NCBI RefSeq assembly: GCF_007671725.1
Contig: NZ_VCNM01000002.1
Coordinates: 496,001 to 560,000 of the forward strand
Direction of reading: 5' to 3'
Source of the DNA: Halorubrum depositum
GTDB taxonomy: Archaea > Halobacteriota > Halobacteria > Halobacteriales > Haloferacaceae
Length of the DNA stretch: 64,000 nucleotides
In this document: positions 1 to 64,000 of the stretch, in pieces
How positions within the stretch are numbered: position 1 is the first letter of the stretch
How the letters are laid out: every line of letters starts with the position of its first letter
The notes under the pieces: generated by a model
What the model saw: only the letters and a program-made list of their open reading frames with translations
The model's database searches: none
What the model was told of the DNA's origin: nothing
Program-made: the position numbers and the translations under genes

Positions 1-295
1 ACCCGCTGAACGTCGCCAGCAGGAGCCCGAACGCGGCGAAGACGACCGTCAGCCCGACCGCCCACCCCCGGCGGGCGGTCAGCCGGGTCTCGCGGCGGGC
101 GATCCGGAGGACGATCCCGGGGCGCGGGAGCGGGACGGAGATACGCTCCGCGTCGGTCGCGGTCTCGTCGGCGGTCCCGGTCTCCGTCGCCTCCGCGGGC
201 GCGTCTGTCGGCGAGGCGGCGGTCGCGCCGTCGACGACGCCGCCGTCGGGGGCCGGAGGCGTCGACTCGTCTCCGTCGCGTCCGCGCTCAGGCAT
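1..295 (-). CDS. nosY: ABC transporter permease NosY-like (N-terminal part)
   Basis: Only the first 98 codons lie in the window; the gene runs off the left edge. A hydrophilic, acidic N-terminal tail of about 70 residues is followed by a basic patch with RREXRLTARRGW-like character and the start of a first membrane segment. The ATG overlaps the end of nosF by 8 bases, so the two are translationally coupled. In known nos clusters the NosY permease works with the NosF ATPase and NosD in copper-site maturation of nitrous oxide reductase. The name rests mainly on position after nosD-nosF, as too little of the protein is visible to prove the family. Confidence 0.75.
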   Translation of the reverse strand, partial: MPERGRDGDESTPPAPDGGVVDGATAASPTDAPAEATETGTADETATDAERISVPLPRPGIVLRIARRETRLTARRGWAVGLTVVFAAFGLLLATFSG

Positions 296-1025
296 CGCGA
301 CCACCCCCGGTGAGCGAGACGAACGCGCCCTCGAGCCCGTCCTCGTGGTCGGCCCCGAGCCCGTCGGGCGTCCCCTCGGCGACCAGTCGGCCCTCGTCGA
401 GGACGCCGACGCGGTCGCAGACGCGCTCGGCCTCGCGCAGCGCGTGGGTCGCCATCAGTAGGGTGACGTCGGTCTCGTCGCGCACGCGGGTCAGGACCTC
501 GCGGAGCGCGGCGACGCCGTTCGGGTCGAGCCCCGCGGTCGGCTCGTCGAGCAGGAGCACCGACGGGTTCGCGAGGAGCGCGGCCGCCAGCCCGAGCCGG
601 CGGGACATTCCCTTCGAGTAGCCGTCGATGGGGCGGTCGATCGCGTCCGCGAGGCCGACGGTCGCGGCCGCGCCGGCGATGCGCTCGGCGGCGTCCTCCG
701 GGCTCGACCCCACCCCGCGGACGTCGGCGTGGAACTGCAGGGTCTCTCGCCCCGTCTCGCCCGGCGGGAAGCCGGGGTTCTCGGGTAAGATTCCGATCGC
801 CTCGCGGATCCGCCAGCCGATCTCGCCGACATCGCGGCCGCCGACCGAGACGGACCCCGCGTCGGGGCGCTCGTGGCCGGCGATCAGCCCGAACAGCGTG
901 GACTTGCCGGCGCCGTTGGTTCCCACGAGGCCGTACGCCTCGCCCGATTCGACCGCGAGGTCGAGCCCGGCGAGGGCCTCGACGTCGCCGTACCGCTTGT
1001 GAACGTCCGAAATTTCGATGCGCAT
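288..1025 (-). CDS. nosF: ABC transporter ATP-binding protein NosF
   Basis: A 245-residue cytoplasmic ABC ATPase. Walker A GTNGAGKST lies at residues 35-43, a signature-like YSKGMSRR at 136-143, Walker B VLLLDEP at 156-162 and the switch histidine at 194. The start MRIEISDVHKRYGD fits the usual ABC N-terminus; the open frame extends further upstream but that part is only antisense-style low-complexity sequence. It lies 2 bases after nosD and overlaps the permease gene. NosF-type ATPases power the NosY/NosD system that supplies the CuZ site of NosZ. Family assignment is certain; the Nos role comes from the operon. Confidence 0.93.
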   Translation of the reverse strand: MRIEISDVHKRYGDVEALAGLDLAVESGEAYGLVGTNGAGKSTLFGLIAGHERPDAGSVSVGGRDVGEIGWRIREAIGILPENPGFPPGETGRETLQFHADVRGVGSSPEDAAERIAGAAATVGLADAIDRPIDGYSKGMSRRLGLAAALLANPSVLLLDEPTAGLDPNGVAALREVLTRVRDETDVTLLMATHALREAERVCDRVGVLDEGRLVAEGTPDGLGADHEDGLEGAFVSLTGGGRDA

Positions 1026-1027
1026 GG

Positions 1028-2608
1028 TTACTGGTTCCGCTGGTGGTGGTCGTCTCCCGGGTCCGAGTCGTACTCGACGGTCGCGTCGACGGCCGCCGCG
1101 TAGGAGCGATACGGCTCGACGTCGCGGACGGGGTCGGCGAGCGGGCGGTGGTCGACGATTCCGGCGGTCTCGACCGCGGGGAACCGGCTCTCGACCAGCC
1201 GGATCGCGTCGAACGCGGGGCCGTCGGCGAAGACGGCCGCGGTCGGGTGCTCCTGGACGATCCGCTGGGCCGCGCCGGCCGGCCGGTGACGCGTCTCGCT
1301 CAGCCCGTCGTCGTCGGCGTCGGCGACGCGGGCGTCCGACCAGTAGTTCCCGCGGTCGGTACCGTTCCAAGCGACGAGCTCGCGGGTCGTCGTCAACACC
1401 GGCACCTCGTTCTCGACGAAGCCGTTGCCGACGACGGTCGTCCCCGAAGTCCCGGCGGAGTGGTGGACTCCGACGCCGTTCGCGTACAGGAGGTTCCCGC
1501 GGACCTCGTTGTGCTGGGCGTTGTAGAGGAACATCCCCTGGTCGTTGGCGACGAGGTCGTTGTCGCGGACGACGCTGCGGTCGATCTCCTTGAGCAGGAT
1601 CCCGTGGCCGCTCTCGCCCCGGTTCGCGACCGCGGTGTTGTTGACGACCTCGATGGAGTCGCTGACCATCAGCGCGTACCCCACGTCGTTCTCGAAGGCG
1701 ACGTTGTCGGCGATCCGGTTGTCGTCCGAGTACATGTAGTGGACGCCGTACCGGAGGTCCCACAGCGTGTTCCCCGTCGCCTCGACGTCGGAGGCCCACG
1801 AGTAGTAGATCCCGTCGCGCACGTCCGTAATCGACGTGTCGCGGATCTCGGTCCCCTCCGTCTCCCAGAGGTTGATCCCGTTGCCGCGGTTCGCGAACCG
1901 CGGCGCCTCGGTGCCCTCGATCCGCGAGTCGGCGACCGTCACCTCGTCGGCGCCGTTCACCCAGACGCCGAAGGCGGCGTCGGTGAGGTACAGCTCCGAG
2001 AGCGTCGCGCCCGAGGCGTTCTCGGCGACGTACACCGCGGAGTCCTGCGATTCGAGATTTTCGCCGGTGTCGTCGATCCAGACGCCCTCGACCGCCGCGT
2101 TCGGCGCCTCGAGGACGACGACGCTGTCGTCGCCGCCGCCGTCGATCAGGGCCTCGTGGGTCTCGGCCGCCCGGACCGTCACGTTCGGCTCGTCGACGAC
2201 GACGGGTTCCGCCGGCTCGAAGACGCCGGAGAGCTCGACCGTATCGCCGGGCTCCGCGGCGTCGACCGCGGCGTTCAGGTCGTCGTACGTCTCGCCCGGC
2301 GCGTCACCGGCGTCGTCGCCCGTCGCGTCGCCCTCGCTCGCGTCATACGATCCGCCGCCGCCCGCGCTCACGACCGTCGCGGTTCCCGACGCCGTCGGCC
2401 GCGCCGGGTCGTACGTCGGCGGGTCGACGACCGGCTCGTCGGTCCCGTTCGCGGCGCCGGCGGCGGTGCTCCCGGCTCCGTCGCCGGCCACGGCGCCACC
2501 CCCGGTCGCCGCGACGACGCCGCCGAGGACGGCCGCGAGCACGACGGCGGCGGCGACGAAGACCGCGCGCGCCGAGACGAGGCCGGCGACCGACGGGCGC
2601 CGGGTCAT
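1028..2608 (-). CDS. nosD: Periplasmic copper-site maturation protein NosD
   Basis: A 526-residue exported protein. Residues about 8-30 form a hydrophobic Ala/Val-rich signal or anchor segment. From about residue 120 there are repeated short beta-strand units with N, G, V and D spacing (right-handed parallel beta-helix, NosD/CASH type), including recurring elements such as NTAVANRG and YMYSDDNRIADN. NosD proteins are needed to assemble the copper centre of nitrous oxide reductase on the outer face of the membrane. It starts with ATG overlapping the stop of the preceding membrane-protein gene by one base and is followed at once by nosF. The long Gly/Ala/Asp linker (about 30-115) is typical of secreted haloarchaeal proteins. 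Confidence 0.93.
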   Translation of the reverse strand: MTRRPSVAGLVSARAVFVAAAVVLAAVLGGVVAATGGGAVAGDGAGSTAAGAANGTDEPVVDPPTYDPARPTASGTATVVSAGGGGSYDASEGDATGDDAGDAPGETYDDLNAAVDAAEPGDTVELSGVFEPAEPVVVDEPNVTVRAAETHEALIDGGGDDSVVVLEAPNAAVEGVWIDDTGENLESQDSAVYVAENASGATLSELYLTDAAFGVWVNGADEVTVADSRIEGTEAPRFANRGNGINLWETEGTEIRDTSITDVRDGIYYSWASDVEATGNTLWDLRYGVHYMYSDDNRIADNVAFENDVGYALMVSDSIEVVNNTAVANRGESGHGILLKEIDRSVVRDNDLVANDQGMFLYNAQHNEVRGNLLYANGVGVHHSAGTSGTTVVGNGFVENEVPVLTTTRELVAWNGTDRGNYWSDARVADADDDGLSETRHRPAGAAQRIVQEHPTAAVFADGPAFDAIRLVESRFPAVETAGIVDHRPLADPVRDVEPYRSYAAAVDATVEYDSDPGDDHHQRNQ

Positions 2609-3375
2609 CAGTTCACCCCCGCGCGGGAGTCGTCAGTGGTCGGAGCCGGCTCGTCGCTCGATCGGTCCCGTTCGCCCTCGGACCCGTCGCCCTCGCGCCG
2701 GTCCGCGAGGCGCTCGCGGAGCCGTTCCGCGGCCTCGCCGACGGTGATCCGCGAGTCGCGGAGCAGGTACGCCGCGACCAGCAGGAGGAACCCGAGTCCG
2801 GTCATGTACCCCCCGGGACCGAACCACGCCACCCCGCTGATGTTGGCGATCTCGTAGGCGCCCAGGAGCGGCGGCGTGAACTCCGCGACGCCGACGACGG
2901 GCGCGTCCTCGCCGAGCGCGTGACCCGCCTGGTACAGCCGGTACTGGACGATCGCGAACGTGCCGACGAACGCGACGGTCGCCCCGATCAGCTGGCCGAG
3001 GAGGCCGTAGCGGAGCTTGCGCTCGGTCGGCGCGACCGCCACGAAGGCGCCCGCGGCCGCCACCGCGAGGAACACGACCGGGCCGAGGATCCACTCCGGC
3101 GCGGCGATCGCGTCCGGGTGGACCGCGTAGTTCGGGTCCACGAACACCGGGTCCGGGTAGTAGAACCCGACGTAGTGGTTCAGCGCCTGCACCTCGGCGT
3201 AGTCGCCGCCGAGCCGGGGGTAGGCGTACAGCTCGACGAGCAGCCCCTCGGGATACTGGGGCGCCTCGAAGGCGATCTTCCAGACGGGCACCGCGAGCGC
3301 CGCGACGAACAGGACCGCCGCGGTCACGGGTAGAGCCCGTCTGAGCTCCGTCAGTCGGTCGAATGCGGGTCTCAT
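2608..3375 (-). CDS. nos-cluster integral membrane protein
   Basis: A 255-residue membrane protein between nosZ and nosD. Hydrophobic segments are seen near residues 14-36, 95-117, 121-145 and 190-210, with an acidic, Arg-rich cytoplasmic tail of about 45 residues. The extracellular loop after the first segment holds LNHYVGFYYPDP (about 65-76), a motif I associate with accessory membrane proteins of non-proteobacterial nos clusters. The His, Tyr and acidic residues could handle copper or a redox partner, but that is inference. It follows nosZ after 48 bases and touches nosD, so it is almost certainly co-transcribed. No established gene name is applied. Confidence 0.8.
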   Translation of the reverse strand: MRPAFDRLTELRRALPVTAAVLFVAALAVPVWKIAFEAPQYPEGLLVELYAYPRLGGDYAEVQALNHYVGFYYPDPVFVDPNYAVHPDAIAAPEWILGPVVFLAVAAAGAFVAVAPTERKLRYGLLGQLIGATVAFVGTFAIVQYRLYQAGHALGEDAPVVGVAEFTPPLLGAYEIANISGVAWFGPGGYMTGLGFLLLVAAYLLRDSRITVGEAAERLRERLADRREGDGSEGERDRSSDEPAPTTDDSRAGVN

Positions 3376-3423
3376 GGCGTGGGGGTGTGGGGTCGGGGGT
3401 GGTGATCGGGCGGTCGTTCGTTC

Positions 3424-5502
3424 CTATTCGCTCGGCTCGACGAGGAATCGCGAGCGCATCTCCAGGTGGAGCGCGCTACAGAAGTACGCGCAGTACGCCC
3501 AGAACACGCCCGGCTGGTCGGCCGTGAACGTCACTTCGCGGGTGTCCTGGGGCGCTAACGCGAGGTTGATGTCGTACTCCGGGATCGCGATCGAGTGGAT
3601 CACGTCGCTCGTGGTCTCGACGTTCGAGATCTTGAGGTGAACCTCGTCGCCCTCCCGCAGGGTGACCTCCGGGAAGGCGTACTGGTTGCGGCGCGCCCAC
3701 ATCTCGATCTCGACGGTGCTCTCGTCGACCCGCTCGAAGGACTCCTCGCCCTCGGCGACGTACTCCAGCTCGTAGTCGTCCGGGTCCCACGTCTTCGCGG
3801 GGTCGATCTTGTCCTTGTGGACGATGCTGGCGTCGTGCGGCTCGGGGTACGACGGCTTGTCCTTCACCAGCTGCATCCCGGCGTCGTCGTCGCCGATGTA
3901 GAACAGCTGGTCGTTCTCGGGGTGGATCGGCCCCACCGGCAGGAACCGGTCCTTCGAGAGCTTGTTCAGCGAGACGAGGTAGTCGCCCTGCGGCGACGCC
4001 GTGTACGACTCCGCGGCGATGAGGTGGCCGGGGTTGTAGTGAACGTCGTGGCGGTCGACGACCGGCTCCTCGGAGCCGGCCTCGGCCTCGACGGCGGCCT
4101 CGTAGTCCCACTTGACGACCTCGCTGTCGATGAACGTCGTCGTGTACGCGTGGCCCCGCCCGTCGTAGGCGGTGTGGAGCGGCCCCATCCCGATCCGGGG
4201 CTGGCCCACGATGGCGTCCTGCGGGTCGTCGACCTCGGCGATCGCCTCGATGTCGATGACCGTACAGCTCGGGTCGAGCTTCCCGGAGGCGATGGCGTAC
4301 TTCCCGTTCGGCGTCACGCTGACCCCGTGCGGGCTCTTCGGCGTCGCGACGTAGCGGACGATCGGGCGGTCGCCCTCGTTGAGCGAGCTGTCCATCGTCC
4401 CGTCGACGACGGGCACGCCGCTGATCTCCTCGTAGTTCCCGGCCTCGACGGCGTCCCAGATCGCTGGGATGTCGAACGCCTTCACGTAGTCGCGGTCGGA
4501 GCGGGCCATCTCGCCCTCGGTGGTCCCCTCCTCGCTGTTGTAGCCGGTCGCGAAGAACCAGCGGCCCTCCTTGCCGCCGTCCCCGTTGTCCATGTTGCCG
4601 TCGACCTCGACCTGCCACTCGACGTCCATCGTCTCCGGGTCGATGGCGGTGATGACGGAGCCGTACTCGTCCGGGCTCTGCACGTCGCGGCCGTCGTTCG
4701 GCATCGGGACGCGGAACTCGCCGACGCCGAAGACGAGCTGCGTGTCCGGCAGCTGCATGCAGGCGCCGTGGACGCCCTGGCAGTTCGGGACGTTCGTGAT
4801 CGCGTCCGTCTCGAAGTACTCCAGGTCGACCCGGGCCATCCGCCCGTTCGCCTTGTCGTTGACGAACAGCCAGCGGCCGTCGTAGTCGTTGTCGGTCTGG
4901 GAGACGCGCGGGTGGTGGGTGTCGCCCCACACGTGGCCGTCGCCCTCCTCCTCCAGCATCCGACTCGTCTTCGCGTCGTGGCCGTAGCCGCGCGCGCTCT
5001 CGGCCTGGAACACCGGGATCCGCATCAGCTCGCGCATCGAGGGGAGACCGACGACGCGGATCTCGCCCGTGTGACCCCCGGAGAGGAAGCCGTAGTACTC
5101 GTCGTGCTCGCCGGGCGCGACCGAGTGCTCGCCGCTCCCGGCCGCGCCGCCCGAGTCGTCGTCCTCGTCCGCGAGGATGCTCGTACAGCCCGCGAGCCCG
5201 CTCATCGCCCCGACGGCGGCGCCCGCCTTCATGAAGTCTCGCCGGCCGAGCTCCAGGCGCGGGAGGTCGAGGCTCGGGCGCTTCGCCGCGGTCGCGTCGG
5301 TTCCTTCGGCGGTCGAGGCGATGTCGCGCTCGTGGTCGGTGAGCAGGTGCTCGATCGTCCGCCCGTCGACGATCTCCGGCTCTCCGTCGGCCGCGTCCGT
5401 TCCGTCTGCCGGTTCCGTCTCGCCCGCGTCCGCGGGCGTCTCGTCGCGCTGTTCGTCGGCCGCTGCCGTCCGCTCGTCGCTGGCGTTGGGTTGGGAAGTC
5501 AT
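3424..5502 (-). CDS. nosZ: Nitrous oxide reductase NosZ (Tat-exported)
   Basis: A 692-residue enzyme reducing N2O to N2 outside the membrane, the last step of denitrification. The seven-bladed propeller contains the His-rich CuZ-type segments (for example LSGGHTGE, GDTHHPR, KSPHGVSV, GHAYTTTF, EPHDAS). The C-terminal cupredoxin carries the CuA motif CAYFCSALHLEM. A twin-arginine motif GRRDFMK lies at about residues 86-92 and a lipobox-like LAGC ends at residue 106, so a Tat lipoprotein is likely. About 85 acidic residues precede the twin arginines, which is unusually long. The ATG overlaps the stop of the BlaI-type regulator gene by 4 bases, which supports this start. Expression is expected under oxygen limitation. 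Confidence 0.97.
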   Translation of the reverse strand: MTSQPNASDERTAAADEQRDETPADAGETEPADGTDAADGEPEIVDGRTIEHLLTDHERDIASTAEGTDATAAKRPSLDLPRLELGRRDFMKAGAAVGAMSGLAGCTSILADEDDDSGGAAGSGEHSVAPGEHDEYYGFLSGGHTGEIRVVGLPSMRELMRIPVFQAESARGYGHDAKTSRMLEEEGDGHVWGDTHHPRVSQTDNDYDGRWLFVNDKANGRMARVDLEYFETDAITNVPNCQGVHGACMQLPDTQLVFGVGEFRVPMPNDGRDVQSPDEYGSVITAIDPETMDVEWQVEVDGNMDNGDGGKEGRWFFATGYNSEEGTTEGEMARSDRDYVKAFDIPAIWDAVEAGNYEEISGVPVVDGTMDSSLNEGDRPIVRYVATPKSPHGVSVTPNGKYAIASGKLDPSCTVIDIEAIAEVDDPQDAIVGQPRIGMGPLHTAYDGRGHAYTTTFIDSEVVKWDYEAAVEAEAGSEEPVVDRHDVHYNPGHLIAAESYTASPQGDYLVSLNKLSKDRFLPVGPIHPENDQLFYIGDDDAGMQLVKDKPSYPEPHDASIVHKDKIDPAKTWDPDDYELEYVAEGEESFERVDESTVEIEMWARRNQYAFPEVTLREGDEVHLKISNVETTSDVIHSIAIPEYDINLALAPQDTREVTFTADQPGVFWAYCAYFCSALHLEMRSRFLVEPSE

Positions 5503-5882
5503 TGTCGGGTGGTGGCGTCGGCTCCGTCGTCCGCTCCGCCGTCGCCGTCGGATTCCGTTCGGACCGCGATCCGCTCGACCGCCGAGTCGCCGAGGACCGT
5601 CCGCAGTTCGGCTTCGATCTGCGGAACGAGCCGGTCGCGGGCGGCCTCGGCGTCGAAGCGGTAGCGGTGTCGCGTCGTCCCCCGGAGCCGCTCCGCGCCA
5701 CGGTCGACGAGCCCCTTCTCGACGAGCCGGTCGACGGTCCGCTTCACCGTCGTGTACGCGACGTCGTCGCCGCGGCCCGTGACCGCGTCGTGCAGGTCGC
5801 GGGCCGTGAGGGAGTCGTCGGCGCGGCGCAGGACGGCGAGGAGCTCGCGTTCCCGCGGTCCGAGCTGTGTCCACTGGGTCAT
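5499..5882 (-). CDS. BlaI/MecI/CopY-family winged-helix regulator
   Basis: A 127-residue protein. The N-terminal two thirds form a winged helix whose recognition segment AYTTVKRTVDRLVEKGLV (42-59) closely matches the BlaI/MecI/CopY family; the remainder is an acidic, Arg-containing tail without cysteines. Family members are dimeric repressors released by a protease or by metal. Here no sensor protease lies next to it, and the gene overlaps nosZ by 4 bases, so regulator and N2O reductase are made from one message. Autoregulation through the dyad 37 bases upstream of the start is inferred. Copper status is an attractive signal because NosZ is a copper enzyme, but no metal ligands are evident. 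Confidence 0.85.
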   Translation of the reverse strand: MTQWTQLGPRERELLAVLRRADDSLTARDLHDAVTGRGDDVAYTTVKRTVDRLVEKGLVDRGAERLRGTTRHRYRFDAEAARDRLVPQIEAELRTVLGDSAVERIAVRTESDGDGGADDGADATTRQ

Positions 5883-5895
5883 GGGTGGTCGGAGC

Positions 5896-5980
5896 CGAAC
5901 GCCGTGGTTCGACCCCGCTACTGATCAGTACGGTCTAACCCCGGGGGTAGCTGTCGGCGAACTGTTCGGGGGTTTAAGTA
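5896..5980 (-). promoter_or_regulatory. Control region of the nos operon with three dyads
   Basis: Between the two regulator genes are a perfect 12-base palindrome TACTGATCAGTA (5919-5930), a dyad CGAAC-N6-GTTCG (5896-5911) and a tighter dyad CGAAC-N1-GTTCG (5958-5968). On the minus strand an AT-rich TACTTAAA (5973-5980) is the best TATA candidate. GGTTAGA (about 5933-5939) is a weaker one closer to the gene. BlaI/CopY operators are dyads with TAC and GTA arms, so the palindrome suits the downstream regulator. The CGAAC/GTTCG arms resemble, from memory, the cis element proposed for haloarchaeal denitrification genes. Binding assignments are inference. Confidence 0.6.
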
Positions 5981-6786
5981 CTATCCCCGGTCCCGAACGT
6001 CTGCGAGAAGAGCGCCGCCGTCACGATTCGGAGGTGTTCGGACACCGTGGACTTCGCGAGATCGAACTCGGCCGCGACGTCGGCTGCGGAGACGCCGCCG
6101 GTCTCGAAGTACCCCTTCTCGGCGGCGACCGTCGCGATCTCGGCCTGCCTGTCGGTCACGCCCGCGAGGTCCACCGGGACGATGTCATCGCAGCCGCCGG
6201 CCTCGTCGCCGCCTCCGCGGTCGACGCAGAGCCGGCGGAGCTCGACGTCGAGCCCGGCGGCCTCGCACTCGTCGACGATCGCCTGCAGCTCCTCGTGGCC
6301 GCTCAGGACGAACGACACCTGGATCTCGCCGTCGACGATCTCGGTCCGCCGCGGCGACACCGGGAAGCTCCCGAACGCCGCCGGGAGTCCGCCGCAAGAA
6401 CACCCCGCGCAGGGGGCGTCGCTCTCGGCCACGAGCGAGCGGTCCGGCGCGTGGGCGCCCGCTCCGTCGGCCGGGTCGGACGGTGCGTCAGCGCCCGATG
6501 CGTCGACAACGACGCCTCCGTCGGTGGCCGCGTCGTCGGCTGCGCGGTCCCCGTCGGCGTCCCGACGCTCGCAGGCGATCTCGTACCGGCCGTGCGCCCG
6601 GCCGCCGAACTCGACGAGGTCGAGGCCCGTCGGCGGTTCCTCGGGCGGGTCGGCGGCGACGAACTCGACCCGGTCGTCCGCCGAGTCGACCCGCAGGTCC
6701 TCCACCGCGGTGCTCGACGAGAGCGCGGCCACGGGACAGCCGTCGCAGGCCGACATCGCGAGTTCGACGTGGATCCCGTCGGTCAT
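5974..6786 (-). CDS. Cysteine-rich HTH-10 (bacterio-opsin activator type) regulator
   Basis: A 270-residue cytoplasmic regulator. The C-terminus (about 205-265) is an HTH-10 domain with DRQAEIATVAAEKGYFE and FDLAKSTVSEHLR, as in Bat, DmsR and NarO proteins of haloarchaea. The N-terminal part has nine cysteines (14, 17, 72, 126, 129, 131, 174, 187, 199), including CDGC and CAGCSC, suited to an iron-sulfur or other redox/metal sensor. NarO, a Cys-dependent HTH-10 protein, activates denitrification in Haloferax. The exact NarO cysteine spacing is not reproduced here, so this is a relative rather than a clear orthologue. Position 91 bases upstream of the nos operon suggests it activates nos genes. 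Confidence 0.85.
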   Translation of the reverse strand: MTDGIHVELAMSACDGCPVAALSSSTAVEDLRVDSADDRVEFVAADPPEEPPTGLDLVEFGGRAHGRYEIACERRDADGDRAADDAATDGGVVVDASGADAPSDPADGAGAHAPDRSLVAESDAPCAGCSCGGLPAAFGSFPVSPRRTEIVDGEIQVSFVLSGHEELQAIVDECEAAGLDVELRRLCVDRGGGDEAGGCDDIVPVDLAGVTDRQAEIATVAAEKGYFETGGVSAADVAAEFDLAKSTVSEHLRIVTAALFSQTFGTGDST

Positions 6787-6810
6787 GTGCGGAGATAGGC
6801 GCTCCGAGAC

Positions 6811-6820
6811 TCATATAACG
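6811..6820 (-). promoter_or_regulatory. TATA box of the HTH-10 regulator gene
   Basis: Minus-strand CGTTATATGA lies about 27 bases upstream of the ATG of the HTH-10 gene, the distance of an archaeal TATA box from a start site at or near the first codon. A leaderless or very short-leader transcript is expected. Confidence 0.55.
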
Positions 6821-6966
6821 CCGAGCGGTTTCCAGCGCGGTGAAAAGACCGGGACGCGCTCCGCGGTCGCGCCCCTTCGCGTCGGACCCTCCGCCGCCGT
6901 TCGGCGGGAGTCCGCGATCCGTTCCGGTGAGCGCGCCCTTTTCAATCCGGGGTCGGAACGGGCGGT

Positions 6967-7764
6967 ATGCCGCCACTGGAACTCCCGCTCGGGCTCGGCA
7001 CGTCGGGCCTCGACGACCCCGCGGAGTGCGCCGCGACCGTGACCGCCGCCCTCGAGGCCGGCTACCGCCACGTCGACACCGCGCAGATGTACGACAACGA
7101 GGCCGCGGTCGGCGAGGGGATCGCCGCCGCCGACGTCGACCGCGACGACGTCGTCGTCGCCACGAAGGTCCACCCGGAGAACCTCGCGCCCGAGGACGTG
7201 CGAGAGACCGCCCGCGAGAGCCTCGGCCGGCTCGGGCTCGACCGCGTCGACCTGCTGTACGTCCACTGGCCGATCCGCGCGTACGACGCCCCGGCGACCC
7301 TCCCTGTCTTCGACGAGCTCCGCGACGCGGGGCTCACCGACCACGTCGGCGTCTCGAACTTCACCCCCGAGCTGCTCCGCGAGGCCCGCGAGATCCTCGA
7401 CGCGCCGATCGCCGCCCACCAGGTCGAGTGTCACCCGCGGTTCCCGCAGGCGGAGCTCCGCGGGCTCGCCGCCGAGTTCGACCACCGGCTCGTCGGCTAC
7501 TCCCCGCTGGCCCGCGGCGACCTCTTCGACGACGAGGAGTTCCTCGCGATCGCCGAGCGGGCCGACCGATCGCCGGCGGTCCTCGCGCTCGCGTGGGCGC
7601 TCGCTCGCGGCGTCACGCCGATCCCGAAAGCGACGGGCGACCACGTCGCCGAGAACCTCGCCGCCGTCGACGCCGAGATCGACCCGGCCGTCCTCGACGA
7701 GATCGACGCGTTAGAGCCGGGCGATCGGAAGATCGACCCCGATGACGCGGCGTGGAACCGCTGA
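6967..7764 (+). CDS. Aldo/keto reductase
   Basis: A 265-residue cytoplasmic NADPH-dependent oxidoreductase of the aldo-keto reductase superfamily (2,5-diketogluconate reductase-like length). The catalytic tetrad is intact: Asp37 (HVDTAQ), Tyr42 (MYDNE), Lys67 (ATKVHPEN) and His100 (YVHWP). The coenzyme-binding end IPKATGDHVAEN and the strand VGVSNF are also present. It reads away from the nos region as a single gene, with a TTTTCAA-like promoter element about 30 bases upstream. The physiological carbonyl substrate cannot be told from sequence. Confidence 0.93.
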   Translation: MPPLELPLGLGTSGLDDPAECAATVTAALEAGYRHVDTAQMYDNEAAVGEGIAAADVDRDDVVVATKVHPENLAPEDVRETARESLGRLGLDRVDLLYVHWPIRAYDAPATLPVFDELRDAGLTDHVGVSNFTPELLREAREILDAPIAAHQVECHPRFPQAELRGLAAEFDHRLVGYSPLARGDLFDDEEFLAIAERADRSPAVLALAWALARGVTPIPKATGDHVAENLAAVDAEIDPAVLDEIDALEPGDRKIDPDDAAWNR

Positions 7765-7797
7765 GAGACGGCCGACGCGCCGGCGCCGGGAGGCGTT

Positions 7798-8799
7798 TCA
7801 GACCGCTTCCAACCGCGCCCGCAGCTCCGCCTCCGCCCGGTCGACGAGGGCGTCCATCGGCTCGTCGACGTAGGTCGTCCACTGGTCGACGAACCCCGAG
7901 CGCCCGAGCATTCGGACGACCTCGTAAATCGGGCGCCGGGCCGCAAACCCCGCCGGGAGTCCGCCGGCGCGCTCGGCGTATCCGGCGCGGAGCGCCGCCG
8001 CGTACCGGTCCGGTCCCCGCGTGTCGAATCCGTTGAGAAGCTGGTCCTCCGCCCTGACGAGGTCTCGGGCGGGGTCGCCGACGTGGGCCAGCTCCCAGTC
8101 GATCGGGGCGATTCCGCCGGCGTCGGCGTCCCCGACCGGTTCATCGCCGACGACGAACAGGTTCGGCATCGCGACGTCGCCGTGGAGGAGGGCCGCCGGG
8201 GCGTCGCCGAGGCGGTCGCGGTTCGCCTCGACGCAGTCGATCACGGCGTCGTAGTGGTGGCCGAGTCGCTCCGACGTGCCGATCTCCCGGGTTCGCTCGA
8301 TCGTTTTTAAAAGGACGTCCGGCCACGGCGCCCGTTCGAGGGCGAGCCCGTCGCGGTCGTGGCTCCCGACGATCTCGCCGTGGGTCTCGAACCGCTCAGC
8401 GTGGAGGGTCGCCAGCGTCGCGCCGACGCGCCGGAGCAGCGCCTCGCACCGGGGCCCACCCTCGGCGTCGCACTCGCGCTCCTCCCACGCGTCGAGGAGT
8501 TCGCGTCCCGGAGCGGGTCCCGTAACGAGATAGGGCGGGTCCGCGTCCGGATCGGCCGCGAGCACCTCGGGGACGGCGATCGGTCGCTCGGCGGCGACGT
8601 ACCGCAACACCGCCAGCTCGCGGGCGATCCGCGTGCCGTCGCCGTCGATCGCGACCTTACAGAACGCCCGACCGCCGTCCGCGAAAACGACGCCGACCGT
8701 CTCGTTGGCGCCGTTCCACGAGGGGCCGACATCGGTCAGCCGCTCGACCGACCGCTCCGTGAACGCCGCGTCGAGAGCGGTCGTCACGGCCTCGTCCAT
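7798..8799 (-). CDS. Aminoglycoside phosphotransferase-family kinase
   Basis: A 333-residue protein-kinase-like phosphotransferase. A nucleotide-binding lysine is seen at Lys48 (FCKVA), Brenner's motif HGDVAMPNL at 206-214 gives the catalytic Asp208, and IDWE at 233-236 gives the metal-binding Asp234. These are the hallmarks of the APH/choline kinase superfamily. Substrates in this family range from aminoglycosides to sugars, amino sugars and small metabolites; a metabolic role is more likely than resistance in a haloarchaeon. It is convergent with the aldo-keto reductase gene (33 bases apart) and divergent from the following large gene. Confidence 0.9.
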   Translation of the reverse strand: MDEAVTTALDAAFTERSVERLTDVGPSWNGANETVGVVFADGGRAFCKVAIDGDGTRIARELAVLRYVAAERPIAVPEVLAADPDADPPYLVTGPAPGRELLDAWEERECDAEGGPRCEALLRRVGATLATLHAERFETHGEIVGSHDRDGLALERAPWPDVLLKTIERTREIGTSERLGHHYDAVIDCVEANRDRLGDAPAALLHGDVAMPNLFVVGDEPVGDADAGGIAPIDWELAHVGDPARDLVRAEDQLLNGFDTRGPDRYAAALRAGYAERAGGLPAGFAARRPIYEVVRMLGRSGFVDQWTTYVDEPMDALVDRAEAELRARLEAV

Positions 8800-8929
8800 G
8801 TCGACGCATCGCGTCCGGTGGCTGTTAAGACTGCTGTCACGGCTGCTAACACGAGACGATGAACTCCGGTCGTGGCGGGCGAGAGATGCCGAACCGCGGA
8901 AATCACCGACACCCTCATAACTGTTGAAG

Positions 8930-11113
8930 ATGCATCAGATGCCAGTGAGAGACGACGCGTTCGGGGGGCGAGTGGGATTCGAGGTCGACGAGGGGACGCT
9001 CCGCGTCCGCGACGAGCTGGAGGGAGCGGAACTCCGGCTCGTCCTCGACCGCGAACCCGATCTGCGGCCCGCGCTCCCGGAGCTATTCCCGCTCCCGGTC
9101 GACGGTGCGGTCAGCTTCGAGGCCGAGTCGCTGTCGGTCCCCGAGTACGGTTCGATCAGCGTTCGCGACGACGACGGCGACCTCGTCGCCCAACTGAATG
9201 AGCCGCTGGAGCTCCCGCGCGGGTCCTACTGTATCGAGGTGAACGGGGTCACGAAGGCGCTCATCCGAGTGACGGACGTCGAAATCGAGACGAGCGGTTC
9301 GGCCGGCCCGGACCCCGTCGAAATCGCGTTCGACCGTCCGCGGACGGTCACGGTCGGCGCGCGGTCGCTCCACACCCGCCCGGAGGCGACGATCACGGTC
9401 CCGGACGACCCGACCGCGCTGGCGGAGGCGGTGTCCGTGTTGGGCTCGTCGATAAAGGAGTTCTCCCCCGAGCGGTCGTGGCCGACGCTACGCGGCTATC
9501 CGCCCCGGATCGAGCGCGGCGACGAACTCGATATCCCGAGCCCGCTGACCGTGCCCGACACGGGGGTCGAGGTCGTCGTTCGGCCGACGTACGCCGACGT
9601 CTACCGGCTCGCGACGCTGTCGTACTACCTCGGGGCGGAGATGGTGACCGGCGACGCGCCCGCGATACGGCTCGATACCGGATACGTGGAACGGCTTCCT
9701 TCCGAGGGACAGGCCCTCGAAGAGCGGGCCACGGAGCTGCTTCGAACGTGGTTCTTCCTCGACACGCTCGCGCGGACGGAGGGATACGTCCCGTCGGACA
9801 GAGCGGAGTACGAACGGGTCGGCCCGGAGCTCCCTTTCTACCCGCCGAACCTCGCGGATCTCTCGATGAGCGAGCGGCTGATGGAATACCTCGAGGTCGA
9901 CCCGGACACGGTGGCGCCGTACGTCCCCACGTGGCCGACCGAGGCTGTACTGCGCCCCGGGCCTGCGACCGCCGAGCTGTTGCCGCATCTCGCACACGGG
10001 CTGGCGCCGATCCGCGTTCGCGGCTCCCCGGACCCGCCGCGGCCGGACGCGCCGATCGCCCTCGCTACGTCGCCGCAGGCCGCCGACACACTCGGACCGG
10101 ACGCGACCGCCGGCGCGCTCTCGGACCCGGACGCGGACCCGGTGGCGAACGCGAACGGCGGGTCGATCCCGAGTCCGGACGTGGCCCCGATCCCGGCCGG
10201 CGCGTCGGTGTTGACCCCGGCGGCGTACGAGAACGCCCTTCGTAGACCCACGGTCGAGCGCGGCGACGTCGCCGTCGCGTTCCTCGTCGCCGACGCCGAT
10301 CGCGCACGAGCGATCCGGCGGTCGATGACCGACCCGGAGCTCCCGGACGGGATCGGGTCGTGGACCGTATCCGCCGCCCCGAACCGGGAGACCGTCGTCG
10401 GGACGCTGTCCGATCCCGCGTTCGACGTCGTCTTCTGTGGGCTCCCGGTGAAAGATGGCGTCGTCGAGGCGGCGGACGGGCCCGCGGACGTCGCGGGGCG
10501 GAGCGCGGAGGCGGAGCGGGAGGCACCGGGTGTAACCGTGTTCGAGGGGACCGACGCCGCCCTCGCGGCCGGCACCGTCGAGCGAGGCGGTTCGAGCGCC
10601 GTCGCGCTCGACACGGTCGCAGAACCGGATCGGATCCGGACCTTCGTCGGGTTGCTCAGCTCCGGGTCTTCGATCGCGGTCGCGGTCCGACTGGCGTTCG
10701 GCGCCGACGGCCCGGCGGCGCGCTTCGCCGGTGATCCCGCGACCGCCGTCGCCGTCGATCGGGGGCTTCCGACGTACCTGTATTCGGTTCGGCCCGTTAC
10801 GGAGGGATCGTACCGGGTTCTGCTTCGGTCGTTCCTGTCGGCGAGAGCACGGCTCGGCATGGAGTCGTGGATTCTCGACCCCTTCGACTCGAAGCCGTTC
10901 CTCGCCGGTAGTCCGTGGCGCGGGATCGGAGAAACGGACGCGTCCGGCCTCCTCGGCATTCACGACGAGAAGGCACCGGTGATCCGGATCGGGGACGACC
11001 TCGTCCTCTGGAGCGACCGCCTCTCCGCCGAGGACGTCGCGGAGTCGGTCCGGCGGGCGCTCTCGTCCCGCGAGTCGAACGCGTCCGACCTCGAGTCCCG
11101 GACGAGTGATTGA
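8930..11113 (+). CDS. Large haloarchaeal protein with degenerate CHAT-like C-terminal domain
   Basis: About 727 residues and no signal peptide. The N-terminal 150 residues look beta-rich. The middle (about 210-370) is a mixed domain with LSYYLGAEM, FFLDTLARTEG and VAPYVPTWP, which I recall from haloarchaeal CHAT proteins. Residues about 495-620 follow a CHAT (caspase-like) layout: a VVFCGL...DGVVEAADG strand, a VTVFEGTDAA strand, SSGSSIAVAVRLAF, then FAGDPATAVAV. Where CHAT peptidases have His and Cys there are Cys-Gly (near residue 502) and Glu-Gly (near 539), so protease activity looks lost. ATG at 8930 is chosen; ATG at 8939 is equally possible. The function is unknown and the CHAT link is from remembered family patterns. 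Confidence 0.65.
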   Translation: MHQMPVRDDAFGGRVGFEVDEGTLRVRDELEGAELRLVLDREPDLRPALPELFPLPVDGAVSFEAESLSVPEYGSISVRDDDGDLVAQLNEPLELPRGSYCIEVNGVTKALIRVTDVEIETSGSAGPDPVEIAFDRPRTVTVGARSLHTRPEATITVPDDPTALAEAVSVLGSSIKEFSPERSWPTLRGYPPRIERGDELDIPSPLTVPDTGVEVVVRPTYADVYRLATLSYYLGAEMVTGDAPAIRLDTGYVERLPSEGQALEERATELLRTWFFLDTLARTEGYVPSDRAEYERVGPELPFYPPNLADLSMSERLMEYLEVDPDTVAPYVPTWPTEAVLRPGPATAELLPHLAHGLAPIRVRGSPDPPRPDAPIALATSPQAADTLGPDATAGALSDPDADPVANANGGSIPSPDVAPIPAGASVLTPAAYENALRRPTVERGDVAVAFLVADADRARAIRRSMTDPELPDGIGSWTVSAAPNRETVVGTLSDPAFDVVFCGLPVKDGVVEAADGPADVAGRSAEAEREAPGVTVFEGTDAALAAGTVERGGSSAVALDTVAEPDRIRTFVGLLSSGSSIAVAVRLAFGADGPAARFAGDPATAVAVDRGLPTYLYSVRPVTEGSYRVLLRSFLSARARLGMESWILDPFDSKPFLAGSPWRGIGETDASGLLGIHDEKAPVIRIGDDLVLWSDRLSAEDVAESVRRALSSRESNASDLESRTSD

Positions 11114-11168
11114 ATCGCGAGACCGTGATCGCTCGCGATCTCTCGGGTACGACCCTGTCGCCGCCGGT

Positions 11169-11178
11169 ATTTTTTATT
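11169..11178 (+). promoter_or_regulatory. TATA box of the 49-residue protein gene
   Basis: TATTTTTTAT stands out in GC-rich surroundings and ends 23 bases before the ATG at 11202. This supports a separate promoter and a nearly leaderless message for the small gene. Confidence 0.6.
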
Positions 11179-11201
11179 TGCCGGACCACGAACCGCCACG
11201 T

Positions 11202-11351
11202 ATGCCCCAGATCCACCTCGACGAGGAGACGGTCGAGCGGCTCGACGCGCTCCGGGTCGACGACGAGGAGTACGACGCGATCGTCAGCGAGCTGATCGGC
11301 ATCTACGAGGCCGAGGAGCTGACGCTGTTCCGCAGCGGCGACATGGAGTAG
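11202..11351 (+). CDS. Small acidic ribbon-helix-helix-like protein
   Basis: A 49-residue acidic protein beginning MPQIHLDEETVERLDALR. A short beta strand followed by two helices (EETVERLDALR and EYDAIVSELIGIY) is the layout of the ribbon-helix-helix DNA-binding fold, seen in many short haloarchaeal regulators and antitoxins. No toxin-like gene lies beside it, so an antitoxin role is not supported. The start is fixed by the TATA box 23 bases upstream; the longer open frame upstream has no promoter support. Confidence 0.75.
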   Translation: MPQIHLDEETVERLDALRVDDEEYDAIVSELIGIYEAEELTLFRSGDME

Positions 11352-11382
11352 CGACCGACCCCTAGCCGGTCGCGACCCCCGT

Positions 11383-11838
11383 TTACTCCTGATACGCGAG
11401 CCTGACCTGCTCCCACTTGCCGTTGGATTCGAGGTGCGCCTGGAGCTCGTCGGCGTACTCCTGGACGAGTCGCTCGGCGGCGTCGAGCTCCTCGTCGCTG
11501 GCGCCCCCGCCGCCCGAGCCGCCGAGTCCGAGCGCGTCCTTGATCGAGTCGACGAGGCCGCCACCGGAGCCCCCGCCGTCCTGTCCTCCCGGCGCCCCGC
11601 CCATCGCCGCGACCTGCGATCGGACGTTCTCGAGCTCCGGCATGATCGCCGGGAGGCTGGAGGTGTCGGCGACGATGCGGGCGTCGTCCGGATCGGCGGC
11701 GTCCTCGATCTCGAACTCCGTCGCGGTCATGATCAGGCCCCACTCCTGGCTGGAGAACCGCGAGGCCGCCACCCGCTCCGTGAACTGGTTGTCGACGGTC
11801 ATCCGATCGCCGACGATCGCGTCGGTCCACTCGCTCAT
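11383..11838 (-). CDS. Conserved haloarchaeal protein (DUF5799 type, from memory)
   Basis: A 151-residue soluble acidic protein. The N-terminal 75 residues (MSEWTDAIVGDRMTVDNQF, ASRFSSQEWGLIMTATEFEI) form the conserved part. A glycine-rich linker (about 80-115, with GGSGGGG) joins it to a C-terminal helical segment (EELDAAERLVQEYADELQ). I believe it belongs to the haloarchaeal family catalogued as DUF5799, but function is unknown. It is convergent with the small RHH-like gene. Confidence 0.8.
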   Translation of the reverse strand: MSEWTDAIVGDRMTVDNQFTERVAASRFSSQEWGLIMTATEFEIEDAADPDDARIVADTSSLPAIMPELENVRSQVAAMGGAPGGQDGGGSGGGLVDSIKDALGLGGSGGGGASDEELDAAERLVQEYADELQAHLESNGKWEQVRLAYQE

Positions 11839-11937
11839 ACCCTCCAGTTCGGACGCGGCCGTACAAGCCCCTTTCCCTCGCCGCCCTCGGGCCGACGCTC
11901 TCGGGACGCTTTATACCGTCCGAGCCCTCGCTCCGGC

Positions 11938-12360
11938 ATGAACGGACGAACGCGACGAGAGCTGCTCGCGGCCGCCGGCGCCGCCTCGATCGCCGGGCTC
12001 GCGGGGTGTACCGGCGCGCTCCTCCCCGGGGGCGACGGCGGAGACGACGGCGCGGAGACGGTCGACCGAACCGGCGAGGGGGCCGTCTCGGTCGCCGTCG
12101 GGGCGGACGGCGGCTTCTCGTTCGCGCCCGCGGCCGTCCGGGTCGACGTCGGCGCGACCGTCGTCTGGGAGTGGACCGGCGTCGGCGGGAGCCACAACGT
12201 CGTCGACAGGGGCGGCGCCTTCGACTCCTCGCTCGCCGCGGCCGAGGGTCACACCTTCCAACACCGGTTCACCGAGCCCGGTACCTACGAGTACGTCTGC
12301 ACGCCGCACCAGACGCGGGACATGGAAGGAGTCATCGAGGTCGTCGAGCCGGACCGCTGA
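11938..12360 (+). CDS. Halocyanin-type blue copper protein (Tat lipoprotein)
   Basis: A 140-residue membrane-anchored electron carrier. A twin-arginine start (RR at 6-7) and lipobox LAGC (21-24) direct export and lipid anchoring at Cys24. After an Asp/Gly linker comes a plastocyanin-like domain with type-1 copper ligands His86 (GGSHNVV), Cys121 (YEYVCTPH), His124 and Met129. Halocyanins carry electrons between quinone-linked complexes and terminal reductases. It lies next to the menaquinone genes, and could donate electrons to NosZ elsewhere in the window, but neither partner is demonstrated. Confidence 0.93.
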   Translation: MNGRTRRELLAAAGAASIAGLAGCTGALLPGGDGGDDGAETVDRTGEGAVSVAVGADGGFSFAPAAVRVDVGATVVWEWTGVGGSHNVVDRGGAFDSSLAAAEGHTFQHRFTEPGTYEYVCTPHQTRDMEGVIEVVEPDR

Positions 12361-12378
12361 CGGCCGGCCGGTGAGCGC

Positions 12379-13512
12379 TCAGGGGAGCCCGTCGAACGCG
12401 TCGCCCGCGAGTCCGGGGCCGTCCGGCACCGGCACTTCCCCGTCCGCAACCGGACAGGGGTCCGACGCGAGGTCCTCGTCGAGCAGCGAGGCCGTGGCGA
12501 GCCCGCAGTGGGCGACCTCGGGCACCGCGGCCGCGACGTGGACCGCGGCGGTCCGCGCGACGACCGCGTCGATCGTGGTGGTGATCACGGGCTCGACGCC
12601 CGCCGCACGCGCGGTCGCCGCCGCCGCCAGCGCGCGGTCCGGCCCGCCGAGCGCCATCGGCTTCAGGACGACGACGTCGGCCGCGCCGGCGTCGAGGACG
12701 GCGTCGAGCCCGTGGTTCGACAGCGTCTCGTCGAGGGCGATCGGTACCGCGGAGTCGGCGCCGTCGCCGTCGCGGTCCCGGGAGGTCCGGATGTGCCGGA
12801 GGGCCGCGGCGCCGTCGAGGTCGTCGGGGGGGAGCGGCTGCTCGACGTAGGCGAGGTCCAGCGGCGCGAGACGGTCGAGCGCTTTCCGCGCGGTCGCCCG
12901 GTCCCACGCCCCGTTCGCGTCGGCCCGGAGCGCGACCTCGTCGCCGACCGCCTCCCGGACCGCGCGGAGGCGCTCGACGTCGGCGTCAAGCGAGCGCGCG
13001 CCGATCTTCACCTTTACGCAGCCGAACCCATCCGCGACGGCTCGCTCCGCCGCGACGGCGGTCACCTCGGGGTCGCCGTCGCCGACCGTCGCGTTGACCG
13101 GGACGGTCTCGGCCGGCGCCGGGAGATCGCGCTCGGCCGCGAGGCGGGCCGCCAGGGACCGGCCTTCTTCCCTCGCCGCGGCGTCCGCGAGCGCGAGCGC
13201 GAGACCGTGCCGGGCCGCAGGCGTTTCCCGCGGATCGAGTCGGTCGAGCGCGCCGTCGACGAGGGTGCCGTCGGCGTCGTTGACGCCGCGCAACGCCGAC
13301 TCGCACTCCGAGAGCGACTCGGTCCACCCGGGAAGCGGGGCGGCCTCGCCGAGTCCCGAAGTCGAGACGCCGGCTCCGTCGCCACGCTCCTGCCGGTCGC
13401 CGCGAACGTCCCCGGACCCCACGCCGACGAGGAACCCCTCGCGTTCGGTTATTTCGCCGCTCGCCGTGCCGAGCGGCGTCGTCAGGCCGAGCGAGAAGGG
13501 GCGGAGCCGCAC
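12379..13512 (-). CDS. menC: o-Succinylbenzoate synthase MenC
   Basis: A 377-residue enolase-superfamily enzyme that dehydrates SHCHC to o-succinylbenzoate in menaquinone synthesis. The catalytic pair is KVK (Lys167, Lys169). Metal ligands appear in RADANGAW (Asp198) and YVEQPL (Glu224), and ALDETLSNH and VVLKPMALGG follow in order. The GTG at 13512 is chosen as start because it begins two bases after the stop of menA and the protein then starts MRLRPFSLGLTTP, a normal N-terminus. A linker of low-complexity Gly/Asp residues (about 33-52) is a haloarchaeal insertion. Co-transcribed with menA. Confidence 0.92.
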   Translation of the reverse strand: MRLRPFSLGLTTPLGTASGEITEREGFLVGVGSGDVRGDRQERGDGAGVSTSGLGEAAPLPGWTESLSECESALRGVNDADGTLVDGALDRLDPRETPAARHGLALALADAAAREEGRSLAARLAAERDLPAPAETVPVNATVGDGDPEVTAVAAERAVADGFGCVKVKIGARSLDADVERLRAVREAVGDEVALRADANGAWDRATARKALDRLAPLDLAYVEQPLPPDDLDGAAALRHIRTSRDRDGDGADSAVPIALDETLSNHGLDAVLDAGAADVVVLKPMALGGPDRALAAAATARAAGVEPVITTTIDAVVARTAAVHVAAAVPEVAHCGLATASLLDEDLASDPCPVADGEVPVPDGPGLAGDAFDGLP

Positions 13513-13514
13513 GG

Positions 13515-14444
13515 TCAGAGCGCGAGGCCGACGGCGAACGCGACCGCGTACGCCGCGAGGAGCTTCCCGGTCGACTCCAGGGCGGGGTTGAGCGCGTCGC
13601 CGGACGTCTCGGTCAGCACGGTGCGCGCGACGGTGGCCGCCAGCGGGAGCGTGACGAGCGGGAGCAACACAGCGGGGCCGTCCCCGCGGACGAGGAACCA
13701 GAAGGGCGTGAGGTAGGCGAGTGCGAGCAGGCCGACGTACTGGGCGCGCGAGAACCGGTAGCCGAACCGGACCGCGAGGGTGCGCTTGCCGGTCGCCGCG
13801 TCCTCTTCGCGGTCGCGGACGTTGTTGACGACGAGGATGTTCGTCGACAGCGCGGCGATCGGGAGGCTGGCGACGACGGCCGCGAGGGTGACCGTGCCCT
13901 CGGGAATCCACAGGGGGAAGGCGCCGCCGACGAGGGCGGCCGCCTGCACGTAGTAGGTGCCGGTGACGGCGATCACGCCGAAGAAGACGAACACGAAGAC
14001 GTCGCCGAGCCCGTGGTAGCCCAGGGGGTACGGCCCGCCCGTGTAGGCGATCCCCGCGGCGACGGACGCCAGGCCGATCACGAGGATCGGGACGCCGCCG
14101 ATAAAGACGAGGGAGGTGCCGACGAGGATCGCGGCCGCGAACGTCAGCCACATCGCCCGCTTCACCTCGGCCGGCTCGATGAGGCCGCTGGCGACGACGC
14201 GGGTGAACCCCTCGCGATCGTCCGTGTCGGCCCCCTGGATCGCGTCGTAGTAGTCGTTCGCGAAGTTGGTGCCGACCTGGATCAGCGCCGCGCCGACGAA
14301 CGCCGCGAGCGCCGGGAGCGGGGCGAACGCGCCCGTCCGGAGCGCGAGCCCGACGCCGACGATCACCGGCGCGGCCGCCGCGGGCAGCGTCTGCGGCCGC
14401 GCGGCGATCACCCACGCCCGACGCCGCGACACCTCGGTACTCAT
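13515..14444 (-). CDS. menA: 1,4-Dihydroxy-2-naphthoate prenyltransferase MenA
   Basis: A 309-residue UbiA-family membrane prenyltransferase with about eight or nine hydrophobic segments. The two Asp-rich motifs are present: NFANDYYD (60-67) followed by GADTDDREG, and [14 protein letters not shown] later in the protein. It attaches the isoprenoid chain to DHNA in the membrane, the committed step to menaquinone. The start [11 protein letters not shown] at 14444 is preferred to an upstream in-frame ATG at 14483 because the extra residues are not conserved-looking. Directly followed by menC. Confidence 0.92.
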
Positions 14445-14550
14445 TACCGGCGATAGGCGCGTCGCGTCCCTTAACCTTGCCATCCCGGATCGATCCGGCG
14501 AGCGTGACCGAGTCGCACACAGCTATCCCGGTTGACGCCGAGGGGACCGT

Positions 14551-15093
14551 ATGGCCCGCGTTCCATACGTCGACGCGTCGGACGTGCCCGAGGAGTACGA
14601 GGAGCTGTTGGAGTCGTCGCTCCAGGGGAAGCCGCTCCACGTCTACCGGTCGCTCGGCAACAACCCGGAGGTGCTCGCCGGACTGCGCTCGTTCCTCGGC
14701 TCGCTGTGGACCGACAGCGGCCTCTCCGACCGCGAGCGCGAGCTCGTGATCCTCGCCGCCGCGAGCGAGACGCGGAACCGCTACGAGTGGCACCAGCACG
14801 TCAACATCGCCCGCGGCGTCGGCATCGACGACGACGTCATCGCCGGGATCGGCACCGAGGACCTCGCCCCACTCGACGCCGCCGAGACGACGCTGGTCGA
14901 GTACGCGGTCGCGGTCGCCCGCCGCGAGGTCGACGCGATCGTTCACGACGAGGTCGCCGCCCTGTACGACGACGAGACCGTCGTCGGGATCGCGGCGCTC
15001 GCGCAGGGGTACGCCGGCCTCGGCGGGATGATCGAGGCGTTCGACCTCGAACTGGAGGCCGGCACCGAGTTCCACGGCTGGGACCCGCGGTGA
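14551..15093 (+). CDS. Carboxymuconolactone decarboxylase-family protein without CxxC
   Basis: A 180-residue all-helical protein of the CMD/AhpD superfamily, recognised by LSDRERELVILAAASETRNRYEW-type sequence, the HQHVNIARG segment and YAVAVARR. AhpD peroxidase relatives use a CxxC pair; this protein has no cysteine, so thiol peroxidase activity is unlikely and a lactonase or decarboxylase-like, or structural, role is possible. It stands alone, divergent from menA. Confidence 0.85.
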   Translation: MARVPYVDASDVPEEYEELLESSLQGKPLHVYRSLGNNPEVLAGLRSFLGSLWTDSGLSDRERELVILAAASETRNRYEWHQHVNIARGVGIDDDVIAGIGTEDLAPLDAAETTLVEYAVAVARREVDAIVHDEVAALYDDETVVGIAALAQGYAGLGGMIEAFDLELEAGTEFHGWDPR

Positions 15094-15169
15094 GGCGGGC
15101 GGACTGGCCGAACGCGGCTCCCGCCCCGACGACCGACAGATACGACATGGCCCGGTCCGTACCCGGAGT

Positions 15170-15508
15170 ATGAGCGACACGACGGGCGGCGGGGAGGCCG
15201 GCGCGGAGTCGACCGAGGCCGGGTCCACCGAAGCCGAATCCACCGAAGCCGAAGCGAACGGGATCGCGGCCCGCTACGAGGAGGCCGACGGCGAGCGCCT
15301 GCTCACCTTCTCGGCCGACGGCGCCGAGGCGACGATTGCCCAGAACGCCGAGGGGTACGCGATGCTGAAGGTCCGTTCGGGACCGACCGGCGACGAGCTG
15401 GAGCGGTACTACGGGTTCGACATGGCGCTCGACCACGCCGCGGAGCTACTCGGCGTCACCGTCGGCGACCTGCCGGTCCCCGACGCCGCCGCCGACATGG
15501 GGATGTGA
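15170..15508 (+). CDS. Conserved haloarchaeal protein with STEA repeats
   Basis: A 112-residue acidic protein. Residues about 14-28 are a tandem STEA(G/E) repeat, probably disordered. The following 80 residues (IAARYEEADGERLLTFSADG, AMLKVRSGPTGDELERYYGFDMALDHAAELLGV) look like a small alpha/beta domain. I do not recognise a function. The copy-A repeat element begins within 10 bases of the stop codon. Confidence 0.75.
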   Translation: MSDTTGGGEAGAESTEAGSTEAESTEAEANGIAARYEEADGERLLTFSADGAEATIAQNAEGYAMLKVRSGPTGDELERYYGFDMALDHAAELLGVTVGDLPVPDAAADMGM

Positions 15509-15515
15509 GGCGAGG

Positions 15516-15672
15516 GAGTTTCGATACAGTGGCGCGTGCCACCGAGCGCCCGCAGGGCGCGAGGTGCACGCGCGAGGGACGCGGTGAGCGCTCGGAGAGC
15601 GCGAACCGCGAGGCTGGGGAGGTGTGAGGTGTGGTTCTGGGCGGTGAGGAGGTGGGACTTTGGGGGTGGTCG
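15516..15672 (+). ncRNA. Structured intergenic element, copy A (3' domain missing)
   Basis: Domain I folds as GCGCGTG (15532-15538) with CACGCGC (15567-15573), CACC (15540-15543) with GGTG (15563-15566), opposed GA dinucleotides (15544-15545 and 15561-15562), then GCGCCC with GGGCGC closing a GCA loop. Domain II pairs CGCGGT (15580-15585) with ACCGCG (15605-15610) and GCGCTC with GAGCGC, again with opposed GA pairs. The conserved block GAGGCTGGGGAGGTGTGAGG follows at 15610-15629. The sequence then jumps from GGGACT straight to TTTGGGGGTG, so the third domain seen in copies B, C and D has been lost. Whether it is transcribed is unknown. Confidence 0.65.
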
Positions 15673-15772
15673 TCGTCGACTGCGGGTTGGACGGTTACAA
15701 AACGGCGACTGAGTCGGTACGGGTTCTTTCTCCGTCGACTATCTCCGCTCCGACAACTGCCTTTTAAATCAA

Positions 15773-16279
15773 CTATTCGCTCACTTCGACCGTGATCTCG
15801 TCGCGCGCCACGGCGAGCTTGAACGTCGGGACGGTCCGGTAGACGACCTCGACGACGTTCTTGCGTTCGAGGGTCCGGAGGGCGCGCCGCACCTCGTCGA
15901 CGTCGGGGTCGACGTCGAACGCCTCCCGAACCGCGTTGAGCACGCTGACGACCGACTGCGAGCGCTCGTCGGGGTCGGCCACCACTTCGAACACCTGCGC
16001 CACCAGTTCCGGGACGCGGATCGTGTCGGGCGCACCACCCTTCGCGACCGCGTCGGCCTCGATGCCGGGCTCGACGTCGACGAGGCCGTTCGCCTCGGCC
16101 GTCGACCGGATCAGGCTGTCGTCGTCGCGGTAGTAGTACTCCTCGAGATGGTTCTGCAGGTACTGGTGCACCTCGCTGCCGCTCTCGAGCCCCCACGCGT
16201 CCTGCAGCTCGCCGTTCTTCGTCGGCTGGAGGCGGACGATGTCGGCGAGCCGGCTCCGCTCCTCGTCGGTCAGCGCCAT
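15773..16279 (-). CDS. Conserved haloarchaeal HTH protein (DUF5797 type, from memory)
   Basis: A 168-residue soluble protein with two helical, probably winged-helix, parts. The N-terminal part (MALTDEERSRLADIVRLQPTK...) is followed by HQYLQNHLEEYYYRDDDSLIR. The C-terminal part (about 85-165) has VLNAVREAFDVDPDVDEVRRAL, LERKNVVEVVYR and a final beta wing. I recall the family as DUF5797, restricted to haloarchaea; a DNA-binding role is inferred from the predicted fold only. Confidence 0.8.
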   Translation of the reverse strand: MALTDEERSRLADIVRLQPTKNGELQDAWGLESGSEVHQYLQNHLEEYYYRDDDSLIRSTAEANGLVDVEPGIEADAVAKGGAPDTIRVPELVAQVFEVVADPDERSQSVVSVLNAVREAFDVDPDVDEVRRALRTLERKNVVEVVYRTVPTFKLAVARDEITVEVSE

Positions 16280-16355
16280 ACGTCCCCGTTCACCGGGGCA
16301 GGTATGGACGTTCCGGATCGCGATCCGAGGCGGGGGGCAGGGTCCGTCGACTCGT

Positions 16356-17105
16356 TCAGGAGGTCGTCGACTCGTCGTCCGCGTCGTCGGAAACGTCGTC
16401 CGCGTCGTCGGACGAGCCGCCCTCGCCGTCGGCGCCGTCGGCGTCCCACCGGTCGTCGGCCCAGTGCGTGTGCGAATCGGTCGCGTCGCGCTCGTTCGTC
16501 GCGGTCGAGGGTTCGCCGGCGTCGTCGCCGCCCGCGCTCGCCTCGGACTCGTCCGCGCCCGCGTCGTCGGCCTCTCCGGACGACTCGGGCCCCGCCACGC
16601 GGTCGGCGACGAGCTCCGAGAGCGGGTCGACGGTCACGGTCAGCCGCGCCACGACGAAGACGAGCGGGACGAACGACGCGATCAGGAACGCGGCGTCGTA
16701 CGCCCACGCGAACCCGTCGATCAGGGGGACGATCGCCCCGGCGAACCCGCGGTGCGCGACCAGCACGGCCGCGAGCACGACGAGCCAGTACGCCATCGCG
16801 CCGCCGTTCTCCGCGATGCGCTCGACGTGCTCCGCGGCGTCGGTCCGGTGGAGGGCGGCGCGCGTCAGCGAGGCGACCTTCGGCGCGGCGTACGCGAGGA
16901 GGGCGACGACCGCGGCCGTCACCGCGGCGCTGGCGACCGCGGCGAACGTGATCGGCGTCAGCGGGACCAGTCGGTCGACGCCCGGGAGCAGCGTGAACAG
17001 GTACAACACGCCCACCAGCGCGAGCGCCGCGATGGCGATCCGACTGGCGGAGCGAACGGAGTCGCGATCGAACGCGTCCGTCGCCGTCGATTCGGTGTCG
17101 GTCAT
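16356..17105 (-). CDS. Haloarchaeal membrane protein with acidic tail
   Basis: A 249-residue protein. Four hydrophobic segments are visible at about 22-42, 50-72, 105-125 and 130-155 (IAIAALALVGVLYLFTLL, ITFAAVASAAVTAAVVALLA, AMAYWLVVLAAVLVAHRG, AFLIASFVPLVFVVAR). The last 75 residues are almost purely Asp, Glu, Ser, Gly and Ala. The ATG at 17105 (MTDTESTATD) is preferred over an upstream in-frame start. No functional family is recognised. Confidence 0.75.
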   Translation of the reverse strand: MTDTESTATDAFDRDSVRSASRIAIAALALVGVLYLFTLLPGVDRLVPLTPITFAAVASAAVTAAVVALLAYAAPKVASLTRAALHRTDAAEHVERIAENGGAMAYWLVVLAAVLVAHRGFAGAIVPLIDGFAWAYDAAFLIASFVPLVFVVARLTVTVDPLSELVADRVAGPESSGEADDAGADESEASAGGDDAGEPSTATNERDATDSHTHWADDRWDADGADGEGGSSDDADDVSDDADDESTTS

Positions 17106-17195
17106 GATGCGCCCGGGAGGAGGGGCGCGATACAGATAATCGGGTGAGACGCTCAACGCGGTTTTACGCGGATTAAGAACCGCCGGTAGCGAGCC

Positions 17196-18503
17196 TCAGT
17201 CGGCGGCTTCGACCGCGCTCGCGGCGCGTATCACCGTCTCCTCGTCGAACTTCGGGCCGACGATCTGGAGGCCGACCGGGAGCCCGTCGGCCTCGCCGGC
17301 CGGCACCGAGATCGCCGGGAGGTTCGCGAGGTTGACCGGGGTGGTGTTGGCGTCCGCGAGGTACATCCGCAGCGGGTCGTCGAGGCTCTCACCGAGCTCG
17401 AAGGGGAGCACCGGCATCGTCGGAGAGGCGATCACGTCGACGTCTGCGAACGCCTCCTCGAAGTCCTGACGGACCCAGGCGCGGGCGTCCTGCGCCTTCT
17501 CGTAGTACTTGTCGTGGTACCCCGCCGAGAGCGCGTACGTCCCGAGCAGGATCCGGCGTTTGACCTCCGCGCCGAACCCCTCCTCGCGCGTCTCCGCGAA
17601 CGACTCGTTCCAGTTGCCGTCCGACTCGGAGCGGGTCCCGTACCGCACGCCGTCGAAGCGCGCGAGGTTCGAGGAGGCCTCCGCCATCGCGATCACGTAG
17701 TACGCCTGCACCGCGTGCTCGACGGAGGGGAGCGATATCTCAGCCGTCTCCGCTCCTCTCGACTCCAACCCCGCGATCGCGGCCTCGACCGTCTCGACGA
17801 CGCGCTCGTCGGCACCCTCGAACAGCTCCGTCGGGATCCCGACGGTGAGCCCGTCGACGTCGCCGTCGGCGGCCGCGGCGTAGCTCGCGTCCGGGTCGGC
17901 GCCGTCGACCTCGGCGAGGTCCCGCGTCGTCCCGTCGTTCGGGTCCGGCCCCGCGATGACGTCGAGCGCGGCGGCCGCCTCCTCGACGGTGCCCGCGATC
18001 GGGCCGATCTGTTCGAGCGAGTTCGCGTACGCGACGAGCCCGTACCGCGAGACGAGCCCGTACGTCGGCTTGATCCCGACGACGCCGCAGAACGCGGCCG
18101 GACAGCGCACCGATCCGCCCGTGTCGGAGCCGAGCGCGAGATCGGCCTCGCCGGCGGCGACCGCCGCCGCCGATCCGCCCGAGGAGCCGCCCGGGACGCG
18201 CTCCGGATCGGCGGGGTTCCGGGTCGGGCCGAACGCCGAGGTCTCGGTGGTCGTCCCCATCCCGAACTCGTCCATGTTCGCCTTGCCGACGACCGTCGCG
18301 CCGGCGTCCGTCAGCCGGTCGACGACCGTCGCGGAGTACGGCGGGACGTAGTCGGCGAGCATCTCGGAGCCGCAGGTCGTCCGGATCCCCTCGGTGGAGA
18401 TGTTGTCCTTGACCGCGACCGTCGCCCCCGCGAGGGGGCCCTCGGCGTCCGCGTCGCCCTCGATCGTCGCCTCCGTGATGAAGGCGTTGAGGTCGGCCGC
18501 CAT
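17196..18503 (-). CDS. gatA: Glutamyl-tRNA(Gln) amidotransferase subunit A
   Basis: A 435-residue amidase-signature protein that releases ammonia from glutamine or asparagine for tRNA-dependent transamidation. The catalytic triad is seen at Lys32 (AVKDN), Ser107 (the cis-serine in GGSSGGSAA) and the nucleophile Ser131 (GSDTGGSVR). Length is slightly short for the family but complete. It follows gatC with one base between stop and ATG, so they form an operon; gatB is not in the window. Confidence 0.95.
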   Translation of the reverse strand: MAADLNAFITEATIEGDADAEGPLAGATVAVKDNISTEGIRTTCGSEMLADYVPPYSATVVDRLTDAGATVVGKANMDEFGMGTTTETSAFGPTRNPADPERVPGGSSGGSAAAVAAGEADLALGSDTGGSVRCPAAFCGVVGIKPTYGLVSRYGLVAYANSLEQIGPIAGTVEEAAAALDVIAGPDPNDGTTRDLAEVDGADPDASYAAAADGDVDGLTVGIPTELFEGADERVVETVEAAIAGLESRGAETAEISLPSVEHAVQAYYVIAMAEASSNLARFDGVRYGTRSESDGNWNESFAETREEGFGAEVKRRILLGTYALSAGYHDKYYEKAQDARAWVRQDFEEAFADVDVIASPTMPVLPFELGESLDDPLRMYLADANTTPVNLANLPAISVPAGEADGLPVGLQIVGPKFDEETVIRAASAVEAAD

Positions 18504-18504
18504 C

Positions 18505-18855
18505 TTACGACACCTTCGGCCCGACGAAGTAGCCGTCCTCCGTTTCCTCGGCGTTCGACAACGCCTCCTCCTGGGAGAGCCCCGACTCGACCTCGTCGGG
18601 GCGCATCACGTTGACGAGCTCCTCCTCGCGCTCGGTCTCTGGGACCTCGTCGAGGGCCTCGAAGTAGTCGAGGATGTCGCCGAACTGCGCGGCGAACGCC
18701 TCGACCTCGTTGTCGGCGAGGCGCACTCTGGCCAGCTCCGCGACGTGACGGACCTCCTCGGCGTCGACGGCGGCCGCATCGGAACCGGCGGGCGAGTCGG
18801 GGTCGCCCGACTCGCCCGCCCCCGCGTCACCCGTCGACTCGGACGTATCGCTCAT
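18505..18855 (-). CDS. gatC: Aspartyl/glutamyl-tRNA amidotransferase subunit C
   Basis: A 116-residue protein. A non-conserved acidic N-terminal tail of about 30 residues precedes the GatC core: VRHVAELARVRLADNEVEAF, FGDILDYFEALDEV and the C-terminal MRPDEVESGLSQEEALSNA...GYFVGPKV segment that wraps GatA. It stabilises GatA in the GatCAB complex. First gene of the gatCA pair. Confidence 0.95.
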   Translation of the reverse strand: MSDTSESTGDAGAGESGDPDSPAGSDAAAVDAEEVRHVAELARVRLADNEVEAFAAQFGDILDYFEALDEVPETEREEELVNVMRPDEVESGLSQEEALSNAEETEDGYFVGPKVS

Positions 18856-18954
18856 ACGTCGAGGTGTCCCGGACCGGGAGTAAGGGTTTCGGAACGGCGG
18901 ACCGTCCGGGAGCGAGCCGGCGGCCGACCGGTGCCGAGCGGCGGTCGCCGGCCA

Positions 18955-19425
18955 TCACTCCTCCTCGGCCCGCACCGTCACCACGGGCGGGCCGGCCAGC
19001 CGCACGACCTTCTCGGAGACGCTGCCGAGCAGGTAGCGCTCGACGCCGGTGCGACCCTCGGTGCCCATCACGACGAGGTCGATGTCGTTCTCGTCGATGT
19101 ACTCGAGAATGGCCCTGTGGGGGTTTCCCGCCCGGACCGCGGAGACCGTGTCGATCCCCCCGAAATCGGCCGCCAGCTCCTCGACGAACGGCCTGGCGCG
19201 CTCCTCGAGCTCGCGCTTCCGGTCCTCTGTGGACGGCTGGTCTTTCGCGTAGCCCTTCGGCCCGGAGATGTAGTTCCCGCCCAACCCGAGCGTGAACTGA
19301 CGCGTGTCGACGACGTGTAACACGTGTACCGTCGCGTCGAACGCCTCGGCCATCTCCCGTACGTGTGCTATCGCGGCCTCGGAACCGTCGCTCCCGTCCG
19401 TGGGATACAGGATGCGATCGTACAT
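18955..19425 (-). CDS. Universal stress protein, UspA family
   Basis: A 156-residue single-domain UspA protein. The N-terminal MYDRILYPTDGSDGSE and the ATP-binding signature GTEGRTGVERYLLGSVSEKVVR near the C-terminus, ending in VVTVRAEEE, are typical of nucleotide-binding Usp proteins. It is closely related to the next gene (19519-20028) and probably arose by duplication, but a 93-base gap suggests each has its own promoter. Stress role only by family. Confidence 0.92.
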   Translation of the reverse strand: MYDRILYPTDGSDGSEAAIAHVREMAEAFDATVHVLHVVDTRQFTLGLGGNYISGPKGYAKDQPSTEDRKRELEERARPFVEELAADFGGIDTVSAVRAGNPHRAILEYIDENDIDLVVMGTEGRTGVERYLLGSVSEKVVRLAGPPVVTVRAEEE

Positions 19426-19518
19426 GGTGTCACCAATCCAACCATCCGCACAGTTACATAAAGTCCCACCGGCGGGAGCGGTCGAGCGTCGGGAGAGCGG
19501 TCCGACGGATCCGCGCCG

Positions 19519-20028
19519 TCACTCCTCGTCGGCCCGGACCGTCACCACGGGCCGGTCCGAGAGGCGCACCACCTTCTCCGTGACGCTACCGAGCAGGTAG
19601 CGTTCGACGCCGGTCCGACCGTGAGTCCCCATCACGATGATGTCGACGTCGTTCTCGTCGGCGTGTTCGAGGATGGCCGTATGCGGGTCCCCCTTTCTGA
19701 CGGCGGTCCGCACGTCGATCCCGTCGAACGATTCGGACGACTCTTCCAGGAGTTCCGTCACATGTACGGTGAGCCGCTCCTCGACGTCGTCGGTGTCGGG
19801 CCCTTCCTCGTGCCCGCCGATGTACCCCTCTTCCGGTGACCGCCCGCTCATCGCTTGGCTCTCCTCGTCGAGGAACGCTCCGCTCAGGCCCAGCCCGCCC
19901 TCGCGGGCGTCGACGACGTACAGCACGTGCACGGTCGCGTCGAACGCCGACGCGAGCTCTCTGACGTGCGCTGCCGCCGCCTCCGATCCGGCGCTCCCGT
20001 CTGTCGGATACAGGATGTCGTCGTACAT
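19519..20028 (-). CDS. Universal stress protein, UspA family (paralogue)
   Basis: A 169-residue UspA protein starting MYDDILYPTDGSAGSE, with nucleotide-binding GTHGRTGVERYLLGSVTEKVVR and the same VVTVRADEE end as its neighbour. It differs mainly by a longer central loop (about 45-85) rich in Gly and acidic residues. The ATG at 20028 is chosen; the open frame upstream is unrelated sequence. It forms a tandem duplicate with the gene at 18955. Confidence 0.92.
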   Translation of the reverse strand: MYDDILYPTDGSAGSEAAAAHVRELASAFDATVHVLYVVDAREGGLGLSGAFLDEESQAMSGRSPEEGYIGGHEEGPDTDDVEERLTVHVTELLEESSESFDGIDVRTAVRKGDPHTAILEHADENDVDIIVMGTHGRTGVERYLLGSVTEKVVRLSDRPVVTVRADEE

Positions 20029-20165
20029 CGTGCCACCAAGCTGAAACTTATTGGAGCAGCGGTAAAAACCCACCGCAGATCGGCGCTCGCGACCGATCCG
20101 GTCGTCTGGCGGTGATGAGAAGCGGACGCGAAAGCGGCCGCGAAGCCGCGTCGAACCGGCCGCGG

Positions 20166-21320
20166 TTACAGCAGGTCGTTCGAGACGAGTCGGTCGACCG
20201 CCTCGCGCAGGCGCTCCTCGCTGGCCGCGTAGGAGATACGCGCGTGGCCGGGGGCGTTGAACGCGCTGCCAGGCACGCACGCGACGGACGCCTCCTCGAT
20301 GGCGGCCTCGCACCACGCCTGGTCGTCCTCGTCGACGGGGAGCATCATGTAGAAGGCGCCGTCGCCGACGTCGACGTCGACCCCGTGCTCGTCGAACAGG
20401 TCGACGAGGAGGTCGCGGCGGTCCGCGAACGCCCGCCGCATCTCCTCGACGGAGTCGTCGGTGTTCTCCAGCGCCTCCACGCCCGCGCGCTGGACGAAGT
20501 TGACCGCGCAGGAGACGGAGTGCGAGTGGAGCTTGCCGGCCTGTCCGACGAACTCCTCGGTCGCGTGGAGGTAGCCGAGCCGCCAGCCGGTCATCGAGAA
20601 CGCCTTCGAGAAGCCGTTTATCGTGACCGTGCGGTCGGCCATCCCGTCGAGGCTCGCGAGCGAGACGTGCTCGGCGTCGTAGATGATGCGCTCGTAGATC
20701 TCGTCGGAGATCACGGTGACGTCGTGTTCGACCGCGAGGTCGCGGACGCCCTCCAGCGCGGTCTCCGAGAAGACCGCGCCCGTGGGGTTCGACGGGGAGT
20801 TGACGACGAGCAGCTCGGTGTCGTCGGAGACCGTCTCGGCGAGGTCGTCGAGCGCGGGCTCGAGCTGGAAGCCGTGGGGGGCGAGGTCGACGCGGGAGAG
20901 GTCGGCGCCGGCGAGCTTCGCCATCGCCTCGTAGGAGACCCACGCGGGGTCCAGCAGGACGACCTCGTCGCCGTCGCCGATCAGCGTCTGGAACGTCTCG
21001 TATAACGCCTGCTTGCCGCCGGGGGTGACGATCACCTCGTCGGCGTCGGCGTCGATCCCCGTGCCGCGGAGCTTCGCCGCGATCGCCTCCCGCAGCTCCG
21101 GGATCCCGTTCGAGGAGGTGTAGCCCGTGTGACCCGCGTCGAGGGCGTCCTTGCCGGCCTCGACGACGTTTTCGGGGGTGTCGAAGTCGGGCTCGCCGAC
21201 CGAGAGGTCGACGATGTCGGCGCCCTCGGCCTCTTTCTCCGCCGCGAGGTTCGATATTGCCAGCGTCGCGCTGGGCTCTACGCGTCCGATCCGGTCCGAG
21301 AAGTCGTATGCGTGACTCAT
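20166..21320 (-). CDS. Pyridoxal-phosphate aminotransferase, class I (aspartate type)
   Basis: A 384-residue fold-type I aminotransferase of the archaeal/Thermus aspartate aminotransferase subgroup. The Schiff-base lysine is Lys239 in GFSKAFSMTGWRLGY. NSPSNPTG, SDEIYERI and the substrate-binding YTSSNGIPELREAIA are also seen. Likely reaction is aspartate plus 2-oxoglutarate to oxaloacetate plus glutamate, though prephenate or alanine specificity cannot be excluded. It lies 31 bases downstream of ribH on the same strand... the two are read in the order ribH then this gene's region boundary, and may share regulation without clear metabolic link. Confidence 0.9.
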   Translation of the reverse strand: MSHAYDFSDRIGRVEPSATLAISNLAAEKEAEGADIVDLSVGEPDFDTPENVVEAGKDALDAGHTGYTSSNGIPELREAIAAKLRGTGIDADADEVIVTPGGKQALYETFQTLIGDGDEVVLLDPAWVSYEAMAKLAGADLSRVDLAPHGFQLEPALDDLAETVSDDTELLVVNSPSNPTGAVFSETALEGVRDLAVEHDVTVISDEIYERIIYDAEHVSLASLDGMADRTVTINGFSKAFSMTGWRLGYLHATEEFVGQAGKLHSHSVSCAVNFVQRAGVEALENTDDSVEEMRRAFADRRDLLVDLFDEHGVDVDVGDGAFYMMLPVDEDDQAWCEAAIEEASVACVPGSAFNAPGHARISYAASEERLREAVDRLVSNDLL

Positions 21321-21351
21321 TGTCGTGTGCTCCGTGTGTCGTCTCCGGCGC

Positions 21352-21756
21352 TCATTCGAGCTCCGTCGCGAGGTCGATCGCGGCGTTCGCGGCCTCCGCG
21401 CCCTTGTCGATCCGCTCGCGCGCCTCCGCGCCGGACATCCCCGGACCGCTCACGCCGAACGTGACGGGGGTGTCGCGGTCGAGGCTCACTCGCGTGAGCT
21501 GTTCGGCGGTCGCACTCGCGATGACGCGGTCGTGGTCGGTGTCGCCGGTGACGATGGCGCCGATCACCGCCACGGCGTCGACGTCGTCGCGGCGCGCGAG
21601 CCGGTCGGCGGCCAGCGGGCTGTCGTACGCGCCCGGCACGCTCACTTCGTCGACGACGACGGCGTCGCGGTCGGCGGCCGCCTCGCGGGCGGCCTCGGCC
21701 ATCGGCTCCGTGACGGCGTCGTTGAACCGCGCCACCACCAGTCCCAGCGAGACCAT
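21352..21756 (-). CDS. ribH: 6,7-Dimethyl-8-ribityllumazine synthase
   Basis: A 134-residue lumazine synthase catalysing the penultimate step of riboflavin synthesis. Seen are the N-terminal LGLVVARFNDAV, the substrate loop VPGAYDSPL, AVIGAIVTGDTDHDRV with the proton-accepting His, and TFGVSGPGMSGAEAR. The ATG at 21756 is preferred over a GTG 12 bases earlier because family members begin just before the first strand. It is oriented away from repeat copy B and is followed 31 bases later by the aminotransferase gene. Confidence 0.92.
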   Translation of the reverse strand: MVSLGLVVARFNDAVTEPMAEAAREAAADRDAVVVDEVSVPGAYDSPLAADRLARRDDVDAVAVIGAIVTGDTDHDRVIASATAEQLTRVSLDRDTPVTFGVSGPGMSGAEARERIDKGAEAANAAIDLATELE

Positions 21757-21853
21757 ACGCTCGCTCACACCGGCGGCGGCAAAGGTCTACCGTTCCGGCG
21801 GAAGGTTGCCGGGCGAACGTCTTCGGTAACGGCGGCGGAGTGGCGATTATTGC

Positions 21854-22120
21854 TTATAAATAGCCGAGGCGGTTGGCGCGCGCCACCGAGCGGCCGACAG
21901 GCCGCGAGGAGCGCGTGCGAGGGAGTCGGTCGGCCGAAGCGAAGCGAGGCCGACCGACGAGGCTGGGGAGGCGTGAGGTGCTGTGCGGGGTGGGACGCAA
22001 AGGGGCAGTCGCGAGGACGAAGCACGGCGACGCAAGGACCGCAGGGAGCGAACGAAGTGAGCGATCGAGGACCGCAGCGAGTCGCGCGAGTTCTCGCGGC
22101 TGGGGCTTTGGCGGTGTTCG
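21854..22120 (+). ncRNA. Structured intergenic element, copy B
   Basis: A TATA-like TTATAAA (21854-21860) is followed by domain I (GCGGCC-GACA-GGCCGC with opposed GA pairs) and domain II, a perfect 11-base stem GTCGGTCGGCC / GGCCGACCGAC with a purine-rich loop. Next come the conserved block GAGGCTGGGGAGGCGTGAGG and domain III. There CAAAG-GGG-CAGTCGCGAG (22006-22015 for the inner arm) pairs with CTCGCGGCTG (22093-22102)-GGG-CTTTG, with one T-G wobble. No convincing coding frame is shared with other copies. A transcribed structured RNA is the favoured reading, but a structured repeat acting as DNA is possible. Confidence 0.7.
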
Positions 22121-22190
22121 CCGCAGAGTAGTCAATCAGCCGTCTGCGAGCGGTCGGTGCTCAGAAGACGTTCGCTGGGGAATCTACCGC

Positions 22191-22727
22191 TTACTTCGCG
22201 ACCTTCGCCTCGAACTTCTCGCGCACCTTCTCCATCTTCGGCTTGGCGTGGAAACTGCAGTAGGCGTCGTTCGGGTTCTTCGCGAAGTAGTCCTGGTGGT
22301 GCTCCTCGGCGCGGTAGAACGTCTCCAGCCGGTCGAGCTCCGTCACCACGTCGTCGTCGTACTCCTCGTCGAGCGCCTCGATGTAGGCCGCGGCGGCCTC
22401 GCGTTGGGTCTCATCGTGGTAGAGCACGATCGAGCGGTACTGGCTCCCCACGTCGGGGCCCTGGCGGTTGAGCTGGGTCGGGTCGTGGATCTCGAAGAAG
22501 GCCTCGAGGACCTCGTCGTAGGCGATGGCGTCGGGGTCGAACTCGACCTGCACGACCTCGGCGTGGCCGGTGTTTCCGGAGCACACCTGCTTGTACGTGG
22601 GGTCGTCGACCCCCCCGCCCGCGTAGCCGGAGGTGACCGACTCGACGCCGGCGAGCTGTTCGAGCGCGGCCTCGACACACCAGAAGCACCCGCCGCCGAG
22701 CGTCGCGGTTTCGAGCTGATCGGACAT
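22191..22727 (-). CDS. msrA: Peptide-methionine (S)-S-oxide reductase MsrA
   Basis: A 178-residue enzyme repairing oxidised methionine. The catalytic motif GGGCFWC places Cys14 and Cys17 near the N-terminus. GYAGG, the conserved HAEVVQVEFDP, YRSIVLYHDETQ and EEHHQDYFAKNP follow in the family order. The ATG at 22727 is chosen so that GCFWC is at the usual position. The gene sits alone between copies B and C of the repeat element, which point towards it from both sides. Confidence 0.96.
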   Translation of the reverse strand: MSDQLETATLGGGCFWCVEAALEQLAGVESVTSGYAGGGVDDPTYKQVCSGNTGHAEVVQVEFDPDAIAYDEVLEAFFEIHDPTQLNRQGPDVGSQYRSIVLYHDETQREAAAAYIEALDEEYDDDVVTELDRLETFYRAEEHHQDYFAKNPNDAYCSFHAKPKMEKVREKFEAKVAK

Positions 22728-22835
22728 ATACTCATCACAAGGGCTCGGAGACGTATTAATCACGCGCGCTTATGTATGAGTGATGGTGGCGAACGCGGAC
22801 GCTCGTTAATAAGTCGCTGACGCCGGATCGACGGT

Positions 22836-23100
22836 GACCACCTCCAAAGCCCCAGCCGCGAGGTGGGCGCACGCTCGCTGCGCGCTTCAGTCGCTCACTC
22901 TGTTCGCTCCTTGCAGTGCTTACATCGCCTGCGCCCACCTCGCGGCTGCCCCTTTGAGTCCCTCCCCGCCCCGCACAGCAACTGCACCTCACGCCTCCCC
23001 AACCTCGCCGCGGCCGCCCGTGGCGGCCGCTCGCAGGCGCGCGCCGCCGCACACGGTTCAGTTTTCAGTTATGAACAACCCTCACCACCGCTATTTAATT
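22836..23100 (-). ncRNA. Structured intergenic element, copy C
   Basis: Read on the minus strand. A perfect 19-base inverted repeat, CAGCCGCGAGGTGGGCGCA at 22853-22871 and its complement at 22930-22948 on the plus strand, forms domain III, flanked by CAAAG/CTTTG with a C3/C3 (GGG/GGG in RNA) internal loop. The domain-II hairpin has GCGGCCGCC with GGCGGCCGC and is followed by GAGGTTGGGGAGGCGTGAGG. A separate domain I is not evident, so the 5' part is shortened. AATTAAATAG (23091-23100) lies upstream as a possible TATA box, further from the element than in copies B and D. Confidence 0.7.
23091..23100. promoter_or_regulatory. AT-rich box shared by copy C and the M20 gene
   Basis: CTATTTAATT lies 24 bases before the ATG at 23124 on the plus strand, right for a leaderless promoter. 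Its complement AATTAAATAG faces repeat copy C. It may serve one or both directions; only the plus-strand spacing is a good fit. Confidence 0.5.
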
Positions 23101-23123
23101 CGCTGAGCCGCTCAAACCCGTAC

Positions 23124-24242
23124 ATGGACGAACTCGCGGACCTGACCGAGGAGCTGGTCAGCATCTCCTCCCACGAGGACGAGACCGATGCCGGCGACGC
23201 CATCGAGGAGTGGCTCCGCGCGGAGACCGACGCGCGGGTCGAGCGCGACGCGGTCGGCAACGTCATCGCTCGGAAGGGGGCGACCGACGACCCGGACGCC
23301 GAGACGCTCGCGCTGGTCGGCCACCACGACGTCGTCCCGCCGGCGGCGCGCCAGACGACCGGGGAGAGGAACGCCGGCGCGTACGTCGTCGAGCGCCGCG
23401 ACGGGCGGATTCACGGGCGCGGTGCGGCAGACATGAAGGGCGCGGTGGCGGCCTGCATGCTCGCGTTCCGCGAGGCCGAGCCGCCGGCGGGCCGCGAGCT
23501 CGCGGTCGCCTCGTTCGTCGGCGAGGAAATCGGCGGGACCGGGGCGCGCCACGCGATCGAGGCTGGGTTCGCCCCCGACCGCGCGGTCGTCGCGGAGGGG
23601 TCGACGGACTACTCGAAGCCGGGCGTCACCGACGTCGTCGTCGCGCACAAGGGGCGCCGGGCCTCGACGCTCGTCGCGCGCGGGACCGCGGCGCACGCGT
23701 CCGAGCCCGAGCGCGGCGAGAACGCGATCTACCGCGCCAGCGACGCGATCGACGTCGTCCGCGGGCTCGACGCGCCGTCGGCGACCGTCTTCGGCGAGTC
23801 CGTCACCGGGTCGCTCGCGGTCACGATCGTCGAGGGCGGCGAGACGTGGAACGTGATCCCGGAGCGCTGCGAGGTGACCATCGACGAGCGCACCGTCCCC
23901 GGCGACCGCGCCGACCTCGCCCGCGCCGCCGAGGCGGTCGCGGGCGTGGAGTGGGAGGTCGAACAGGACCTCCCGCCGATGGCCTGCGGCGACGACGCGT
24001 TCGCCGAGGGGACGCTCGCGGTCGCCCGCGAGGTCCACGACGATCTCGGGCTCGCCGTACCCGAACACGTCGTCAAGCCGCACGCGACCGACGCCGGCTG
24101 GCTCGCCGAGGCCGGGACAGACTGCCTCGTCTGCGGCGCCTCCGAGCCGGGCGAGGCGCACACCGACACGGAGAGCGTCGGGATCGACGTCCTCGACCGC
24201 TGTTACCGTATTTATAAGCGCGTCGCCGAACGCTCGTTCTGA
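23124..24242 (+). CDS. M20-family metallopeptidase/deacylase (ArgE/DapE/ACY1 type)
   Basis: A 372-residue cytoplasmic zinc amidohydrolase. Metal ligands and catalytic residues are in place: GHHDVVP (His67, Asp69), GRGAADMKG (Asp103), VGEEIGG (Glu134 general base, Glu135 ligand) and AHTDTES near the C-terminus. The dimerisation lid with AAHASEPERGENAI is present between the two halves. Substrates in the family include N-acetyl-ornithine, succinyl-diaminopimelate and dipeptides; the neighbours give no clue. TATA box 24 bases upstream supports this start over the longer frame that runs through the repeat element. Confidence 0.9.
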   Translation: MDELADLTEELVSISSHEDETDAGDAIEEWLRAETDARVERDAVGNVIARKGATDDPDAETLALVGHHDVVPPAARQTTGERNAGAYVVERRDGRIHGRGAADMKGAVAACMLAFREAEPPAGRELAVASFVGEEIGGTGARHAIEAGFAPDRAVVAEGSTDYSKPGVTDVVVAHKGRRASTLVARGTAAHASEPERGENAIYRASDAIDVVRGLDAPSATVFGESVTGSLAVTIVEGGETWNVIPERCEVTIDERTVPGDRADLARAAEAVAGVEWEVEQDLPPMACGDDAFAEGTLAVAREVHDDLGLAVPEHVVKPHATDAGWLAEAGTDCLVCGASEPGEAHTDTESVGIDVLDRCYRIYKRVAERSF

Positions 24243-24338
24243 GTGGGGGCGAGGGGACGGGCCGCGTGGCGTCTCGTCGCCGCCGAGCGACGCGGTATGG
24301 AAGGGGTTTTATGCGACCCGCGGGAACTGTGGGCTACT

Positions 24339-24491
24339 ATGGGAGACAAATCGAAGGCTCAAAAGAAGCGTCTGGCGAAGGCGGAACGCCAGAACACCCG
24401 CGTCCCCGCGTGGGTCATGATGAAGACGGACATGAACGTGACGCGAAACCCCAAGCGGCGCAACTGGCGCCGGAACGACCTGGACGAATAG
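24339..24491 (+). CDS. rpl39e: 50S ribosomal protein eL39
   Basis: A 50-residue very basic protein with [29 protein letters not shown] and [14 protein letters not shown], the whole length of archaeal eL39, which lines the ribosome exit tunnel. A TTTTAT element about 27 bases before the ATG is the likely promoter of the whole translation cluster. The next gene starts at the base after its stop codon. Confidence 0.97.
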
Positions 24492-24770
24492 ATGAGCACC
24501 AGCGACTTCGAAGAGCGCGTCGTCACCGTTCCGCTCCGCGACGCCAACGACAAGCCGGTACAGGAGCGCGCCGACTTCGCGATGCGGATCGTCCGCGAGC
24601 ACCTCGCGCAGCACTTCTCCGTCGACGAGGAGGAGGTCGTCATCGACACCTCGGTCAACGAGGCGGTCTGGGCGAACGGACGCGAGAACCCCCCGAGCAA
24701 GGTCCGCGTCCGCGCGGCCCGGTTCGTCGAGGACGGCGAGCCCGTCGTCGAAGCCGAGTACGCCGAGTAA
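24492..24770 (+). CDS. rpl31e: 50S ribosomal protein eL31
   Basis: A 92-residue ribosomal protein, recognised by [31 protein letters not shown] and the C-terminal [16 protein letters not shown]. It is more acidic than bacterial or eukaryotic relatives, as usual in halophiles. It lies near the tunnel exit. It is immediately joined to eL39 and separated from aIF6 by a single base. Confidence 0.97.
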
Positions 24771-24771
24771 C

Positions 24772-25437
24772 GTGTTACGGGCGACCTTCACCGGCTCGTC
24801 GTACGTGGGCGTGTTCGCCCGCGCCATCGACGACCTCCTGTTGGTCCGGCCGGACGTCGACGAGGAGCTCGCCGACGCGCTCGGCGAGGAGCTGGGCGCC
24901 GAGCCCCTCCTCACGACGGTCGGCGGCGCCAACACCGTCGGCTCCCTCGCGACGGGCAACGAGAACGGCGTTCTCGTCTCCGCGCGGGCGACCGACCGGG
25001 AGCAGTCGCGGATCGCCGAGGCCGCCGACCGCGAGGTGGGCGAGCTCCCCGGCGAGATCAACGCGGCCGGCAACGTCGTCCTCGCGAACGACTACGGCGC
25101 CTACGTCCACCCGGACCTCCCGCGCGAGTCGATCGTGACGGTCAGAGAGACCCTCGGCGTCCCCGTGGAGCGCGGCGACCTCGGCGACGTCCGCACGGTC
25201 GGGACGGCGGCGGTCGCCAACAACACCGGCGTGCTCTGTCACCCCAAGTCGACCGAGTCGGAGCTGCAGGCCGTCGAGGAGGCGCTCGACGTCCGCGCCG
25301 ACCTCGGGACGGTCAACTACGGCGCGCCGCTCGTCGGATCCGGCCTCGTCGCCACCGACGAGGGGTACGTCGTCGGCGAGGACACCACCGGTCCCGAGCT
25401 CGGGCGCATCGAGGAGACGCTCGGCTTCATCGACTGA
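24772..25437 (+). CDS. eif6: Translation initiation factor aIF6
   Basis: A 221-residue anti-association factor that binds the large subunit and blocks premature joining. It shows the five-fold repeated beta-alpha units of eIF6 with internal motifs [45 protein letters not shown] and [19 protein letters not shown] start one base after the eL31 stop is required, since the first strand [14 protein letters not shown] begins right after it. Confidence 0.97.
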
Positions 25438-25540
25438 CGCCGAGCTTTTCGCGGCCCGATCGACTCCCCCGACTCCCGCTTCTCCCGCCACTCTCGAACC
25501 GCCGACGAGCCGAGGGCGGCGCGACTGCCTACGAGTGCGC

Positions 25541-25610
25541 GTCGCCGTCGGCACGCTCCCGTCGCCGTCGGTACGCTTCCGTCGCCGTCGGCACGCTCCC
25601 GTCGCCGCCG
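25541..25610. repeat. 20-base tandem repeat in the aIF6-eL20 spacer
   Basis: Three head-to-tail copies of GTCGCCGTCGGCACGCTCCC occur at 25541-25560, 25561-25580 (two changes) and 25581-25600, followed by a partial fourth. The unit is not a multiple of three and no gene spans it in a credible frame. The spacer 25438-25723 holds nothing else except a CTTTTTAGG TATA-like box at about 25681-25689. Confidence 0.85.
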
Positions 25611-25723
25611 CGCCGAATCCTCCGGAATTCGCGGACTGCGGCCCGATCTGAGGCGTTCTCTTCTCGGCGTCGGCTCCTCGCTTTTTAGGAAGATACTTCC
25701 CTGTCCCTGCCGGATCGGAGAAC

Positions 25724-25900
25724 ATGAGTACCTACACGGTGAGTGGACGGTTCCAGAGTCGAGGCGACTACCAGCCGTTCACGAAGGATGTCGAGGCCGA
25801 GAACGAGGACCTCGCCCGCGAGCGCATCTACACGACGGTCGGGAGCCAGCACAACCGGAAGCGCACCCAGATCGAGATCGAGGAGGTGTCCGCGGCATGA
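25724..25900 (+). CDS. rpl20e: 50S ribosomal protein eL20 (LX/L18a)
   Basis: A 58-residue archaeal LX protein. SGRFQSRGDYQPFTKDVEAENEDLARERIYTTVGS and KRTQIEIEEV match the family from end to end. Its stop overlaps the prefoldin alpha start (ATGATG arrangement), the standard archaeal order eL20-pfdA-ftsY. Confidence 0.95.
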   Translation: MSTYTVSGRFQSRGDYQPFTKDVEAENEDLARERIYTTVGSQHNRKRTQIEIEEVSAA

Positions 25901-26343
25901 TGGGCGGCGGACAACAGCAGCTCCAGCAGCTCTCCCAGGAGCTGCAGGCGCTCGACGAGGAGATCGAAGCCCTCGAGGCGGAGATCGCAGACTACCGCGA
26001 GGAGCAGTCCGACATCGACGACGCGGTCGAGGCGATCGAGACGCTCGACACCGGCTCGACGGTGCAGGTCCCGCTCGGCGGCGGCGCCTACGTCCGCGCC
26101 GAGGTCCAGGACATCGACGAGATCATCGTCTCGCTCGGCGGCAACTACTCCGCGGAGCAGAGCGAGGGCGACGCCGTCGACGTGCTCCGGCGCAAGCAGG
26201 AGGCGCTCGACGACCGCATCGAGGAGACGGAAGAGGAGGTCGACGAGCTCGAGTCCGAGAGCCAGGAGCTCGAACAGCAGGCCCAGCAGATGCAACAGCA
26301 GCAGATGCAGCAGATGCAGCAGGGCCAGGGCGACGAGGAGTAA
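25897..26343 (+). CDS. pfdA: Prefoldin subunit alpha
   Basis: A 148-residue chaperone subunit with two long coiled coils (about 5-55 and 95-140) around a beta-hairpin core (TGSTVQVPLGGGAYVRAEV, EIIVSLGGNY). It forms the alpha2-beta4 prefoldin hexamer that hands unfolded proteins to the thermosome. The C-terminal end is an unusual Gln/Met-rich run (QQQQMQQMQQGQ) that extends the second coil. It overlaps eL20 by 4 bases; ftsY starts 8 bases downstream. Confidence 0.95.
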   Translation: MMGGGQQQLQQLSQELQALDEEIEALEAEIADYREEQSDIDDAVEAIETLDTGSTVQVPLGGGAYVRAEVQDIDEIIVSLGGNYSAEQSEGDAVDVLRRKQEALDDRIEETEEEVDELESESQELEQQAQQMQQQQMQQMQQGQGDEE

Positions 26344-26351
26344 GGTAGACC

Positions 26352-27479
26352 GTGTTCGACGGACTGAAAGACAAGCTCTCGGGGTTCCGGAAGGACGTCG
26401 AGGAGAGCGCCGACGTCGAGGAGGAGCCCGCCGAGGGCGACGAGACGACCCCCGACGAGTCGGCCCCCGACGAGACGACCGCGAGCGACGGCGTCGACGC
26501 GGGCGGTGACGCGGGGGCGGCCGCGACCGAAACCGAAGCGGGCGCCGACGCAACTGAGGAGCCCGCCGAGAGCGACGCCGGCGACGACGAGCCGAGCACC
26601 TTCCAGCGCGCGAAAGCGTTCGCGACGGGCCGGATCATCATCGAGGAGGAGGACTTAGAGGAGCCGCTGTGGAACCTCGAGATGGCCCTCTTAGAGAGCG
26701 ACGTGGAGATGAGCGTCGCCGAGCAGATCCTCGACACCGTCCGCGAGAAGATGCTCGGCGAGTCGCGCAAGCAGGTCGAGACGACCGGCGAGCTGGTCGA
26801 GTCGGCGCTCCACGACGCCCTCCTCGACGTGATCGCCGTCGGCCAGTTCGACTTCGAGGAGCGGATCGCGGCGGCCGACAAGCCCGTCACCATCGTCTTC
26901 ACCGGCGTCAACGGCGTCGGGAAGACGACGAGCATCGCGAAGCTCTCCGAGTGGCTCGCCGACCGCGGCTACACGTCGGTGCTGGCGAACGGCGACACCT
27001 ACCGGGCGGGCGCCAACGAGCAGATCGCGGAGCACGCCGACCGCCTCGACCGGGAGCTCATCTCCCACGACCAGGGCGGCGACCCCGCGGCCGTCATCTA
27101 CGACGGCGTCGAGTACGCCCAGGCCAACGACGTCGACGTCGTGCTCGGCGACACCGCCGGGCGGCTCCACACCAGCGACGACCTGATGGCGCAGTTAGAG
27201 AAGATCGACCGCGTCGTCGACCCGGACATGACGCTGTTCGTCGACGAGGCGGTCGCGGGCCAAGACGCCGTGAACCGCGCGAAGGAGTTCAACGACGCCG
27301 CCGAGATCGACGGGGCCATCCTGACGAAGGCCGACGCCGACTCCTCCGGCGGGGCCGCGATCTCGGTGGCGTACGTCACCGGCAAACCGATCCTCTTCCT
27401 CGGGACCGGACAGGGGTACGACGACCTCACGCTGTTCGACCCCGAGGAGCTCGTCGCGAGCCTGCTCGACGAGGAGTAG
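26352..27479 (+). CDS. ftsY: Signal recognition particle receptor FtsY
   Basis: A 375-residue SRP GTPase. An acidic N-terminal A domain (about 15-85) precedes the N domain helices and the G domain. In the latter are GVNGVGKTT (185-193), DTAGRL, TKADADSSGG and GTGQGYDDL. It docks ribosome-SRP complexes at the membrane for co-translational insertion. The GTG at 26352 is the only start that keeps the amphipathic FDGLKDKLSGF helix used for membrane contact. It closes the translation and secretion cluster. Confidence 0.97.
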   Translation: MFDGLKDKLSGFRKDVEESADVEEEPAEGDETTPDESAPDETTASDGVDAGGDAGAAATETEAGADATEEPAESDAGDDEPSTFQRAKAFATGRIIIEEEDLEEPLWNLEMALLESDVEMSVAEQILDTVREKMLGESRKQVETTGELVESALHDALLDVIAVGQFDFEERIAAADKPVTIVFTGVNGVGKTTSIAKLSEWLADRGYTSVLANGDTYRAGANEQIAEHADRLDRELISHDQGGDPAAVIYDGVEYAQANDVDVVLGDTAGRLHTSDDLMAQLEKIDRVVDPDMTLFVDEAVAGQDAVNRAKEFNDAAEIDGAILTKADADSSGGAAISVAYVTGKPILFLGTGQGYDDLTLFDPEELVASLLDEE

Positions 27480-27483
27480 TTCG

Positions 27484-27488
27484 CTTTT
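27484..27488 (+). terminator. T-run terminator after ftsY
   Basis: TTTTT four bases after the ftsY stop, in the gap between convergent genes, is the only T-run nearby and fits archaeal poly-T termination. Confidence 0.45.
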
Positions 27489-27492
27489 TCAG

Positions 27493-29109
27493 CTACCCCT
27501 CGCCGACCATCCGCTCTTCCTCGTCCCACTCGCGCTCGCGCAGCTCGTACTTCTGGATCTTCCCCGTCGCCGTCGTGGGGAGTTCGGCGACGAACTCCAC
27601 CTCGCCGGGCGTCTTGTAGTCGGCGACGCGCTCGCGGACGAACGCCTTCAGCTCCTCGGGCGTCGCGCCCGGGTCGTCGGGGTCGCCGCTCTCCGGGACC
27701 ACGAACGCCTTCGGGGTCTCGCCCCACCGCTCGTCCGGCGCGGGGATGACGGCGGCGTCGGAGACGACCTCGTGCTCGAAGAGGGTGTCCTCCAGCTCGA
27801 TCGAGGAGATGTTCTCGCCGCCGGAGATGATGATGTCCTTCTTGCGGTCCTGGATCGAGACGAAGCCGTCCTCGTCGACGACGGCCAGGTCGCCCATGTG
27901 GTAGTACCCCTCCAGCCGCTCGGAGAACGCCCGCTCGGTGGCCTCCGGCTTGTTCCAGTAGCGGTCCATCACCTGGTTGCCGCGGACGACGATCTCGCCG
28001 ATCGTCTCGCCGTCTGCGGGCACGTCCTCGCCGTTCTCGTCGACGACGCGCACGTCGGTGCCGAGGTAGCCGATGCCCTGGGTCTTCTTCACCGCGAAGC
28101 GGTCGGACGAGTCCGCGTCGAAGTGGCGCTTCGCGTCCGAGGTGGTGATGAGGGGGCCGGTCTCGGTCGCGCCGTACACGTGTTTGAGCTCCCAGCCGAA
28201 CTCCTCCTCGACGGTGCGGATCGTCGCCTCCGGCGGCGCCGCGCCCGCGGTCGCGACGCGCACGTCGCCGTCGCCGGTCGTCGCGCCGCCGTGCTCGGCG
28301 TAGTGGTCGCCGAGCATGTTGAGCACGGTCGGCGCCGCACAGAAGTAGGAGACGTCCTCCCCGCGGATCCGGTCGAACGCCTCGGCGACGTCGACCCCGC
28401 GGGTGCAAATGTGTCGGGCACCCATCCCCGTGATCGCGTAGATGTGCCCCCAGCCGTTGACGTGGAACATCGGGAGCGTCCAGAGGTAGACGTCGTCGTC
28501 GGTGATCTCCTGGTGGATCGCGATGAGGTACGCGTGGAGCGTCTCGGCGCGGTGGGTGCGGCAGACGCCCTTCGGGTCGCCGGTCGTCCCCGAGGTGTAG
28601 TTGATCGTGATCACTTCGTCCTCGTCCATCTCCGGGCGCTCGTAGGCGTCGGGGTCCGCGTCCGCGAGCGCCTCGTCGAATGACTCCCAGTCGCCCGCGA
28701 CCGTGTCGGCGTCGTTCGTGAGGAACGTCGCCGTCGGCACCTCGTCGCGGACCGCCTCGATCCGCGCGGCGTACTCGGCGTCGGCGTAGATCGCGTCGAC
28801 GCCGGCGTCCGAGAGCATGTACGCGAAGTCGTCCGGCGTGAGCCGGTAGTTCAGCGGGGTGTGCACCGCCCCGACCTGCATCGCGCCGTAGGCCGCTTCG
28901 AGGTGGTAGTGCGTGTTCGGGTCCAACACCGCGACGCGGTCGCCCTTCTCTATCCCGCGCGCCTGCAGCGCGGCCGAGAACCGGTCCGCGCGCTCGCCGA
29001 GCTCGGCGTAGGTGTACCGCGTCCCGTCGGTGGCGAGGACGGCCTCTTCGTCGGCGTAGTGCCGGCGCGCCCGATCCAGGAAGTCCGTCGTCAGTAGCGG
29101 TTTTCGCAT
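27493..29109 (-). CDS. AMP-forming acyl-CoA synthetase / fatty-acid-CoA ligase
   Basis: A 538-residue member of the ANL adenylating family. The phosphate-binding loop [12 protein letters not shown] begins at 171, followed by the FHVNGWG region, GATETGP, the hinge region LQDRKKD-like ([18 protein letters not shown]) and the C-terminal catalytic lysine in [13 protein letters not shown]. It activates a carboxylic acid with ATP and CoA, probably a fatty or branched acid; chain length cannot be read. The ATG at 29109 is preceded by a minus-strand TTTTATC box about 25 bases upstream. Confidence 0.92.
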
Positions 29110-29223
29110 CGATCTATCATTATTTTTGATTGATAAAAGCGTTTGCGGCCGGCGCGAGGCGACGTCGCAGACGGTCGCCCCGGCGCCGCGGGGTTTTACC
29201 CGTCTCCCGCCGAGGATGAGCGT

Positions 29224-29433
29224 ATGAGCGACGGATCCGGTCGATCGACGTTCACGGACGGATACGTGGTCCCCATCTCCGGACTGCTGGCGCTGCTGTT
29301 CGCCCTCATGGCGGGATTGACCGCGGGCCGAGCGCTCTCCGGCGACCCCGCCGACGCGGTCCTCCCGGTCGCGTTCGCCATCGGTGCGGTCCTCGCGATC
29401 CGTTTCCGACAGCGACACGCCGGGTCGGAGTGA
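29224..29433 (+). CDS. Small two-helix membrane protein
   Basis: A 69-residue protein with two hydrophobic segments (VVPISGLLALLFALMAGLTAG and DAVLPVAFAIGAVLAIRF), a short polar N-terminus and a basic end. A GGGTTTTAC element about 30 bases upstream may be its promoter. Conserved-looking but of unknown function. Confidence 0.7.
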   Translation: MSDGSGRSTFTDGYVVPISGLLALLFALMAGLTAGRALSGDPADAVLPVAFAIGAVLAIRFRQRHAGSE

Positions 29434-29483
29434 GTCGGCCCCGCGGAGTGACCCGATTTCGAGGGCCTCGACCGCCGTCGAGG

Positions 29484-29491
29484 TATATAAA
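29484..29491 (+). promoter_or_regulatory. TATA box upstream of the initiator tRNA
   Basis: TATATAAA is the strongest TATA sequence in the region. It is 73 bases before the tRNA, so it would give a leader of about 50 bases. A weaker CCTTAACA at about 29532-29539 is placed for a start close to the tRNA itself. Confidence 0.5.
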
Positions 29492-29563
29492 TCGTGCGTG
29501 GCCGAATCGCACACGGGCGACGGGATCAGAACCCTTAACAGTCGCAACGGGTTTTGATACGAT

Positions 29564-29638
29564 AGCGGGATGGGATAGCCAGGAGATTCCGCCGGGCTCA
29601 TAACCCGGAGATCGGTAGTTCAAATCTACCTCCCGCTA
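29564..29638 (+). tRNA. Initiator tRNA-Met (CAU)
   Basis: A 75-base cloverleaf. The acceptor stem is AGCGGGA with TCCCGCT and a discriminator A. The anticodon arm is CCGGG-CTCATAA-CCCGG, and the T arm is GGTAGTTCAAATCTACC. The A-U first pair and the three G-C pairs next to the anticodon loop are the marks of an archaeal initiator tRNA. There is no intron and CCA is not encoded. Confidence 0.95.
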
Positions 29639-29819
29639 CTGTTCGATTGTCGACGAGTCCTCTTCGATGTTTGTCACCGAGAACGGTGCACTCGTCGACT
29701 ACGCGTGATGAACGTATGTCAAAAGTGATGAGTGACACTTTCCAAATCTCTTAATTACCGGCTCCGAGAAGGAGAAAGTTCTGTAGAGAATCCCACTGAA
29801 TGCTCAGTGGATGGACTCC

Positions 29820-30434
29820 TCACGGATTGTCGGCGTCAACGTGGAAGGTTCCAGAGGTGTCTGCTCCAGCGGGCAACTTACCATCAATTTCCACTTCAAC
29901 CCCAACCCCAATTCGCTCTCCGACGGGGAGGGGCTCTCTATTGTTAACTAGCGATGCACCGACGGAGGCACCTCCAGCACTTTTACTCGACACGAAAATG
30001 TCGTTTACAGTGACGTCTGTATCAAAACCACCCACACCGGTAATGGCAACATCAACTGTATCTTGCCCACCGTTCCGGATGAAGAATATATCCTCGAGTT
30101 CAGTAATAGAATCACTATTCAGCCGCTGCAGAGTGACATTAAGTTCATTGTCTCCTGAATTGGATATTTCGGAGTATTCGCCGTTCGGTTGTAGTTGAAG
30201 ATATGCATTCAGGTCACTTTCGATTGTACCATTTGCATCACGATCCACTAATTCAACGGCAAAAGCATTACTACCCATTGCAGCCGCCCCCCCCGGCGGC
30301 GAGCGATCCCATTCCGACCACGAATTTGCGTCGTTGCATTGGTTTGCTACCTCGTTGTGACGCGCCCGTTCACGAACGACGATGACTTCCGACGCCGATC
30401 CGTTGTCGCCGTCCGCGGGGCGTATTCCGCTCAT
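29820..30434 (-). pseudogene. DUF1102-like secreted protein, apparently missing its signal peptide
   Basis: A 204-residue open frame of lower GC than its neighbours. From residue about 48 it reads GGAAAMGSNAFAVELVDRDA, like the end of a signal peptide and the mature start of haloarchaeal DUF1102 (SipW-processed, flagellin-like) proteins. LNAYLQLQPNGEYSEIS, a beta-sandwich body and a terminal strand region follow. The first 47 residues (SGIRPADGDNGSASEV...) are hydrophilic and unlike a signal sequence, so the true 5' end seems to be lost or replaced. It could still be expressed from an internal ATG (residue 53) as a cytoplasmic remnant. Function of the family is unclear. Confidence 0.55.
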
Positions 30435-30801
30435 GAGGCGGGACCCCCTTTGGAATATACCGCCAGCGAAACCGAGAGGGAGTGTCTGTAAATGCGGAAT
30501 AGGATCTATGACAAGCGATCAAGGCCCCTTTGTCGAACTGCCTGAGTTTCTTTACATGGGCTTAACGCTCACGCGCCGAACACAAGAGATCATGAATGAG
30601 AGTATTCATTATTTTCTGTACAATTAATCCAGGGTGGGAGCTGTTTAGCGACGATAGCCATGGATCTGTCCGAATGATGTGTCATATCGAATATCTATCT
30701 CTCGACCGGCGGTAGAGGGGCTTTGTCATCGTTTCCGCGATCTATACTAAAGTGATACTCAATTGACCCTACTGGCGAGATGTGTGTAGGGGGGAGGGAG
30801 C
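30435..30801. other. AT-richer stretch without a supported gene
   Basis: Short frames exist but none has a recognisable product, haloarchaeal codon use or a convincing start. Together with 29639-29819 it forms AT-richer flanks of the DUF1102-like relic. AT-rich boxes at about 30745-30765 (ATCTATACTAAAGTGAT) probably serve as promoter of the next gene. Confidence 0.5.
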
Positions 30802-31416
30802 ATGGCTGAGGCACAGACAGAGACGAGTAACGCGGTCGACGGCGAGGCTGAGCTGCCGTCGAGAGAGGAAGCGGACTTCACCAGAGACGACGTCTTCGAA
30901 GTGCTCAGCAACCAGCGCCGCCGCTACGCGATTCACTACCTCAAGCGACGGAACGGGGAGTCCGTCACAGTCTCGGAGCTCACGGACTGGGTCGCGAGCT
31001 GGGAGTACGGGAAGGAGATCGACGCGCTCACCCACCGCGAGCGAAAGCGCGTGCGGAACGCGCTCCGACAGTTCCACCTGCCGAAGATGGACGAGTACGG
31101 GTTCGTCGAGTACGACTCCCGGCGCGGCGTCATTGAACTCACGGAGGCGGCCTCGGACGCCAACTTCTACGTCGACTCGCTGACCGGCCGAGACATCCCG
31201 TGGAGCGCCTACTACTGCGGGCTCTCCCTGCTCGGCGTCGTCTGCCTGCTCGGAATCTGGGCGAGCCTGTATCCGTTCTCGCTGCTGTCGCCGCTCCACT
31301 TCGGCGTCTTCCTCGTGACGGCGCTGTCGGTGTCGTCGGTGGGACACCTGTACGACAACTACTGTCGAATGCGACTCGGCGCGAGAAACAGGCCGCCCGA
31401 GGTCGATGAGGAATGA
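30802..31416 (+). CDS. Winged-helix membrane protein (DUF7344 type, from memory)
   Basis: A 204-residue protein. Residues about 25-115 form a winged helix of the kind found in many haloarchaeal regulators: DDVFEVLSNQRRRYAIHYLKRR, VSELTDWVASWEYG, RKRVRNALRQFHLPKMDEYGFVEYD. Two membrane segments follow (about 138-156 and 162-182), so it is a membrane-tethered DNA-binding protein. Its stop overlaps the next gene by 4 bases, which suggests joint action with the secreted product. Signal unknown. Confidence 0.8.
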   Translation: MAEAQTETSNAVDGEAELPSREEADFTRDDVFEVLSNQRRRYAIHYLKRRNGESVTVSELTDWVASWEYGKEIDALTHRERKRVRNALRQFHLPKMDEYGFVEYDSRRGVIELTEAASDANFYVDSLTGRDIPWSAYYCGLSLLGVVCLLGIWASLYPFSLLSPLHFGVFLVTALSVSSVGHLYDNYCRMRLGARNRPPEVDEE

Positions 31417-31856
31417 GTCGACGGAGACGCGTACTGCTGGTCGTCGCGCTCCTCGCCGTCACGGTGCTCGTGACGAGCACCACTGGTTTCAGCGCGACGG
31501 CGGCCGACCGGGACGTCTCCGTCGAAGTCGCCGAGGACCCGAACGCGTACTTGGGCTTCGACCAGACGCAGTATAGCACCGAAAACGTGACCGCGAACGT
31601 GAACGTTACCGAGAATCGTAGCGGAAACGAGACCGCGTACGTGGACGTGACGGTGGCCAACCAGTTCCCGACGGGAACGGAACTCACGACGGTCGCGGTC
31701 ACCGCCAACGGCACGTCGTCCGATCTCGCTCCGCTCGCGTCCGGCGAGGACGAGACGCACACGTTTTCGTCCGTCTCCTGTGGTGACCCGATCCGGATCG
31801 ATGCGTCCGGAGACGGCGTGGCCGTGCGTCTCGAACGGAGGGTGACATGTCGCTGA
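31413..31856 (+). CDS. Secreted beta-sandwich protein, DUF1102/SipW-substrate-like
   Basis: A 147-residue exported protein. The basic N-terminus and hydrophobic segment (RRRRVLLVVALLAVTVLVT) form a signal peptide ending near ATAADRDVSVEV. The mature part starts VEVAEDPNAYLGF, resembling the LNAYLQL start of the relic at 29820, and is rich in Asn-X-Thr/Ser sequons (NVTENRSGNETAY), so it is probably N-glycosylated. A single Cys pair occurs near the end. It overlaps the membrane regulator gene by 4 bases; together they look like a two-gene unit. Confidence 0.75.
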   Translation: MSRRRRVLLVVALLAVTVLVTSTTGFSATAADRDVSVEVAEDPNAYLGFDQTQYSTENVTANVNVTENRSGNETAYVDVTVANQFPTGTELTTVAVTANGTSSDLAPLASGEDETHTFSSVSCGDPIRIDASGDGVAVRLERRVTCR

Positions 31857-31988
31857 TCGGGGCTCCGACCCGGAGATGGAAGCGACCATTACATTCGTAC
31901 CGTCGGTCGTTAATTCGGTGTTAAGACCGTATCGCGCCGTATACCTAACCGTACAAACTGCTAACGTACTGCTCGATACGGTGACACG

Positions 31989-32165
31989 ATGACCGACTCG
32001 AACGATCGCTTCCGAATCCCCCGCGTGCCGGTCGAGATTCTCCGGTCGCTTCCGCGATACCTCCCGGGAACGGCGCTGAACGCTCCGAAGCGGAACGCGC
32101 TCGTCGTTCTCGTCTACGCCTTCGCGTTCCTCCTCCTCGCCGGAATACTCTGGACGGGTCTTTAA
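31989..32165 (+). CDS. Small single-pass membrane protein
   Basis: A 58-residue protein with a basic, proline-containing N-terminus (RIPRVPVEILRSLPRYLPG) and one membrane helix (ALVVLVYAFAFLLLAGILWTGL) at the C-terminus. No family recognised. It precedes the aIF2-beta gene by 77 bases but is probably independent. Confidence 0.65.
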   Translation: MTDSNDRFRIPRVPVEILRSLPRYLPGTALNAPKRNALVVLVYAFAFLLLAGILWTGL

Positions 32166-32242
32166 CCGCGGACGGACCAGAGGCCGCCTCGCGCCCTCCC
32201 GAACCCGGAAGCGATTTCCGTCGGCCCCGCCTTCCGTCGAGC

Positions 32243-32854
32243 ATGGACTACGAATCGAGCCTCGACCGCGCGATGGAGGAGGTACCGGACCTCGGCGGCT
32301 CCGACGAGCGGCTGTCGGTGCCCGACCCGGAGGCGCAGAAGGACGGCGCGTTCACCCGACTGACGAACCTCTCGGCGATCGCCGACGCGCTGAGCCGCGA
32401 CCCCGAGCACGTCCACTCGAAGATCCAGCAGGAGCTCGGCACCGCGGGCCAGTACGAGTCGGGCCGCGCCCGCTACAGCGGGAACTTCCGCGAGCGCGAC
32501 TTCCAGGCCGCGATCGACTCGTACATCGAGTCGTTCGTCACCTGCTCGGAGTGCGGCCTCCCCGACACCCGACTGGAGACGGAGAACCGCACCCCGATGC
32601 TCCGCTGTGAGGCCTGCGGGGCCTTCCGGCCGGTCGCGAAGCAGAACACCTCGAACACGCAGCGCCAGGAGGAGGCGATCGAGTCGGGCAAAACGTACGA
32701 GCTCGAGATCGTCGGCACCGGCCGCAAGGGCGACGGCGTCGCCGAGGTCGGCGAGTACACCGTCTTCGTCCCCGGCGCGCAGGAGGGCGAGACCGTGAAA
32801 GCGTACATCAAGAACGTCTCCGGCAACCTCGCGTTCGCCCGCCGCGAAGACTGA
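32243..32854 (+). CDS. eif2b: Translation initiation factor aIF2 subunit beta with TRAM domain
   Basis: A 203-residue protein. The conserved alpha/beta core (about 38-98) is followed by the zinc ribbon with Cys101, Cys104, Cys122 and Cys125. A C-terminal TRAM domain (about 145-203, YELEIVGTGRKGDGVAEVG, FVPGAQEGETVKAYI) is an addition found in haloarchaeal versions and absent from the classical factor. The core belongs to the aIF2 complex that brings initiator tRNA to the small subunit; the TRAM part probably adds RNA affinity. Confidence 0.95.
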   Translation: MDYESSLDRAMEEVPDLGGSDERLSVPDPEAQKDGAFTRLTNLSAIADALSRDPEHVHSKIQQELGTAGQYESGRARYSGNFRERDFQAAIDSYIESFVTCSECGLPDTRLETENRTPMLRCEACGAFRPVAKQNTSNTQRQEEAIESGKTYELEIVGTGRKGDGVAEVGEYTVFVPGAQEGETVKAYIKNVSGNLAFARRED

Positions 32855-32957
32855 CCGGGTCGACTCGTCCGGTTCTTATCGGACCGAGGCGCTCGCGATT
32901 TTACCTGACTCGTTCCGCAACCCGACCGTTTATCCGCGCGTTCGCGGATCGTGTGCC

Positions 32958-34133
32958 ATGGCGACACGCCTCCCCGCCGCCGCGTTCGACGACCGGCTCG
33001 CGGCGGTCCGCGACCGGCTCGCGGCAACCGACGCCGACGCCGCGACGTGGTTCGGCGCGACCGCGATCGAGTACCTCACCGGCTTCCACCACATCCAGAC
33101 CGAGCGCCCGGTCGTCCTCGCGGTGACGGCCGACCGCGTCGAGATCACGGTCCCGCGACTGGAGGTCGAGCGCGTCGAACCGAATCCCCGGATCGGCGCC
33201 GTCCACCACTACTTCGACTACCCCGGCGGCGACCCGATCCGCGTCGCCGTCGAGATGCTGAACGGGCTCGACGTCGACCGCGCGGCGACCGACGCCGACG
33301 GCGCGCCGGGCGTGATGGGGTACGAGGGCCCCGCGCTCTCCGAGTTCGTCGACGTCGAGACGCAGTCGTGGATCGACCGCATGCGCTGGGAGAAGTCCGA
33401 CGCCGAGGTCGACCTGATCCGCGAGTCGGCCAAGTGGGCGAACCTCGGTCACCGCTATCTCGCCGACTTCTCCGAGCCCGGCGCGCACCCGGCGACCGTC
33501 TCGCAGCGCGCCTCGACGGAGGCGTCGCGGGCGATGCTCGACACCTTAGGCGACGCGTACAGCGTCCGGGTCCGCGGCGGCGGTCCCGTCCACGCGGGCT
33601 ACATCTCCGGCAGCGAGACCGCGCTCCCCCACGGCCACACCCCGAACGAGCGGCTCGCCGAGGGCGACGTCCTCGTCACGGGCGCGACCGCGGACGTCGA
33701 CGGCTACCGCTCCGAACTGGAGCGGACGATGTTCGTCGGCGACTACTCCGACGAGCAGGAGCACTACTTCGAGCTGATGCTGGAGGCGCAGACCCTCGCG
33801 ATCGACGCGCTCGGGCCGGGCGTCCCGGTGGCCGAGGTGGACGAAGTCGTCTGGGAGTACTTCGAGGAGCAGGGCGTGACAGATCTCGCGCGACACCACG
33901 TCGGTCACAACATCGGGCTTGGTGCCCACGAGCCGCCGTACATCGACCGCGGCTGGGGCGACCGATACGACGGCGACGACGCGGTGATGGCTCCCGGACA
34001 GGTGTACACGATCGAGCCCGGCCTCTACACCGACGAGTACGGCTACCGCCACTCGGACACGGTCGCGATCACCGAGTCGGGGACGGAGACGCTGACGCAC
34101 TTCCCGCGCGACATCGACGCGAACGTGGTGTGA
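32958..34133 (+). CDS. M24-fold (Xaa-Pro peptidase/creatinase-like) protein lacking metal ligands
   Basis: A 391-residue protein with a creatinase-type N-terminal domain (1-150) and a pita-bread C-terminal domain. In metal-dependent M24 peptidases five residues bind two metals. Here they read Thr241 (for Asp, in VTGATADVDGY), Glu253 (for Asp, SELERT), His317 (GHNIGLGAH), Glu353 (IEPGLY) and Ser366 (for Glu, RHSDTVAIT). Three of five are changed, as in non-metal creatinase relatives, so a true aminopeptidase is doubtful. It may hydrolyse a small amidino or amide substrate, or be a binding protein. Single gene. Confidence 0.85.
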   Translation: MATRLPAAAFDDRLAAVRDRLAATDADAATWFGATAIEYLTGFHHIQTERPVVLAVTADRVEITVPRLEVERVEPNPRIGAVHHYFDYPGGDPIRVAVEMLNGLDVDRAATDADGAPGVMGYEGPALSEFVDVETQSWIDRMRWEKSDAEVDLIRESAKWANLGHRYLADFSEPGAHPATVSQRASTEASRAMLDTLGDAYSVRVRGGGPVHAGYISGSETALPHGHTPNERLAEGDVLVTGATADVDGYRSELERTMFVGDYSDEQEHYFELMLEAQTLAIDALGPGVPVAEVDEVVWEYFEEQGVTDLARHHVGHNIGLGAHEPPYIDRGWGDRYDGDDAVMAPGQVYTIEPGLYTDEYGYRHSDTVAITESGTETLTHFPRDIDANVV

Positions 34134-34134
34134 G

Positions 34135-34287
34135 CTACTTGACCCGCCCGACGACGATCCGGTGACCCGTCTCTTTGGTGTGCTTCCGCTCCAGATCGGT
34201 CGCCTCGTCGCCGTCGTCGTACAGACGCTCGACCGAACACTCCCGGCAGACGACGTGGTACTTCGGCTTTTGCGCTGTGGAACTCAT
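34135..34287 (-). CDS. Small CxxC protein
   Basis: A 50-residue basic protein, MSSTAQKPKYHVVCRECSVERLYDD... with one CREC pair and a conserved-looking HTKETGHRIVVGRV end including two His. A zinc site from the Cys pair plus His residues (C-x2-C...H...H) is plausible. It belongs to the group of small haloarchaeal zinc-finger proteins of unknown function. ATG at 34287 is chosen because the upstream extension is not protein-like. Confidence 0.75.
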   Translation of the reverse strand: MSSTAQKPKYHVVCRECSVERLYDDGDEATDLERKHTKETGHRIVVGRVK

Positions 34288-34411
34288 ACATCCGGGCACG
34301 CGCCGTCGTGACCTAGTTAAACGCATCGTACCGCGGTTTAAGCAATTGTTAGTTGACCGTTTCAGGGCCGCAACGCCGCGCATCACTGCAGCCCGCCGCA
34401 GGGGTTCGGAG

Positions 34412-36805
34412 TCACTCACCGCCGGCCCGCCGCTCGAACCGATCGAGCGCGAGGCCGAGCATGTCGGGGCTCACGGGCTGGTACTCCTCGCGCTCGTGTT
34501 CCGGGAGGTACCCCCGCACGCTGTTCCACGACTCGCGGGCGTACCGGGCGTCGAGCAGGACCCGGACCCCCCGCTCGTCCGGCCCGCGGATGACCCGGCC
34601 GACGGCCTGGCGGGCCTTTCGCACCGCCGGGACCGTGAGCGCCGTCTCGAACCCGGACTCGAACCGGCGGTCGTAGGCGGTGATCACGGCCCGCGTCCGG
34701 GGTCGGGACGTGTTGATGATGGGGACGCCGCAGACCACGGCGGCCGACAGTCGGTCCCCGCGGTAGTCGACGCCCTCGGTGAGCGTGCCGCGGAGGCTCG
34801 TCACGAGCACCTTCCCCTCGCCCGCGAAGAAGTCGTCCTTCAGCGACTCCGTGGCGCGGTCGCCCGAGGACTCGTCGAGCAGCACGGGCTTGTCGAGCCG
34901 GGCCAAGAGCGAGTCGGCCATCCAGGTCGCCTCCGCGTAGCTCGGCGTGCCGACGAGGACGTTGCCCTCGCGGCCCGCCACCGTCGCCGTCGCGTCGAGG
35001 TGCGCGAGACGAGTGTCGTTCTCCTCGCCCGGGGCGCCGCGGTTCTGGTGCGTGAACTTCGGCGCGTCGACGGCGAGGCTCGCGCGGTTCGATTCGGGGA
35101 ACGAGAGGCCGTACGTCCGCTCGACGACCGGTCGCCCCTGCGCTTCGAGGTGGTCGAGCCCGGTCACTTCCCGGAACACGTCCATCGGCTCCAGCGTCGC
35201 GCTCATGAGGACGCCGCCGCCGAACTCGGCGAGCCGGTCGCCGATCGGCTCGCTCGGCAGGCAGTTGTACAGCGCGAGGCTCGCGTTGTACGCGCGGCGC
35301 CACGAGTCCGGCGGCGCCGTCTCGTCCCACGTCCGCTCTAAGTCGATCGCGCGGAAGAACTCCTCGTGGCCCTCGCGGTACCACGCGTTGAGGGTGCGGC
35401 CGACGCCCGGCGCCGCCCGCTTCTTGTCCTCCCCCTCCAGCGAGTCGAGGACGCGCTTGACGACCGCGCCGACCTGCCGCGCGCGGGCCCAGACGCGGTC
35501 GCCGTACCCCTCGCGCTCCGCCCACGCCGTGATCTCGTCTTCGGCCGGCTCCTCGGGGTCGCGGAGCGCGATCTCGTCGTCGTCGAGCTCGCGCATCGAC
35601 GCCCGCCAGTCGGGGCGCTCGCGGTCGAGCCGCTCGGTCACCCGGCGGTCGAGCTCGCCGCGGAGGTCGGCGTAGAACTCCCGGACGGACTCGATCTCCT
35701 CGACGGTCACGTCCGCGTCCGCCAGCTCGCCGCGCACGAGCTCGGCGTCGTCGGACTCCGCGCCGGCCGTCTCGAAGGAGAGCGGCTGGACGACGCGGGT
35801 GAGCTCGTTCTCGGCGTCGCGGAGGCTGGCGTCGGCGACGGCGTCGCTCACGAGGTCGCGGACCCGCGGTTCGAGCATGTGCGCCTCGTCGCAGACGACG
35901 AACGTCGCGTCGTCCAAGAGCGCGCCGGTGAACGTCCCGGTGGTTACCGGGTCGAACGCGTGGTAGTAGTTCCCGATCACGACCTCGATCTCGGGGACGA
36001 GCGCGCCCATGATCGAGTGGGGACAGGAGCCGTGGCCGGCGGCGAGCCGGACCAGTTCGTCGCTGTCGACGTGGCCGAGGTCCGTCACGTCGAACGGGAC
36101 CGCCTCCGCGGGGTCGCCGTCCTCCGGGAGGTCGTCGAGGAAGCCGGCGTAGAAGGGGCAGAACTCCGTCCCCTCGTACTCCTCCGTGTCGGGGCGGTAG
36201 GGGGTGGGCTCGCCGTCGACGCTGAGGTAGTCGGCGGCGCCGGAATCGCCGTCGCTAGCGGCCGAGCCGCCGGCGTCGCTCCCCGAGTCCATCAGCCCCA
36301 CCTGCTGGCCGCGCGCCTCGCTCACGAGGTTCGACGTCGTCGTCGCGCCGCCGTCGCCGACGAGGTTCCGGGTGCGTTCGCGGAGCCCCTCGCAGCGCTC
36401 GTACACGTTCTCGCGGTCGATCCCGCCGCGGTTCTCGCGGGCGTACGGGCAGACGTCGGCCTTGCCGACGAGCGTCAGTCCGGAGACCGGGTCGTACCCG
36501 TCCGGGAGGTTCGCGTTGATCGTCCCGAGGTCGGTCTCGAACTGGCGCAGCTGTTGTTTGACGCTCGTGAGGACGAAGACGCGCTCGAAGTCGGAGTCGG
36601 GGTCGCGGACGCGGTCGAGCCCGGCGGTGAGCGCGAGCATCGTCTTGCCCGTCCCGCACGCGCCCTCCAAGGCAAGGAAGCCGCCGTCATCGGCGGCGTC
36701 GACGGCGGCGTCGATCCCGTCGGCCTGCTCCGGATACGGCTCCTCGTGGCCGAAGATGTCGGCCCACGGCGGGGGGTTCGTCACTGTGGCGGCGTAGCTC
36801 CCCAT
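34412..36805 (-). CDS. XPD/Rad3-type ATP-dependent DNA helicase (iron-sulfur)
   Basis: A 797-residue superfamily 2 helicase. Walker A EGACGTGKTMLA lies at 47-58 and the DEAH box (CDEAHM) at 306-309. Four cysteines for the 4Fe-4S domain are at 119, 138, 216 and 261, with an acidic insertion of about 75 residues between the second and third that is much longer than in Thermoplasma or Sulfolobus XPD. Motifs V and VI (GTLTEGVDYRG, QAVGRVIRGPDERG) are intact. It unwinds DNA 5' to 3' in repair. Alone on its strand, flanked by small genes. Confidence 0.93.
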   Translation of the reverse strand: MGSYAATVTNPPPWADIFGHEEPYPEQADGIDAAVDAADDGGFLALEGACGTGKTMLALTAGLDRVRDPDSDFERVFVLTSVKQQLRQFETDLGTINANLPDGYDPVSGLTLVGKADVCPYARENRGGIDRENVYERCEGLRERTRNLVGDGGATTTSNLVSEARGQQVGLMDSGSDAGGSAASDGDSGAADYLSVDGEPTPYRPDTEEYEGTEFCPFYAGFLDDLPEDGDPAEAVPFDVTDLGHVDSDELVRLAAGHGSCPHSIMGALVPEIEVVIGNYYHAFDPVTTGTFTGALLDDATFVVCDEAHMLEPRVRDLVSDAVADASLRDAENELTRVVQPLSFETAGAESDDAELVRGELADADVTVEEIESVREFYADLRGELDRRVTERLDRERPDWRASMRELDDDEIALRDPEEPAEDEITAWAEREGYGDRVWARARQVGAVVKRVLDSLEGEDKKRAAPGVGRTLNAWYREGHEEFFRAIDLERTWDETAPPDSWRRAYNASLALYNCLPSEPIGDRLAEFGGGVLMSATLEPMDVFREVTGLDHLEAQGRPVVERTYGLSFPESNRASLAVDAPKFTHQNRGAPGEENDTRLAHLDATATVAGREGNVLVGTPSYAEATWMADSLLARLDKPVLLDESSGDRATESLKDDFFAGEGKVLVTSLRGTLTEGVDYRGDRLSAAVVCGVPIINTSRPRTRAVITAYDRRFESGFETALTVPAVRKARQAVGRVIRGPDERGVRVLLDARYARESWNSVRGYLPEHEREEYQPVSPDMLGLALDRFERRAGGE

Positions 36806-36875
36806 CGGAGTTAAACCTTGAGAGAGCGGGTCGGCCGCGGCGCTCGGCAGGCGAGTACCGCCGACCGCCGACCCC

Positions 36876-37532
36876 TCACCCGACGATGTCGTGGAGGTCG
36901 GAGAGCCGCTCGATCTCCCAGGTGGGCCAGACGTTCAGCTCCCAGTCGCGGCGGTGGGGCCGACGGATGAACGCGGAGTCGATGCCGGCGTTCTCGGCCG
37001 CGCGGACGTCGGACTCGTTGTCGCCGACGAACAGCGCGTTGCCGGCGTCGAGGTCGCCGAGCGCCTGCTCGATGTAGTGCGGGTTCGGCTTGCGGAGCTG
37101 GAGCGAGTGGATCGTGGGCTCGCGGCCGTAGGCGGCGCCGAACCGCTCGAAGCCGTCGAAGTGGTTCACGAGGAAGTCCACGGTCGCCTGCTGGTTCGAG
37201 GAGACGATCCCCATCTCCACGTCGAGGCTCTGGAGCTCGTCGAGGTCGTCGTACGGGGTCTTGCGTCCCTCGCGGGCCTCCTGCTGTTGGGCCTTCGAGA
37301 CCACGTCGTCGCGGGTCCGCCAGAACGACCCCGGATCGAGGTCGTACGTCTGACAGACGGTCCCCACGCTGCCGGGGGTCGCACCGATGGTCATGCGCTC
37401 TACGTCGTCCGGATCGGGCTCCTCGACGCCGCACTCCTCGAACGCGTCCCGGGTTGCATCCCGGAGCACGTCGAAGCGCGTGCGGCCCACGAGGACACCG
37501 TCGTTGTCGAACACGACGGTATCGTACGTCAT
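36876..37532 (-). CDS. HAD-superfamily hydrolase (phosphoglycolate phosphatase-like)
   Basis: A 218-residue HAD phosphatase. Motif I is VFDNDGVLVG, with the second Asp as acid/base but Asn between the two, as in many haloarchaeal members. Motif II is IVSSNQQ, motif III the Lys in RKPNPHYIEQAL, and motif IV VGDNESDVRAAENAG. A helical cap lies between motifs I and II. The substrate is unknown; phosphoglycolate or a sugar phosphate is likely. Confidence 0.9.
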   Translation of the reverse strand: MTYDTVVFDNDGVLVGRTRFDVLRDATRDAFEECGVEEPDPDDVERMTIGATPGSVGTVCQTYDLDPGSFWRTRDDVVSKAQQQEAREGRKTPYDDLDELQSLDVEMGIVSSNQQATVDFLVNHFDGFERFGAAYGREPTIHSLQLRKPNPHYIEQALGDLDAGNALFVGDNESDVRAAENAGIDSAFIRRPHRRDWELNVWPTWEIERLSDLHDIVG

Positions 37533-37626
37533 ACAGTCCGGAGTCGCTCAGCGCTTAAAAGGGTTTCACCAACGCCGCGTCGCGACCGCCGCCTCATTTA
37601 TACGCGTCCGCCGCCCGTCACGCGGT

Positions 37627-38079
37627 ATGCGCGTCAGCGTCATCGGGGGCAGTTCGGTTTCAGCGGAGACGGCGGCGGTCGCCGAGGAGCTGGGAGAGCG
37701 GCTCGCGAACCGCGGGCATACGGTCGTCTGCGGCGGGCTCGGCGGTGTGATGGAGGCCGTCTGCCGGGGCGCCCGCGAGGCCGACGGTGAGACGATCGGT
37801 ATCCTCCCGACCGACAGGCGGGCCGACGCGAACCGGCACGTCACGGTCCCGATCGCGACGGGACTCGGGCACGCCCGCAACGCGCTCGTCGTGATGAACG
37901 GCGACGCTGCGGTCGCGGTCGACGGCTCGCACGGCACGCTCTCGGAGATCGGGATGGCGCTCGCTCACGGCCGGGCGGTCGCCGGGCTCGACACGCACGA
38001 CGTCGAGGGGGTGAAAGCGGTGGCATCGCCCGCGGACGCCGTCGACTACGTGGAGCGCGAGACCGAAACGAGGCCGTGA
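37627..38079 (+). CDS. LOG-like Rossmann protein (TIGR00725 type)
   Basis: A 150-residue protein related to lysine-decarboxylase-like LOG proteins. VSVIGGSSVSAE opens the nucleotide fold, GGLGGVMEAVCRGARE is the family's GGxxGVM signature, and VDGSHGTLSEIGMALAHGR stands where LOG enzymes have PGGxGTxxE, with the proline and one glycine replaced. Relatives cleave nucleotide 5'-monophosphates or bind molybdenum cofactor; activity here is uncertain. Confidence 0.82.
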   Translation: MRVSVIGGSSVSAETAAVAEELGERLANRGHTVVCGGLGGVMEAVCRGAREADGETIGILPTDRRADANRHVTVPIATGLGHARNALVVMNGDAAVAVDGSHGTLSEIGMALAHGRAVAGLDTHDVEGVKAVASPADAVDYVERETETRP

Positions 38080-38176
38080 GCCCGCCCGTCTGCGGCGCGG
38101 AACCGCGACCCGGTCGCGGAACCGTAACCCGGCCTGCTCCCCGCTGCCGACCGTCGGCAGTCTCCCGCCGTTCGCA

Positions 38177-38962
38177 CTACCGATCGCGATCGGCCGTACC
38201 GCTCCCGCCGGTCGTCCCGTCGGGGTCGCGATCGTCCTCTTCCGCCTCACGTTCGGCGTCCACCGCCGCGATGTTGCGGAAGCGGTCGGGGTCGTCCGCC
38301 GAACTCTCATCAGCGGCGTCCTCGCCGATGACGTCCGGACCGCGCGTCGGGCCGCCGGATGTCCCGTGTCCGCCGGCGTCGACGGAGCCGTAATCGCGGT
38401 CGAACCGACCGTTGGCGAGCCAGAGCGCGAGGTAACCGAACCCCATCGCGCCGACGACGAACCGCACGAGTCCGCCGAGGACGGGGACGAGTCCGAGCCC
38501 CGCCCACGCCACCGCGCCGACGACGAGCGCGGTCTCGCGCCCGCTCTCGGCGCCGCTCCCGAGCGCCGATCGGATCCACGTCCCGAGGGCGATGGCGGAG
38601 ACGGCCGTCCCGCCGAAGCTGAGGATCGCGATGACGATCACCGCGGGGACGACGACGACGAGACCGATGACGGTAATCGCGAGCAGAAACATCGCGACGG
38701 CGATCCCCACGTACGCTGCGACGCCGTACAGGAACGCCTCTCCGGGTTCTGCGCGGAGGTACTCAACGCCGTCGTCGGTGAACTCGGGCGCGACCGCCGA
38801 GACGACCACGCCGACGAGGGCGACGCCGACAGCGGTCACGACGAACTCGACGGCCGCCGATCCGAGGAGTTCGACACCGGTCCACTGCGACGGACGTTCG
38901 AGTGCGGGACCGATCGCGGCGACGACGCGCGAGAGGAGGGACGCAGCCTGTGTCGGGACCAT
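38177..38962 (-). CDS. Haloarchaeal membrane protein with acidic tail
   Basis: A 261-residue protein with about five hydrophobic segments (near 32-57, 75-105, 108-128, 143-165 and 168-182) and a 70-residue disordered Asp/Glu/Gly/Ser tail. The membrane part resembles the hydrophobic domain attached to bactofilin-type or polymer-forming proteins in haloarchaea, but no bactofilin domain is present. Function unknown. Confidence 0.75.
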   Translation of the reverse strand: MVPTQAASLLSRVVAAIGPALERPSQWTGVELLGSAAVEFVVTAVGVALVGVVVSAVAPEFTDDGVEYLRAEPGEAFLYGVAAYVGIAVAMFLLAITVIGLVVVVPAVIVIAILSFGGTAVSAIALGTWIRSALGSGAESGRETALVVGAVAWAGLGLVPVLGGLVRFVVGAMGFGYLALWLANGRFDRDYGSVDAGGHGTSGGPTRGPDVIGEDAADESSADDPDRFRNIAAVDAEREAEEDDRDPDGTTGGSGTADRDR

Positions 38963-39066
38963 GAGGGGGGATCACTCTCACGAGTGAAACCGTTTCTCCA
39001 TTCCAAGTGCGCTAAACCGACCGAGTCCGCTGCGGTCGAGATGTCAGCGGTTCCGTGCCGAGCCGC

Positions 39067-40110
39067 TCACCAGGTGTCGTGGAACGTGTCGAACTCGATC
39101 GAGTCGAGCGGCTTCTCGCCGATGGCGGCCTCGTATTCGCCGGGAGTCAGCATCGGCTTGTGGAACCGCGGGCCGTCGTCGGTGGTGATCCGGGGACAGC
39201 CGGTGTTGACGAACGCGTCCATGTCGAAGTTGCGGAGGCGGTCCGGGGTCACCTCGTCCATCGTGATCAGGTAGGCGTTCTCGTTGTTCTCGACGATCTC
39301 CTGGGCCGTCTCCCACCGGCCCTGACCGATCTTCGTACAGAAGATGACGCCCCACTTCTCGGCGCCCATCGCCTTGTGGACCGAGGCGTACCGCTGCTTG
39401 AGGAACTGGTCGTGTTCCGCGACCGAGACGGCGTTGTTGACGGGGTCGGCGATGACCACGCGCTTCTCCGGGTGCTCCATCGCGAGCCCGACGGGGTGGA
39501 ACTTCCCGCCGCCGACGTACAGCACCTGGTCGGCGTCGATGTCGGCGGAGGCGTAGTTGCAGCCGAGCACCTGCCCCTCCTTCGTGAGGCGGTCGTCGCC
39601 GCGGCGGGTGTGGACCTCGTATCCCCGCTCCTCTAACCAGTCGGTCATCTCCTCGAACCGGTTCATGTGCTGGGCGGTGGTGACGAGCCCGACGTCGGGG
39701 TTCTCCTCGGGGTCGTCGAGCTCTTCATCGAGCGCGTCCTCCATGATCGGGAACGGGTCGACGTTCGAGAAGAGCGGGACGTAGACGATGCTGTCGGACT
39801 CCTTCATCGGCGTGTGGCCGAAGTGGACGAATACGTCCGTCCGGCGCATCAGGTACGTGTCGAGGTCGCAGGCGCCGTAGCAGGGCTGGCCGGACAGCAT
39901 GAACGTGACGTCGTCGGGCGCCGCCTCGCGGAGGTCGTCGGCGACCTTCGGCCCGCGGCGCTTCAGTCCCTCGGGGAACTGGAGGCCGACCTTCGAGGCG
40001 TCGCGCTCCTCGATGGCCTCGACGATCCGGTCGAGCTCGTAGTCCCACTCGCGGTCGTGTTTCAGGGCCATCCCCGTCTTGGTGAGGTCGCCCTCCGTGG
40101 AGCCGCTCAT
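39067..40110 (-). CDS. dph2: Diphthamide synthase subunit Dph2 (radical 3-amino-3-carboxypropyl transfer)
   Basis: A 347-residue iron-sulfur enzyme that transfers the aminocarboxypropyl group of SAM to the histidine of elongation factor 2, the first step of diphthamide formation. The three cluster cysteines lie one per domain: Cys81 in QPCYGACD (Cys77 is extra), Cys184 in LGCNYA and Cys305 in NTGCPRI. FPEGLKRRGPKVAD and GGGKFHP are also family marks. ATG at 40110 is used. The last-step enzyme Dph6 is encoded at 47839-48555. Confidence 0.95.
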   Translation of the reverse strand: MSGSTEGDLTKTGMALKHDREWDYELDRIVEAIEERDASKVGLQFPEGLKRRGPKVADDLREAAPDDVTFMLSGQPCYGACDLDTYLMRRTDVFVHFGHTPMKESDSIVYVPLFSNVDPFPIMEDALDEELDDPEENPDVGLVTTAQHMNRFEEMTDWLEERGYEVHTRRGDDRLTKEGQVLGCNYASADIDADQVLYVGGGKFHPVGLAMEHPEKRVVIADPVNNAVSVAEHDQFLKQRYASVHKAMGAEKWGVIFCTKIGQGRWETAQEIVENNENAYLITMDEVTPDRLRNFDMDAFVNTGCPRITTDDGPRFHKPMLTPGEYEAAIGEKPLDSIEFDTFHDTW

Positions 40111-40266
40111 GTCGACCGAATTGTGCGGCTGGACGGTTAAACCGCGCGTTCGACGGTCGCGAGCCGTCGCCGGGCGACGCCTGACGCCTTCGGCCCACTC
40201 CTCGCGCCCACGGACCGCCTGCCGCGGCCGACGGATACAACCCCCGAGCCGACGAACCGGGGAGAC

Positions 40267-40920
40267 ATGACCGAGATTCCGCTGGAGCACGTTCACGTCG
40301 CGCCCGATGACGACCCCGAGGACGCGCCCGCCGTCTTCGTGCTCCACGGCCGCGGCGCCGACGAGGAGGACCTCCTGCCCGTCGCGCGACACCTCCCCGA
40401 CGAACTCCACGTGATCAGCCTCCGAGCCCCCGACCCGCTGCAGGGCGGGTACACGTGGTACGAGCTCGACCTCTCGGCCGGCGGCCTCGAGTCGAGCCAG
40501 CCGGACGCGGCCGACTTCCGGCGTAGCCTCGACCTGGTCGCCGAGAGCGTCGACGCCGCGACGGAGGCGTACGCGCTCGATCCCGACCGGATCGGGCTGC
40601 TCGGCTTCAGCCAAGGCGCGATCACGAGCCTCTCGCTCGCCTTAGAGGAGCCGGACCGCTACGCATGGGTCGTCGCGCTCCACGGCTACCTCGCGGACGC
40701 GCACTCGGACCTCGCACCGGAGGGTATCGAGGGGAAGCCCGTCTTCGTCGGCGCCGGGGCCGGCGACCGCGTGATCCCGGAGTCGCGCTCGGCCGCCGCC
40801 GCCGACCGCTTCGAGGAGATCGGCGCCGACGTCACCCGCGGCAGCTACCCGGGCGGCCACGGGATCGGGCAGGGAGAGCTGGCCGACGTCGTCGCCTTCG
40901 TCGAGTCGCGGGTGGCGTGA
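40267..40920 (+). CDS. Phospholipase/carboxylesterase-family serine hydrolase
   Basis: A 217-residue alpha/beta hydrolase. The nucleophile is Ser115 in GFSQGA, the acid is the Asp in GAGDRVIP (about 169) and the base the His in PGGHGIG (about 199). VFVLHGRGADE supplies the oxyanion hole. It belongs to the YpfH/Est group that cleaves short acyl esters. Divergent from dph2. Confidence 0.9.
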   Translation: MTEIPLEHVHVAPDDDPEDAPAVFVLHGRGADEEDLLPVARHLPDELHVISLRAPDPLQGGYTWYELDLSAGGLESSQPDAADFRRSLDLVAESVDAATEAYALDPDRIGLLGFSQGAITSLSLALEEPDRYAWVVALHGYLADAHSDLAPEGIEGKPVFVGAGAGDRVIPESRSAAAADRFEEIGADVTRGSYPGGHGIGQGELADVVAFVESRVA

Positions 40921-41023
40921 GGGCGGTCCGGGTCCGCGCCCCTGACCGCAGGCACACCGCAGGTTCGTCGCGCGGGACCCCGGGCTCCGGCAGGTTGAAA
41001 CCCCTCCGCGCCAACTTCGATCT

Positions 41024-41398
41024 ATGAGCGTCGAACAGGCCTCCATCGAGGACCTCGGTCGCGAGCTCGGCGAACAGATCGCCCGAACCCCCGAGTACGA
41101 GCGCTTCGAGGAGGCGCGCGAGGCGGTACAGCGCGACGAGGACGTGCAGGCGAAGATCGACGAGTTCGAACAGCTGCGCGCGGAGTTCATGCAGGCCCGC
41201 GAGACGGGACAGGCGACGAACTCCGGGCTCCAGAAGGTGCAGGCGGCCCAGGACGAGCTCCACTCGATGCCCGCGATGCGGGAGTTCCTCGACGCGCAAG
41301 ACGATCTGAACGACACCCTCGAGTCGGTCAACGAGGCGATCTCGGAACCCCTCGCGGTCGACTTCGGCGGCGAGGCCGGCGGCTGCTGTCAGGACTGA
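41024..41398 (+). CDS. YlbF/YmcA-family protein with C-terminal Cys pair
   Basis: A 124-residue all-helical protein (YlbF/YmcA fold) with EARDAVQRDEDVQAKI-like and LRAEFMQARETGQ segments and a C-terminal GGCCQD. In Bacillus YlbF and YmcA act with YaaT in RNA processing and development, in a complex that carries iron-sulfur clusters. The CysCys end could be a cluster or metal ligand here too. No YaaT-like partner lies nearby. Confidence 0.82.
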   Translation: MSVEQASIEDLGRELGEQIARTPEYERFEEAREAVQRDEDVQAKIDEFEQLRAEFMQARETGQATNSGLQKVQAAQDELHSMPAMREFLDAQDDLNDTLESVNEAISEPLAVDFGGEAGGCCQD

Positions 41399-41460
41399 CG
41401 GCCGCCCCCGGAGCCTCTCTCGTCCCGCTCTTTATCACCGATAGCGCCGCAACCCGGCGC

Positions 41461-42156
41461 GTGATCGCAGTCGCCGGCGGCAAGGGCGGGAGCGGGAAGA
41501 CGACCACGACCCTCGGGCTCGCGCGGGCGCTGTCGCGGCGGGGCGCGCCCGCGGTCGCGGCCGACGCCGACTGGGATCTCCCGAACCTCTCCCGACTGGC
41601 GTCGGAGACGGGCGACTCGGTCGCGGGCGGCGGATCCGCCGCGAGCCGCGGAGGGTCGCCCACGACCGTCGTCGAGGCAACCCGCGACCGCGGCTCGGTC
41701 TCCCCGGACCGCTCGTCGCCCGCGGTGCTCGCCGCGCCGGACGACCCCGATGCCGTCGATCCCGCCCCGGCGTTCGAGGCGCTCGGCGAGGCGGTACCCG
41801 GCGACGCCGCCACGCTCCTCGACTGCCCGGCCGGCGCCTCGCCGGACGCGGCGGCCCCGCTCCGCGCGGCCGATCGGTCGATTCTCGTGACGCCGCTCCG
41901 GCGGTCGGCCCTGCGCGACGCCGCGAAGACGGCCGCGGTCGCGCGGCGGCTGGACTGCCCGCCGCTGGGCGTCGTCGCCGTCCGCGCCTCGTCCGTACCG
42001 GATCCGGTCGCCGACCTACTGGGCTGCCCGGTGGTGGGGCGGATCCCCTCGCGACCGCCGGCGCCGCTCTCGGACCCGACCGTCCGGTCGGCGTACGACG
42101 ACCTGGCGCGGCGGCTCGCGCACGGGTACGGAGCGGAGCATTGGCGCGTCGCGTGA
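41461..42156 (+). CDS. MinD/ParA-type ATPase, divergent
   Basis: A 231-residue P-loop protein starting with GTG: IAVAGGKGGSGKTTTTLGLA is an intact deviant Walker A. The switch region, which in MinD holds D-x-D-x-x, reads ADADWDLPNLSRL, and a second Asp is in LLDCPAG. The C-terminal half is short and lacks an obvious amphipathic membrane anchor, so cell-division site selection is not implied. The RecA-like gene 75 bases downstream may be its partner. Confidence 0.85.
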   Translation: MIAVAGGKGGSGKTTTTLGLARALSRRGAPAVAADADWDLPNLSRLASETGDSVAGGGSAASRGGSPTTVVEATRDRGSVSPDRSSPAVLAAPDDPDAVDPAPAFEALGEAVPGDAATLLDCPAGASPDAAAPLRAADRSILVTPLRRSALRDAAKTAAVARRLDCPPLGVVAVRASSVPDPVADLLGCPVVGRIPSRPPAPLSDPTVRSAYDDLARRLAHGYGAEHWRVA

Positions 42157-42230
42157 CCGTCGACCCCGCCTCCCGATCGCGGCCTGTCGGTCACCGACAG
42201 AGCCAAACCTCCGGAGCCGGCAGCGATCGT

Positions 42231-42860
42231 ATGGAGCCGCTCCCGACCGGAATTTCGGTGCTGGACAGGGAGTTCGGCGGCGGAATCCCGAGCGGCAGCG
42301 TCGTCGCGCTGAAGGCCGACCCCGCCAGTCAGTCCGAGCTCATCCTCGACCGCTTCGCGCGGGTCCGGGAGTGCCGGTACCTGACGACGGTCCGCTCGGT
42401 CGACGCCGTGGAGGCGAACCTCACGCTCGCCGACGGGGAAGACGAGGACGACAGGACGGTCGTCCGAGACGCGGGCGGCGAGGACCCGTTTTCGGCGGCA
42501 CTCGACGCGGCCGCGGAGCTCCCCGACGGCGGAACCGTCGTCGTCGACTCCGTCGAGCCGCTGGAGGCCCGCGATCGCGGGGAGTACGGCGCGTTCCTCG
42601 AGGACCTCCGGCGGCACGTCGACGACGTCGACGGGCTCGCGGTGCTGCACGCACTCAAGGGGGAGGGCCCCGACCGGAACCGAGTCGTCACCGAACAGGT
42701 CGCCGACGTCGTCTTCGACCTCCGTACGACGGTGACCGGGACCGAGATCGCGAACCGGCTCGTCGTGCCCAAGTTCCGCGGCGGCGCGGCGTTAGAGGAG
42801 CCGCTCAAGCTGAAACTCACCGACTCGGTCTCGGTCGACACGAGCCGGGACATCGCCTGA
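42231..42860 (+). CDS. RecA/KaiC-fold protein with lost Walker A (HTR-like)
   Basis: A 209-residue protein that begins like RadA/KaiC-type ATPases (LPTGISVLDREFGGGIPSGSVVAL), but the P-loop position reads KADPASQSE, without GKT. Walker B-like TVVVDSVEP and a DLRTTVTGTEIANRLVVPKFRGG end remain. It is therefore a non-ATPase RecA-fold protein, of the kind labelled HTR-like in haloarchaea, probably regulatory. ATG at 42231 is chosen over an upstream frame start. Confidence 0.8.
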   Translation: MEPLPTGISVLDREFGGGIPSGSVVALKADPASQSELILDRFARVRECRYLTTVRSVDAVEANLTLADGEDEDDRTVVRDAGGEDPFSAALDAAAELPDGGTVVVDSVEPLEARDRGEYGAFLEDLRRHVDDVDGLAVLHALKGEGPDRNRVVTEQVADVVFDLRTTVTGTEIANRLVVPKFRGGAALEEPLKLKLTDSVSVDTSRDIA

Positions 42861-42903
42861 TCGGAGATCCGCTGATCGATCGTCGCTCTCGGCGGCACCG
42901 GAG

Positions 42904-43164
42904 CTACAGCACTGCGGCCGCGACCACGACGACGACACCCGCGAGCAGCGCCGCGATCGCCCAGTTCCGCGGCTCGTCGAGCGAGCCGTACGGGCCGCCC
43001 TTCCGGGAGAAGAGGTAGACGGCGTACACCCCGAGCGGGGCGAGGGTCGGGACCGTCCCCACCTCGACGACGTTCGCAACGCCGGACAGGAGCGCGACCG
43101 CGACGGTCGTGGCGCCGGCGCTCGCCGCGACGATCAGGTCGTCCCGTGCGCGTTCGATCTCCAT
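42904..43164 (-). CDS. Small three-helix membrane protein
   Basis: An 86-residue protein with three hydrophobic segments (about 10-30, 36-50, 68-86) and a short polar loop (RKGGPYGSLDEPRNW). Short N-terminal MEIERARDD. Conserved-looking haloarchaeal protein of unknown function; convergent with the RecA-like gene. Confidence 0.72.
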   Translation of the reverse strand: MEIERARDDLIVAASAGATTVAVALLSGVANVVEVGTVPTLAPLGVYAVYLFSRKGGPYGSLDEPRNWAIAALLAGVVVVVAAAVL

Positions 43165-43281
43165 CTCAGTCGCCCTCCGCGTCTCTCTCCGCCGGTCGAA
43201 CGCCGTTCATGTCTCTCCGTGGGTCGAGCGGCGTTCAAAAGGGATCGGTTCGTCGTCCGGTCGAGACGCCTCGGGTGAGGA

Positions 43282-44217
43282 CTACTCCTCGTCGAGCTCG
43301 TCGACGATCTCGTCGGCGTCGACGTCGACGTCCTCGAGCGCGTCCTCGATGTCGCCCGCACCGGCGCCGCCCATGCCGCCCATCATGCCGCCGAGACCGC
43401 CCATGCCGCCGCCCTCGATGACCTCCTCGACCACGACGCGGTCGAGGTCGAGTCGGCCCATGAGGTCCTGCGCGATCTGCTGTTTCTGGAACATCCACTG
43501 CTGGTTCATCTGCATCGCCTGCGTGGCCGTCACGTAGAGGACGTCCTTCTCGACCTCCTCGGTCTCGACGACCTCCTCGCCGTCGTCGTCCTCGGTGACC
43601 GTCTCCTCCTCCTCGGTGACGGTCTCGATGCGGACCTCGGGCGCCTCCTGGAGGTACATCCCGAGCATGCCGGCGGCCTGCTGCTCGCGGTCGTCGATGA
43701 GCTCGAGGATCTCGTACTCGTACTCGAGGTCCTCGCCGGCCAGCGGGTGGTTGAAGTCGACGCGGGCGCGGCCGCCGATGATCGTCTCGAGGTAGCCCTG
43801 CTGGTTGTCGATCTGAACCTGCGCGCCGGGGTAGCGGCTGTCCTCGGGGATCTTGTCGGCCTTGACCGTCTCGACCTCGTCGGGGTCGTACGCGCCGAAG
43901 GCGTCCTCGGCGGGCACGTCGACGACGCCCTCGTCGCCGACCTCGGCGCCGACGAACGCCTCGTCGACGGCCGGGAACACGTGGCCGGCGCCGAGCGCGA
44001 TGACGCGCGGCTCGAACTCGTGGTCCTCGGTGTCGATCTCGGCCTCCTCGGCGGTCTCCTCGTCGGTGGTGTCGATGACCCGGCCGTCGTCGGCCGTTCG
44101 GATCGTGTACGCGACCCGCACGAAGTCGCCGTCCGCCAGTCCGGCGCTCTCGGTCTCGGCTTCGGTCTCGGCCTCGTCGGCGTCCTCGGCCGCGTCCGCT
44201 TGCTCCTGATCGCTCAT
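43282..44217 (-). CDS. FKBP-type peptidyl-prolyl isomerase (SlyD-like, long form)
   Basis: A 311-residue protein. After an acidic N-terminal tail (1-27) comes the FKBP domain with a flap insertion: GDFVRVAYTIRTADDGRVIDTT, IALGAGHVFPAVDEAFVGAEVGDEG and RVDFNHPLAGEDLEYEYEI. The C-terminal 110 residues form an extra domain with a Met/Gln-rich segment and a glycine/methionine-rich linker (GGGMGGLGGMMGGMGGAGAG), ending acidic. It catalyses proline isomerisation and chaperones nascent proteins; the archaeal long form is typical. Confidence 0.92.
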   Translation of the reverse strand: MSDQEQADAAEDADEAETEAETESAGLADGDFVRVAYTIRTADDGRVIDTTDEETAEEAEIDTEDHEFEPRVIALGAGHVFPAVDEAFVGAEVGDEGVVDVPAEDAFGAYDPDEVETVKADKIPEDSRYPGAQVQIDNQQGYLETIIGGRARVDFNHPLAGEDLEYEYEILELIDDREQQAAGMLGMYLQEAPEVRIETVTEEEETVTEDDDGEEVVETEEVEKDVLYVTATQAMQMNQQWMFQKQQIAQDLMGRLDLDRVVVEEVIEGGGMGGLGGMMGGMGGAGAGDIEDALEDVDVDADEIVDELDEE

Positions 44218-44332
44218 ACCCTGAACGTCACCTGTTACACCCTTAAGGAGCACGGTTCGGCGCGGCGAGAGCGGCGACGCACCGGAATCAGCGTCCCGCG
44301 GCGCTTAAGAACGCGCCCGGCGGAATCCGGGT

Positions 44333-44974
44333 ATGTTCGAGGTCGAGGTCAAGGTCCCGGCCGACGTCGACGCGGTCCGCGAGCGCCTGCGCGAGGTCGG
44401 CGCCGAGCGCGTCGACGCGCGTCGCCAGCGCGACGTCTACTACGACGCGCCGCACCGCGACTTCGCCGAGACGGACGAGGCGCTCCGGGTGCGCCGCGAG
44501 ACGCCGCTCCCGGACGGGATCGGTTCGGCCGGCGCGGCGGAGGGTTCCGGCGGCTCGGGCGGCACGGGGGAGTCGAGTGAATCGTCGGCCGTCACCGAGA
44601 CGACCAAGATCACGTATAAGGGACCGCTGCTCGACGAGGGGTCGAAGACCCGCGCGGAACACGAGACCGAGGTGGCCGACCCCGAGGCCGCGGCCGGCAT
44701 CCTCTCCGGGCTCGGCTTCGAGCCGGCGGCGACCGTCGTGAAGCTCCGTGAGTTCTGGGCGTACGACGGATTCACGGTGACGCTGGACGCGGTCGACGGG
44801 CTCGGCGAATTCGTCGAGATCGAGCGCGCCGTCGACGACGAGGCCGCGATCGAGTCGGTCAGGAGCGAGGCGCTCGACGCGCTCGACCGGATCGGCCTCG
44901 ACGGGGCGGAGCAGATCCGTACGTCGTACCTCGGGCTGTTGCTGGCGGACGAGGGTGCAGGCGACGACGAGTAG
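44333..44974 (+). CDS. cyaB: CYTH-domain protein (class IV adenylate cyclase/thiamine triphosphatase-like)
   Basis: A 213-residue tunnel-fold phosphohydrolase-type protein. The ExExK motif is EVEVK at residues 3-7. RRQRDVYYDAP, ALRVRRE, TKITYKGP, the KLREFW strand and a final EIERAV follow the CYTH order. A serine/glycine insertion (about 62-85) is unusual. Members bind triphosphates; conversion of ATP to cAMP is assumed only by family name, and triphosphatase activity is as likely. Confidence 0.88.
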   Translation: MFEVEVKVPADVDAVRERLREVGAERVDARRQRDVYYDAPHRDFAETDEALRVRRETPLPDGIGSAGAAEGSGGSGGTGESSESSAVTETTKITYKGPLLDEGSKTRAEHETEVADPEAAAGILSGLGFEPAATVVKLREFWAYDGFTVTLDAVDGLGEFVEIERAVDDEAAIESVRSEALDALDRIGLDGAEQIRTSYLGLLLADEGAGDDE

Positions 44975-44997
44975 CCGGCCTCGATTCCGAACCGAAC

Positions 44998-45471
44998 TCA
45001 GCGCTCGTCGCCGTCCGGCCGCTTCTTCGAGAGCGCGGTCCGATCGAACTCGCAGACGAGGACGTCGTCGCCCCCTTCGACCACTTTGAACGCCTCGACG
45101 TGCATCGTGACGACGCCGCGCTCCCCGTCGCTCGTCTCCCGCTTGTCGGTGACGGTCGACCGCGCGCGGATCGTGTCGCCGTGGAACACCGGGTTCGGAT
45201 GTTCGACGTTATCGTACGAGAGGTTCGCGACGATGGTCCCGTCCGTCGTCTCCGGGATCGACACGCCGACCGCGAGCGACAGGGTGTACAACCCGTTCAC
45301 GAGCCGCTCGCCGAACTGCGTCTCCGCGGCGAAGTCGGCGTCGAGGTGGAGCGGCTGCTGGTTCATCGTCATGTCGCAGAAGCGCTGGTTGTCGGCCTCG
45401 CTCACCGTCCGCCGCTTCGCATGTTCGATCGTCTCGCCGACCGCGAACTCCTCGTAGTAGCGTCCCGTCAT
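44998..45471 (-). CDS. MaoC-family hot-dog hydratase
   Basis: A 157-residue single hot-dog-fold (R)-specific enoyl-CoA hydratase-type protein. YYEEFAVGETIEHAKRRTVSEAD, then the catalytic region DMTMNQQPLHLDADFA with Asp and His, and NPVFHGDTIRARSTV. It stands divergent from the CitE-like gene, a pairing often seen in organisms handling branched dicarboxylic CoA esters; mesaconyl-CoA hydration is possible, but the other pathway genes are not in the window. Confidence 0.87.
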   Translation of the reverse strand: MTGRYYEEFAVGETIEHAKRRTVSEADNQRFCDMTMNQQPLHLDADFAAETQFGERLVNGLYTLSLAVGVSIPETTDGTIVANLSYDNVEHPNPVFHGDTIRARSTVTDKRETSDGERGVVTMHVEAFKVVEGGDDVLVCEFDRTALSKKRPDGDER

Positions 45472-45563
45472 GGCCCGACCGTCGCCCCCCCGCGTCAAAT
45501 CGGTACCGCTCCGGACGCCGATCCGGCCCGCGGTCGGGACGTCCCGGACGCGGCCGTCCCCGA

Positions 45564-45570
45564 TTTTTAT
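45564..45570 (+). promoter_or_regulatory. TATA box of the CitE-like gene
   Basis: TTTTTAT ends 24 bases before the ATG at 45595, the spacing of a leaderless haloarchaeal transcript. Confidence 0.55.
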
Positions 45571-45594
45571 GTCCGGCGACGGGGAGTCCCCGAC

Positions 45595-46488
45595 ATGGCC
45601 CGACGAAGCCTCCTGTTCTCCCCCGGCGACCGCCCGGAGCTCATGCGGAAGGCGCCGGCGACCGGCGCGGACGTGATCTGCTTCGACCTCGAGGACGCGG
45701 TCGCGCCCGGTCGGAAGGACGAGGCCCGCGCCGCCGTCCGCGGCGTGCTCGCCGACCCCGACTTCGACCCCGACGCCGAGGTGTGCGTCCGGCTCACGGT
45801 CGCGGACTCCGCCGCCGACCTCGACGCGCTGGTCGGGGAAGACGCGCGGGGCGCGTCCGCGGCCGACGACGGCGCGGAGCGCTCGCTCCGGCTCGACGCG
45901 GTCATGCTCCCGAAGGTCGAGGACGCCGACCGCGTTGCGGACGCGGCCGCGCTGTGCGCCGACCGGGGACTCGACCTCGCGGTGTTCGCGCTCGTCGAGA
46001 CGGCGGGCGGCGTGCTCGCCGCCGAGGGGATCGCCGACGCGGCCGCGACGGAGGCCCTCGTCTTCGGCGCCGAGGACCTCGCGGCCGACCTGGGCGCGAC
46101 GCGCACCGACGAGGGGACCGAAGTGCTGTACGCCCGCGAACACGCCGTCCTCGCGGCGAGCGCCGCCGACGTCGACGCGCTCGACACGGTGTACACCGAC
46201 TACTCCGACGCCGAGGGGCTCCGCGAGGAGACGGCGTTCGCGCGCACGCTCGGCTACGACGGGAAGCTCGCGATCCACCCGTCGCAGGTCGACCCGATCA
46301 ACGAGGCGTTCACGCCCGACCCGGACGAGATCGAGTGGGCGTCGCGGGTCCTCGACGCCCGCGACGAGGCCGACCGCGAGGGGCGCGGCGTCTTCGGCGT
46401 CGACGGCGAGATGATCGACGCCCCGCTGATCGCGCGGGCGGAGCGGATCGTCGAGCGGGCCGCGGCCGCCGGACTCGACCCGCGATAG
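45595..46488 (+). CDS. CitE-like acyl-CoA lyase (HpcH/HpaI family)
   Basis: A 297-residue TIM-barrel lyase. RRSLLFSPGDRPELMRKA opens the fold. FDLEDAVAPGRKDEAR, VMLPKVEDADRV, ALVETAGGVLAAEGIA and FGAEDLAADLGA carry the substrate and Mg ligands (Arg, Glu, Asp), and KLAIHPSQVDPINEAF closes it. Substrates for this group include citramalyl-, malyl- and beta-methylmalyl-CoA. Glutamate dehydrogenase follows 63 bases downstream. TATA box placement fixes the start. Confidence 0.9.
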   Translation: MARRSLLFSPGDRPELMRKAPATGADVICFDLEDAVAPGRKDEARAAVRGVLADPDFDPDAEVCVRLTVADSAADLDALVGEDARGASAADDGAERSLRLDAVMLPKVEDADRVADAAALCADRGLDLAVFALVETAGGVLAAEGIADAAATEALVFGAEDLAADLGATRTDEGTEVLYAREHAVLAASAADVDALDTVYTDYSDAEGLREETAFARTLGYDGKLAIHPSQVDPINEAFTPDPDEIEWASRVLDARDEADREGRGVFGVDGEMIDAPLIARAERIVERAAAAGLDPR

Positions 46489-46551
46489 CGACGGCCGCTC
46501 CCGCGCTGATCGTCCGTCACAATTAACCGGGGTCCCGCAGGACGTTCCACC

Positions 46552-47805
46552 ATGTCCGATCAGGCGAACCCGTTCGAAAGTCTGCAGGAACAGGTCGACG
46601 ACGCCGCGGCGCACCTCGACGCCCCGACGGGCGTTCTCACCCGGCTGAAGAATCCCGAGCGGCTGCTGGAGACGAACCTGACGTTCGAGCTCGACGACGG
46701 CTCGCTGGAGACGGTCCGCGCGTACCGGTCGCAGTTCAACGGCGACCGCGGGCCGTACAAGGGGGGAATCCGGTATCACCCGGGCGTCACCCGCGACGAG
46801 GTGAAGGCGCTGTCGGGCTGGATGGCGTACAAGTGCGCCGTCGTCGACGTGCCCTACGGCGGCGGGAAGGGCGGGATCGCGATCGACCCCGCCGACTACT
46901 CCGAGAGCGAGCTGGAGCGACTGACGCGCGCGTTCGCGACGGAGCTCCGGCCGCTCATCGGCGAGGACCGCGACATCCCGGCGCCGGACGTCAACACCGG
47001 CCAGCGGGAGATGAACTGGATCAAAGACACCTACGAGACGCTGGAGAACACGACCGCCCCCGGCGTCATCACCGGGAAGGCGCTCGACTCCGGCGGCAGC
47101 GAGGGGCGCGTCGAGGCGACCGGTCGCTCCGTCGCGCTCGCCGCGCGCGAGACGTTCGACTGGCTCGACCGCGACGTCGCGGACGCGACGGTCGCGGTGC
47201 AGGGGTACGGCAACGCCGGCTCGATCGCGGCCGCGCTCCTCGACGACCTCGGCGCCGACGTGGTGGCCGTCTCCGACTCGTCTGGCGGAATCCACGACCC
47301 CGCCGGGTTCGACCCGCGGGCGGTGAAAGACCACAAGGCCGAGACGGGCGCCGTCTCCGGTTACGGCGACGCCGCGTCAATAACGAACGAGGAGCTGTTG
47401 ACGCTCGACGTCGACCTGCTCGTGCCTGCGGCGCTGGAGAACGCGATCGACGGCGACCTCGCCGCCGACGTCGCGGCCGACGTGATCGTCGAGGCCGCGA
47501 ACGGACCGCTCACGCCCGACGCCGACGACGTCCTCGCCGGGAAGGACGTCCACGTCGTCCCCGACATCTTCGCCAACGCGGGGGGCGTCACCGTCTCGTA
47601 CTTCGAGTGGGTCCAGAACCGACAGCGGTTCAGCTGGACGGAGTCGCGGGTCAACGAGGAGCTCGAACGCGTGATCACGGAGGCGTTCGACGGGATCGTC
47701 GAGGCGTACGAGGAGCGCGGCGTCCGCGACCTCCGCACCGCGGCCTACGTCGTCGCAATCGGCCGGATCGTGAACGCCTACGATCAGGCCGGCAGCTGGC
47801 CGTAA
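46552..47805 (+). CDS. gdhA: Glutamate dehydrogenase
   Basis: A 417-residue hexameric-type enzyme interconverting glutamate and 2-oxoglutarate. The substrate domain has [35 protein letters not shown] with the catalytic Lys, and PAPDVNTG. The coenzyme domain carries [11 protein letters not shown]. The C-terminal [21 protein letters not shown] is characteristic. Coenzyme preference is not clear from the loop. A single-gene unit. Confidence 0.96.
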
Positions 47806-47838
47806 CGGTTCGGTTTCCCGACTCTTCGACCCGCTCGG

Positions 47839-48555
47839 TCACTCCAGCCGCGCGTCCCGAATCTCGACGTGACCGCGGTCGCCCTCCCACACCGCGTCGT
47901 ACTCGAACGCGATCCGGCGGTCCATATGCGGGCCGTCGACGACGTACGTCTCGAACTCGCCGCCCTCGCCGAGCGGGTGAACTCCGTACTCCTCGCGGAG
48001 GTCGAGCAGCTCCGCGAGCGCGTCGGCGTCGTACCGCCGTCCGAGCCACGACTCGTCGAGCCCGTAGGCCGCGACCTGCACGATCCGGATCTCGAAGCCG
48101 GCGTCGAACATCGCCTCCGCGAGCGCGACCGGGTCCTCGCCCCACAGCGGGGCGAAGAGGTCGATCTCGAGGCGATCGCACATCCCCCGAATGCGGCTGG
48201 TCTGGTACTCGCTCTCGACGGCGCCGGCGGTGACGCCCGCGAGGTCGACGTCGTCGCCCGCGGCGATCTCACGGAGCGCCGCCTCCATCGGTTCCAGCTC
48301 GGCGTCGCCCTGCGCGCCCGCGTCGTCGACGTCGTCCGCCCCGAAGTCGTCCGGCGACACCTCGACGAGGTCGATCCCGACGCTCTCGGCCGCGAGCCCG
48401 GCGAGCTCCGTCGCCGGCGTGTGATACATGTAGGAGTCGCCCGCGGGGTGGACGGTCAGGAGCCGCGAGACGTCGAGGTCCTCCTCCAGAGCGCGGTACA
48501 GCGCCCACGAGGAGTCCTTCCCACCCGAAAAGAGGCTCACCCAGTCGTCGGTCAT
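47839..48555 (-). CDS. dph6: Diphthine-ammonia ligase (Dph6-type ATP pyrophosphatase)
   Basis: A 238-residue N-type ATP pyrophosphatase with the PP-loop SGGKDSSWALY near the N-terminus. Later are GVTAGAVESEYQTSRIRGMCDRL, LFAPLWGEDP, the GLDESWLGR segment and GEGGEFETYVVDGP, all typical of the Dph6 family. It amidates diphthine on elongation factor 2, the last step of the pathway begun by Dph2 (39067-40110). Confidence 0.93.
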   Translation of the reverse strand: MTDDWVSLFSGGKDSSWALYRALEEDLDVSRLLTVHPAGDSYMYHTPATELAGLAAESVGIDLVEVSPDDFGADDVDDAGAQGDAELEPMEAALREIAAGDDVDLAGVTAGAVESEYQTSRIRGMCDRLEIDLFAPLWGEDPVALAEAMFDAGFEIRIVQVAAYGLDESWLGRRYDADALAELLDLREEYGVHPLGEGGEFETYVVDGPHMDRRIAFEYDAVWEGDRGHVEIRDARLE

Positions 48556-48689
48556 TGGCGGGGGAACGCTCGGAACGCCTAAAGCGTCGGCGGTCCGGGG
48601 TGCCGAAAGGTCGGCGGTCCGGAGCGCGGTCGCTCGACGCGTGTAGCGTGCGTGAGAACGGCCGTCCGCCGGACGACCGAGAGCCGGAT

Positions 48690-49259
48690 TCAGTCCGAGA
48701 TGAACTCGTTGTCGCGCCAGTTGACGCCGCCGTCGCCGTCGCCGGCGCCCTGCGGGCTCTCGACGACCTCGATGCTCGCGGGGCGCGGCTCACCCTCGAC
48801 GATCCGCGTCGCTTCGAGCTCGTCGTCCTCCTCCGTGATCGCGGTCAGCGTCCCCTTCTCAGAGAGCTGCGCCAGCTCCCGGAGCACGAGGAACATGGGG
48901 TACTGGAGCGCGGAGTTCTGGAGGACGGTCTCGCGGTCGCCCTTGAAGCAGGCGAACTCGACGAGCTCGGAGGGGATCTCCTCCTCCTCGTCGTCCATCC
49001 ACTGCGGGCCGCCGGCGCGGGGCGGCTCCTCCTCCCAGACGCGCGTCTCCGTGACGGACGCCTTCAGCTGGGCGGTCGGGGTGTACTTGCTGATCGACTC
49101 GTCGTCGGACAGGGCCTTGATGATGAGGGTGTTGTTTCGACGCGTGATGTCGATGTCGTCGATCTCCGGCGGGAGGTCGGGGTCTTCTTCGAAGTACGTC
49201 TCCACGTCTTCGAGTGGCAGTTCGAGCGTCGAATGAAGTCTGAACACGCGGCCTGTCAT
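48690..49259 (-). CDS. Conserved haloarchaeal protein
   Basis: A 189-residue acidic soluble protein, MTGRVFRLHSTLELPLEDVETYFEEDP..., with alternating strands (DIDITRRNNTLIIKALSDDESISKY), an acidic linker (WMDDEEEEIPSELVEF) and a helical part (QYPMFLVLRELAQLSEKGTLTAI). The last segment looks like a dimerising or wHTH-like helix pair. I do not recognise a characterised family. The 149-base gap after it, up to 49408, contains an AT-rich promoter-like GGTTTATATGG at about 49341-49351. Confidence 0.75.
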   Translation of the reverse strand: MTGRVFRLHSTLELPLEDVETYFEEDPDLPPEIDDIDITRRNNTLIIKALSDDESISKYTPTAQLKASVTETRVWEEEPPRAGGPQWMDDEEEEIPSELVEFACFKGDRETVLQNSALQYPMFLVLRELAQLSEKGTLTAITEEDDELEATRIVEGEPRPASIEVVESPQGAGDGDGGVNWRDNEFISD

Positions 49260-49408
49260 TGTTGGTTGGGTGAGATGGGTCGAGACGGTCGGCACGGCGG
49301 CAGCGGCAACGGCTCCTCCTACCCGCACCTAGGCACCGTAGGTTTATATGGCCTACCCTTCGATCGTTCAGGATCGGGCCTCGCTGCGGCCGACGGGGAA
49401 CGGGCGGC

Positions 49409-49753
49409 TCACTCGGCGCCGAGCTCGGCGGCCAGCTCGCCGCGCTCCTCCAGCTCCGCGAGCACGTCGCTGCCGCCGATGAACTCGCCGTCGACGAACG
49501 TCTGCGGGATCGTCTCCCACCCGCTCTCGGCCTCCAGCGCCTCGCGGTAGTGAGGCAGCGCGGGCAGCACGTCGACGGTCTCGAACTCCTCGACGTGCTG
49601 GCCGATGAGCTCGACCGCGCGCTTCGAGTAGCCGCACTGGGGCATCAGCCGGTTCCCCTTCATGAACAGGACCACGTCGTTCTCGGCGATCGTCTCCTGG
49701 ACGCGCGCTTCGATCTCGTCGGGGTCCGCCTCGGACTCGGGCTGGAACGTCAT
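49409..49753 (-). CDS. Monothiol glutaredoxin-family protein
   Basis: A 114-residue thioredoxin-fold protein with monothiol motif CGYS (Cys40) in NRLMPQCGYSKRAVEL, the TIPQTFVDGEFIGGSDVL strand-turn and helical end. Monothiol glutaredoxins carry iron-sulfur clusters or act in redox exchange; haloarchaea use gamma-glutamylcysteine rather than glutathione, so the partner thiol may differ. Followed downstream on the same strand by no obvious partner. Confidence 0.92.
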   Translation of the reverse strand: MTFQPESEADPDEIEARVQETIAENDVVLFMKGNRLMPQCGYSKRAVELIGQHVEEFETVDVLPALPHYREALEAESGWETIPQTFVDGEFIGGSDVLAELEERGELAAELGAE

Positions 49754-49850
49754 GGGCGTCGGTACGCGCCGCCGCGGCAAATGGGTTCCGCACGGGAGCG
49801 AGGCGTTCCGCGAGACGACGCTCCGGCGACCCCGTCCGCGTCGCGGTCGC

Positions 49851-50486
49851 TTACTCGTCGCGGTCGACGCGGACGACGTCCACGAGCGAGTACACCGGAA
49901 CGCCGTCGATCTCGTCGTACCCTCGCTTGTCGACGAGCACGACGCAGGCGACGGGCTCGCCGCCCTGATCGCGGATCGCGTTGATCGACTCCCGCATCGT
50001 CGTCCCCGAGGTGATGATGTCGTCCACGACGTAGCAGTCGCGGTCGCGGATCCCGGCGAAGTTCCGGGAGAAGCCGCCGCCCTGCTCGTCGATGTCGCCC
50101 TCCTCCCACTGGTGTTTCGCGGGGGCGTACGTGCCGAGGTCGGTGTCGAGGCGGCTCGCGACCGCGGTCGCGAGCGGCGCGCCGGCCTTCTCGATCCCCA
50201 CCGTCAGGTCGACCTCGTCGCCCTCCTTCGCGAGGAGGTCGGCCATCGCGCTCGCGGCGTACCGGAGCCGCGTCGAGTCGCGCCCCAGCGCCGACCAGTC
50301 GACGTGGATGTCGGCCGTCGTCCCGGCGGCCGCAGGCTCGGCCGCGGCGTTGCCTCCGCCGCCGCGTTCGACGAGCCAGCTCGCGGTCTCTCTGGAGACG
50401 TTCAGCTCGTCGGCGATCTCTCCCTTCGAGAGACCGTGGTCCGCGAGCTCGGCCGCGCTGTCTATCAGGTCGTCAACGTTCTTCAT
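49851..50486 (-). CDS. gfcR: Transcription regulator GfcR (HTH-phosphoribosyltransferase)
   Basis: A 211-residue fusion. Residues about 5-42 form a helix-turn-helix (LADHGLSKGEIADELNVSRETASWLV), and the rest is a PyrE-like phosphoribosyltransferase domain with the PRPP loop VVDDIITSGTT (153-163). In Haloferax GfcR activates genes of the semi-phosphorylative Entner-Doudoroff pathway and lower glycolysis. The start overlaps the end of the glucose dehydrogenase gene by 14 bases, linking enzyme and regulator translation. Confidence 0.93.
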   Translation of the reverse strand: MKNVDDLIDSAAELADHGLSKGEIADELNVSRETASWLVERGGGGNAAAEPAAAGTTADIHVDWSALGRDSTRLRYAASAMADLLAKEGDEVDLTVGIEKAGAPLATAVASRLDTDLGTYAPAKHQWEEGDIDEQGGGFSRNFAGIRDRDCYVVDDIITSGTTMRESINAIRDQGGEPVACVVLVDKRGYDEIDGVPVYSLVDVVRVDRDE

Positions 50487-51543
50487 ATGACCCGAATTCG
50501 ACCGCCGTTTTAATAGTCGTGTCGTCATCCGCGAACGCGGCCTCGAACTCGTCGAGCCCGTAGACGCCGGTGACCAGATCGTCGAGGAACCCGTCGGAGA
50601 ACCGCGACAGCGAGGCGACGGCGGCCTCGAAGTGCTCGTAGCCGGAGTTGACGCTCCCGACGAGCGCCTTGTTGTGGAGGACGAACTCGCGGTGGAGCCG
50701 TCCGCCGTCGATCTCGAACTCCCAGTCGCCCGGCACGCCCAGTAGCGCGCCCACCCCGTTGGGCGCGAGCGCCTCGATGGTCTCGAAGGCGTGGGGCGCG
50801 TAGCCGGTCGCCTCGAAGACGAAGTCCATCGGCTCGTGCGCCTCCGGCACCGACGGCACGGGCGTATCGTTGGAGTTGACGTACGTCGCGCCGAGCGACT
50901 CGATGATATCGATCGTCGGATCCGGTCGCTCGCGGCGACCCAGACAGTAGAGCCGGTCGAAGTCGGCGTCGAGCGCCGCCACCGTGAGCAGCCCGAGCGA
51001 GCCGTTGCCCAGGATCAGCGCGGACTCCGGCTCCCAGTGGAACGCCGACCGGCTGGCGTACGCGTGCTCGATCGCCTTCTCCGCGATCGAGATCGGCTCG
51101 ACGAGGAACCCCCACTCGGCGAGCGCGGGCGGAATCTCGACGAGGAACTCCGCGGGGCTGGTGAAGTACTCGGCCATGAACCCGTGCGCGCCGACGATGC
51201 CGCGCTCGTGGTAGCGGCCCTCCGGTGCCATGTCGGGCTCGCCGCGCGCGAAGTACTCGTTCGCACCGTTGGGCGGGCGTCGCACCGTCGGCACGACCAC
51301 GTCACCGGCCTCGAACGGCGTGTCGTTCGGGTCCTCGACCACGCCGACCGCCTCGTGACCCAACACGAGGTGGTCCTCGCCCTCGGGCGCGCCCCCGTGC
51401 CCGCCGGCGATCACCTCGTGGTCCGTCCCGTCCACGCCGACCCGGAGGGTCCGGACGAGCGCCTCGCCGGGCGCCGGCTCCGGTCGCGGCTTCTCCGTCA
51501 CGACCGGTTCGTCGGCCCCCTCGTACACGGCTATCGCGTTCAT
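50473..51543 (-). CDS. gdh: Glucose 1-dehydrogenase (zinc MDR family)
   Basis: A 356-residue medium-chain dehydrogenase oxidising glucose to gluconolactone, the first step of the semi-phosphorylative Entner-Doudoroff route. Asp38 (GVDGTDHE) and His63-Glu64 (GHEAVG) match the zinc-site residues of Haloferax glucose dehydrogenase, with Glu and Asp in the second half. The Rossmann motif is ILGNGSLGLL. Gene overlaps gfcR by 14 bases, an order also known from Haloferax. Promoter described at 51574-51597. Confidence 0.95.
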   Translation of the reverse strand: MNAIAVYEGADEPVVTEKPRPEPAPGEALVRTLRVGVDGTDHEVIAGGHGGAPEGEDHLVLGHEAVGVVEDPNDTPFEAGDVVVPTVRRPPNGANEYFARGEPDMAPEGRYHERGIVGAHGFMAEYFTSPAEFLVEIPPALAEWGFLVEPISIAEKAIEHAYASRSAFHWEPESALILGNGSLGLLTVAALDADFDRLYCLGRRERPDPTIDIIESLGATYVNSNDTPVPSVPEAHEPMDFVFEATGYAPHAFETIEALAPNGVGALLGVPGDWEFEIDGGRLHREFVLHNKALVGSVNSGYEHFEAAVASLSRFSDGFLDDLVTGVYGLDEFEAAFADDDTTIKTAVEFGSYEER

Positions 51544-51573
51544 ACGCGAACCGACGTGGTCAGCCACCAAAAG

Positions 51574-51597
51574 ATTTCTTTTATTGTGAGTAAAGAA
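51574..51597 (-). promoter_or_regulatory. Promoter and dyad upstream of glucose dehydrogenase
   Basis: An AT-rich island in GC-rich DNA contains the dyad TTCTTT (51576-51581) and AAAGAA (51592-51597) separated by 10 bases. On the minus strand AATAAAAGAAATC overlaps it and serves as a TATA candidate about 35 bases before the ATG. A repressor or GfcR site here is plausible but unproven. Confidence 0.5.
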
Positions 51598-51649
51598 TGT
51601 CACCTATCTGACCGCGGGTTTTTCCTCGCCGTCGCTCGGAGGGTGGGTC

Positions 51650-52468
51650 GTGTGTACTCTCGCCCTCGCGTGGCGCGCGTTCGCCGACGCGCCGATCGCG
51701 CTCGCGGCCAACCGCGACGAGGCCCTCGACAGGCCGTCCGAACCGCCGACTGTGCGAGACCCCGCCGGCGACGACGGCGTCAGGTACGTCGCCCCGCGCG
51801 ACGCCGAGGCCGGCGGGACGTGGATCGGGTTCTCGGAGTCCGGCGTCGCCGTCGCGGTCACCAACCGCTGGCTCGACGCCGACCGCGACGGGGACCGTTC
51901 TAGGGGGCTCCTCGTGCGGGACTGCCTGGAGACCGACTCCGCCGAGACCGCGGTCCGCGCGGTCGAGCGCGAGCTCGAAAAACGGTCGTACGACGGATTC
52001 AACCTCGTGATCGCGGACGACGCCGCCGCGTTCCTCCTCTCGTACGACGGCGGGCTCGCGGTCACGCGGCTCGACCCCGGCGTCCACGTCGTCGGCAACG
52101 TCGGCGGCGTCGTCAACGGCGTCGAGCGGTTCGCGGTGCCGGAGCGCCGCCGAGAGTTCGCCGAGGAGCGCGCAGACAGCGCCCGTCGGGTCGCGGCCGA
52201 ACTGGTCCCCGAACCCGGGGAGACGGGCGAGGCGTGGCTCGACCGCGCGAGTTACGTCCTCGCCGACCACGAGTACGGCGCCTGCCTCCACGGTGACGGG
52301 TTCGGGACTCGGTCGTTCACCCGGGTTCGGACGAGCGACGACCCGACCGAGTCGCCCGAGTTCGCCTACGCCGACGGTCCCCCCTGCGAGACGCCCGCGG
52401 AGCCGGTGTCGCTGCCGACGGGGTTCGGACGGGGGCGAACGGACGGGAAGGGCGGCGACGCCCGGTGA
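51650..52468 (+). CDS. NRDE/TANGO2-family protein
   Basis: A 272-residue protein with GTG start, MCTLALAWRAFADAPIALAANRDEALDRP. Cys2 is the potential N-terminal nucleophile after Met removal, and ANRDE is the family signature. GGTWIGFSESGVAVAVTNR and GFNLVIADDAAAFLLSY follow. TANGO2 relatives are linked to heme and lipid handling; function in archaea is unknown. Divergent from glucose dehydrogenase, sharing its promoter region. Confidence 0.92.
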   Translation: MCTLALAWRAFADAPIALAANRDEALDRPSEPPTVRDPAGDDGVRYVAPRDAEAGGTWIGFSESGVAVAVTNRWLDADRDGDRSRGLLVRDCLETDSAETAVRAVERELEKRSYDGFNLVIADDAAAFLLSYDGGLAVTRLDPGVHVVGNVGGVVNGVERFAVPERRREFAEERADSARRVAAELVPEPGETGEAWLDRASYVLADHEYGACLHGDGFGTRSFTRVRTSDDPTESPEFAYADGPPCETPAEPVSLPTGFGRGRTDGKGGDAR

Positions 52469-52541
52469 GCCCGTCGCGTCCGGAGGAGCCGCGACGGGAC
52501 GGAAAGCCAGTTTTAAGCGAGTCGCGGGCGCGTGTTGGAGC

Positions 52542-52895
52542 ATGAGCGTGTCCGAACTCGAGGCCGAGCTGTCGGAGGACGAGCGCGCCGGCCTCGAACT
52601 CATCCGCGAGACCGGTGGTATCCACCAGAGCGACTTCTGGAAGGAACTCGACGTCTCCTCGCGCAAGGGGAGCCGCATCGCGGAGGCGTTAGAGGAGTCG
52701 GGCCTCATCCAGCGGGCCGACACCGTCTACGACGGACACAACACGTTCTACCTGGAGCCCGCGCCCCGCGACCTGGACTTCTCACTGCTGATGGCCGGCG
52801 ACATGCTGTCGCCGTTCATCGGCGAGGAGGAGGTAGACGCGCAGGCGGACGCCTTCTCGCAGTGGATGATGAACCTCGCGTACGAGGAGTACTGA
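52542..52895 (+). CDS. Winged-helix transcription regulator
   Basis: A 117-residue protein. Residues about 10-65 form a wHTH (DERAGLELIRETGGIHQSDFWKELDVSSRKGSRIAEALEESGLIQR), followed by a wing (YDGHNTFYLEP) and a helical C-terminus (ADAFSQWMMNLAYEEY). It resembles the short HTH-only regulators found beside transporter genes in haloarchaea. The TATA element TTTTAAG lies at 52511-52517. It precedes, convergently, the Mrp antiporter operon and may regulate it. Confidence 0.85.
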   Translation: MSVSELEAELSEDERAGLELIRETGGIHQSDFWKELDVSSRKGSRIAEALEESGLIQRADTVYDGHNTFYLEPAPRDLDFSLLMAGDMLSPFIGEEEVDAQADAFSQWMMNLAYEEY

Positions 52896-52965
52896 GTCGC
52901 CGCGTCGGCGTCGAATCGAAACCGGAGCCGTCCGCTTTCCCTCCCGAACTCCTCTGTGCTCCCCC

Positions 52966-54753
52966 TCAGCCGAGCAGGAACGCGAACAGCGCGACGCCGG
53001 CCGCGAGCGTCAAGAAGAGGACGCTCCGGCCGATCCCCGTGCGGATCTCGACGTCGACGCCGAGTCCCGCGACGGCCGCCCGCGGCTGCATCGCGGTTCG
53101 CTTGACACCGGCGACAAGCCGCATCACGGCGCGGTCGACCGCGGCCCACAGCTCCGTGACGCCCCAGATCGACGCCCGGCCGAGGTAGAACGCGGCCGGG
53201 TAGGTCACCGCGTCGACGTCGTGCATCCGGTGGGCGAGCCAGCCGAGCGGTCGCTTCAGCGCGAAGAAACCGACGAACCCGGCGACGAGCAGCGCCGCGC
53301 TCTCCGTCAGGTGGCTCGTGCTGTACGGGTGGAGCTCGGGCGCGACCGCCGCCGTGAACGGCATCAGCTCCACGAGGTAGCCGTAGGTGAGCGGCGTGCC
53401 GAAGAAGACGCAGGCCCCGCCGGCAAGGAGCATTCCGGCGGTCTGGAACGGCGTGGCGTCCTTCGGCGACAGCGTCGCCGAGCCGTGGAAGAACACGTAG
53501 TAGCCGAGCTTGATGAACGACATGAACGTCCCCACGCCGCCGAGGATCAGCAGCCACCAGAGGAGCCCCTCGCCGAAGAGCAGCTCGAAGTTGTGGACCT
53601 CGTGTGCGGAGTCGATCACCATCCCCTTCGAGATGAACCCGTTGAACCCGGGGACGGCGGTAATCGAGGCCGCGCCGACGACGTAGACGAGGAACGTGAC
53701 CGGCATCTCCCGCCAGAGCCCGCCCATGTCCCGGATGTCCTCGACGCCGGTGCGGTAGATCACCACGCCGACGGCCATGAACAGGAGGCTCTTGTACAGC
53801 ACGTTGTTGAACAGGTGGGCGAAGCCGCCGGTGACGGCGAACTCGCCGACGTACGTCGCGAGCCCGAACCCGGCCAGCATGTAGCCGAGCTGCGCCTGGA
53901 TGTGGTACGAGAGGAGCCGGCGCGGGTCGTACTGCAGCAGCGCGAAGAACGCGCCGTAGACGGCCATGAACCCGCCGAGGTACGCCAGCCACATGCCGCC
54001 CTCGGGGAAGGTCCGGTACATCACGTACGCCGCGGTCTTCGTCGTGAACACGGAGAGGAACACCGACGCCGCCACGTGCGGGCGGGGGTAGGTGTCCGGC
54101 AGCCACGTGTGCAGGAAGATGAACCCGCAGTTGACGCCGACGCCGATCGCCGCGAGCAGCGTCGCGCTGGCGTGGATCCCGGTCGTTGACGAGAACAGGA
54201 AGATTTCGGCGGCCGGCACGCTGCCGAGCATCGACGCGCCGTGGACGACGACGGCACCGAGGAAGAACGTCCCCCCGATCCCGTGGAACAGCGCGTAGCG
54301 GTAGCCGGCCCGCACCGCCGCGCCGCCGTACTGCCACACCAGCAGCGTGCTGGTGACGGCCATCAGCTCCCAGAAGAAGATCAGCGTGAGCCAGTCGCCG
54401 GCGTAGATCGTCCCGAGCGTCGAGGAGACGTACACCAGCGCGAACGCCGTCACCCACTTCGGCGCCTCGGTGCCGTACGCGTACAGCACCGCCGCCGTCG
54501 CGAGGAAGCCGACGACGACCCCCATCAGCAGCGAGAACTGGTCGACGTTGAACAGGACCACGTCGAAGCCGAACAGCTGTGTCGCGAGGTAGGTGCCCGT
54601 GCCGCCGTCGCCGAGCAGCACAGCCTGCGCGAAGACGAACGCGGTCGCCAGCGCGGCCGCCGCGTGACCGGCGCGCCGCGGGAGGCCGAGCACGAGGAAC
54701 GCCGCCGCCGCGAGCACGACGTACGGCGGAAGCGAGGTGAGGGCCGCGTTCAT
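52966..54753 (-). CDS. mnhD: Mrp-type Na+/H+ antiporter subunit D (third copy)
   Basis: A 595-residue proton-translocating membrane subunit of the MrpA/D-NuoLMN family with about 14 helices. WELMAVTSTLLVW, HTWLPDTYPRPHVAASVFLSVFTTKTAAYVMYR and YHIQAQLGYMLAGFGLA hold the conserved Glu and Lys of the proton path. ATG at 54753 overlaps the stop of the preceding subunit by 4 bases. Last gene of the operon. Confidence 0.93.
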   Translation of the reverse strand: MNAALTSLPPYVVLAAAAFLVLGLPRRAGHAAAALATAFVFAQAVLLGDGGTGTYLATQLFGFDVVLFNVDQFSLLMGVVVGFLATAAVLYAYGTEAPKWVTAFALVYVSSTLGTIYAGDWLTLIFFWELMAVTSTLLVWQYGGAAVRAGYRYALFHGIGGTFFLGAVVVHGASMLGSVPAAEIFLFSSTTGIHASATLLAAIGVGVNCGFIFLHTWLPDTYPRPHVAASVFLSVFTTKTAAYVMYRTFPEGGMWLAYLGGFMAVYGAFFALLQYDPRRLLSYHIQAQLGYMLAGFGLATYVGEFAVTGGFAHLFNNVLYKSLLFMAVGVVIYRTGVEDIRDMGGLWREMPVTFLVYVVGAASITAVPGFNGFISKGMVIDSAHEVHNFELLFGEGLLWWLLILGGVGTFMSFIKLGYYVFFHGSATLSPKDATPFQTAGMLLAGGACVFFGTPLTYGYLVELMPFTAAVAPELHPYSTSHLTESAALLVAGFVGFFALKRPLGWLAHRMHDVDAVTYPAAFYLGRASIWGVTELWAAVDRAVMRLVAGVKRTAMQPRAAVAGLGVDVEIRTGIGRSVLFLTLAAGVALFAFLLG

Positions 54754-56837
54754 GGGCGCATCGCCTCCTCTGGGAGCCGCGTGTCGACGATGAGCTCGAT
54801 CAGCTCCAGGAAGCCCATCTCGTATGGAATCACGCCGAGCAGCACCGCGAGGCTCATCGCGGTGAGGATCGGCCCGAGCGTGAACCACGTCGACTCGCGC
54901 CCGCGGAGGACGTCGAGTCCACGGATGTGCCGCCAGCCGCCCGCGGGCGGCCCGCCGGCGTGGCCGTGGTCGTCGTGGTCTCCGTGGTCGTCGGTGTCGT
55001 CGCTATCCCCGTGGGCATCCGCGATTCCGGATTCGGTTCCGACATCGTCATCGGCATCGTCGCCGGTTTCGGTGCGCTCCACCGCGTCGTCGTCGCCGCG
55101 TCCGACCCCGAAGGGCACGTCGGCGTCGGAGGGTCGCGAGTCGACCGCGTAGTCGCCGGTGTCGACGCGCTCGGCCGGCTCTGAGAAGTCGCGCTCGCTC
55201 GTGTTGAAGTCCGGACGAACGACGCCCTCCTCGTCGGTCGGGAGGTCATCGAGCTCCGCGTCGGGGATGTCGGAGTCGGCGCGGGCGTCGGCGTCGCCGG
55301 GTTCCGAGTGTCCCTCGCTGCCCTCCGCACGCTCGACGACGTCGTCGACGTCGGCGCTCTCGTCGGCGTCGTCCTCAGGGTGACCCCCATCTGTCGCCGG
55401 CAGCGTCGACCGCGACTCGCCGCCCATCCGGAAGTCGACGAGCGGCTTCGCGTCGTGGTCGTCCTCAGCCTCGAAGAAGGCGGTGTAGATCACCGGCCAG
55501 AAGTACGCGATGTTGAGCACGCCCGAGAGCAGCAGCGCGCCGGCGAGGTAGTAGGCGATCGGGGTCAGCCGGGCGCCCATCCGGATCCCGCCGATCAGCA
55601 TGTAGTACTTGCTGACGAAGCCGGCCAGAAGCGGGATCCCCGCCATCCCGAGCGAGGCGACCGTGAACGCGCCCATCGTCAGGGGCATCCGCTTGCCGAT
55701 CCCCGCCATCTCGGAGATGTAGTCGGTGTGCGTCGACACGTGGAGATTCCCCGCGCAGAAGAACAGGGTGAGCTTCATGAACGCGTGCGCCGGGATGTGC
55801 AACAGCGCGCCGACGAGCCCGTACCAGCCGAAGAGGCCGAGCCCGAGGATGATGTAGCTCAGCTGGCTCACCGTCGAGTAGGCGAGCCGCTGTTTCAGGT
55901 GGTCCTTCCGCAGCGCGATGATCGAGGCCGCCGTCAGCGTGATCGCCCCGATTGTCGAGAGCACGAGGCCGGCCGAGAAGCCGAACGGGAGCGAGAGGTT
56001 AAACACGAGCTCCGGGCCGAACACGTCGAGGACGACGCGAGAGACCCCGAACGCGCCGGACTTGACGACCGCGACCGCGTGGAGGAGCCCGGAGACGGGC
56101 GTCGGCGCGACCATCGCCTCGGGGAGCCACTGGTGGAGCGGCATGATGCCGGCCTTCACCCCGAACCCGATCGCCAGCAGGAAGAAGGCGAGCATCGCGA
56201 GCCCGGGGTCGGCGTTCGCCAGCTCCTGAATCCCGCCGGCGGTGAAGGAGACGTTGCCGGCGATCAGGTAGACGAGGGCGGTCCCGGCGAGCACGAGCAC
56301 GCCGCCGCCGAACATCGTGTACGCGAGGTACTTCCGGCCGGCCGAGCGCGCCTCCGGCGTCTCGTCGTGGGCGACGAGCGGGTACGTCGCGATCGAGAGG
56401 ATCTCGTAGAAGACGAAGATCGTCACGAGGTTGCCCGCGAACGCGATCCCCATCGTCGCCGACAGCGACACCGCGAACGCGGCGAAGTACCGCGTCTGGT
56501 TCGTCTCGTCGTTTCCGCGCATGTAGCCGATGCTGTAAAACGAGGTGACGATCCACAGCCCGCTGGCGAGGAACGCGAACAGCATGCCGAGCGCGTCGGC
56601 GCGCAGCGCGAACTCGATCCCGGGGAGGAACGCCCCGAGCGACCACTCGAAGACGGCGCCCTCGAGGACGGCCGGGAGCATCGAGGCGACGATCCCGAAC
56701 TTCGCGACCGCCGCGGCGATCGTCCACCCCTCGCGGACGTTCGGCGAGCGGTGCGACGCGACGATGAGGAACGCCGCGACGAACGAGACGAGGACGGCCA
56801 GCAGCGGACGTGGGTCTGAAATGAAAGCGTCTGTCAT
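54750..56837 (-). CDS. mnhD: Mrp-type antiporter subunit D with His/Asp-rich loop (second copy)
   Basis: A 695-residue NuoLMN-like subunit with VFYEILSIATYPLVAH, LHQWLPEAMVAPTPVSGLLHAVAVVKSGAFG and VSQLSYIILGLGLFGW. Between the last two helices lies an acidic loop of about 150 residues (about 475-630) rich in Asp, Glu and Ser and ending in HGDSDDTDDHGDHDDHGHAG, far longer than in bacterial MrpD. It may bind metal or only shape a halophilic surface. Overlaps both neighbours by 4 bases. Confidence 0.92.
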   Translation of the reverse strand: MTDAFISDPRPLLAVLVSFVAAFLIVASHRSPNVREGWTIAAAVAKFGIVASMLPAVLEGAVFEWSLGAFLPGIEFALRADALGMLFAFLASGLWIVTSFYSIGYMRGNDETNQTRYFAAFAVSLSATMGIAFAGNLVTIFVFYEILSIATYPLVAHDETPEARSAGRKYLAYTMFGGGVLVLAGTALVYLIAGNVSFTAGGIQELANADPGLAMLAFFLLAIGFGVKAGIMPLHQWLPEAMVAPTPVSGLLHAVAVVKSGAFGVSRVVLDVFGPELVFNLSLPFGFSAGLVLSTIGAITLTAASIIALRKDHLKQRLAYSTVSQLSYIILGLGLFGWYGLVGALLHIPAHAFMKLTLFFCAGNLHVSTHTDYISEMAGIGKRMPLTMGAFTVASLGMAGIPLLAGFVSKYYMLIGGIRMGARLTPIAYYLAGALLLSGVLNIAYFWPVIYTAFFEAEDDHDAKPLVDFRMGGESRSTLPATDGGHPEDDADESADVDDVVERAEGSEGHSEPGDADARADSDIPDAELDDLPTDEEGVVRPDFNTSERDFSEPAERVDTGDYAVDSRPSDADVPFGVGRGDDDAVERTETGDDADDDVGTESGIADAHGDSDDTDDHGDHDDHGHAGGPPAGGWRHIRGLDVLRGRESTWFTLGPILTAMSLAVLLGVIPYEMGFLELIELIVDTRLPEEAMRP

Positions 56838-58483
56838 GCGAACACCTCCGTGAGGAACGGACCGAACCACTCGGCCAGCGCGAAGCCGGCGAAGCCGAGC
56901 GAGACCGTGACGAGCGTCGTGACGAGGAGCACCGCCAGCGACGCCGGCGGGACTCGGTCGGGCACCAGCGAGGGCCGCGGCGCGCCCTCGACGGGCGCGA
57001 CGGGGGTCCCACCGGCCGACGTCTCGTCGTCACCCGATTCGGCCCCGCCGTCGGCGGCGACGCCGGCGGCGTCGTCACCGTGACCGCCGGGCCGATCGTC
57101 GCCGTGACCGGTCGCCGCCTCGTCGCCGTGGCCGCCCGGGAGCCCGACACCGGCGAAGTAGAACCGCTCGATCAGCCGCGCGACGTACGACAGCGTGAAC
57201 AGGGTGCTGACGAAGATCACGGCGGCGATCCCGATCCCGGCCGGCCCGGCGCCGGCCATGCTGGACTCGACGGCGCCGACGCCGATGTACCACTTCCCGA
57301 GGAAGCCGACCGACGGCGGGATCCCGACCAGCCCGAGGCCGAGGACGGCGATCGCTCCGGCCGTGAACGGCGCCTCGCGCGCGGCGCTCGCGGCGTCCTC
57401 GATCCGCCGGACGCCGTAGCCGAGCGCGAGGGTGCCGACGCCGAGGAACAGCCCGAACTTGAGCAGGCCGTGACCGATCAGGTGGACGATCCCGCCGAGC
57501 AGCGCGGTCTCGTTCGCCAACGCGATCGCGGCCCCGATCATCCCGAACTGCGCGACCGAGGAGTAGGCGAACATGCGCTTGAGGTCCGACTGCATCGCGG
57601 CGAGCACCGAGCCGGCGAGGATCGACGCGCCGGAGACGACGAGCATCGCCGTCGTGATAGCGTCGTTCGCGGCGAGGAAGTCGACGGTGAATACGGTGTA
57701 CGTCACCCGGATCAGCGCGTACGCGCTCGTCGTCGACACGAGCGCCGCCACGACCGCCGTGACGGCGTCCGGCGCGCGCTGGTAGGCGTCGGGCTGCCAG
57801 GTGTGGACCGGGAACAGGGCTATCTTCAGCGCGAGCCCGGCGACGATCAGCGCGTAGCTCGCCTGAATCAGCGGGTCGCCGTACCCCGCCTGCGCGAGGA
57901 TCTGCTCGCGCATATCGACCATGTTCAGCGTCCCGGTCGCGAGGAAGGCGTAGCCCACGCCGACGAGGTATAGCGAGGCGCCGACCGTCCCGACGACGAG
58001 GTACTTCAGCGAGGCGTACGCGCTCGCGCCCGAGCGGTCGGCCGCGATGAGCGCGTACGTCGTGATCCCGACGATCTCGAGGAAGACGAACATGTTGAAC
58101 AGGTCGCCGGTGAGCGCCATCCCCGAGAGCCCGCCGACCAGGAGGAGATAGGCGCTGTAGAAGGGGTTCCCGCGCGGGCCCGCCACCCGCGAAAAGACGA
58201 GCGTCGCGAGCGAGACGACCGCGATCAGCGCGAGCACCGCGGCCGACAGCGGGTCGGCCACGAGCTCGATCCCGATCGGCGGCTGGTAGGTGCCGACCGC
58301 GTGGTCGAACTGGCCGCCGATCGCGACTTCGGCGGCGATCGCGGCCGCGATACCGACAACCGTGGTGGTCGCGACCGCCGCGATCGGCCAGCCGACGTCG
58401 TCGAACCACAGGCCGAGCGCGATCGGCAGGGTGGCCGCCACGATCGGAACCGCGATCGCCAGCGGGAGGAGCACGTCAGTCAT
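56834..58483 (-). CDS. mnhD: Mrp-type antiporter subunit D (first copy)
   Basis: A 549-residue NuoLMN-like subunit. VFLEIVGITTYALIAADRSGAS, VHTWQPDAYQRAPDAVTAVVAALVSTTSAYALIR and YSSVAQFGMIGAAIAL carry the proton-path residues. A cytoplasmic or outer loop near the C-terminus (about 445-505) repeats HGDE/HGDD units (GGHGDEAATGHGDDRPGGHGDD). It overlaps the MrpC gene by 8 bases and the next D subunit by 4. Confidence 0.92.
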   Translation of the reverse strand: MTDVLLPLAIAVPIVAATLPIALGLWFDDVGWPIAAVATTTVVGIAAAIAAEVAIGGQFDHAVGTYQPPIGIELVADPLSAAVLALIAVVSLATLVFSRVAGPRGNPFYSAYLLLVGGLSGMALTGDLFNMFVFLEIVGITTYALIAADRSGASAYASLKYLVVGTVGASLYLVGVGYAFLATGTLNMVDMREQILAQAGYGDPLIQASYALIVAGLALKIALFPVHTWQPDAYQRAPDAVTAVVAALVSTTSAYALIRVTYTVFTVDFLAANDAITTAMLVVSGASILAGSVLAAMQSDLKRMFAYSSVAQFGMIGAAIALANETALLGGIVHLIGHGLLKFGLFLGVGTLALGYGVRRIEDAASAAREAPFTAGAIAVLGLGLVGIPPSVGFLGKWYIGVGAVESSMAGAGPAGIGIAAVIFVSTLFTLSYVARLIERFYFAGVGLPGGHGDEAATGHGDDRPGGHGDDAAGVAADGGAESGDDETSAGGTPVAPVEGAPRPSLVPDRVPPASLAVLLVTTLVTVSLGFAGFALAEWFGPFLTEVFA

Positions 58484-59018
58484 CGGTCGCACCCCCGTCG
58501 GTCGCGGAGTCGTCTCCATCCGTCGTCGGGCCGGCGGGGAGCGACCCCTCGTCCCGCATCAGCTCGCGGAGCGTGTCGGTGCGGAGCGTCCCGTACTCGT
58601 CGTAGATCCGGATGCAGAGCGCGAGCCCCACGGCCGTGAGGCTCACGCCGACGACGATGGCGGTGAGCACGATCACGTGCGGGAGCGGACTGACGAACGT
58701 CTCCGTCGCCGCCTCGCCGGAGTGAAGGATCGGGATCGCGCCGCCCTCGACGTACGCCGAGGCGATGAACAGCAGGAATATCGCCGTCTGGAACAGGTTG
58801 AGGCCGATGATCTTCTTCACGAGGTTGGGGTTGGCTATCATCATGTAGAGTCCGACGCAGAGCAGCAGCGCGAACGTGAGGTAGGCGTGACGCGTCGTGA
58901 ATATCTCGAACGCGCCCGCGGACGCGACGGCTGCGTCGACGCCGGTTGACGCGACGGCGGGTCCCGCGGCCGCGAGGGTGGACCCCGCGCTCGTGACGGC
59001 GAGCACGAGCCCCGTCAT
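58476..59018 (-). CDS. mnhC: Mrp-type antiporter subunit C
   Basis: A 180-residue NuoK-like subunit with three core helices (HAYLTFALLLCVGLYMMIANPNLVKKIIGLNLFQTAIFLLFIA and PHVIVLTAIVVGVSLTAVGLALCIRIY). A signal-like N-terminal extension and an acidic tail are added. The PNLVKKIIGLNLFQTAI segment is the family signature. Start overlaps MnhB by 4 bases. Confidence 0.93.
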   Translation of the reverse strand: MTGLVLAVTSAGSTLAAAGPAVASTGVDAAVASAGAFEIFTTRHAYLTFALLLCVGLYMMIANPNLVKKIIGLNLFQTAIFLLFIASAYVEGGAIPILHSGEAATETFVSPLPHVIVLTAIVVGVSLTAVGLALCIRIYDEYGTLRTDTLRELMRDEGSLPAGPTTDGDDSATDGGATDD

Positions 59019-59716
59019 CGCTCACCTCCGTCGGCGGCCGCGGCGCGGTCCGGCTCCGGCGCGTCGGGCCGGTCGGCGTCTTCGTCGGCGTCGTCCTCGA
59101 CGGAGCCGGTGTCGCCGAACCCGCTCCCGTCCGAGTCGAACCCGTTCGCGAGCAGGAAGAACAGTCCCATGAGCACGCCGCTCACGATGGCCGCGATGCC
59201 GAATATCTCGACGCTCTCTAACCCGTACTTCACCGGTATCGGCAGCAGGTCGTACTGGAGGAACGCGCCGCCGCGAGCGACCGGGATCAGCCCGATGCCC
59301 GCGAACGCCAGCGCGCCGCCGACCGCGAGCGCGACGACGACGGTGTTGGCGAGCCAGTCGCGGGTCGCCTCGATCCCGAACGCGAACGCGATCATGAACA
59401 CGACGGCGGCCATGATCGCACCGCCCTGGAACCCGCCGCCGGGCGATCCGGCGCCGTGGAAGGTGATGAACAGCCCGTAGGTGAACGCGAACGGCGCCAC
59501 GATCTTCACCGTCGGCATGATCACCTGGCTCTCCGTGTACGGCGTTCCCTGGCGCTGCTCGGAGTCGAGCCGTCCGGACCGGGGGACGGCTCGGTGGGGC
59601 GGCACGTCGTCCGCGTCGCCCTCGTCGACTCCTCCCGCGGTGCCGTCTACCCCCGTCTCGTCGGGGTCGTCGACGGCGCCGCGGGCGGTCTCGTCCTCGG
59701 GGCGAGCGTCGCTCAT
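59015..59716 (-). CDS. mnhB: Mrp-type antiporter subunit B
   Basis: A 233-residue subunit with an acidic N-terminal tail (1-60), then four helices: PTVKIVAPFAFTYGLFITFHGAGSPGGGFQGGAIMAA is the MnhB signature, and GIAAIVSGVLMGLFFLL is the last helix before another acidic tail. Overlaps both neighbours by 4 bases. Confidence 0.93.
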   Translation of the reverse strand: MSDARPEDETARGAVDDPDETGVDGTAGGVDEGDADDVPPHRAVPRSGRLDSEQRQGTPYTESQVIMPTVKIVAPFAFTYGLFITFHGAGSPGGGFQGGAIMAAVVFMIAFAFGIEATRDWLANTVVVALAVGGALAFAGIGLIPVARGGAFLQYDLLPIPVKYGLESVEIFGIAAIVSGVLMGLFFLLANGFDSDGSGFGDTGSVEDDADEDADRPDAPEPDRAAAADGGER

Positions 59717-60288
59717 GCGAACACCTCCCGATGGAGGACGATGAGCGCCGCGATCCCGCCGGCGAAGACGACGACCGCCTCGCCGAAGGTGTCGAATCCA
59801 CGGAACGCCGCCAACACCGCCATCACCGTGTTCTCGACGCCGGTCTGTGTGTACGACTCGCGGAGGTACCACTGGCTCACCTCCGGGTTCGACCAGACAG
59901 GCGCGTCCGGCGAACCGACCGCCGGCACGTCGCCCATCGTGAGCAGGAGCCCGCCGAACAGCAGCCCGACCGCGCCGACGGCCGGGAGATTCACCGACTC
60001 GAAGGCGACGTCGTGGTCGATCCGGGTCGTCTTCGCGAGGGTCAACAGGAGCAGGACGGTGGTCACGCCGGCGGAGATCGCCGCCTCCGTCAGCGCGACG
60101 TCCGGCGCGCGGTAGAACGTGTACAGCGCGGCCATCCCGAGGCTGTACGCGCCGAAGACGATGACCGCCGCGAGCACGTCGCGCGCCAGCGCCGTCGCCA
60201 GCGCGGTCAACACGACGAACGCGAGCAGACTCCCCTCCACGGCGGTGATCTGGGCGACGACGGGCGCGGCGAGCGTGGTCCCCGTCAT
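59713..60288 (-). CDS. Mrp A' subunit (MbhD/E-like, C-terminal part of MrpA)
   Basis: A 191-residue membrane protein matching the C-terminal domains of bacterial MrpA. The MbhD-like helices (VLAAVIVFGAYSLGMAALYTFYRAPDVALTEAAISAGVTTVLLLLTLA) are followed by an MbhE-like end (TGVENTVMAVLAAFRGFDTFGEAVVVFAGGIAALIVL). The NuoL-like large part of MrpA is missing, as in archaeal Mrp and Mbh complexes, and is replaced functionally by the three D-type subunits. Confidence 0.9.
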   Translation of the reverse strand: MTGTTLAAPVVAQITAVEGSLLAFVVLTALATALARDVLAAVIVFGAYSLGMAALYTFYRAPDVALTEAAISAGVTTVLLLLTLAKTTRIDHDVAFESVNLPAVGAVGLLFGGLLLTMGDVPAVGSPDAPVWSNPEVSQWYLRESYTQTGVENTVMAVLAAFRGFDTFGEAVVVFAGGIAALIVLHREVFA

Positions 60289-60623
60289 CGCCGATCATCC
60301 CCCTCGGTCCACGGGACGATCCCCTCTTCGAAGGCGGCCCGGGCGATCGCGTGGGCGGCCGTCGGATTCGTCACGAAGATGAAGAACAGCAGCAGCACCG
60401 TCTTGAAACCGGCGCCCTCCCAGCCGACCGTCAGCGCCACGGCGGCGAGGCCGAACCCGGCGCCGAGCGTGTCCGCCTGCGAGGCGGTGTGCGCCCGGGA
60501 GTACACGTCGGGCAGTCGGAGCACGCCGACCATCGAGACGAAGCTAAAGAACAGTCCGAGCAGGGTGAACGCGACGATCAGCGCGACGCGGACCGTCCCG
60601 AGCGCTCCGAGCGTCTCGATCAC
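60285..60623 (-). CDS. mnhG: Mrp-type antiporter subunit G
   Basis: A 112-residue subunit with three helices. GLFFSFVSMVGVLRLPDVYSRAHTASQADTLGAG is the diagnostic MnhG sequence, and FFIFVTNPTAAHAIARAA closes the protein. Overlaps its neighbours by 4 bases each. Confidence 0.95.
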   Translation of the reverse strand: MIETLGALGTVRVALIVAFTLLGLFFSFVSMVGVLRLPDVYSRAHTASQADTLGAGFGLAAVALTVGWEGAGFKTVLLLFFIFVTNPTAAHAIARAAFEEGIVPWTEGDDRR

Positions 60624-60925
60624 AGCACACCACCCCGCTCGACCGTGAACTTCGAGATGGCGATCGCCATCAGGAAGTTCAACAGCGCGTACACCAAGGC
60701 GATGTCGAGGAAAGTCGGCTCCGACAGTGCCGCGGCTAGGATCGCGAGGATGACGACGGTGTTCGTCCCGAGGACGTTCACCGCCAGCACCCGGTCCTGC
60801 ATCGTCGGGCCCTTCACGGCCCGGTATAACATCCCGATCGCGAGCACGGCGAACCCGGCGGCCGCGAGGAGCAGGAAGTCGCCGACCGTGTAGCCGGCGG
60901 CGACCGTGGCGTCGACGAGCGTCAC
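60620..60925 (-). CDS. mnhF: Mrp-type antiporter subunit F
   Basis: A 101-residue subunit with three helices, including MLYRAVKGPTMQDRVLAVNVLGTNTVVILAIL, the MnhF signature, and DIALVYALLNFLMAIAISKF. Overlaps subunits E and G by 4 bases. Confidence 0.95.
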   Translation of the reverse strand: MTLVDATVAAGYTVGDFLLLAAAGFAVLAIGMLYRAVKGPTMQDRVLAVNVLGTNTVVILAILAAALSEPTFLDIALVYALLNFLMAIAISKFTVERGGVL

Positions 60926-62130
60926 GCGTCGGTCACCCCCTCCTCGGCGGCGGGCTCGCCGTCTCTAGCCGTTTCCGACTCCGCACCGCCGTCGGCCGCC
61001 CCGCCGTCCGTGGCGGCGATGGGGAGCTCCTCGGTCGCGTCTGGGCCCTGCAGGATCGCGTAGTCTTCTCGCTCGCGCGGGGTCGGCAGGCGAGCCGCAG
61101 AGCGCCCGTAGTAGACGAAGCGCGTCCACCGCTCCAGCGAGCCGTCGAACAGTCCCTCGCGGGCCCACGGGAGCAGCGAGTGGACGTACAGGTCGCTGTC
61201 GCGGGCGCGGACCGTCAGCGTCCCGGGCGTCAGCGTGATCGAGTTCGCGAGCGTCATCAGCGGGAGCCCGCTGCCGACGATCACGCGGACGCGGTTCAGC
61301 GTCGGATCGATCGGGAGCCGCGGGTCCAAGATCACGCGGGCGACCACGAGGTTCGCCACGAGGATCTCGTACAGCAGGACGGGAATGTAGATCGCGCCGC
61401 GGACCAGCCGCATGGGCGTCCGCGGGATCGCCGGGTCGGCGTCGAAGCTGATCCGCGAGAGCGTGATCGAGACGATCGCGGCGGTCGCGACGCCCGTCGC
61501 CCAGTCGAACCAGTAGAGGGGGTCGCCGAGCACGAAGTAGAACGCGAGCGAGAGCCCGAACATCGCCGCGAACCGCACGCCCGTCGCCTCGCTCCGGAGC
61601 CGCTCCGGCCGGGTCGGTCGCCCCACCGGCGCTGTGCGGACGGTCAGCGCGGTGTTCGAGAGCGCGAACTCCAGCGGCTGGAGCAGCGTCGTGTTGCCGA
61701 CCGGCGTGTACTCGGGGTCGAGCACCACGGTGTCGGCGCCGTGCTCCTCGGCGTACTCGGCGAGCACCCCGACGTAGTCGTCCGGGCCGAACAGGTACTC
61801 GTCGTCGCCGATCAGCGCCGAGGCGACCGCCACGTCGTCGCCGGCGTCGCCGTCGGCGTCGTCGAGGTCCGCCTCCGCCCACGCGACAACCCGCTCGAGG
61901 ACGCGTTGAGCCTCTTCGGTGCGGTCGTCGGAGCCCGGGTCGCCGTCGCGCCACGAGGCGATCTCCACGAAGTGGATCGCGGAGAACTCGCCCTCGACCG
62001 CGGCCTCGACGACGTGCGCGACCGTCGCTCGGAGGGTCGGCGACGGCTCGACGGGGACGACGACCGTCGATCGCGGCTCCGAGCCGGCGTCGTCCGTGAC
62101 GGCCCCGTCGGCGTCGTCGGCGTCAGTCAC
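60922..62130 (-). CDS. mnhE: UspA-like domain fused to Mrp subunit E
   Basis: A 402-residue fusion. Residues about 15-165 are a universal-stress-protein-like alpha/beta domain (STVVVPVEPSPTLRATVAHVVEAAVEGEFSAIHFVEIA, EHGADTVVLDPEYTPVGN), without a clear G-x-x-G nucleotide signature. Residues about 185-330 are MnhE: membrane helices then LLYEILVANLVVARVILDPRLPIDPTLNRV, LANSITLTPGTLTV and VHSLLPWAREGL. An acidic tail ends the protein. GTG at 62130 is preferred because GGAGGTG lies six bases upstream; another GTG at 62139 overlaps that site. First gene of the operon. Confidence 0.92.
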   Translation of the reverse strand: MTDADDADGAVTDDAGSEPRSTVVVPVEPSPTLRATVAHVVEAAVEGEFSAIHFVEIASWRDGDPGSDDRTEEAQRVLERVVAWAEADLDDADGDAGDDVAVASALIGDDEYLFGPDDYVGVLAEYAEEHGADTVVLDPEYTPVGNTTLLQPLEFALSNTALTVRTAPVGRPTRPERLRSEATGVRFAAMFGLSLAFYFVLGDPLYWFDWATGVATAAIVSITLSRISFDADPAIPRTPMRLVRGAIYIPVLLYEILVANLVVARVILDPRLPIDPTLNRVRVIVGSGLPLMTLANSITLTPGTLTVRARDSDLYVHSLLPWAREGLFDGSLERWTRFVYYGRSAARLPTPREREDYAILQGPDATEELPIAATDGGAADGGAESETARDGEPAAEEGVTDA

Positions 62131-62136
62131 CCACCA

Positions 62137-62143
62137 CACCTCC
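62137..62143 (-). promoter_or_regulatory. Shine-Dalgarno site deciding the mnhE start
   Basis: Minus-strand GGAGGTG precedes the GTG at 62130 by six bases. It is one of few clear ribosome-binding sites in the window, since many genes here look leaderless or are overlapped by the gene before. Confidence 0.6.
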
Positions 62144-62288
62144 GGCGGGTTCGGGATCCACCGTCTCTGTGCACATGGGTATCTCTATCCGGATCCTTTC
62201 CCTACCGCCTCAAAACAGTTTGTATCCCAGCCGATATCGAACGAATCGACGGCGGCGCCGTCGCGTCGTCGCGGCCGAGCGGGAACCG

Positions 62289-63464
62289 CTACGCCCCCGT
62301 CTCCCGTCCGAGCGCGACCGCGAGGCGGTCGGCGATCCGGCCGGCGACGGCGTCCTTCGAGCCGACCGCCTCCTCCGGCTCGGTCCCCTCGCCACCGACG
62401 AGGAGGACGCGCGTCTCGTCGTCGCCCATCACGCTCGCGTCGTTGGCGACGACGAACGCGAGGTCGACGCGGTCGCGGATCCGCTCGGCCTCCGCGACCA
62501 TCGCGGCGTCGTCTCCCGACGTCTCGGCCTTGAACCCGACGATCGGCAGGTCCGGGTACGCCTCCCGCACCGAGTCGATAAGCTTCGGCGTGGGGCGGAG
62601 GTCGACGGAGAGCGGCGACCCCGACCGGATCTTCTCGTCGACCGCGTCGGCGGTGAAATCGGAGATGGCCGCCGCCGACACCAGCGCGTCCGCCGTGGCC
62701 GCCGTCCGCCGACACGCCCGCATCATCTCGTCGGCGGTCTCGACGGCGACGACGTCGGCGTAGGGGACGTCCGGCCCGTCCTGTACGAGCGTCACCTTCG
62801 CGCCGCGGACGTAGAGCGCGCGGGCGACCGCTCGCCCCGTCTTCCCCGACGCCCGGTTCGTCAAGATCCGGATCGGATCGATGCGCTCCTTCGTCGCGCC
62901 CGCCGTGACGACGACGTGCGCGCCCGCCAGCGAGTGGGGAGTCGTCGCGCGGGCGACCTCGGTGACGATCTCGGCCTCGGCGGCGATCTTCGCCTTCCCC
63001 TCCTCGACCCGGGGGTCCGCGAACGCCACGCCCCACGCCTCCAGCCGGTCGAGCGCCTCCAGCACGCCCGGGTGGTCGTACATCGGCTCGTGCATGGCGG
63101 GCGCCATCACGACCGGCACGTCCGCGCCGAGCGCGGTCGTCGCGCAGGTGGTCACGGGCGTGTCGTCGATCGCGGCGGCGACCTTCCCGGCGGTGTTGGC
63201 GGTCGCGGGCGCGAGCAGGAGCACGTCGGCCCACCCGTCGCGGCCGCACAGCTCCACGTGTTCGACGTCGCCGGTGATCTCGGTGACGACGGGCTCGTCC
63301 GTCGCGAAGTCGACCGCCCACGGGTGGACGATGTTCGTCGCCGCCGGGGACATGACGGCGCGCACGCTCGCGCCCTGGCGGCGGAGCTCGTGGGCGAGTT
63401 CGACGACCTTCACCGCCGCGATGCTCCCCGAGACGCCGAGCGCGACGTTGACCCCCTGTAGCAT
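62289..63464 (-). CDS. coaBC: Bifunctional phosphopantothenoylcysteine synthetase/decarboxylase CoaBC
   Basis: A 391-residue coenzyme A biosynthesis enzyme. The N-terminal flavoprotein decarboxylase has LGVSGSIAAVKVVEL, the active His in NIVHPWAVDFATDEPV, APATANTAGKVAAAIDDT and the PAMHEPMY loop. The C-terminal synthetase has VVVTAGATKERIDPIR, TNRASGKTG, AAAISDF and the KLxxT-like end. It turns phosphopantothenate plus cysteine into phosphopantetheine. Confidence 0.95.
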   Translation of the reverse strand: MLQGVNVALGVSGSIAAVKVVELAHELRRQGASVRAVMSPAATNIVHPWAVDFATDEPVVTEITGDVEHVELCGRDGWADVLLLAPATANTAGKVAAAIDDTPVTTCATTALGADVPVVMAPAMHEPMYDHPGVLEALDRLEAWGVAFADPRVEEGKAKIAAEAEIVTEVARATTPHSLAGAHVVVTAGATKERIDPIRILTNRASGKTGRAVARALYVRGAKVTLVQDGPDVPYADVVAVETADEMMRACRRTAATADALVSAAAISDFTADAVDEKIRSGSPLSVDLRPTPKLIDSVREAYPDLPIVGFKAETSGDDAAMVAEAERIRDRVDLAFVVANDASVMGDDETRVLLVGGEGTEPEEAVGSKDAVAGRIADRLAVALGRETGA

Positions 63465-63490
63465 TACCGAGACCGTTCCGCCCCCGGCGG

Positions 63491-63498
63491 CTTATAAG
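63491..63498 (-). promoter_or_regulatory. TATA box of coaBC
   Basis: The palindromic CTTATAAG lies 26-34 bases before the coaBC ATG, as expected for a leaderless transcript. It is distinct from the TTTATAAA at 63555 that precedes repeat copy D. Confidence 0.55.
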
Positions 63499-63554
63499 GT
63501 GTCGTTGCGGAAGGGGCGCGGCGACACCTTCTCGATGCGTCTCTGCGAGCGTCG

Positions 63555-63820
63555 TTTATAAACCGATACTGCGGTGGCGCGCCGGTGAGCGCCCGTGAGG
63601 GCGCGAGCCGAGCGCGAGGGAGTCGCTGGCGCCGGCGGCGCCAGCGACGAGGTTGGGGAGGTGTGAGGTTGCGGTGCTGTGCGGAAAGGGGTGGGACTCA
63701 AAGGGGCAGTCGCGAGGGCGAAGCCTGACGACGCAAGGACCGCAGGGAGAAAGCAACGCGAGCGGTCGAGGAGCACAGCGAGTCACGCGAGCCGTCGCGA
63801 CTGGGGCTTTGGGGGTGTTT
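63555..63820 (+). ncRNA. Structured intergenic element, copy D
   Basis: TTTATAAA (63555-63562) is followed by domain I (GCGCCC-GTGA-GGGCGC with opposed GA pairs) and domain II, a perfect stem GTCGCTGGCGCC / GGCGCCAGCGAC around GGC. The block GAGGTTGGGGAGGTGTGAGG and domain III come next. In domain III CAAAG-GGG-CAGTCGCGA (inner arm 63707-63715) pairs perfectly with TCGCGACTG (63795-63803)-GGG-CTTTG. The region between coaBC and the right edge holds no other supported gene. The predicted transcription start lies about 25 bases after the TATA box, inside domain I, so the exact 5' end is unclear. Confidence 0.7.
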
Positions 63821-63900
63821 TCGGTCACACCGACTGCAGCGGCGCATAGCCGAGCGGCTGGGACTTCGGAGGTGTTCACCATCGATCCGTCGTCGACAAT

Positions 63901-64000
63901 TTATAACCGTACGACGTCTTCGACGCTCCCGCGCTCGAACTCCACGTCCGTTCCGTATCGACCGAACCTATTCGGGCGTCGCTCCCGTACCGTAGCCCGA
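63901..64000 (-). CDS. Possible C-terminal end of an unknown protein (partial)
   Basis: A minus-strand frame is open from the right edge to a TAA at 63901-63903 and reads ...RATVRERRPNRFGRY... ending SVEDVVRL. Composition (Arg, Glu, Val, Asp) suits a haloarchaeal soluble protein end, but only 32 residues are visible, too few to name. The stop overlaps an AATTTATAA that could instead be a TATA box on the plus strand. Confidence 0.4.
   Translation of the reverse strand, partial: RATVRERRPNRFGRYGTDVEFERGSVEDVVRL

Follow-up and report, generated by a model that had tools for sequence, protein, structure and literature searches.

Organization of the nos locus

The analyzed DNA, referred to here as the window, is a 64-kb stretch of contig C2 of a Halorubrum-group genome (labelled G000) and carries a nos operon that runs leftwards. 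The operon comprises, in order, the gene for a BlaI-like winged-helix regulator (wHTH; 5499..5882), nosZ, which encodes nitrous oxide reductase (3424..5502; TIGR04244, 690 bits, over the cut-off), the gene for a membrane protein, nosD (1028..2608; Pfam NosD) and further genes. Upstream of the operon, and in the same direction, lies a gene (5974..6786) for a second regulator, which is of the NarO/DmsR type and is referred to below as the HTH_10 regulator. The preliminary description had placed regulators of two different families on either side of the control region, and this is borne out by Pfam, with the wHTH matching Penicillinase_R (PF03965; 36.5 bits, cut-off 22.6) and the second protein matching both DmsR_N and HTH_10 over their cut-offs. 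Just left of the window (L233:6546-7202), a predicted HU-like DNA-binding protein is encoded that looks like a tandem duplicate.

The two regulator genes are separated by a gap of 91 bp, inside which all three dyads reported in the preliminary description are indeed present, namely CGAAC-N6-GTTCG (the N6 dyad, 5896..5911), the perfect palindrome TACTGATCAGTA (5919-5930) and CGAAC-A-GTTCG (the N1 dyad, 5958..5968). Because the operon and both flanking genes read on the minus strand, to which all features of the control region are likewise assigned here, N1 is the promoter-proximal one of the two CGAAC/GTTCG dyads, and N6 lies ~14 bp ahead of the wHTH start codon.

Taken singly, each dyad is unremarkable in 64 kb: the N6 dyad is expected 0.34 times per 64 kb, the palindrome with at most two mismatches 0.16 times per 64 kb, and perfect 12-mer palindromes, whatever their letters, number 53 in the window. 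Their joint occurrence within 91 bp exceeds chance, as two CGAAC/GTTCG dyads within 91 bp were found in none of 5,000 dinucleotide shuffles and at only 19 of ~63,900 window positions. On the strength of this shuffle test and of the conservation described below, a chance origin of the dyads is rejected.

Conservation of the control region

Haloarchaeal nos loci were gathered by NosZ searches, and the regions upstream of nosZ were compared, as the preliminary description had suggested. The N1 and N6 dyads were found to be kept at a fixed spacing of 46 bp in 19 Halorubrum-group genomes, one of which has a single N6 mismatch; the half-sites of the N1 dyad are invariant in all 19 nos loci. For the comparison of alignment columns, 18 orthologous loci were taken as functional and G134 was left out. 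Half-site columns proved invariant in 19 of 20 cases, against 20 of 53 for the other columns (Fisher p = 6e-6, a value that overstates the independent evidence since the rows are related), and the spacer of the N6 dyad is free to vary. An RNA hairpin at the N6 dyad was considered and is disfavoured, the stem letters being invariant with zero compensatory changes. At L021, L024 and L049, NosZ is 66-68% and the wHTH 72-82% identical to the window proteins and the control region is conserved, a pattern reminiscent of a replacement of nosZ beneath a retained control region.

The palindrome itself is not what is conserved: only five of the 18 loci have it in perfect form, and it sits inside an asymmetric conserved block, GACCGTACTGATCAGTAGCGGGGT (5912..5935), whose left half, GTA-N-TGATC, is invariant and whose right half varies, continuing to GCGG-N-GT. 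The preliminary description had proposed a BlaI/CopY-type repressor at the palindrome, for which the Penicillinase_R-like nature of the wHTH and the perfect symmetry here and in a few relatives may be cited. This proposal does not hold up as a conserved arrangement and is considered highly improbable, since most of the 18 loci do not keep the symmetry, TACTGATCAGTA does not match the CopR-CopY operator consensus KACANNYGTM (PMC7253601), and conserved cysteines are absent from the wHTH, which hence lacks the C-terminal CXC metal site of that family (PMC7253601). The nearest solved structure to the wHTH, and its best profile hit, is Rv1846c (2g9w). The structure model of the wHTH is of low confidence (pLDDT 64), and the Foldseek matches, a mixture of winged helices, carry little weight; the relation to BlaI is therefore one of sequence.

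Linkage of the wHTH gene to the N6 dyad

The wHTH gene is present as the first nos gene in exactly the 19 genomes that possess both the N1 and N6 dyads (as a fragment in G134). Its orthologs were found only in nos context, and none was detected in any other of the 170 family genomes searched. Likewise, the N6 dyad occurs in all wHTH-bearing nos loci (with the one single mismatch) and is absent from every other nos locus; the remaining 43 haloarchaeal nos loci from the named hits lack both the wHTH gene and the N1 and N6 pair. Instead, 31 of these 43 carry, at most 1.2 kb upstream, an exact CGAAY-N2-RTTCG, i.e., the published N2 box (PMC10062603), typically ~36 bp ahead of a TATA box as judged by eye. 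Many N2-type nos promoters of haloarchaea, including those of L072, L074, L077 and L087, also have a second, weak dyad (TTCC-N8..10-GGAA) between the N2 box and the TATA box. G000 itself keeps N2 boxes near the nirK cluster and before two divergent genes just outside the window, where two such boxes lie 47 bp apart (L233:4791-4849) between genes for a DUF2249-like protein and a membrane protein.

These distributions suggest that the probable targets of the wHTH are the N6 dyad and the middle block, which would form a putative regulatory layer found at nos only. The tie is one of co-occurrence, and the relic loci do not separate the N6 dyad from the wHTH, as two breakpoints fall inside the dyad. 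Because the N6 dyad shares the half-sites of the N1 dyad, which are here assigned to HTH_10 proteins, an HTH_10 protein may also bind there, and the N6 dyad is accordingly proposed as a second operator for either of the two regulators.

The same proposed operator at nar promoters

Pattern searches underlie the genome-wide statements on G000. Among its CGAACWGTTCG sites whose surroundings were read, one besides that of nos has a TATA-like box; this site reads GTATTTAAACCGCCGAACAGTTCGG and precedes the nar operon. A search of 392 order genomes found the composite TTAAAY-N3-CGAAYAGTTCG in 11, which all belong to a single genus, and only at nos- or nar-type loci, one relic included. When one mismatch was allowed, a search of 170 family genomes returned three extra single near-matches, in other genera. 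At the divergent nar operons of G131 and G144, no N1 dyad was seen.

A comparison of ten nar promoters revealed a match between operator and adjacent regulator. All six nar loci with an adjacent intact HTH_10 paralog, 42-49% identical to the HTH_10 regulator of the window, possess the operator CGAATAGTTCG (the CGAAT form), while all four without such a paralog possess CGAACAGTTCG (the CGAAC or nos form; Fisher p 0.005, with kinship uncorrected). Among these four, G120 retains a weak C-terminal match and the DNA of G135 a similar trace. Common descent is insufficient to explain this match, since the operator states interleave on the nar gene tree, where well-supported branches force at least three changes and the best tree has four. 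Spread of the promoter stretch by recombination may be an alternative explanation of the nar pattern; loss of the paralog probably preceded the change of operator. A halocyanin promoter just left of the window (L233:3528-3538) consists of TTTTATA, 8 bp and CGAATAGTTCG, and its relatives carry the C form; G000 has the T form there without a nar-adjacent paralog, which is an exception to the nar rule.

Candidate binder of the N1 dyad

The co-variation at nar points to DmsR/NarO-type HTH_10 proteins as the candidate binders of the N1 dyad. The nos- and nar-adjacent HTH_10 groups have in common the HTH segment AKSTVSEHLR, as fits their nearly identical operators, and the window protein has, by alignment, the conserved cysteines C14, C17, C126, C129 and C131. 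Counting against this assignment are the T form at the halocyanin promoter of G000 and three further DmsR_N proteins that G000 encodes. No copy of the dyad that might serve autoregulation was found upstream of the HTH_10 gene in the window or in nine relatives. At L049 and L152 (H. lipolyticum, G122), the nos locus has lost the HTH_10 gene except for a C-terminal remnant; in G122 the intact gene lies at another site, close to a further HTH regulator that has a TATA and N1 site of its own.

Alternatively, the wHTH might bind both CGAAC/GTTCG dyads as a local autorepressor, with the HTH_10 regulator acting elsewhere. The perfect co-occurrence of the wHTH with the N1 and N6 dyads would fit this, as would their intact state in L049 despite loss of the adjacent HTH_10 gene. 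It is nevertheless regarded as improbable: the N1 dyad is also present at nar and halocyanin promoters, as well as in relics from genomes that lack the wHTH, the operator letter at nar tracks the HTH_10 paralog, and G122 keeps its HTH_10 gene at another place.

Predicted promoter architecture

The N1 dyad, here proposed as the operator of the HTH_10 regulator, is preceded at a distance of 3-4 bp by a TATA-like box (CTTAAA, 5973..5978) that overlaps the HTH_10 stop codon; the same composite of TATA box and N1 dyad occurs at nar. TTAAAC is invariant in the 18 functional nos loci and broken in two of four relic loci, and the distance between TATA box and dyad varies among related promoters, as would be expected of a real TATA box. 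The predicted start region (5949..5952) is placed at an invariant A 26 nt from the start of the TATA box. With TTAAA as the TATA box, the N1 dyad would span positions ~-16 to -6, and its location between the TATA box and the predicted start makes repression the simplest mode, which suggests that it is a promoter-embedded, repressing operator.

The preliminary description had instead envisaged an HTH_10 activator at the dyads. Its choice of protein agrees with the co-variation at nar, which makes HTH_10 the best candidate for the N1 dyad, but the term activator is doubtful given the position of this dyad between the TATA-like box and the predicted start. An activating role may nonetheless apply, because known N2 boxes activate (PMC10062603). 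In such a scheme HTH_10 would act as in other haloarchaea, the N1 dyad being an upstream activating box, TTAAAC part of an extended site and GACCGTASTGATCA the core promoter. In Haloferax mediterranei the nos promoter is less active when its N2 box is mutated (PMC10062603), the N2 boxes lie ~36 bp upstream of TATA, and at nar the nucleotide following TTAAA varies together with the dyad, all of which would accord with activation. However, the middle block is not rich in A and T; TTAAA is kept at both nos and nar, unlike the region at nar that corresponds to the middle block; and related promoters differ in their TATA-to-dyad distance. Activation from the N1 dyad is thus judged rather unlikely, albeit the most credible of the alternatives.

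A two-regulator model of the nos promoter

The interpretation preferred here, to which a probability of roughly 0.55 is assigned, is that of a nos promoter under two regulators, with HTH_10 at the TATA-linked N1 dyad and the wHTH as a layer peculiar to nos; conservation, co-occurrence and co-variation were observed, and binding, sign, signal and start site are inferred. The DmsR/NarO-type protein encoded just upstream would bind the N1 dyad 3 bp downstream of TTAAAC, and the nos cassette of regulator and promoter would be paralogous to that of nar. As the same operator also fronts nar in G000, one regulator could jointly control the step that opens denitrification (nitrate) and the one that ends it (N2O). 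Repression would be lifted when the conserved cysteine sites change state in response to oxygen, redox or metal. Downstream, in the wHTH leader, the additional nos layer would consist of the N6 dyad plus the asymmetric block, through which the BlaI-like wHTH would most likely act as a repressor of its own operon.

As a tentative evolutionary scenario, somewhat less probable than the model itself, a narO-type regulator and its TATA-embedded operator may have been duplicated as one cassette onto nos, which would thereby have left the N2-box regulon and gained a BlaI-like repressor of its own; loss of the nar paralog together with operator change would then have repeatedly shifted nitrate respiration to the nos regulator.

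Relation to known systems and significance

A CGAAC/GTTCG box with N2 spacing is already known from haloarchaeal denitrification promoters (PMC10062603); at the window locus the spacings are different. The denitrification motif of H. mediterranei, CGAAYATDKTYG, likewise presents these half-sites upstream of nos, yet it has a 2-bp spacer (12-bp motif), lies 69 nt from the start codon and is activating (PMC10062603, PMC11218638). In contrast, spacers of 1 and 6 bp occur in all 19 loci described here, in association with a wHTH gene, and the N1 dyad lies directly downstream of the TATA-like box TTAAAC, ahead of a predicted start site.

Like NarO of Haloferax volcanii and DmsR (PMC10062603, PMC11218638), the HTH_10 protein combines DmsR_N and HTH_10 domains with conserved cysteines and is encoded beside denitrification genes, although its gene lies beside nos, as a paralog of the regulator gene beside nar. 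Hattori and colleagues reportedly described, in 2016, the cysteine motif CXnCXCX7C in NarO. The window protein does not match this spacing strictly: C-x2-C and C-x2-C-x-C are conserved, and CXCX7C was not seen. The wHTH resembles BlaI, MecI and CopY (e.g., Rv1846c) in being a small Penicillinase_R winged-helix regulator encoded by the first gene of the operon that it possibly controls, and differs from them in lacking the CXC metal site and a CopY-type operator.

According to PMC11218638, it is not known which protein binds the CGAAC/GTTCG box of haloarchaeal denitrification promoters. At nar, loss of the regulator and change of the operator coincide repeatedly, which singles out a specific pair of protein and site and thereby a candidate for this protein. 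Furthermore, the findings suggest that these haloarchaea can control the consumption of N2O separately from nitrite reduction, which bears on the release of N2O from salt environments.

Follow-up and report, generated by a model that had tools for sequence, protein, structure and literature searches.

Among the closest described counterparts of the repeat element reported here are the PATEs of Haloquadratum walsbyi (PMC3119063), which have palindromes near their ends that resemble those of IS605-type transposons, show neither target duplication nor terminal inverted repeats, and occur as insertions that one strain has and another lacks. A 489-bp PATE in Halorubrum lacusprofundi and its virus is reported to be strongly transcribed (PMC10544981). 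Here, we analyzed a stretch of 64,000 nt from Halorubrum depositum (the whole of which is referred to as the window), in which an initial annotation had noted GA dinucleotides facing each other in the hairpin stems of a repeat. These GA pairs are pieces of a strand-polar, three-domain element of about 250 nt, in whose hairpins the shape and the GA pairs persist although almost all other letters vary.

Results

Architecture of the Element

From 5' to 3', the element comprises the domain I hairpin, a GAGGGA linker, the domain II hairpin, a GAGGCTGGGGAGG core and a long rod (domain III). The consensus from the H. depositum genome starts with a TATA-like box, passes through domain I, GAGGGA, domain II, GAGGCTGGGGAGGYGTGAGG, GGGACTCAAAGGGGCAG and the long stem, and ends with GGGGCTTTGGAGGTGTTCACCG; short tandem units often come next. 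Two search models were used: R1, covering domains I and II and the core, and R2, covering the rod. Copy A is a shortened copy that has lost the rod, which is present in the other three copies of the window (Table 1).

Table 1. Positions of the element copies and their parts in the window.
Feature	Position	Strand	Evidence	Description
Copy A, domain I hairpin	15532..15573	+		Outer stem, bulged C 15540, three pairs, GA/GA, six-pair inner stem, GCA loop
Copy A, conserved linker	15574..15579	+	Alignment	GAGGGA
Copy A, domain II hairpin	15580..15610	+	Sequence reading, folding	GA/GA, GGA loop
Copy A, conserved core	15610..15629	+	Consensus/alignment	GAGGCTGGGGAGGYGTGAGG
Copy A, fused remnant of domain III ends	15653..15666	+	Sequence reading; no R2 match here	TGGGACTTTGGGGG
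TATA-like box ahead of copy B	21853..21860	+	Position statistics	CTTATAAA
Copy B, domains I, II and core	21874..21978	+	R1, 59.0 bits	
Copy B, domain III rod	21992..22113	+	R2, 122.3 bits	
Minus-strand copy, domain III rod	22842..22962	-	R2, 129.7 bits	
Minus-strand copy, degenerate 5' part	22963..23060	-	No R1 match	Domain I 5' arm joined to core, 3' GA lost
Fourth copy, domains I, II and core	63575..63668	+	R1, 55.7 bits	
Fourth copy, domain III rod	63693..63814	+	R2, 115.5 bits	

Reading of the sequence confirmed the annotated coordinates of the GA pairs in copy A. In domain I, GA at 15544-15545 lies opposite GA at 15561-15562, around GCGCCC-GCA-GGGCGC, and in domain II, GA at 15586-15587 lies opposite GA at 15603-15604, around GCGCTC-GGA-GAGCGC, with helices on either side. 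RNA and DNA parameters both fold this stretch with exactly these 2x2 loops, and none of 200 shuffles folded as well under either set. A scan of the window on both strands for GA/GA between Watson-Crick stems, with four or more pairs in the inner stem and three or more in the outer one, yielded three matches, namely the two reported hairpins and one short one; the same scan on eight dinucleotide shuffles of the window gave 0 or 1 each. The domain I sequence that had been quoted for two further copies, GA-GCGGCC-GACA-GGCCGC-GA, is exactly that of copy B (21,874 on), while the copy at 63,575 has another stem, with GTGA as its loop, between its GA...GA. In the degenerate minus-strand copy (about 22,842-23,060), the 3' GA is lost, so that not every window copy carries the GA/GA motif.

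Two copies in opposite orientation flank a minus-strand gene at 22191-22763, within positions 21850-23070 of the window; from its sequence, we take this gene to be msrA-like. Some copies carry insertions of small double-hairpin modules in the style of CCGGCGGC..GCCGCCGGCTGCCAGAGGCGCGAAGCGCCTC, placed at GAGG/GA or within the rod (loci L114, L028, L066, L113 and L020); these modules resemble the SMR elements for which PATEs are the target in Haloquadratum. Many copies (e.g., L065, L064 and L072) are trailed at the 3' end by short tandem units (TTTATAAACGAGCGGCTGGGGCTTTGGAGGTGTTCACCG...), which look like core-deleted copies in which the TATA is joined to the 3' end. Beside a tRNA-Leu (L118:1831-1916 and downstream), the 3' part of the tRNA is partially repeated, with GA-rich hairpins, in an arrangement resembling an integration scar.

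Conservation and Covariation in Domains I and II

Anchor matches from own-genome and genus loci numbered 73, of which 69 were aligned. The four left out were the minus copy near 23 kb, which has lost the 3' arm of domain I, L026, truncated where its contig ends, L028, in which an insert separates domains I and II, and a chance match at position 72 of L057. The initial annotation had raised the question of whether the GA positions would be conserved in further copies. GA/GA was present in domain I of all 69 aligned Halorubrum copies (in the aligned columns in 68, and shifted by an alignment gap in L016), as was the bulged C three pairs below it, and the pairs flanking the motif covary. Since GA/GA is kept while its flanking pairs covary, the motif is under selection.

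In domain I, 97.4% of 1168 cells were paired, a share reached by none of 500 shuffles and falling to 18-58% when the pairings were slid. Both sides had changed in 10 of the 17 pairs and in 113 cells, although these counts, like those given below for the rod and for G-T against A-C cells, do not represent independent events, since the copies are kin. Pair 23-50, beside GA/GA, occurs as CG, UA or UG and was paired in 68/68 readable cells; pair 26-46, also beside GA/GA, occurs as GC, AU or GU and was paired in 66 of 69 readable cells and unpaired in three. Both pairs keep their orientation throughout, while neighbouring pairs flip. The internal loop of domain II is more variable, being GA/GA in 51 of the 69 copies, GGA/GGA in 7, another loop in 3 and absent in 8.

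Tandem sheared G-A pairs occur in the context 5'-Y-GA-R-3'. The flanks match this context on both strands, and the sheared pairing originally proposed for GA/GA is, as judged from the sequence context, a candidate. A kink-turn, which the initial annotation mentioned while seeing no three-base bulge, is not supported. A putative kink-turn RNA bound by L7Ae would account for tandem GA/GA in 69/69 aligned copies, but would call for a three-nucleotide bulge next to it. There is none: GA/GA has paired flanks on both sides (68/68 and 66/69), and the sole bulge is the single invariant C, three pairs away. We rejected the kink-turn on this geometry and regard it as highly improbable.

The Domain III Rod

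The rod shows a similar pattern of fixed purine loops in changing stems. Among 57 sequences, a GGG/GGG internal loop was present in 56, and two GA/GA loops were present in 53 and 52, respectively; the rod also carries GNA triloops. Double changes that kept the pairing were found at 23 of the 33 pairs. Outside Halorubrum, in 88 matches within 96 loci, 95.3% of 2648 cells were paired in an alignment fitted to the model, 28/33 pairs had changed on both sides, and GGG/GGG was kept in 80/88.

Divergent, head-to-head pairs of rods were observed in 18 of 99 copies outside Halorubrum (e.g., L260, L262, L277, L290, L305, L308 and L311). These pairs have complementary outer ends and form a BIME-like palindrome, whereas the Halorubrum units carry direct TATA repeats.

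Distribution and Genomic Setting

A 181-nt BLAST query matched 42 places in the H. depositum genome, and an 83-nt query matched 51 of the 52 genus genomes. R1 matched 42/148 genomes in a sample of the family (30 listed strong matches from its own genus and 12 other, weak ones) and 49/293 in a sample of the order, where a single strong match, G350 (E 7.1e-12), came from beyond the genus. The rod is more widespread: R2 matched 166 of 243 haloarchaeal genomes, representing 58 of 77 genera, in the order sample. In a sample of the phylum, R2 matched 40/294 genomes, every one of them in the same order or nearer. Among the matches listed in a pattern scan of named genomes, most were from Halobacteria; several bacterial records were taken for chance matches to 15 letters. 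Contigs often start or stop inside the element (the end of G000:C2, the start of G000:C3 and several G005 contigs), so that draft assemblies undercount the copies.

The element is found in neither Rfam nor the literature searched. The window had no Rfam family match at the gathering threshold, and six element loci gave only an unrelated sR45 match at E up to 1; the omega RNA and sotRNA families RF02656 and RF02657 had no match in these six loci at the same limit. Open-licence papers, searched both for its sequence and for structured elements in haloarchaea, gave no description of it. In a phage collection, the element was unmatched at E 1e-5 and gave only chance matches at E 10; the ends of one tnpB element were also without a match. 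None of seven plasmid matches overlaps an annotated feature, one of the seven records being unannotated.

Both neighbouring genes could be called for 37 of 40 copies, using heuristic ORFs. The neighbours were convergent in 14 cases, co-directional in 16 and divergent in 7. A chromosome-level palindrome of the REP/BIME kind, acting as an intergenic terminator, nucleoid site or recombination site, would agree with the intergenic location, with convergent pairs as a leading setting by these heuristic ORFs (14/37) and with the head-to-head rods outside Halorubrum (18/99). Nevertheless, we consider such a palindrome unlikely, given the strong + strand polarity, the 7/37 copies between divergent and 16/37 between co-directional genes, and the fact that a plain terminator needs no conservation of purine loops.

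Nature of the Folded Strand

G-T cells far outnumbered A-C cells in three counts (42:6, 63:16 and 114:17), indicating that the + strand is the strand that folds. This polarity fits single-stranded DNA as well as RNA, and a folded single strand of one or the other is probably the working form of the element. The loops are GNA or GNNA in 44/69 copies for domain I, 55/69 for domain II and 40/57 for domain III, and only 2 of 26 GNNA loops are GNRA. GNA or GNNA loops closed by two G-C pairs are described in part of PMC4686876 as extraordinarily stable DNA mini-hairpins, and the loops of the element, which are almost never GNRA, look more like these.

Folding z-scores did not favour DNA: with RNA and DNA parameters, respectively, they were -4.43 and -3.59 for domain I (40 of 69 sequences) and -5.49 and -4.30 for domain III (30 of 57 sequences), with only 11 tRNAs passing as controls. 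A TATA-like box was found at a fixed place before 74/114 Halorubrum copies, compared to 9/114 in shuffles, and starts mostly 21-24 nt before the outer stem; outside Halorubrum, only 1 of 99 copies had a TATA within 160 nt. Archaeal transcription starts about 30 nt after the TATA, so that an RNA would begin within the domain I stem.

These data bear on the possibility that the element is a multi-copy family of non-coding RNAs, each copy (in Halorubrum) with its own TATA, in which the two hairpins and the rod would present GA/GA, the bulged C and GGG/GGG to a binding protein. Strand polarity and covariation would be expected of such a family; the fixed spacing of the TATA-like box suits transcription, the z-scores are more negative with RNA parameters, and strong transcription of a PATE is reported for Halorubrum lacusprofundi (PMC10544981). 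Furthermore, copies occur with every orientation of neighbouring genes and are therefore not simply 3' UTRs. Against this stand a TATA placed so close that the RNA would start inside a stem, its near absence outside Halorubrum, and the avoidance of GNRA in the loops. An RNA family is thus a serious but rather doubtful candidate, and as the working strand we weakly favour single-stranded DNA over RNA.

Site History and Hairpin Exchange

At the window-copy site, the element or a remnant is present in the same place and orientation in the six closest species, with differing hairpins; in 24 other loci, no element was found in any of the 23 that were readable. Four relatives retain the copy at 21,874, with stems that differ, and G051 lacks it. 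At 18 further sites, the relative G035 keeps the core in place and orientation at 13 and the rod only at one; the core is missing at four, one of which has a truncated remnant, and the junctions are not clean. At the same 18 sites, G042 has eight copies kept, two with the rod only and one reversed.

For the 13 sites shared with G035, the flank matched its own orthologue best in 10/13, compared to 3/13 for domain I, 2/13 for domain II and 2/8 for domain III. Since the flanks mostly match their orthologue best while the hairpins are usually no closer to their orthologue than to other copies, the hairpins have been replaced in situ, presumably by recombination between copies.

No clean empty site was found among the sites compared. 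A lone TATA at two element-free sites was considered as an excision scar and rejected, because at one site the TATA belongs to a stop codon, and at the other the gene downstream is a different one. In 35 copies, a comparison of the 5' with the 3' flank showed no greater likeness within a copy than between copies, and no target duplication was found beyond the consensus TTTATAAA.

Relation to Transposons

Palindromes lie near the ends of the element: domain I follows the 5' TATA by about 20 nt, and the rod lies at the 3' end. IS200-type TnpA (PF01797) had no match in the H. depositum genome, which contains one tnpB-type match, and was present in 41 of 51 genomes of the genus. Double GA/GA hairpins were found upstream of tnpB in 4/30 tnpB loci (none in shuffles) and in 1/30 TnpA loci; a scan with longer stems gave two GA/GA hairpins upstream of tnpB in 29, both unrelated. 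At the left ends of tnpB elements, R2 matched weakly (E 0.036 to 0.24) and covered mostly the rod tip, so that the likeness may be convergent. R1 had no match below E 0.7 in 30 TnpA or 30 tnpB loci. TnpA-bearing transposons were rejected as parents, as R1 was unmatched there and R2 gave a single weak match in 30 loci.

Discussion

The fold and its covariation, the strand polarity, the conserved purine loops, the spread through Halobacteria, the persistence of sites and the replacement of hairpins are all observed in this analysis. From these, we infer that the element belongs with transposase-free repeats such as PATE and REP. Our leading interpretation, to which we give somewhat less than even confidence, is that it acts as PATE-like single-stranded DNA, with GA/GA as conserved tandem purine pairs in a dispersed, strand-polar structured element. 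The + strand, once single, would fold into hairpins, which GA/GA and the bulged C would flag for recognition by a protein; the most likely one is an enzyme that acts on single-strand DNA, either of the IS605 type or from the host. Whole hairpins would be swapped when copies recombine at the conserved linkers, with the result that shape is kept and sequence is turned over.

It is also conceivable, and we propose this more tentatively, that the element is coded by shape rather than sequence throughout the Halobacteria, with fixed purine contacts and with hairpins swapped faster than the flanks diverge, without a resident IS200-type transposase. The candidate contacts would be GA/GA, GGG/GGG, the bulged C and the GNA loops.

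With dozens of copies in each Halorubrum genome and rods across most of the haloarchaeal genera sampled, the element makes up one structured family. Its clear strand and strictly kept purine pairs may offer a defined substrate for an archaeal protein that binds single-stranded DNA or RNA. The element is a natural case in which structure stays while sequence is swapped.

Like bacterial REP/BIME repeats, the element consists of dispersed, intergenic, imperfect and strand-polar hairpins that sometimes form head-to-head pairs; however, it is much larger and has three domains with tandem GA and GGG/GGG loops, and a RAYT partner was sought as PF01797 alone. With the left ends of IS1341/IS605-type elements it shares the double GA/GA and a GNA loop upstream of tnpB (4/30 loci), but these ends have no domain I, core or full rod, and the likeness is confined to the rod tip. 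The omega RNA and sotRNA families (RF02656 and RF02657, named in a section of PMC12558985) are likewise haloarchaeal and tied to the IS200/IS605 world, yet six element loci had no Rfam match at E up to 1 apart from the unrelated sR45. The element also shares several features with PATEs (PMC3119063): both are transposase-free, occur in many copies and have palindromes without target duplication, and both show core-deleted copies, inserted short repeats and different repeats at one position ("SwitchRepeats"). The present element differs from PATEs in its three domains, its invariant core and its order-wide rod, in having no clear relation to the ends of TnpA-bearing transposons, and in keeping its sites while its hairpins are exchanged.
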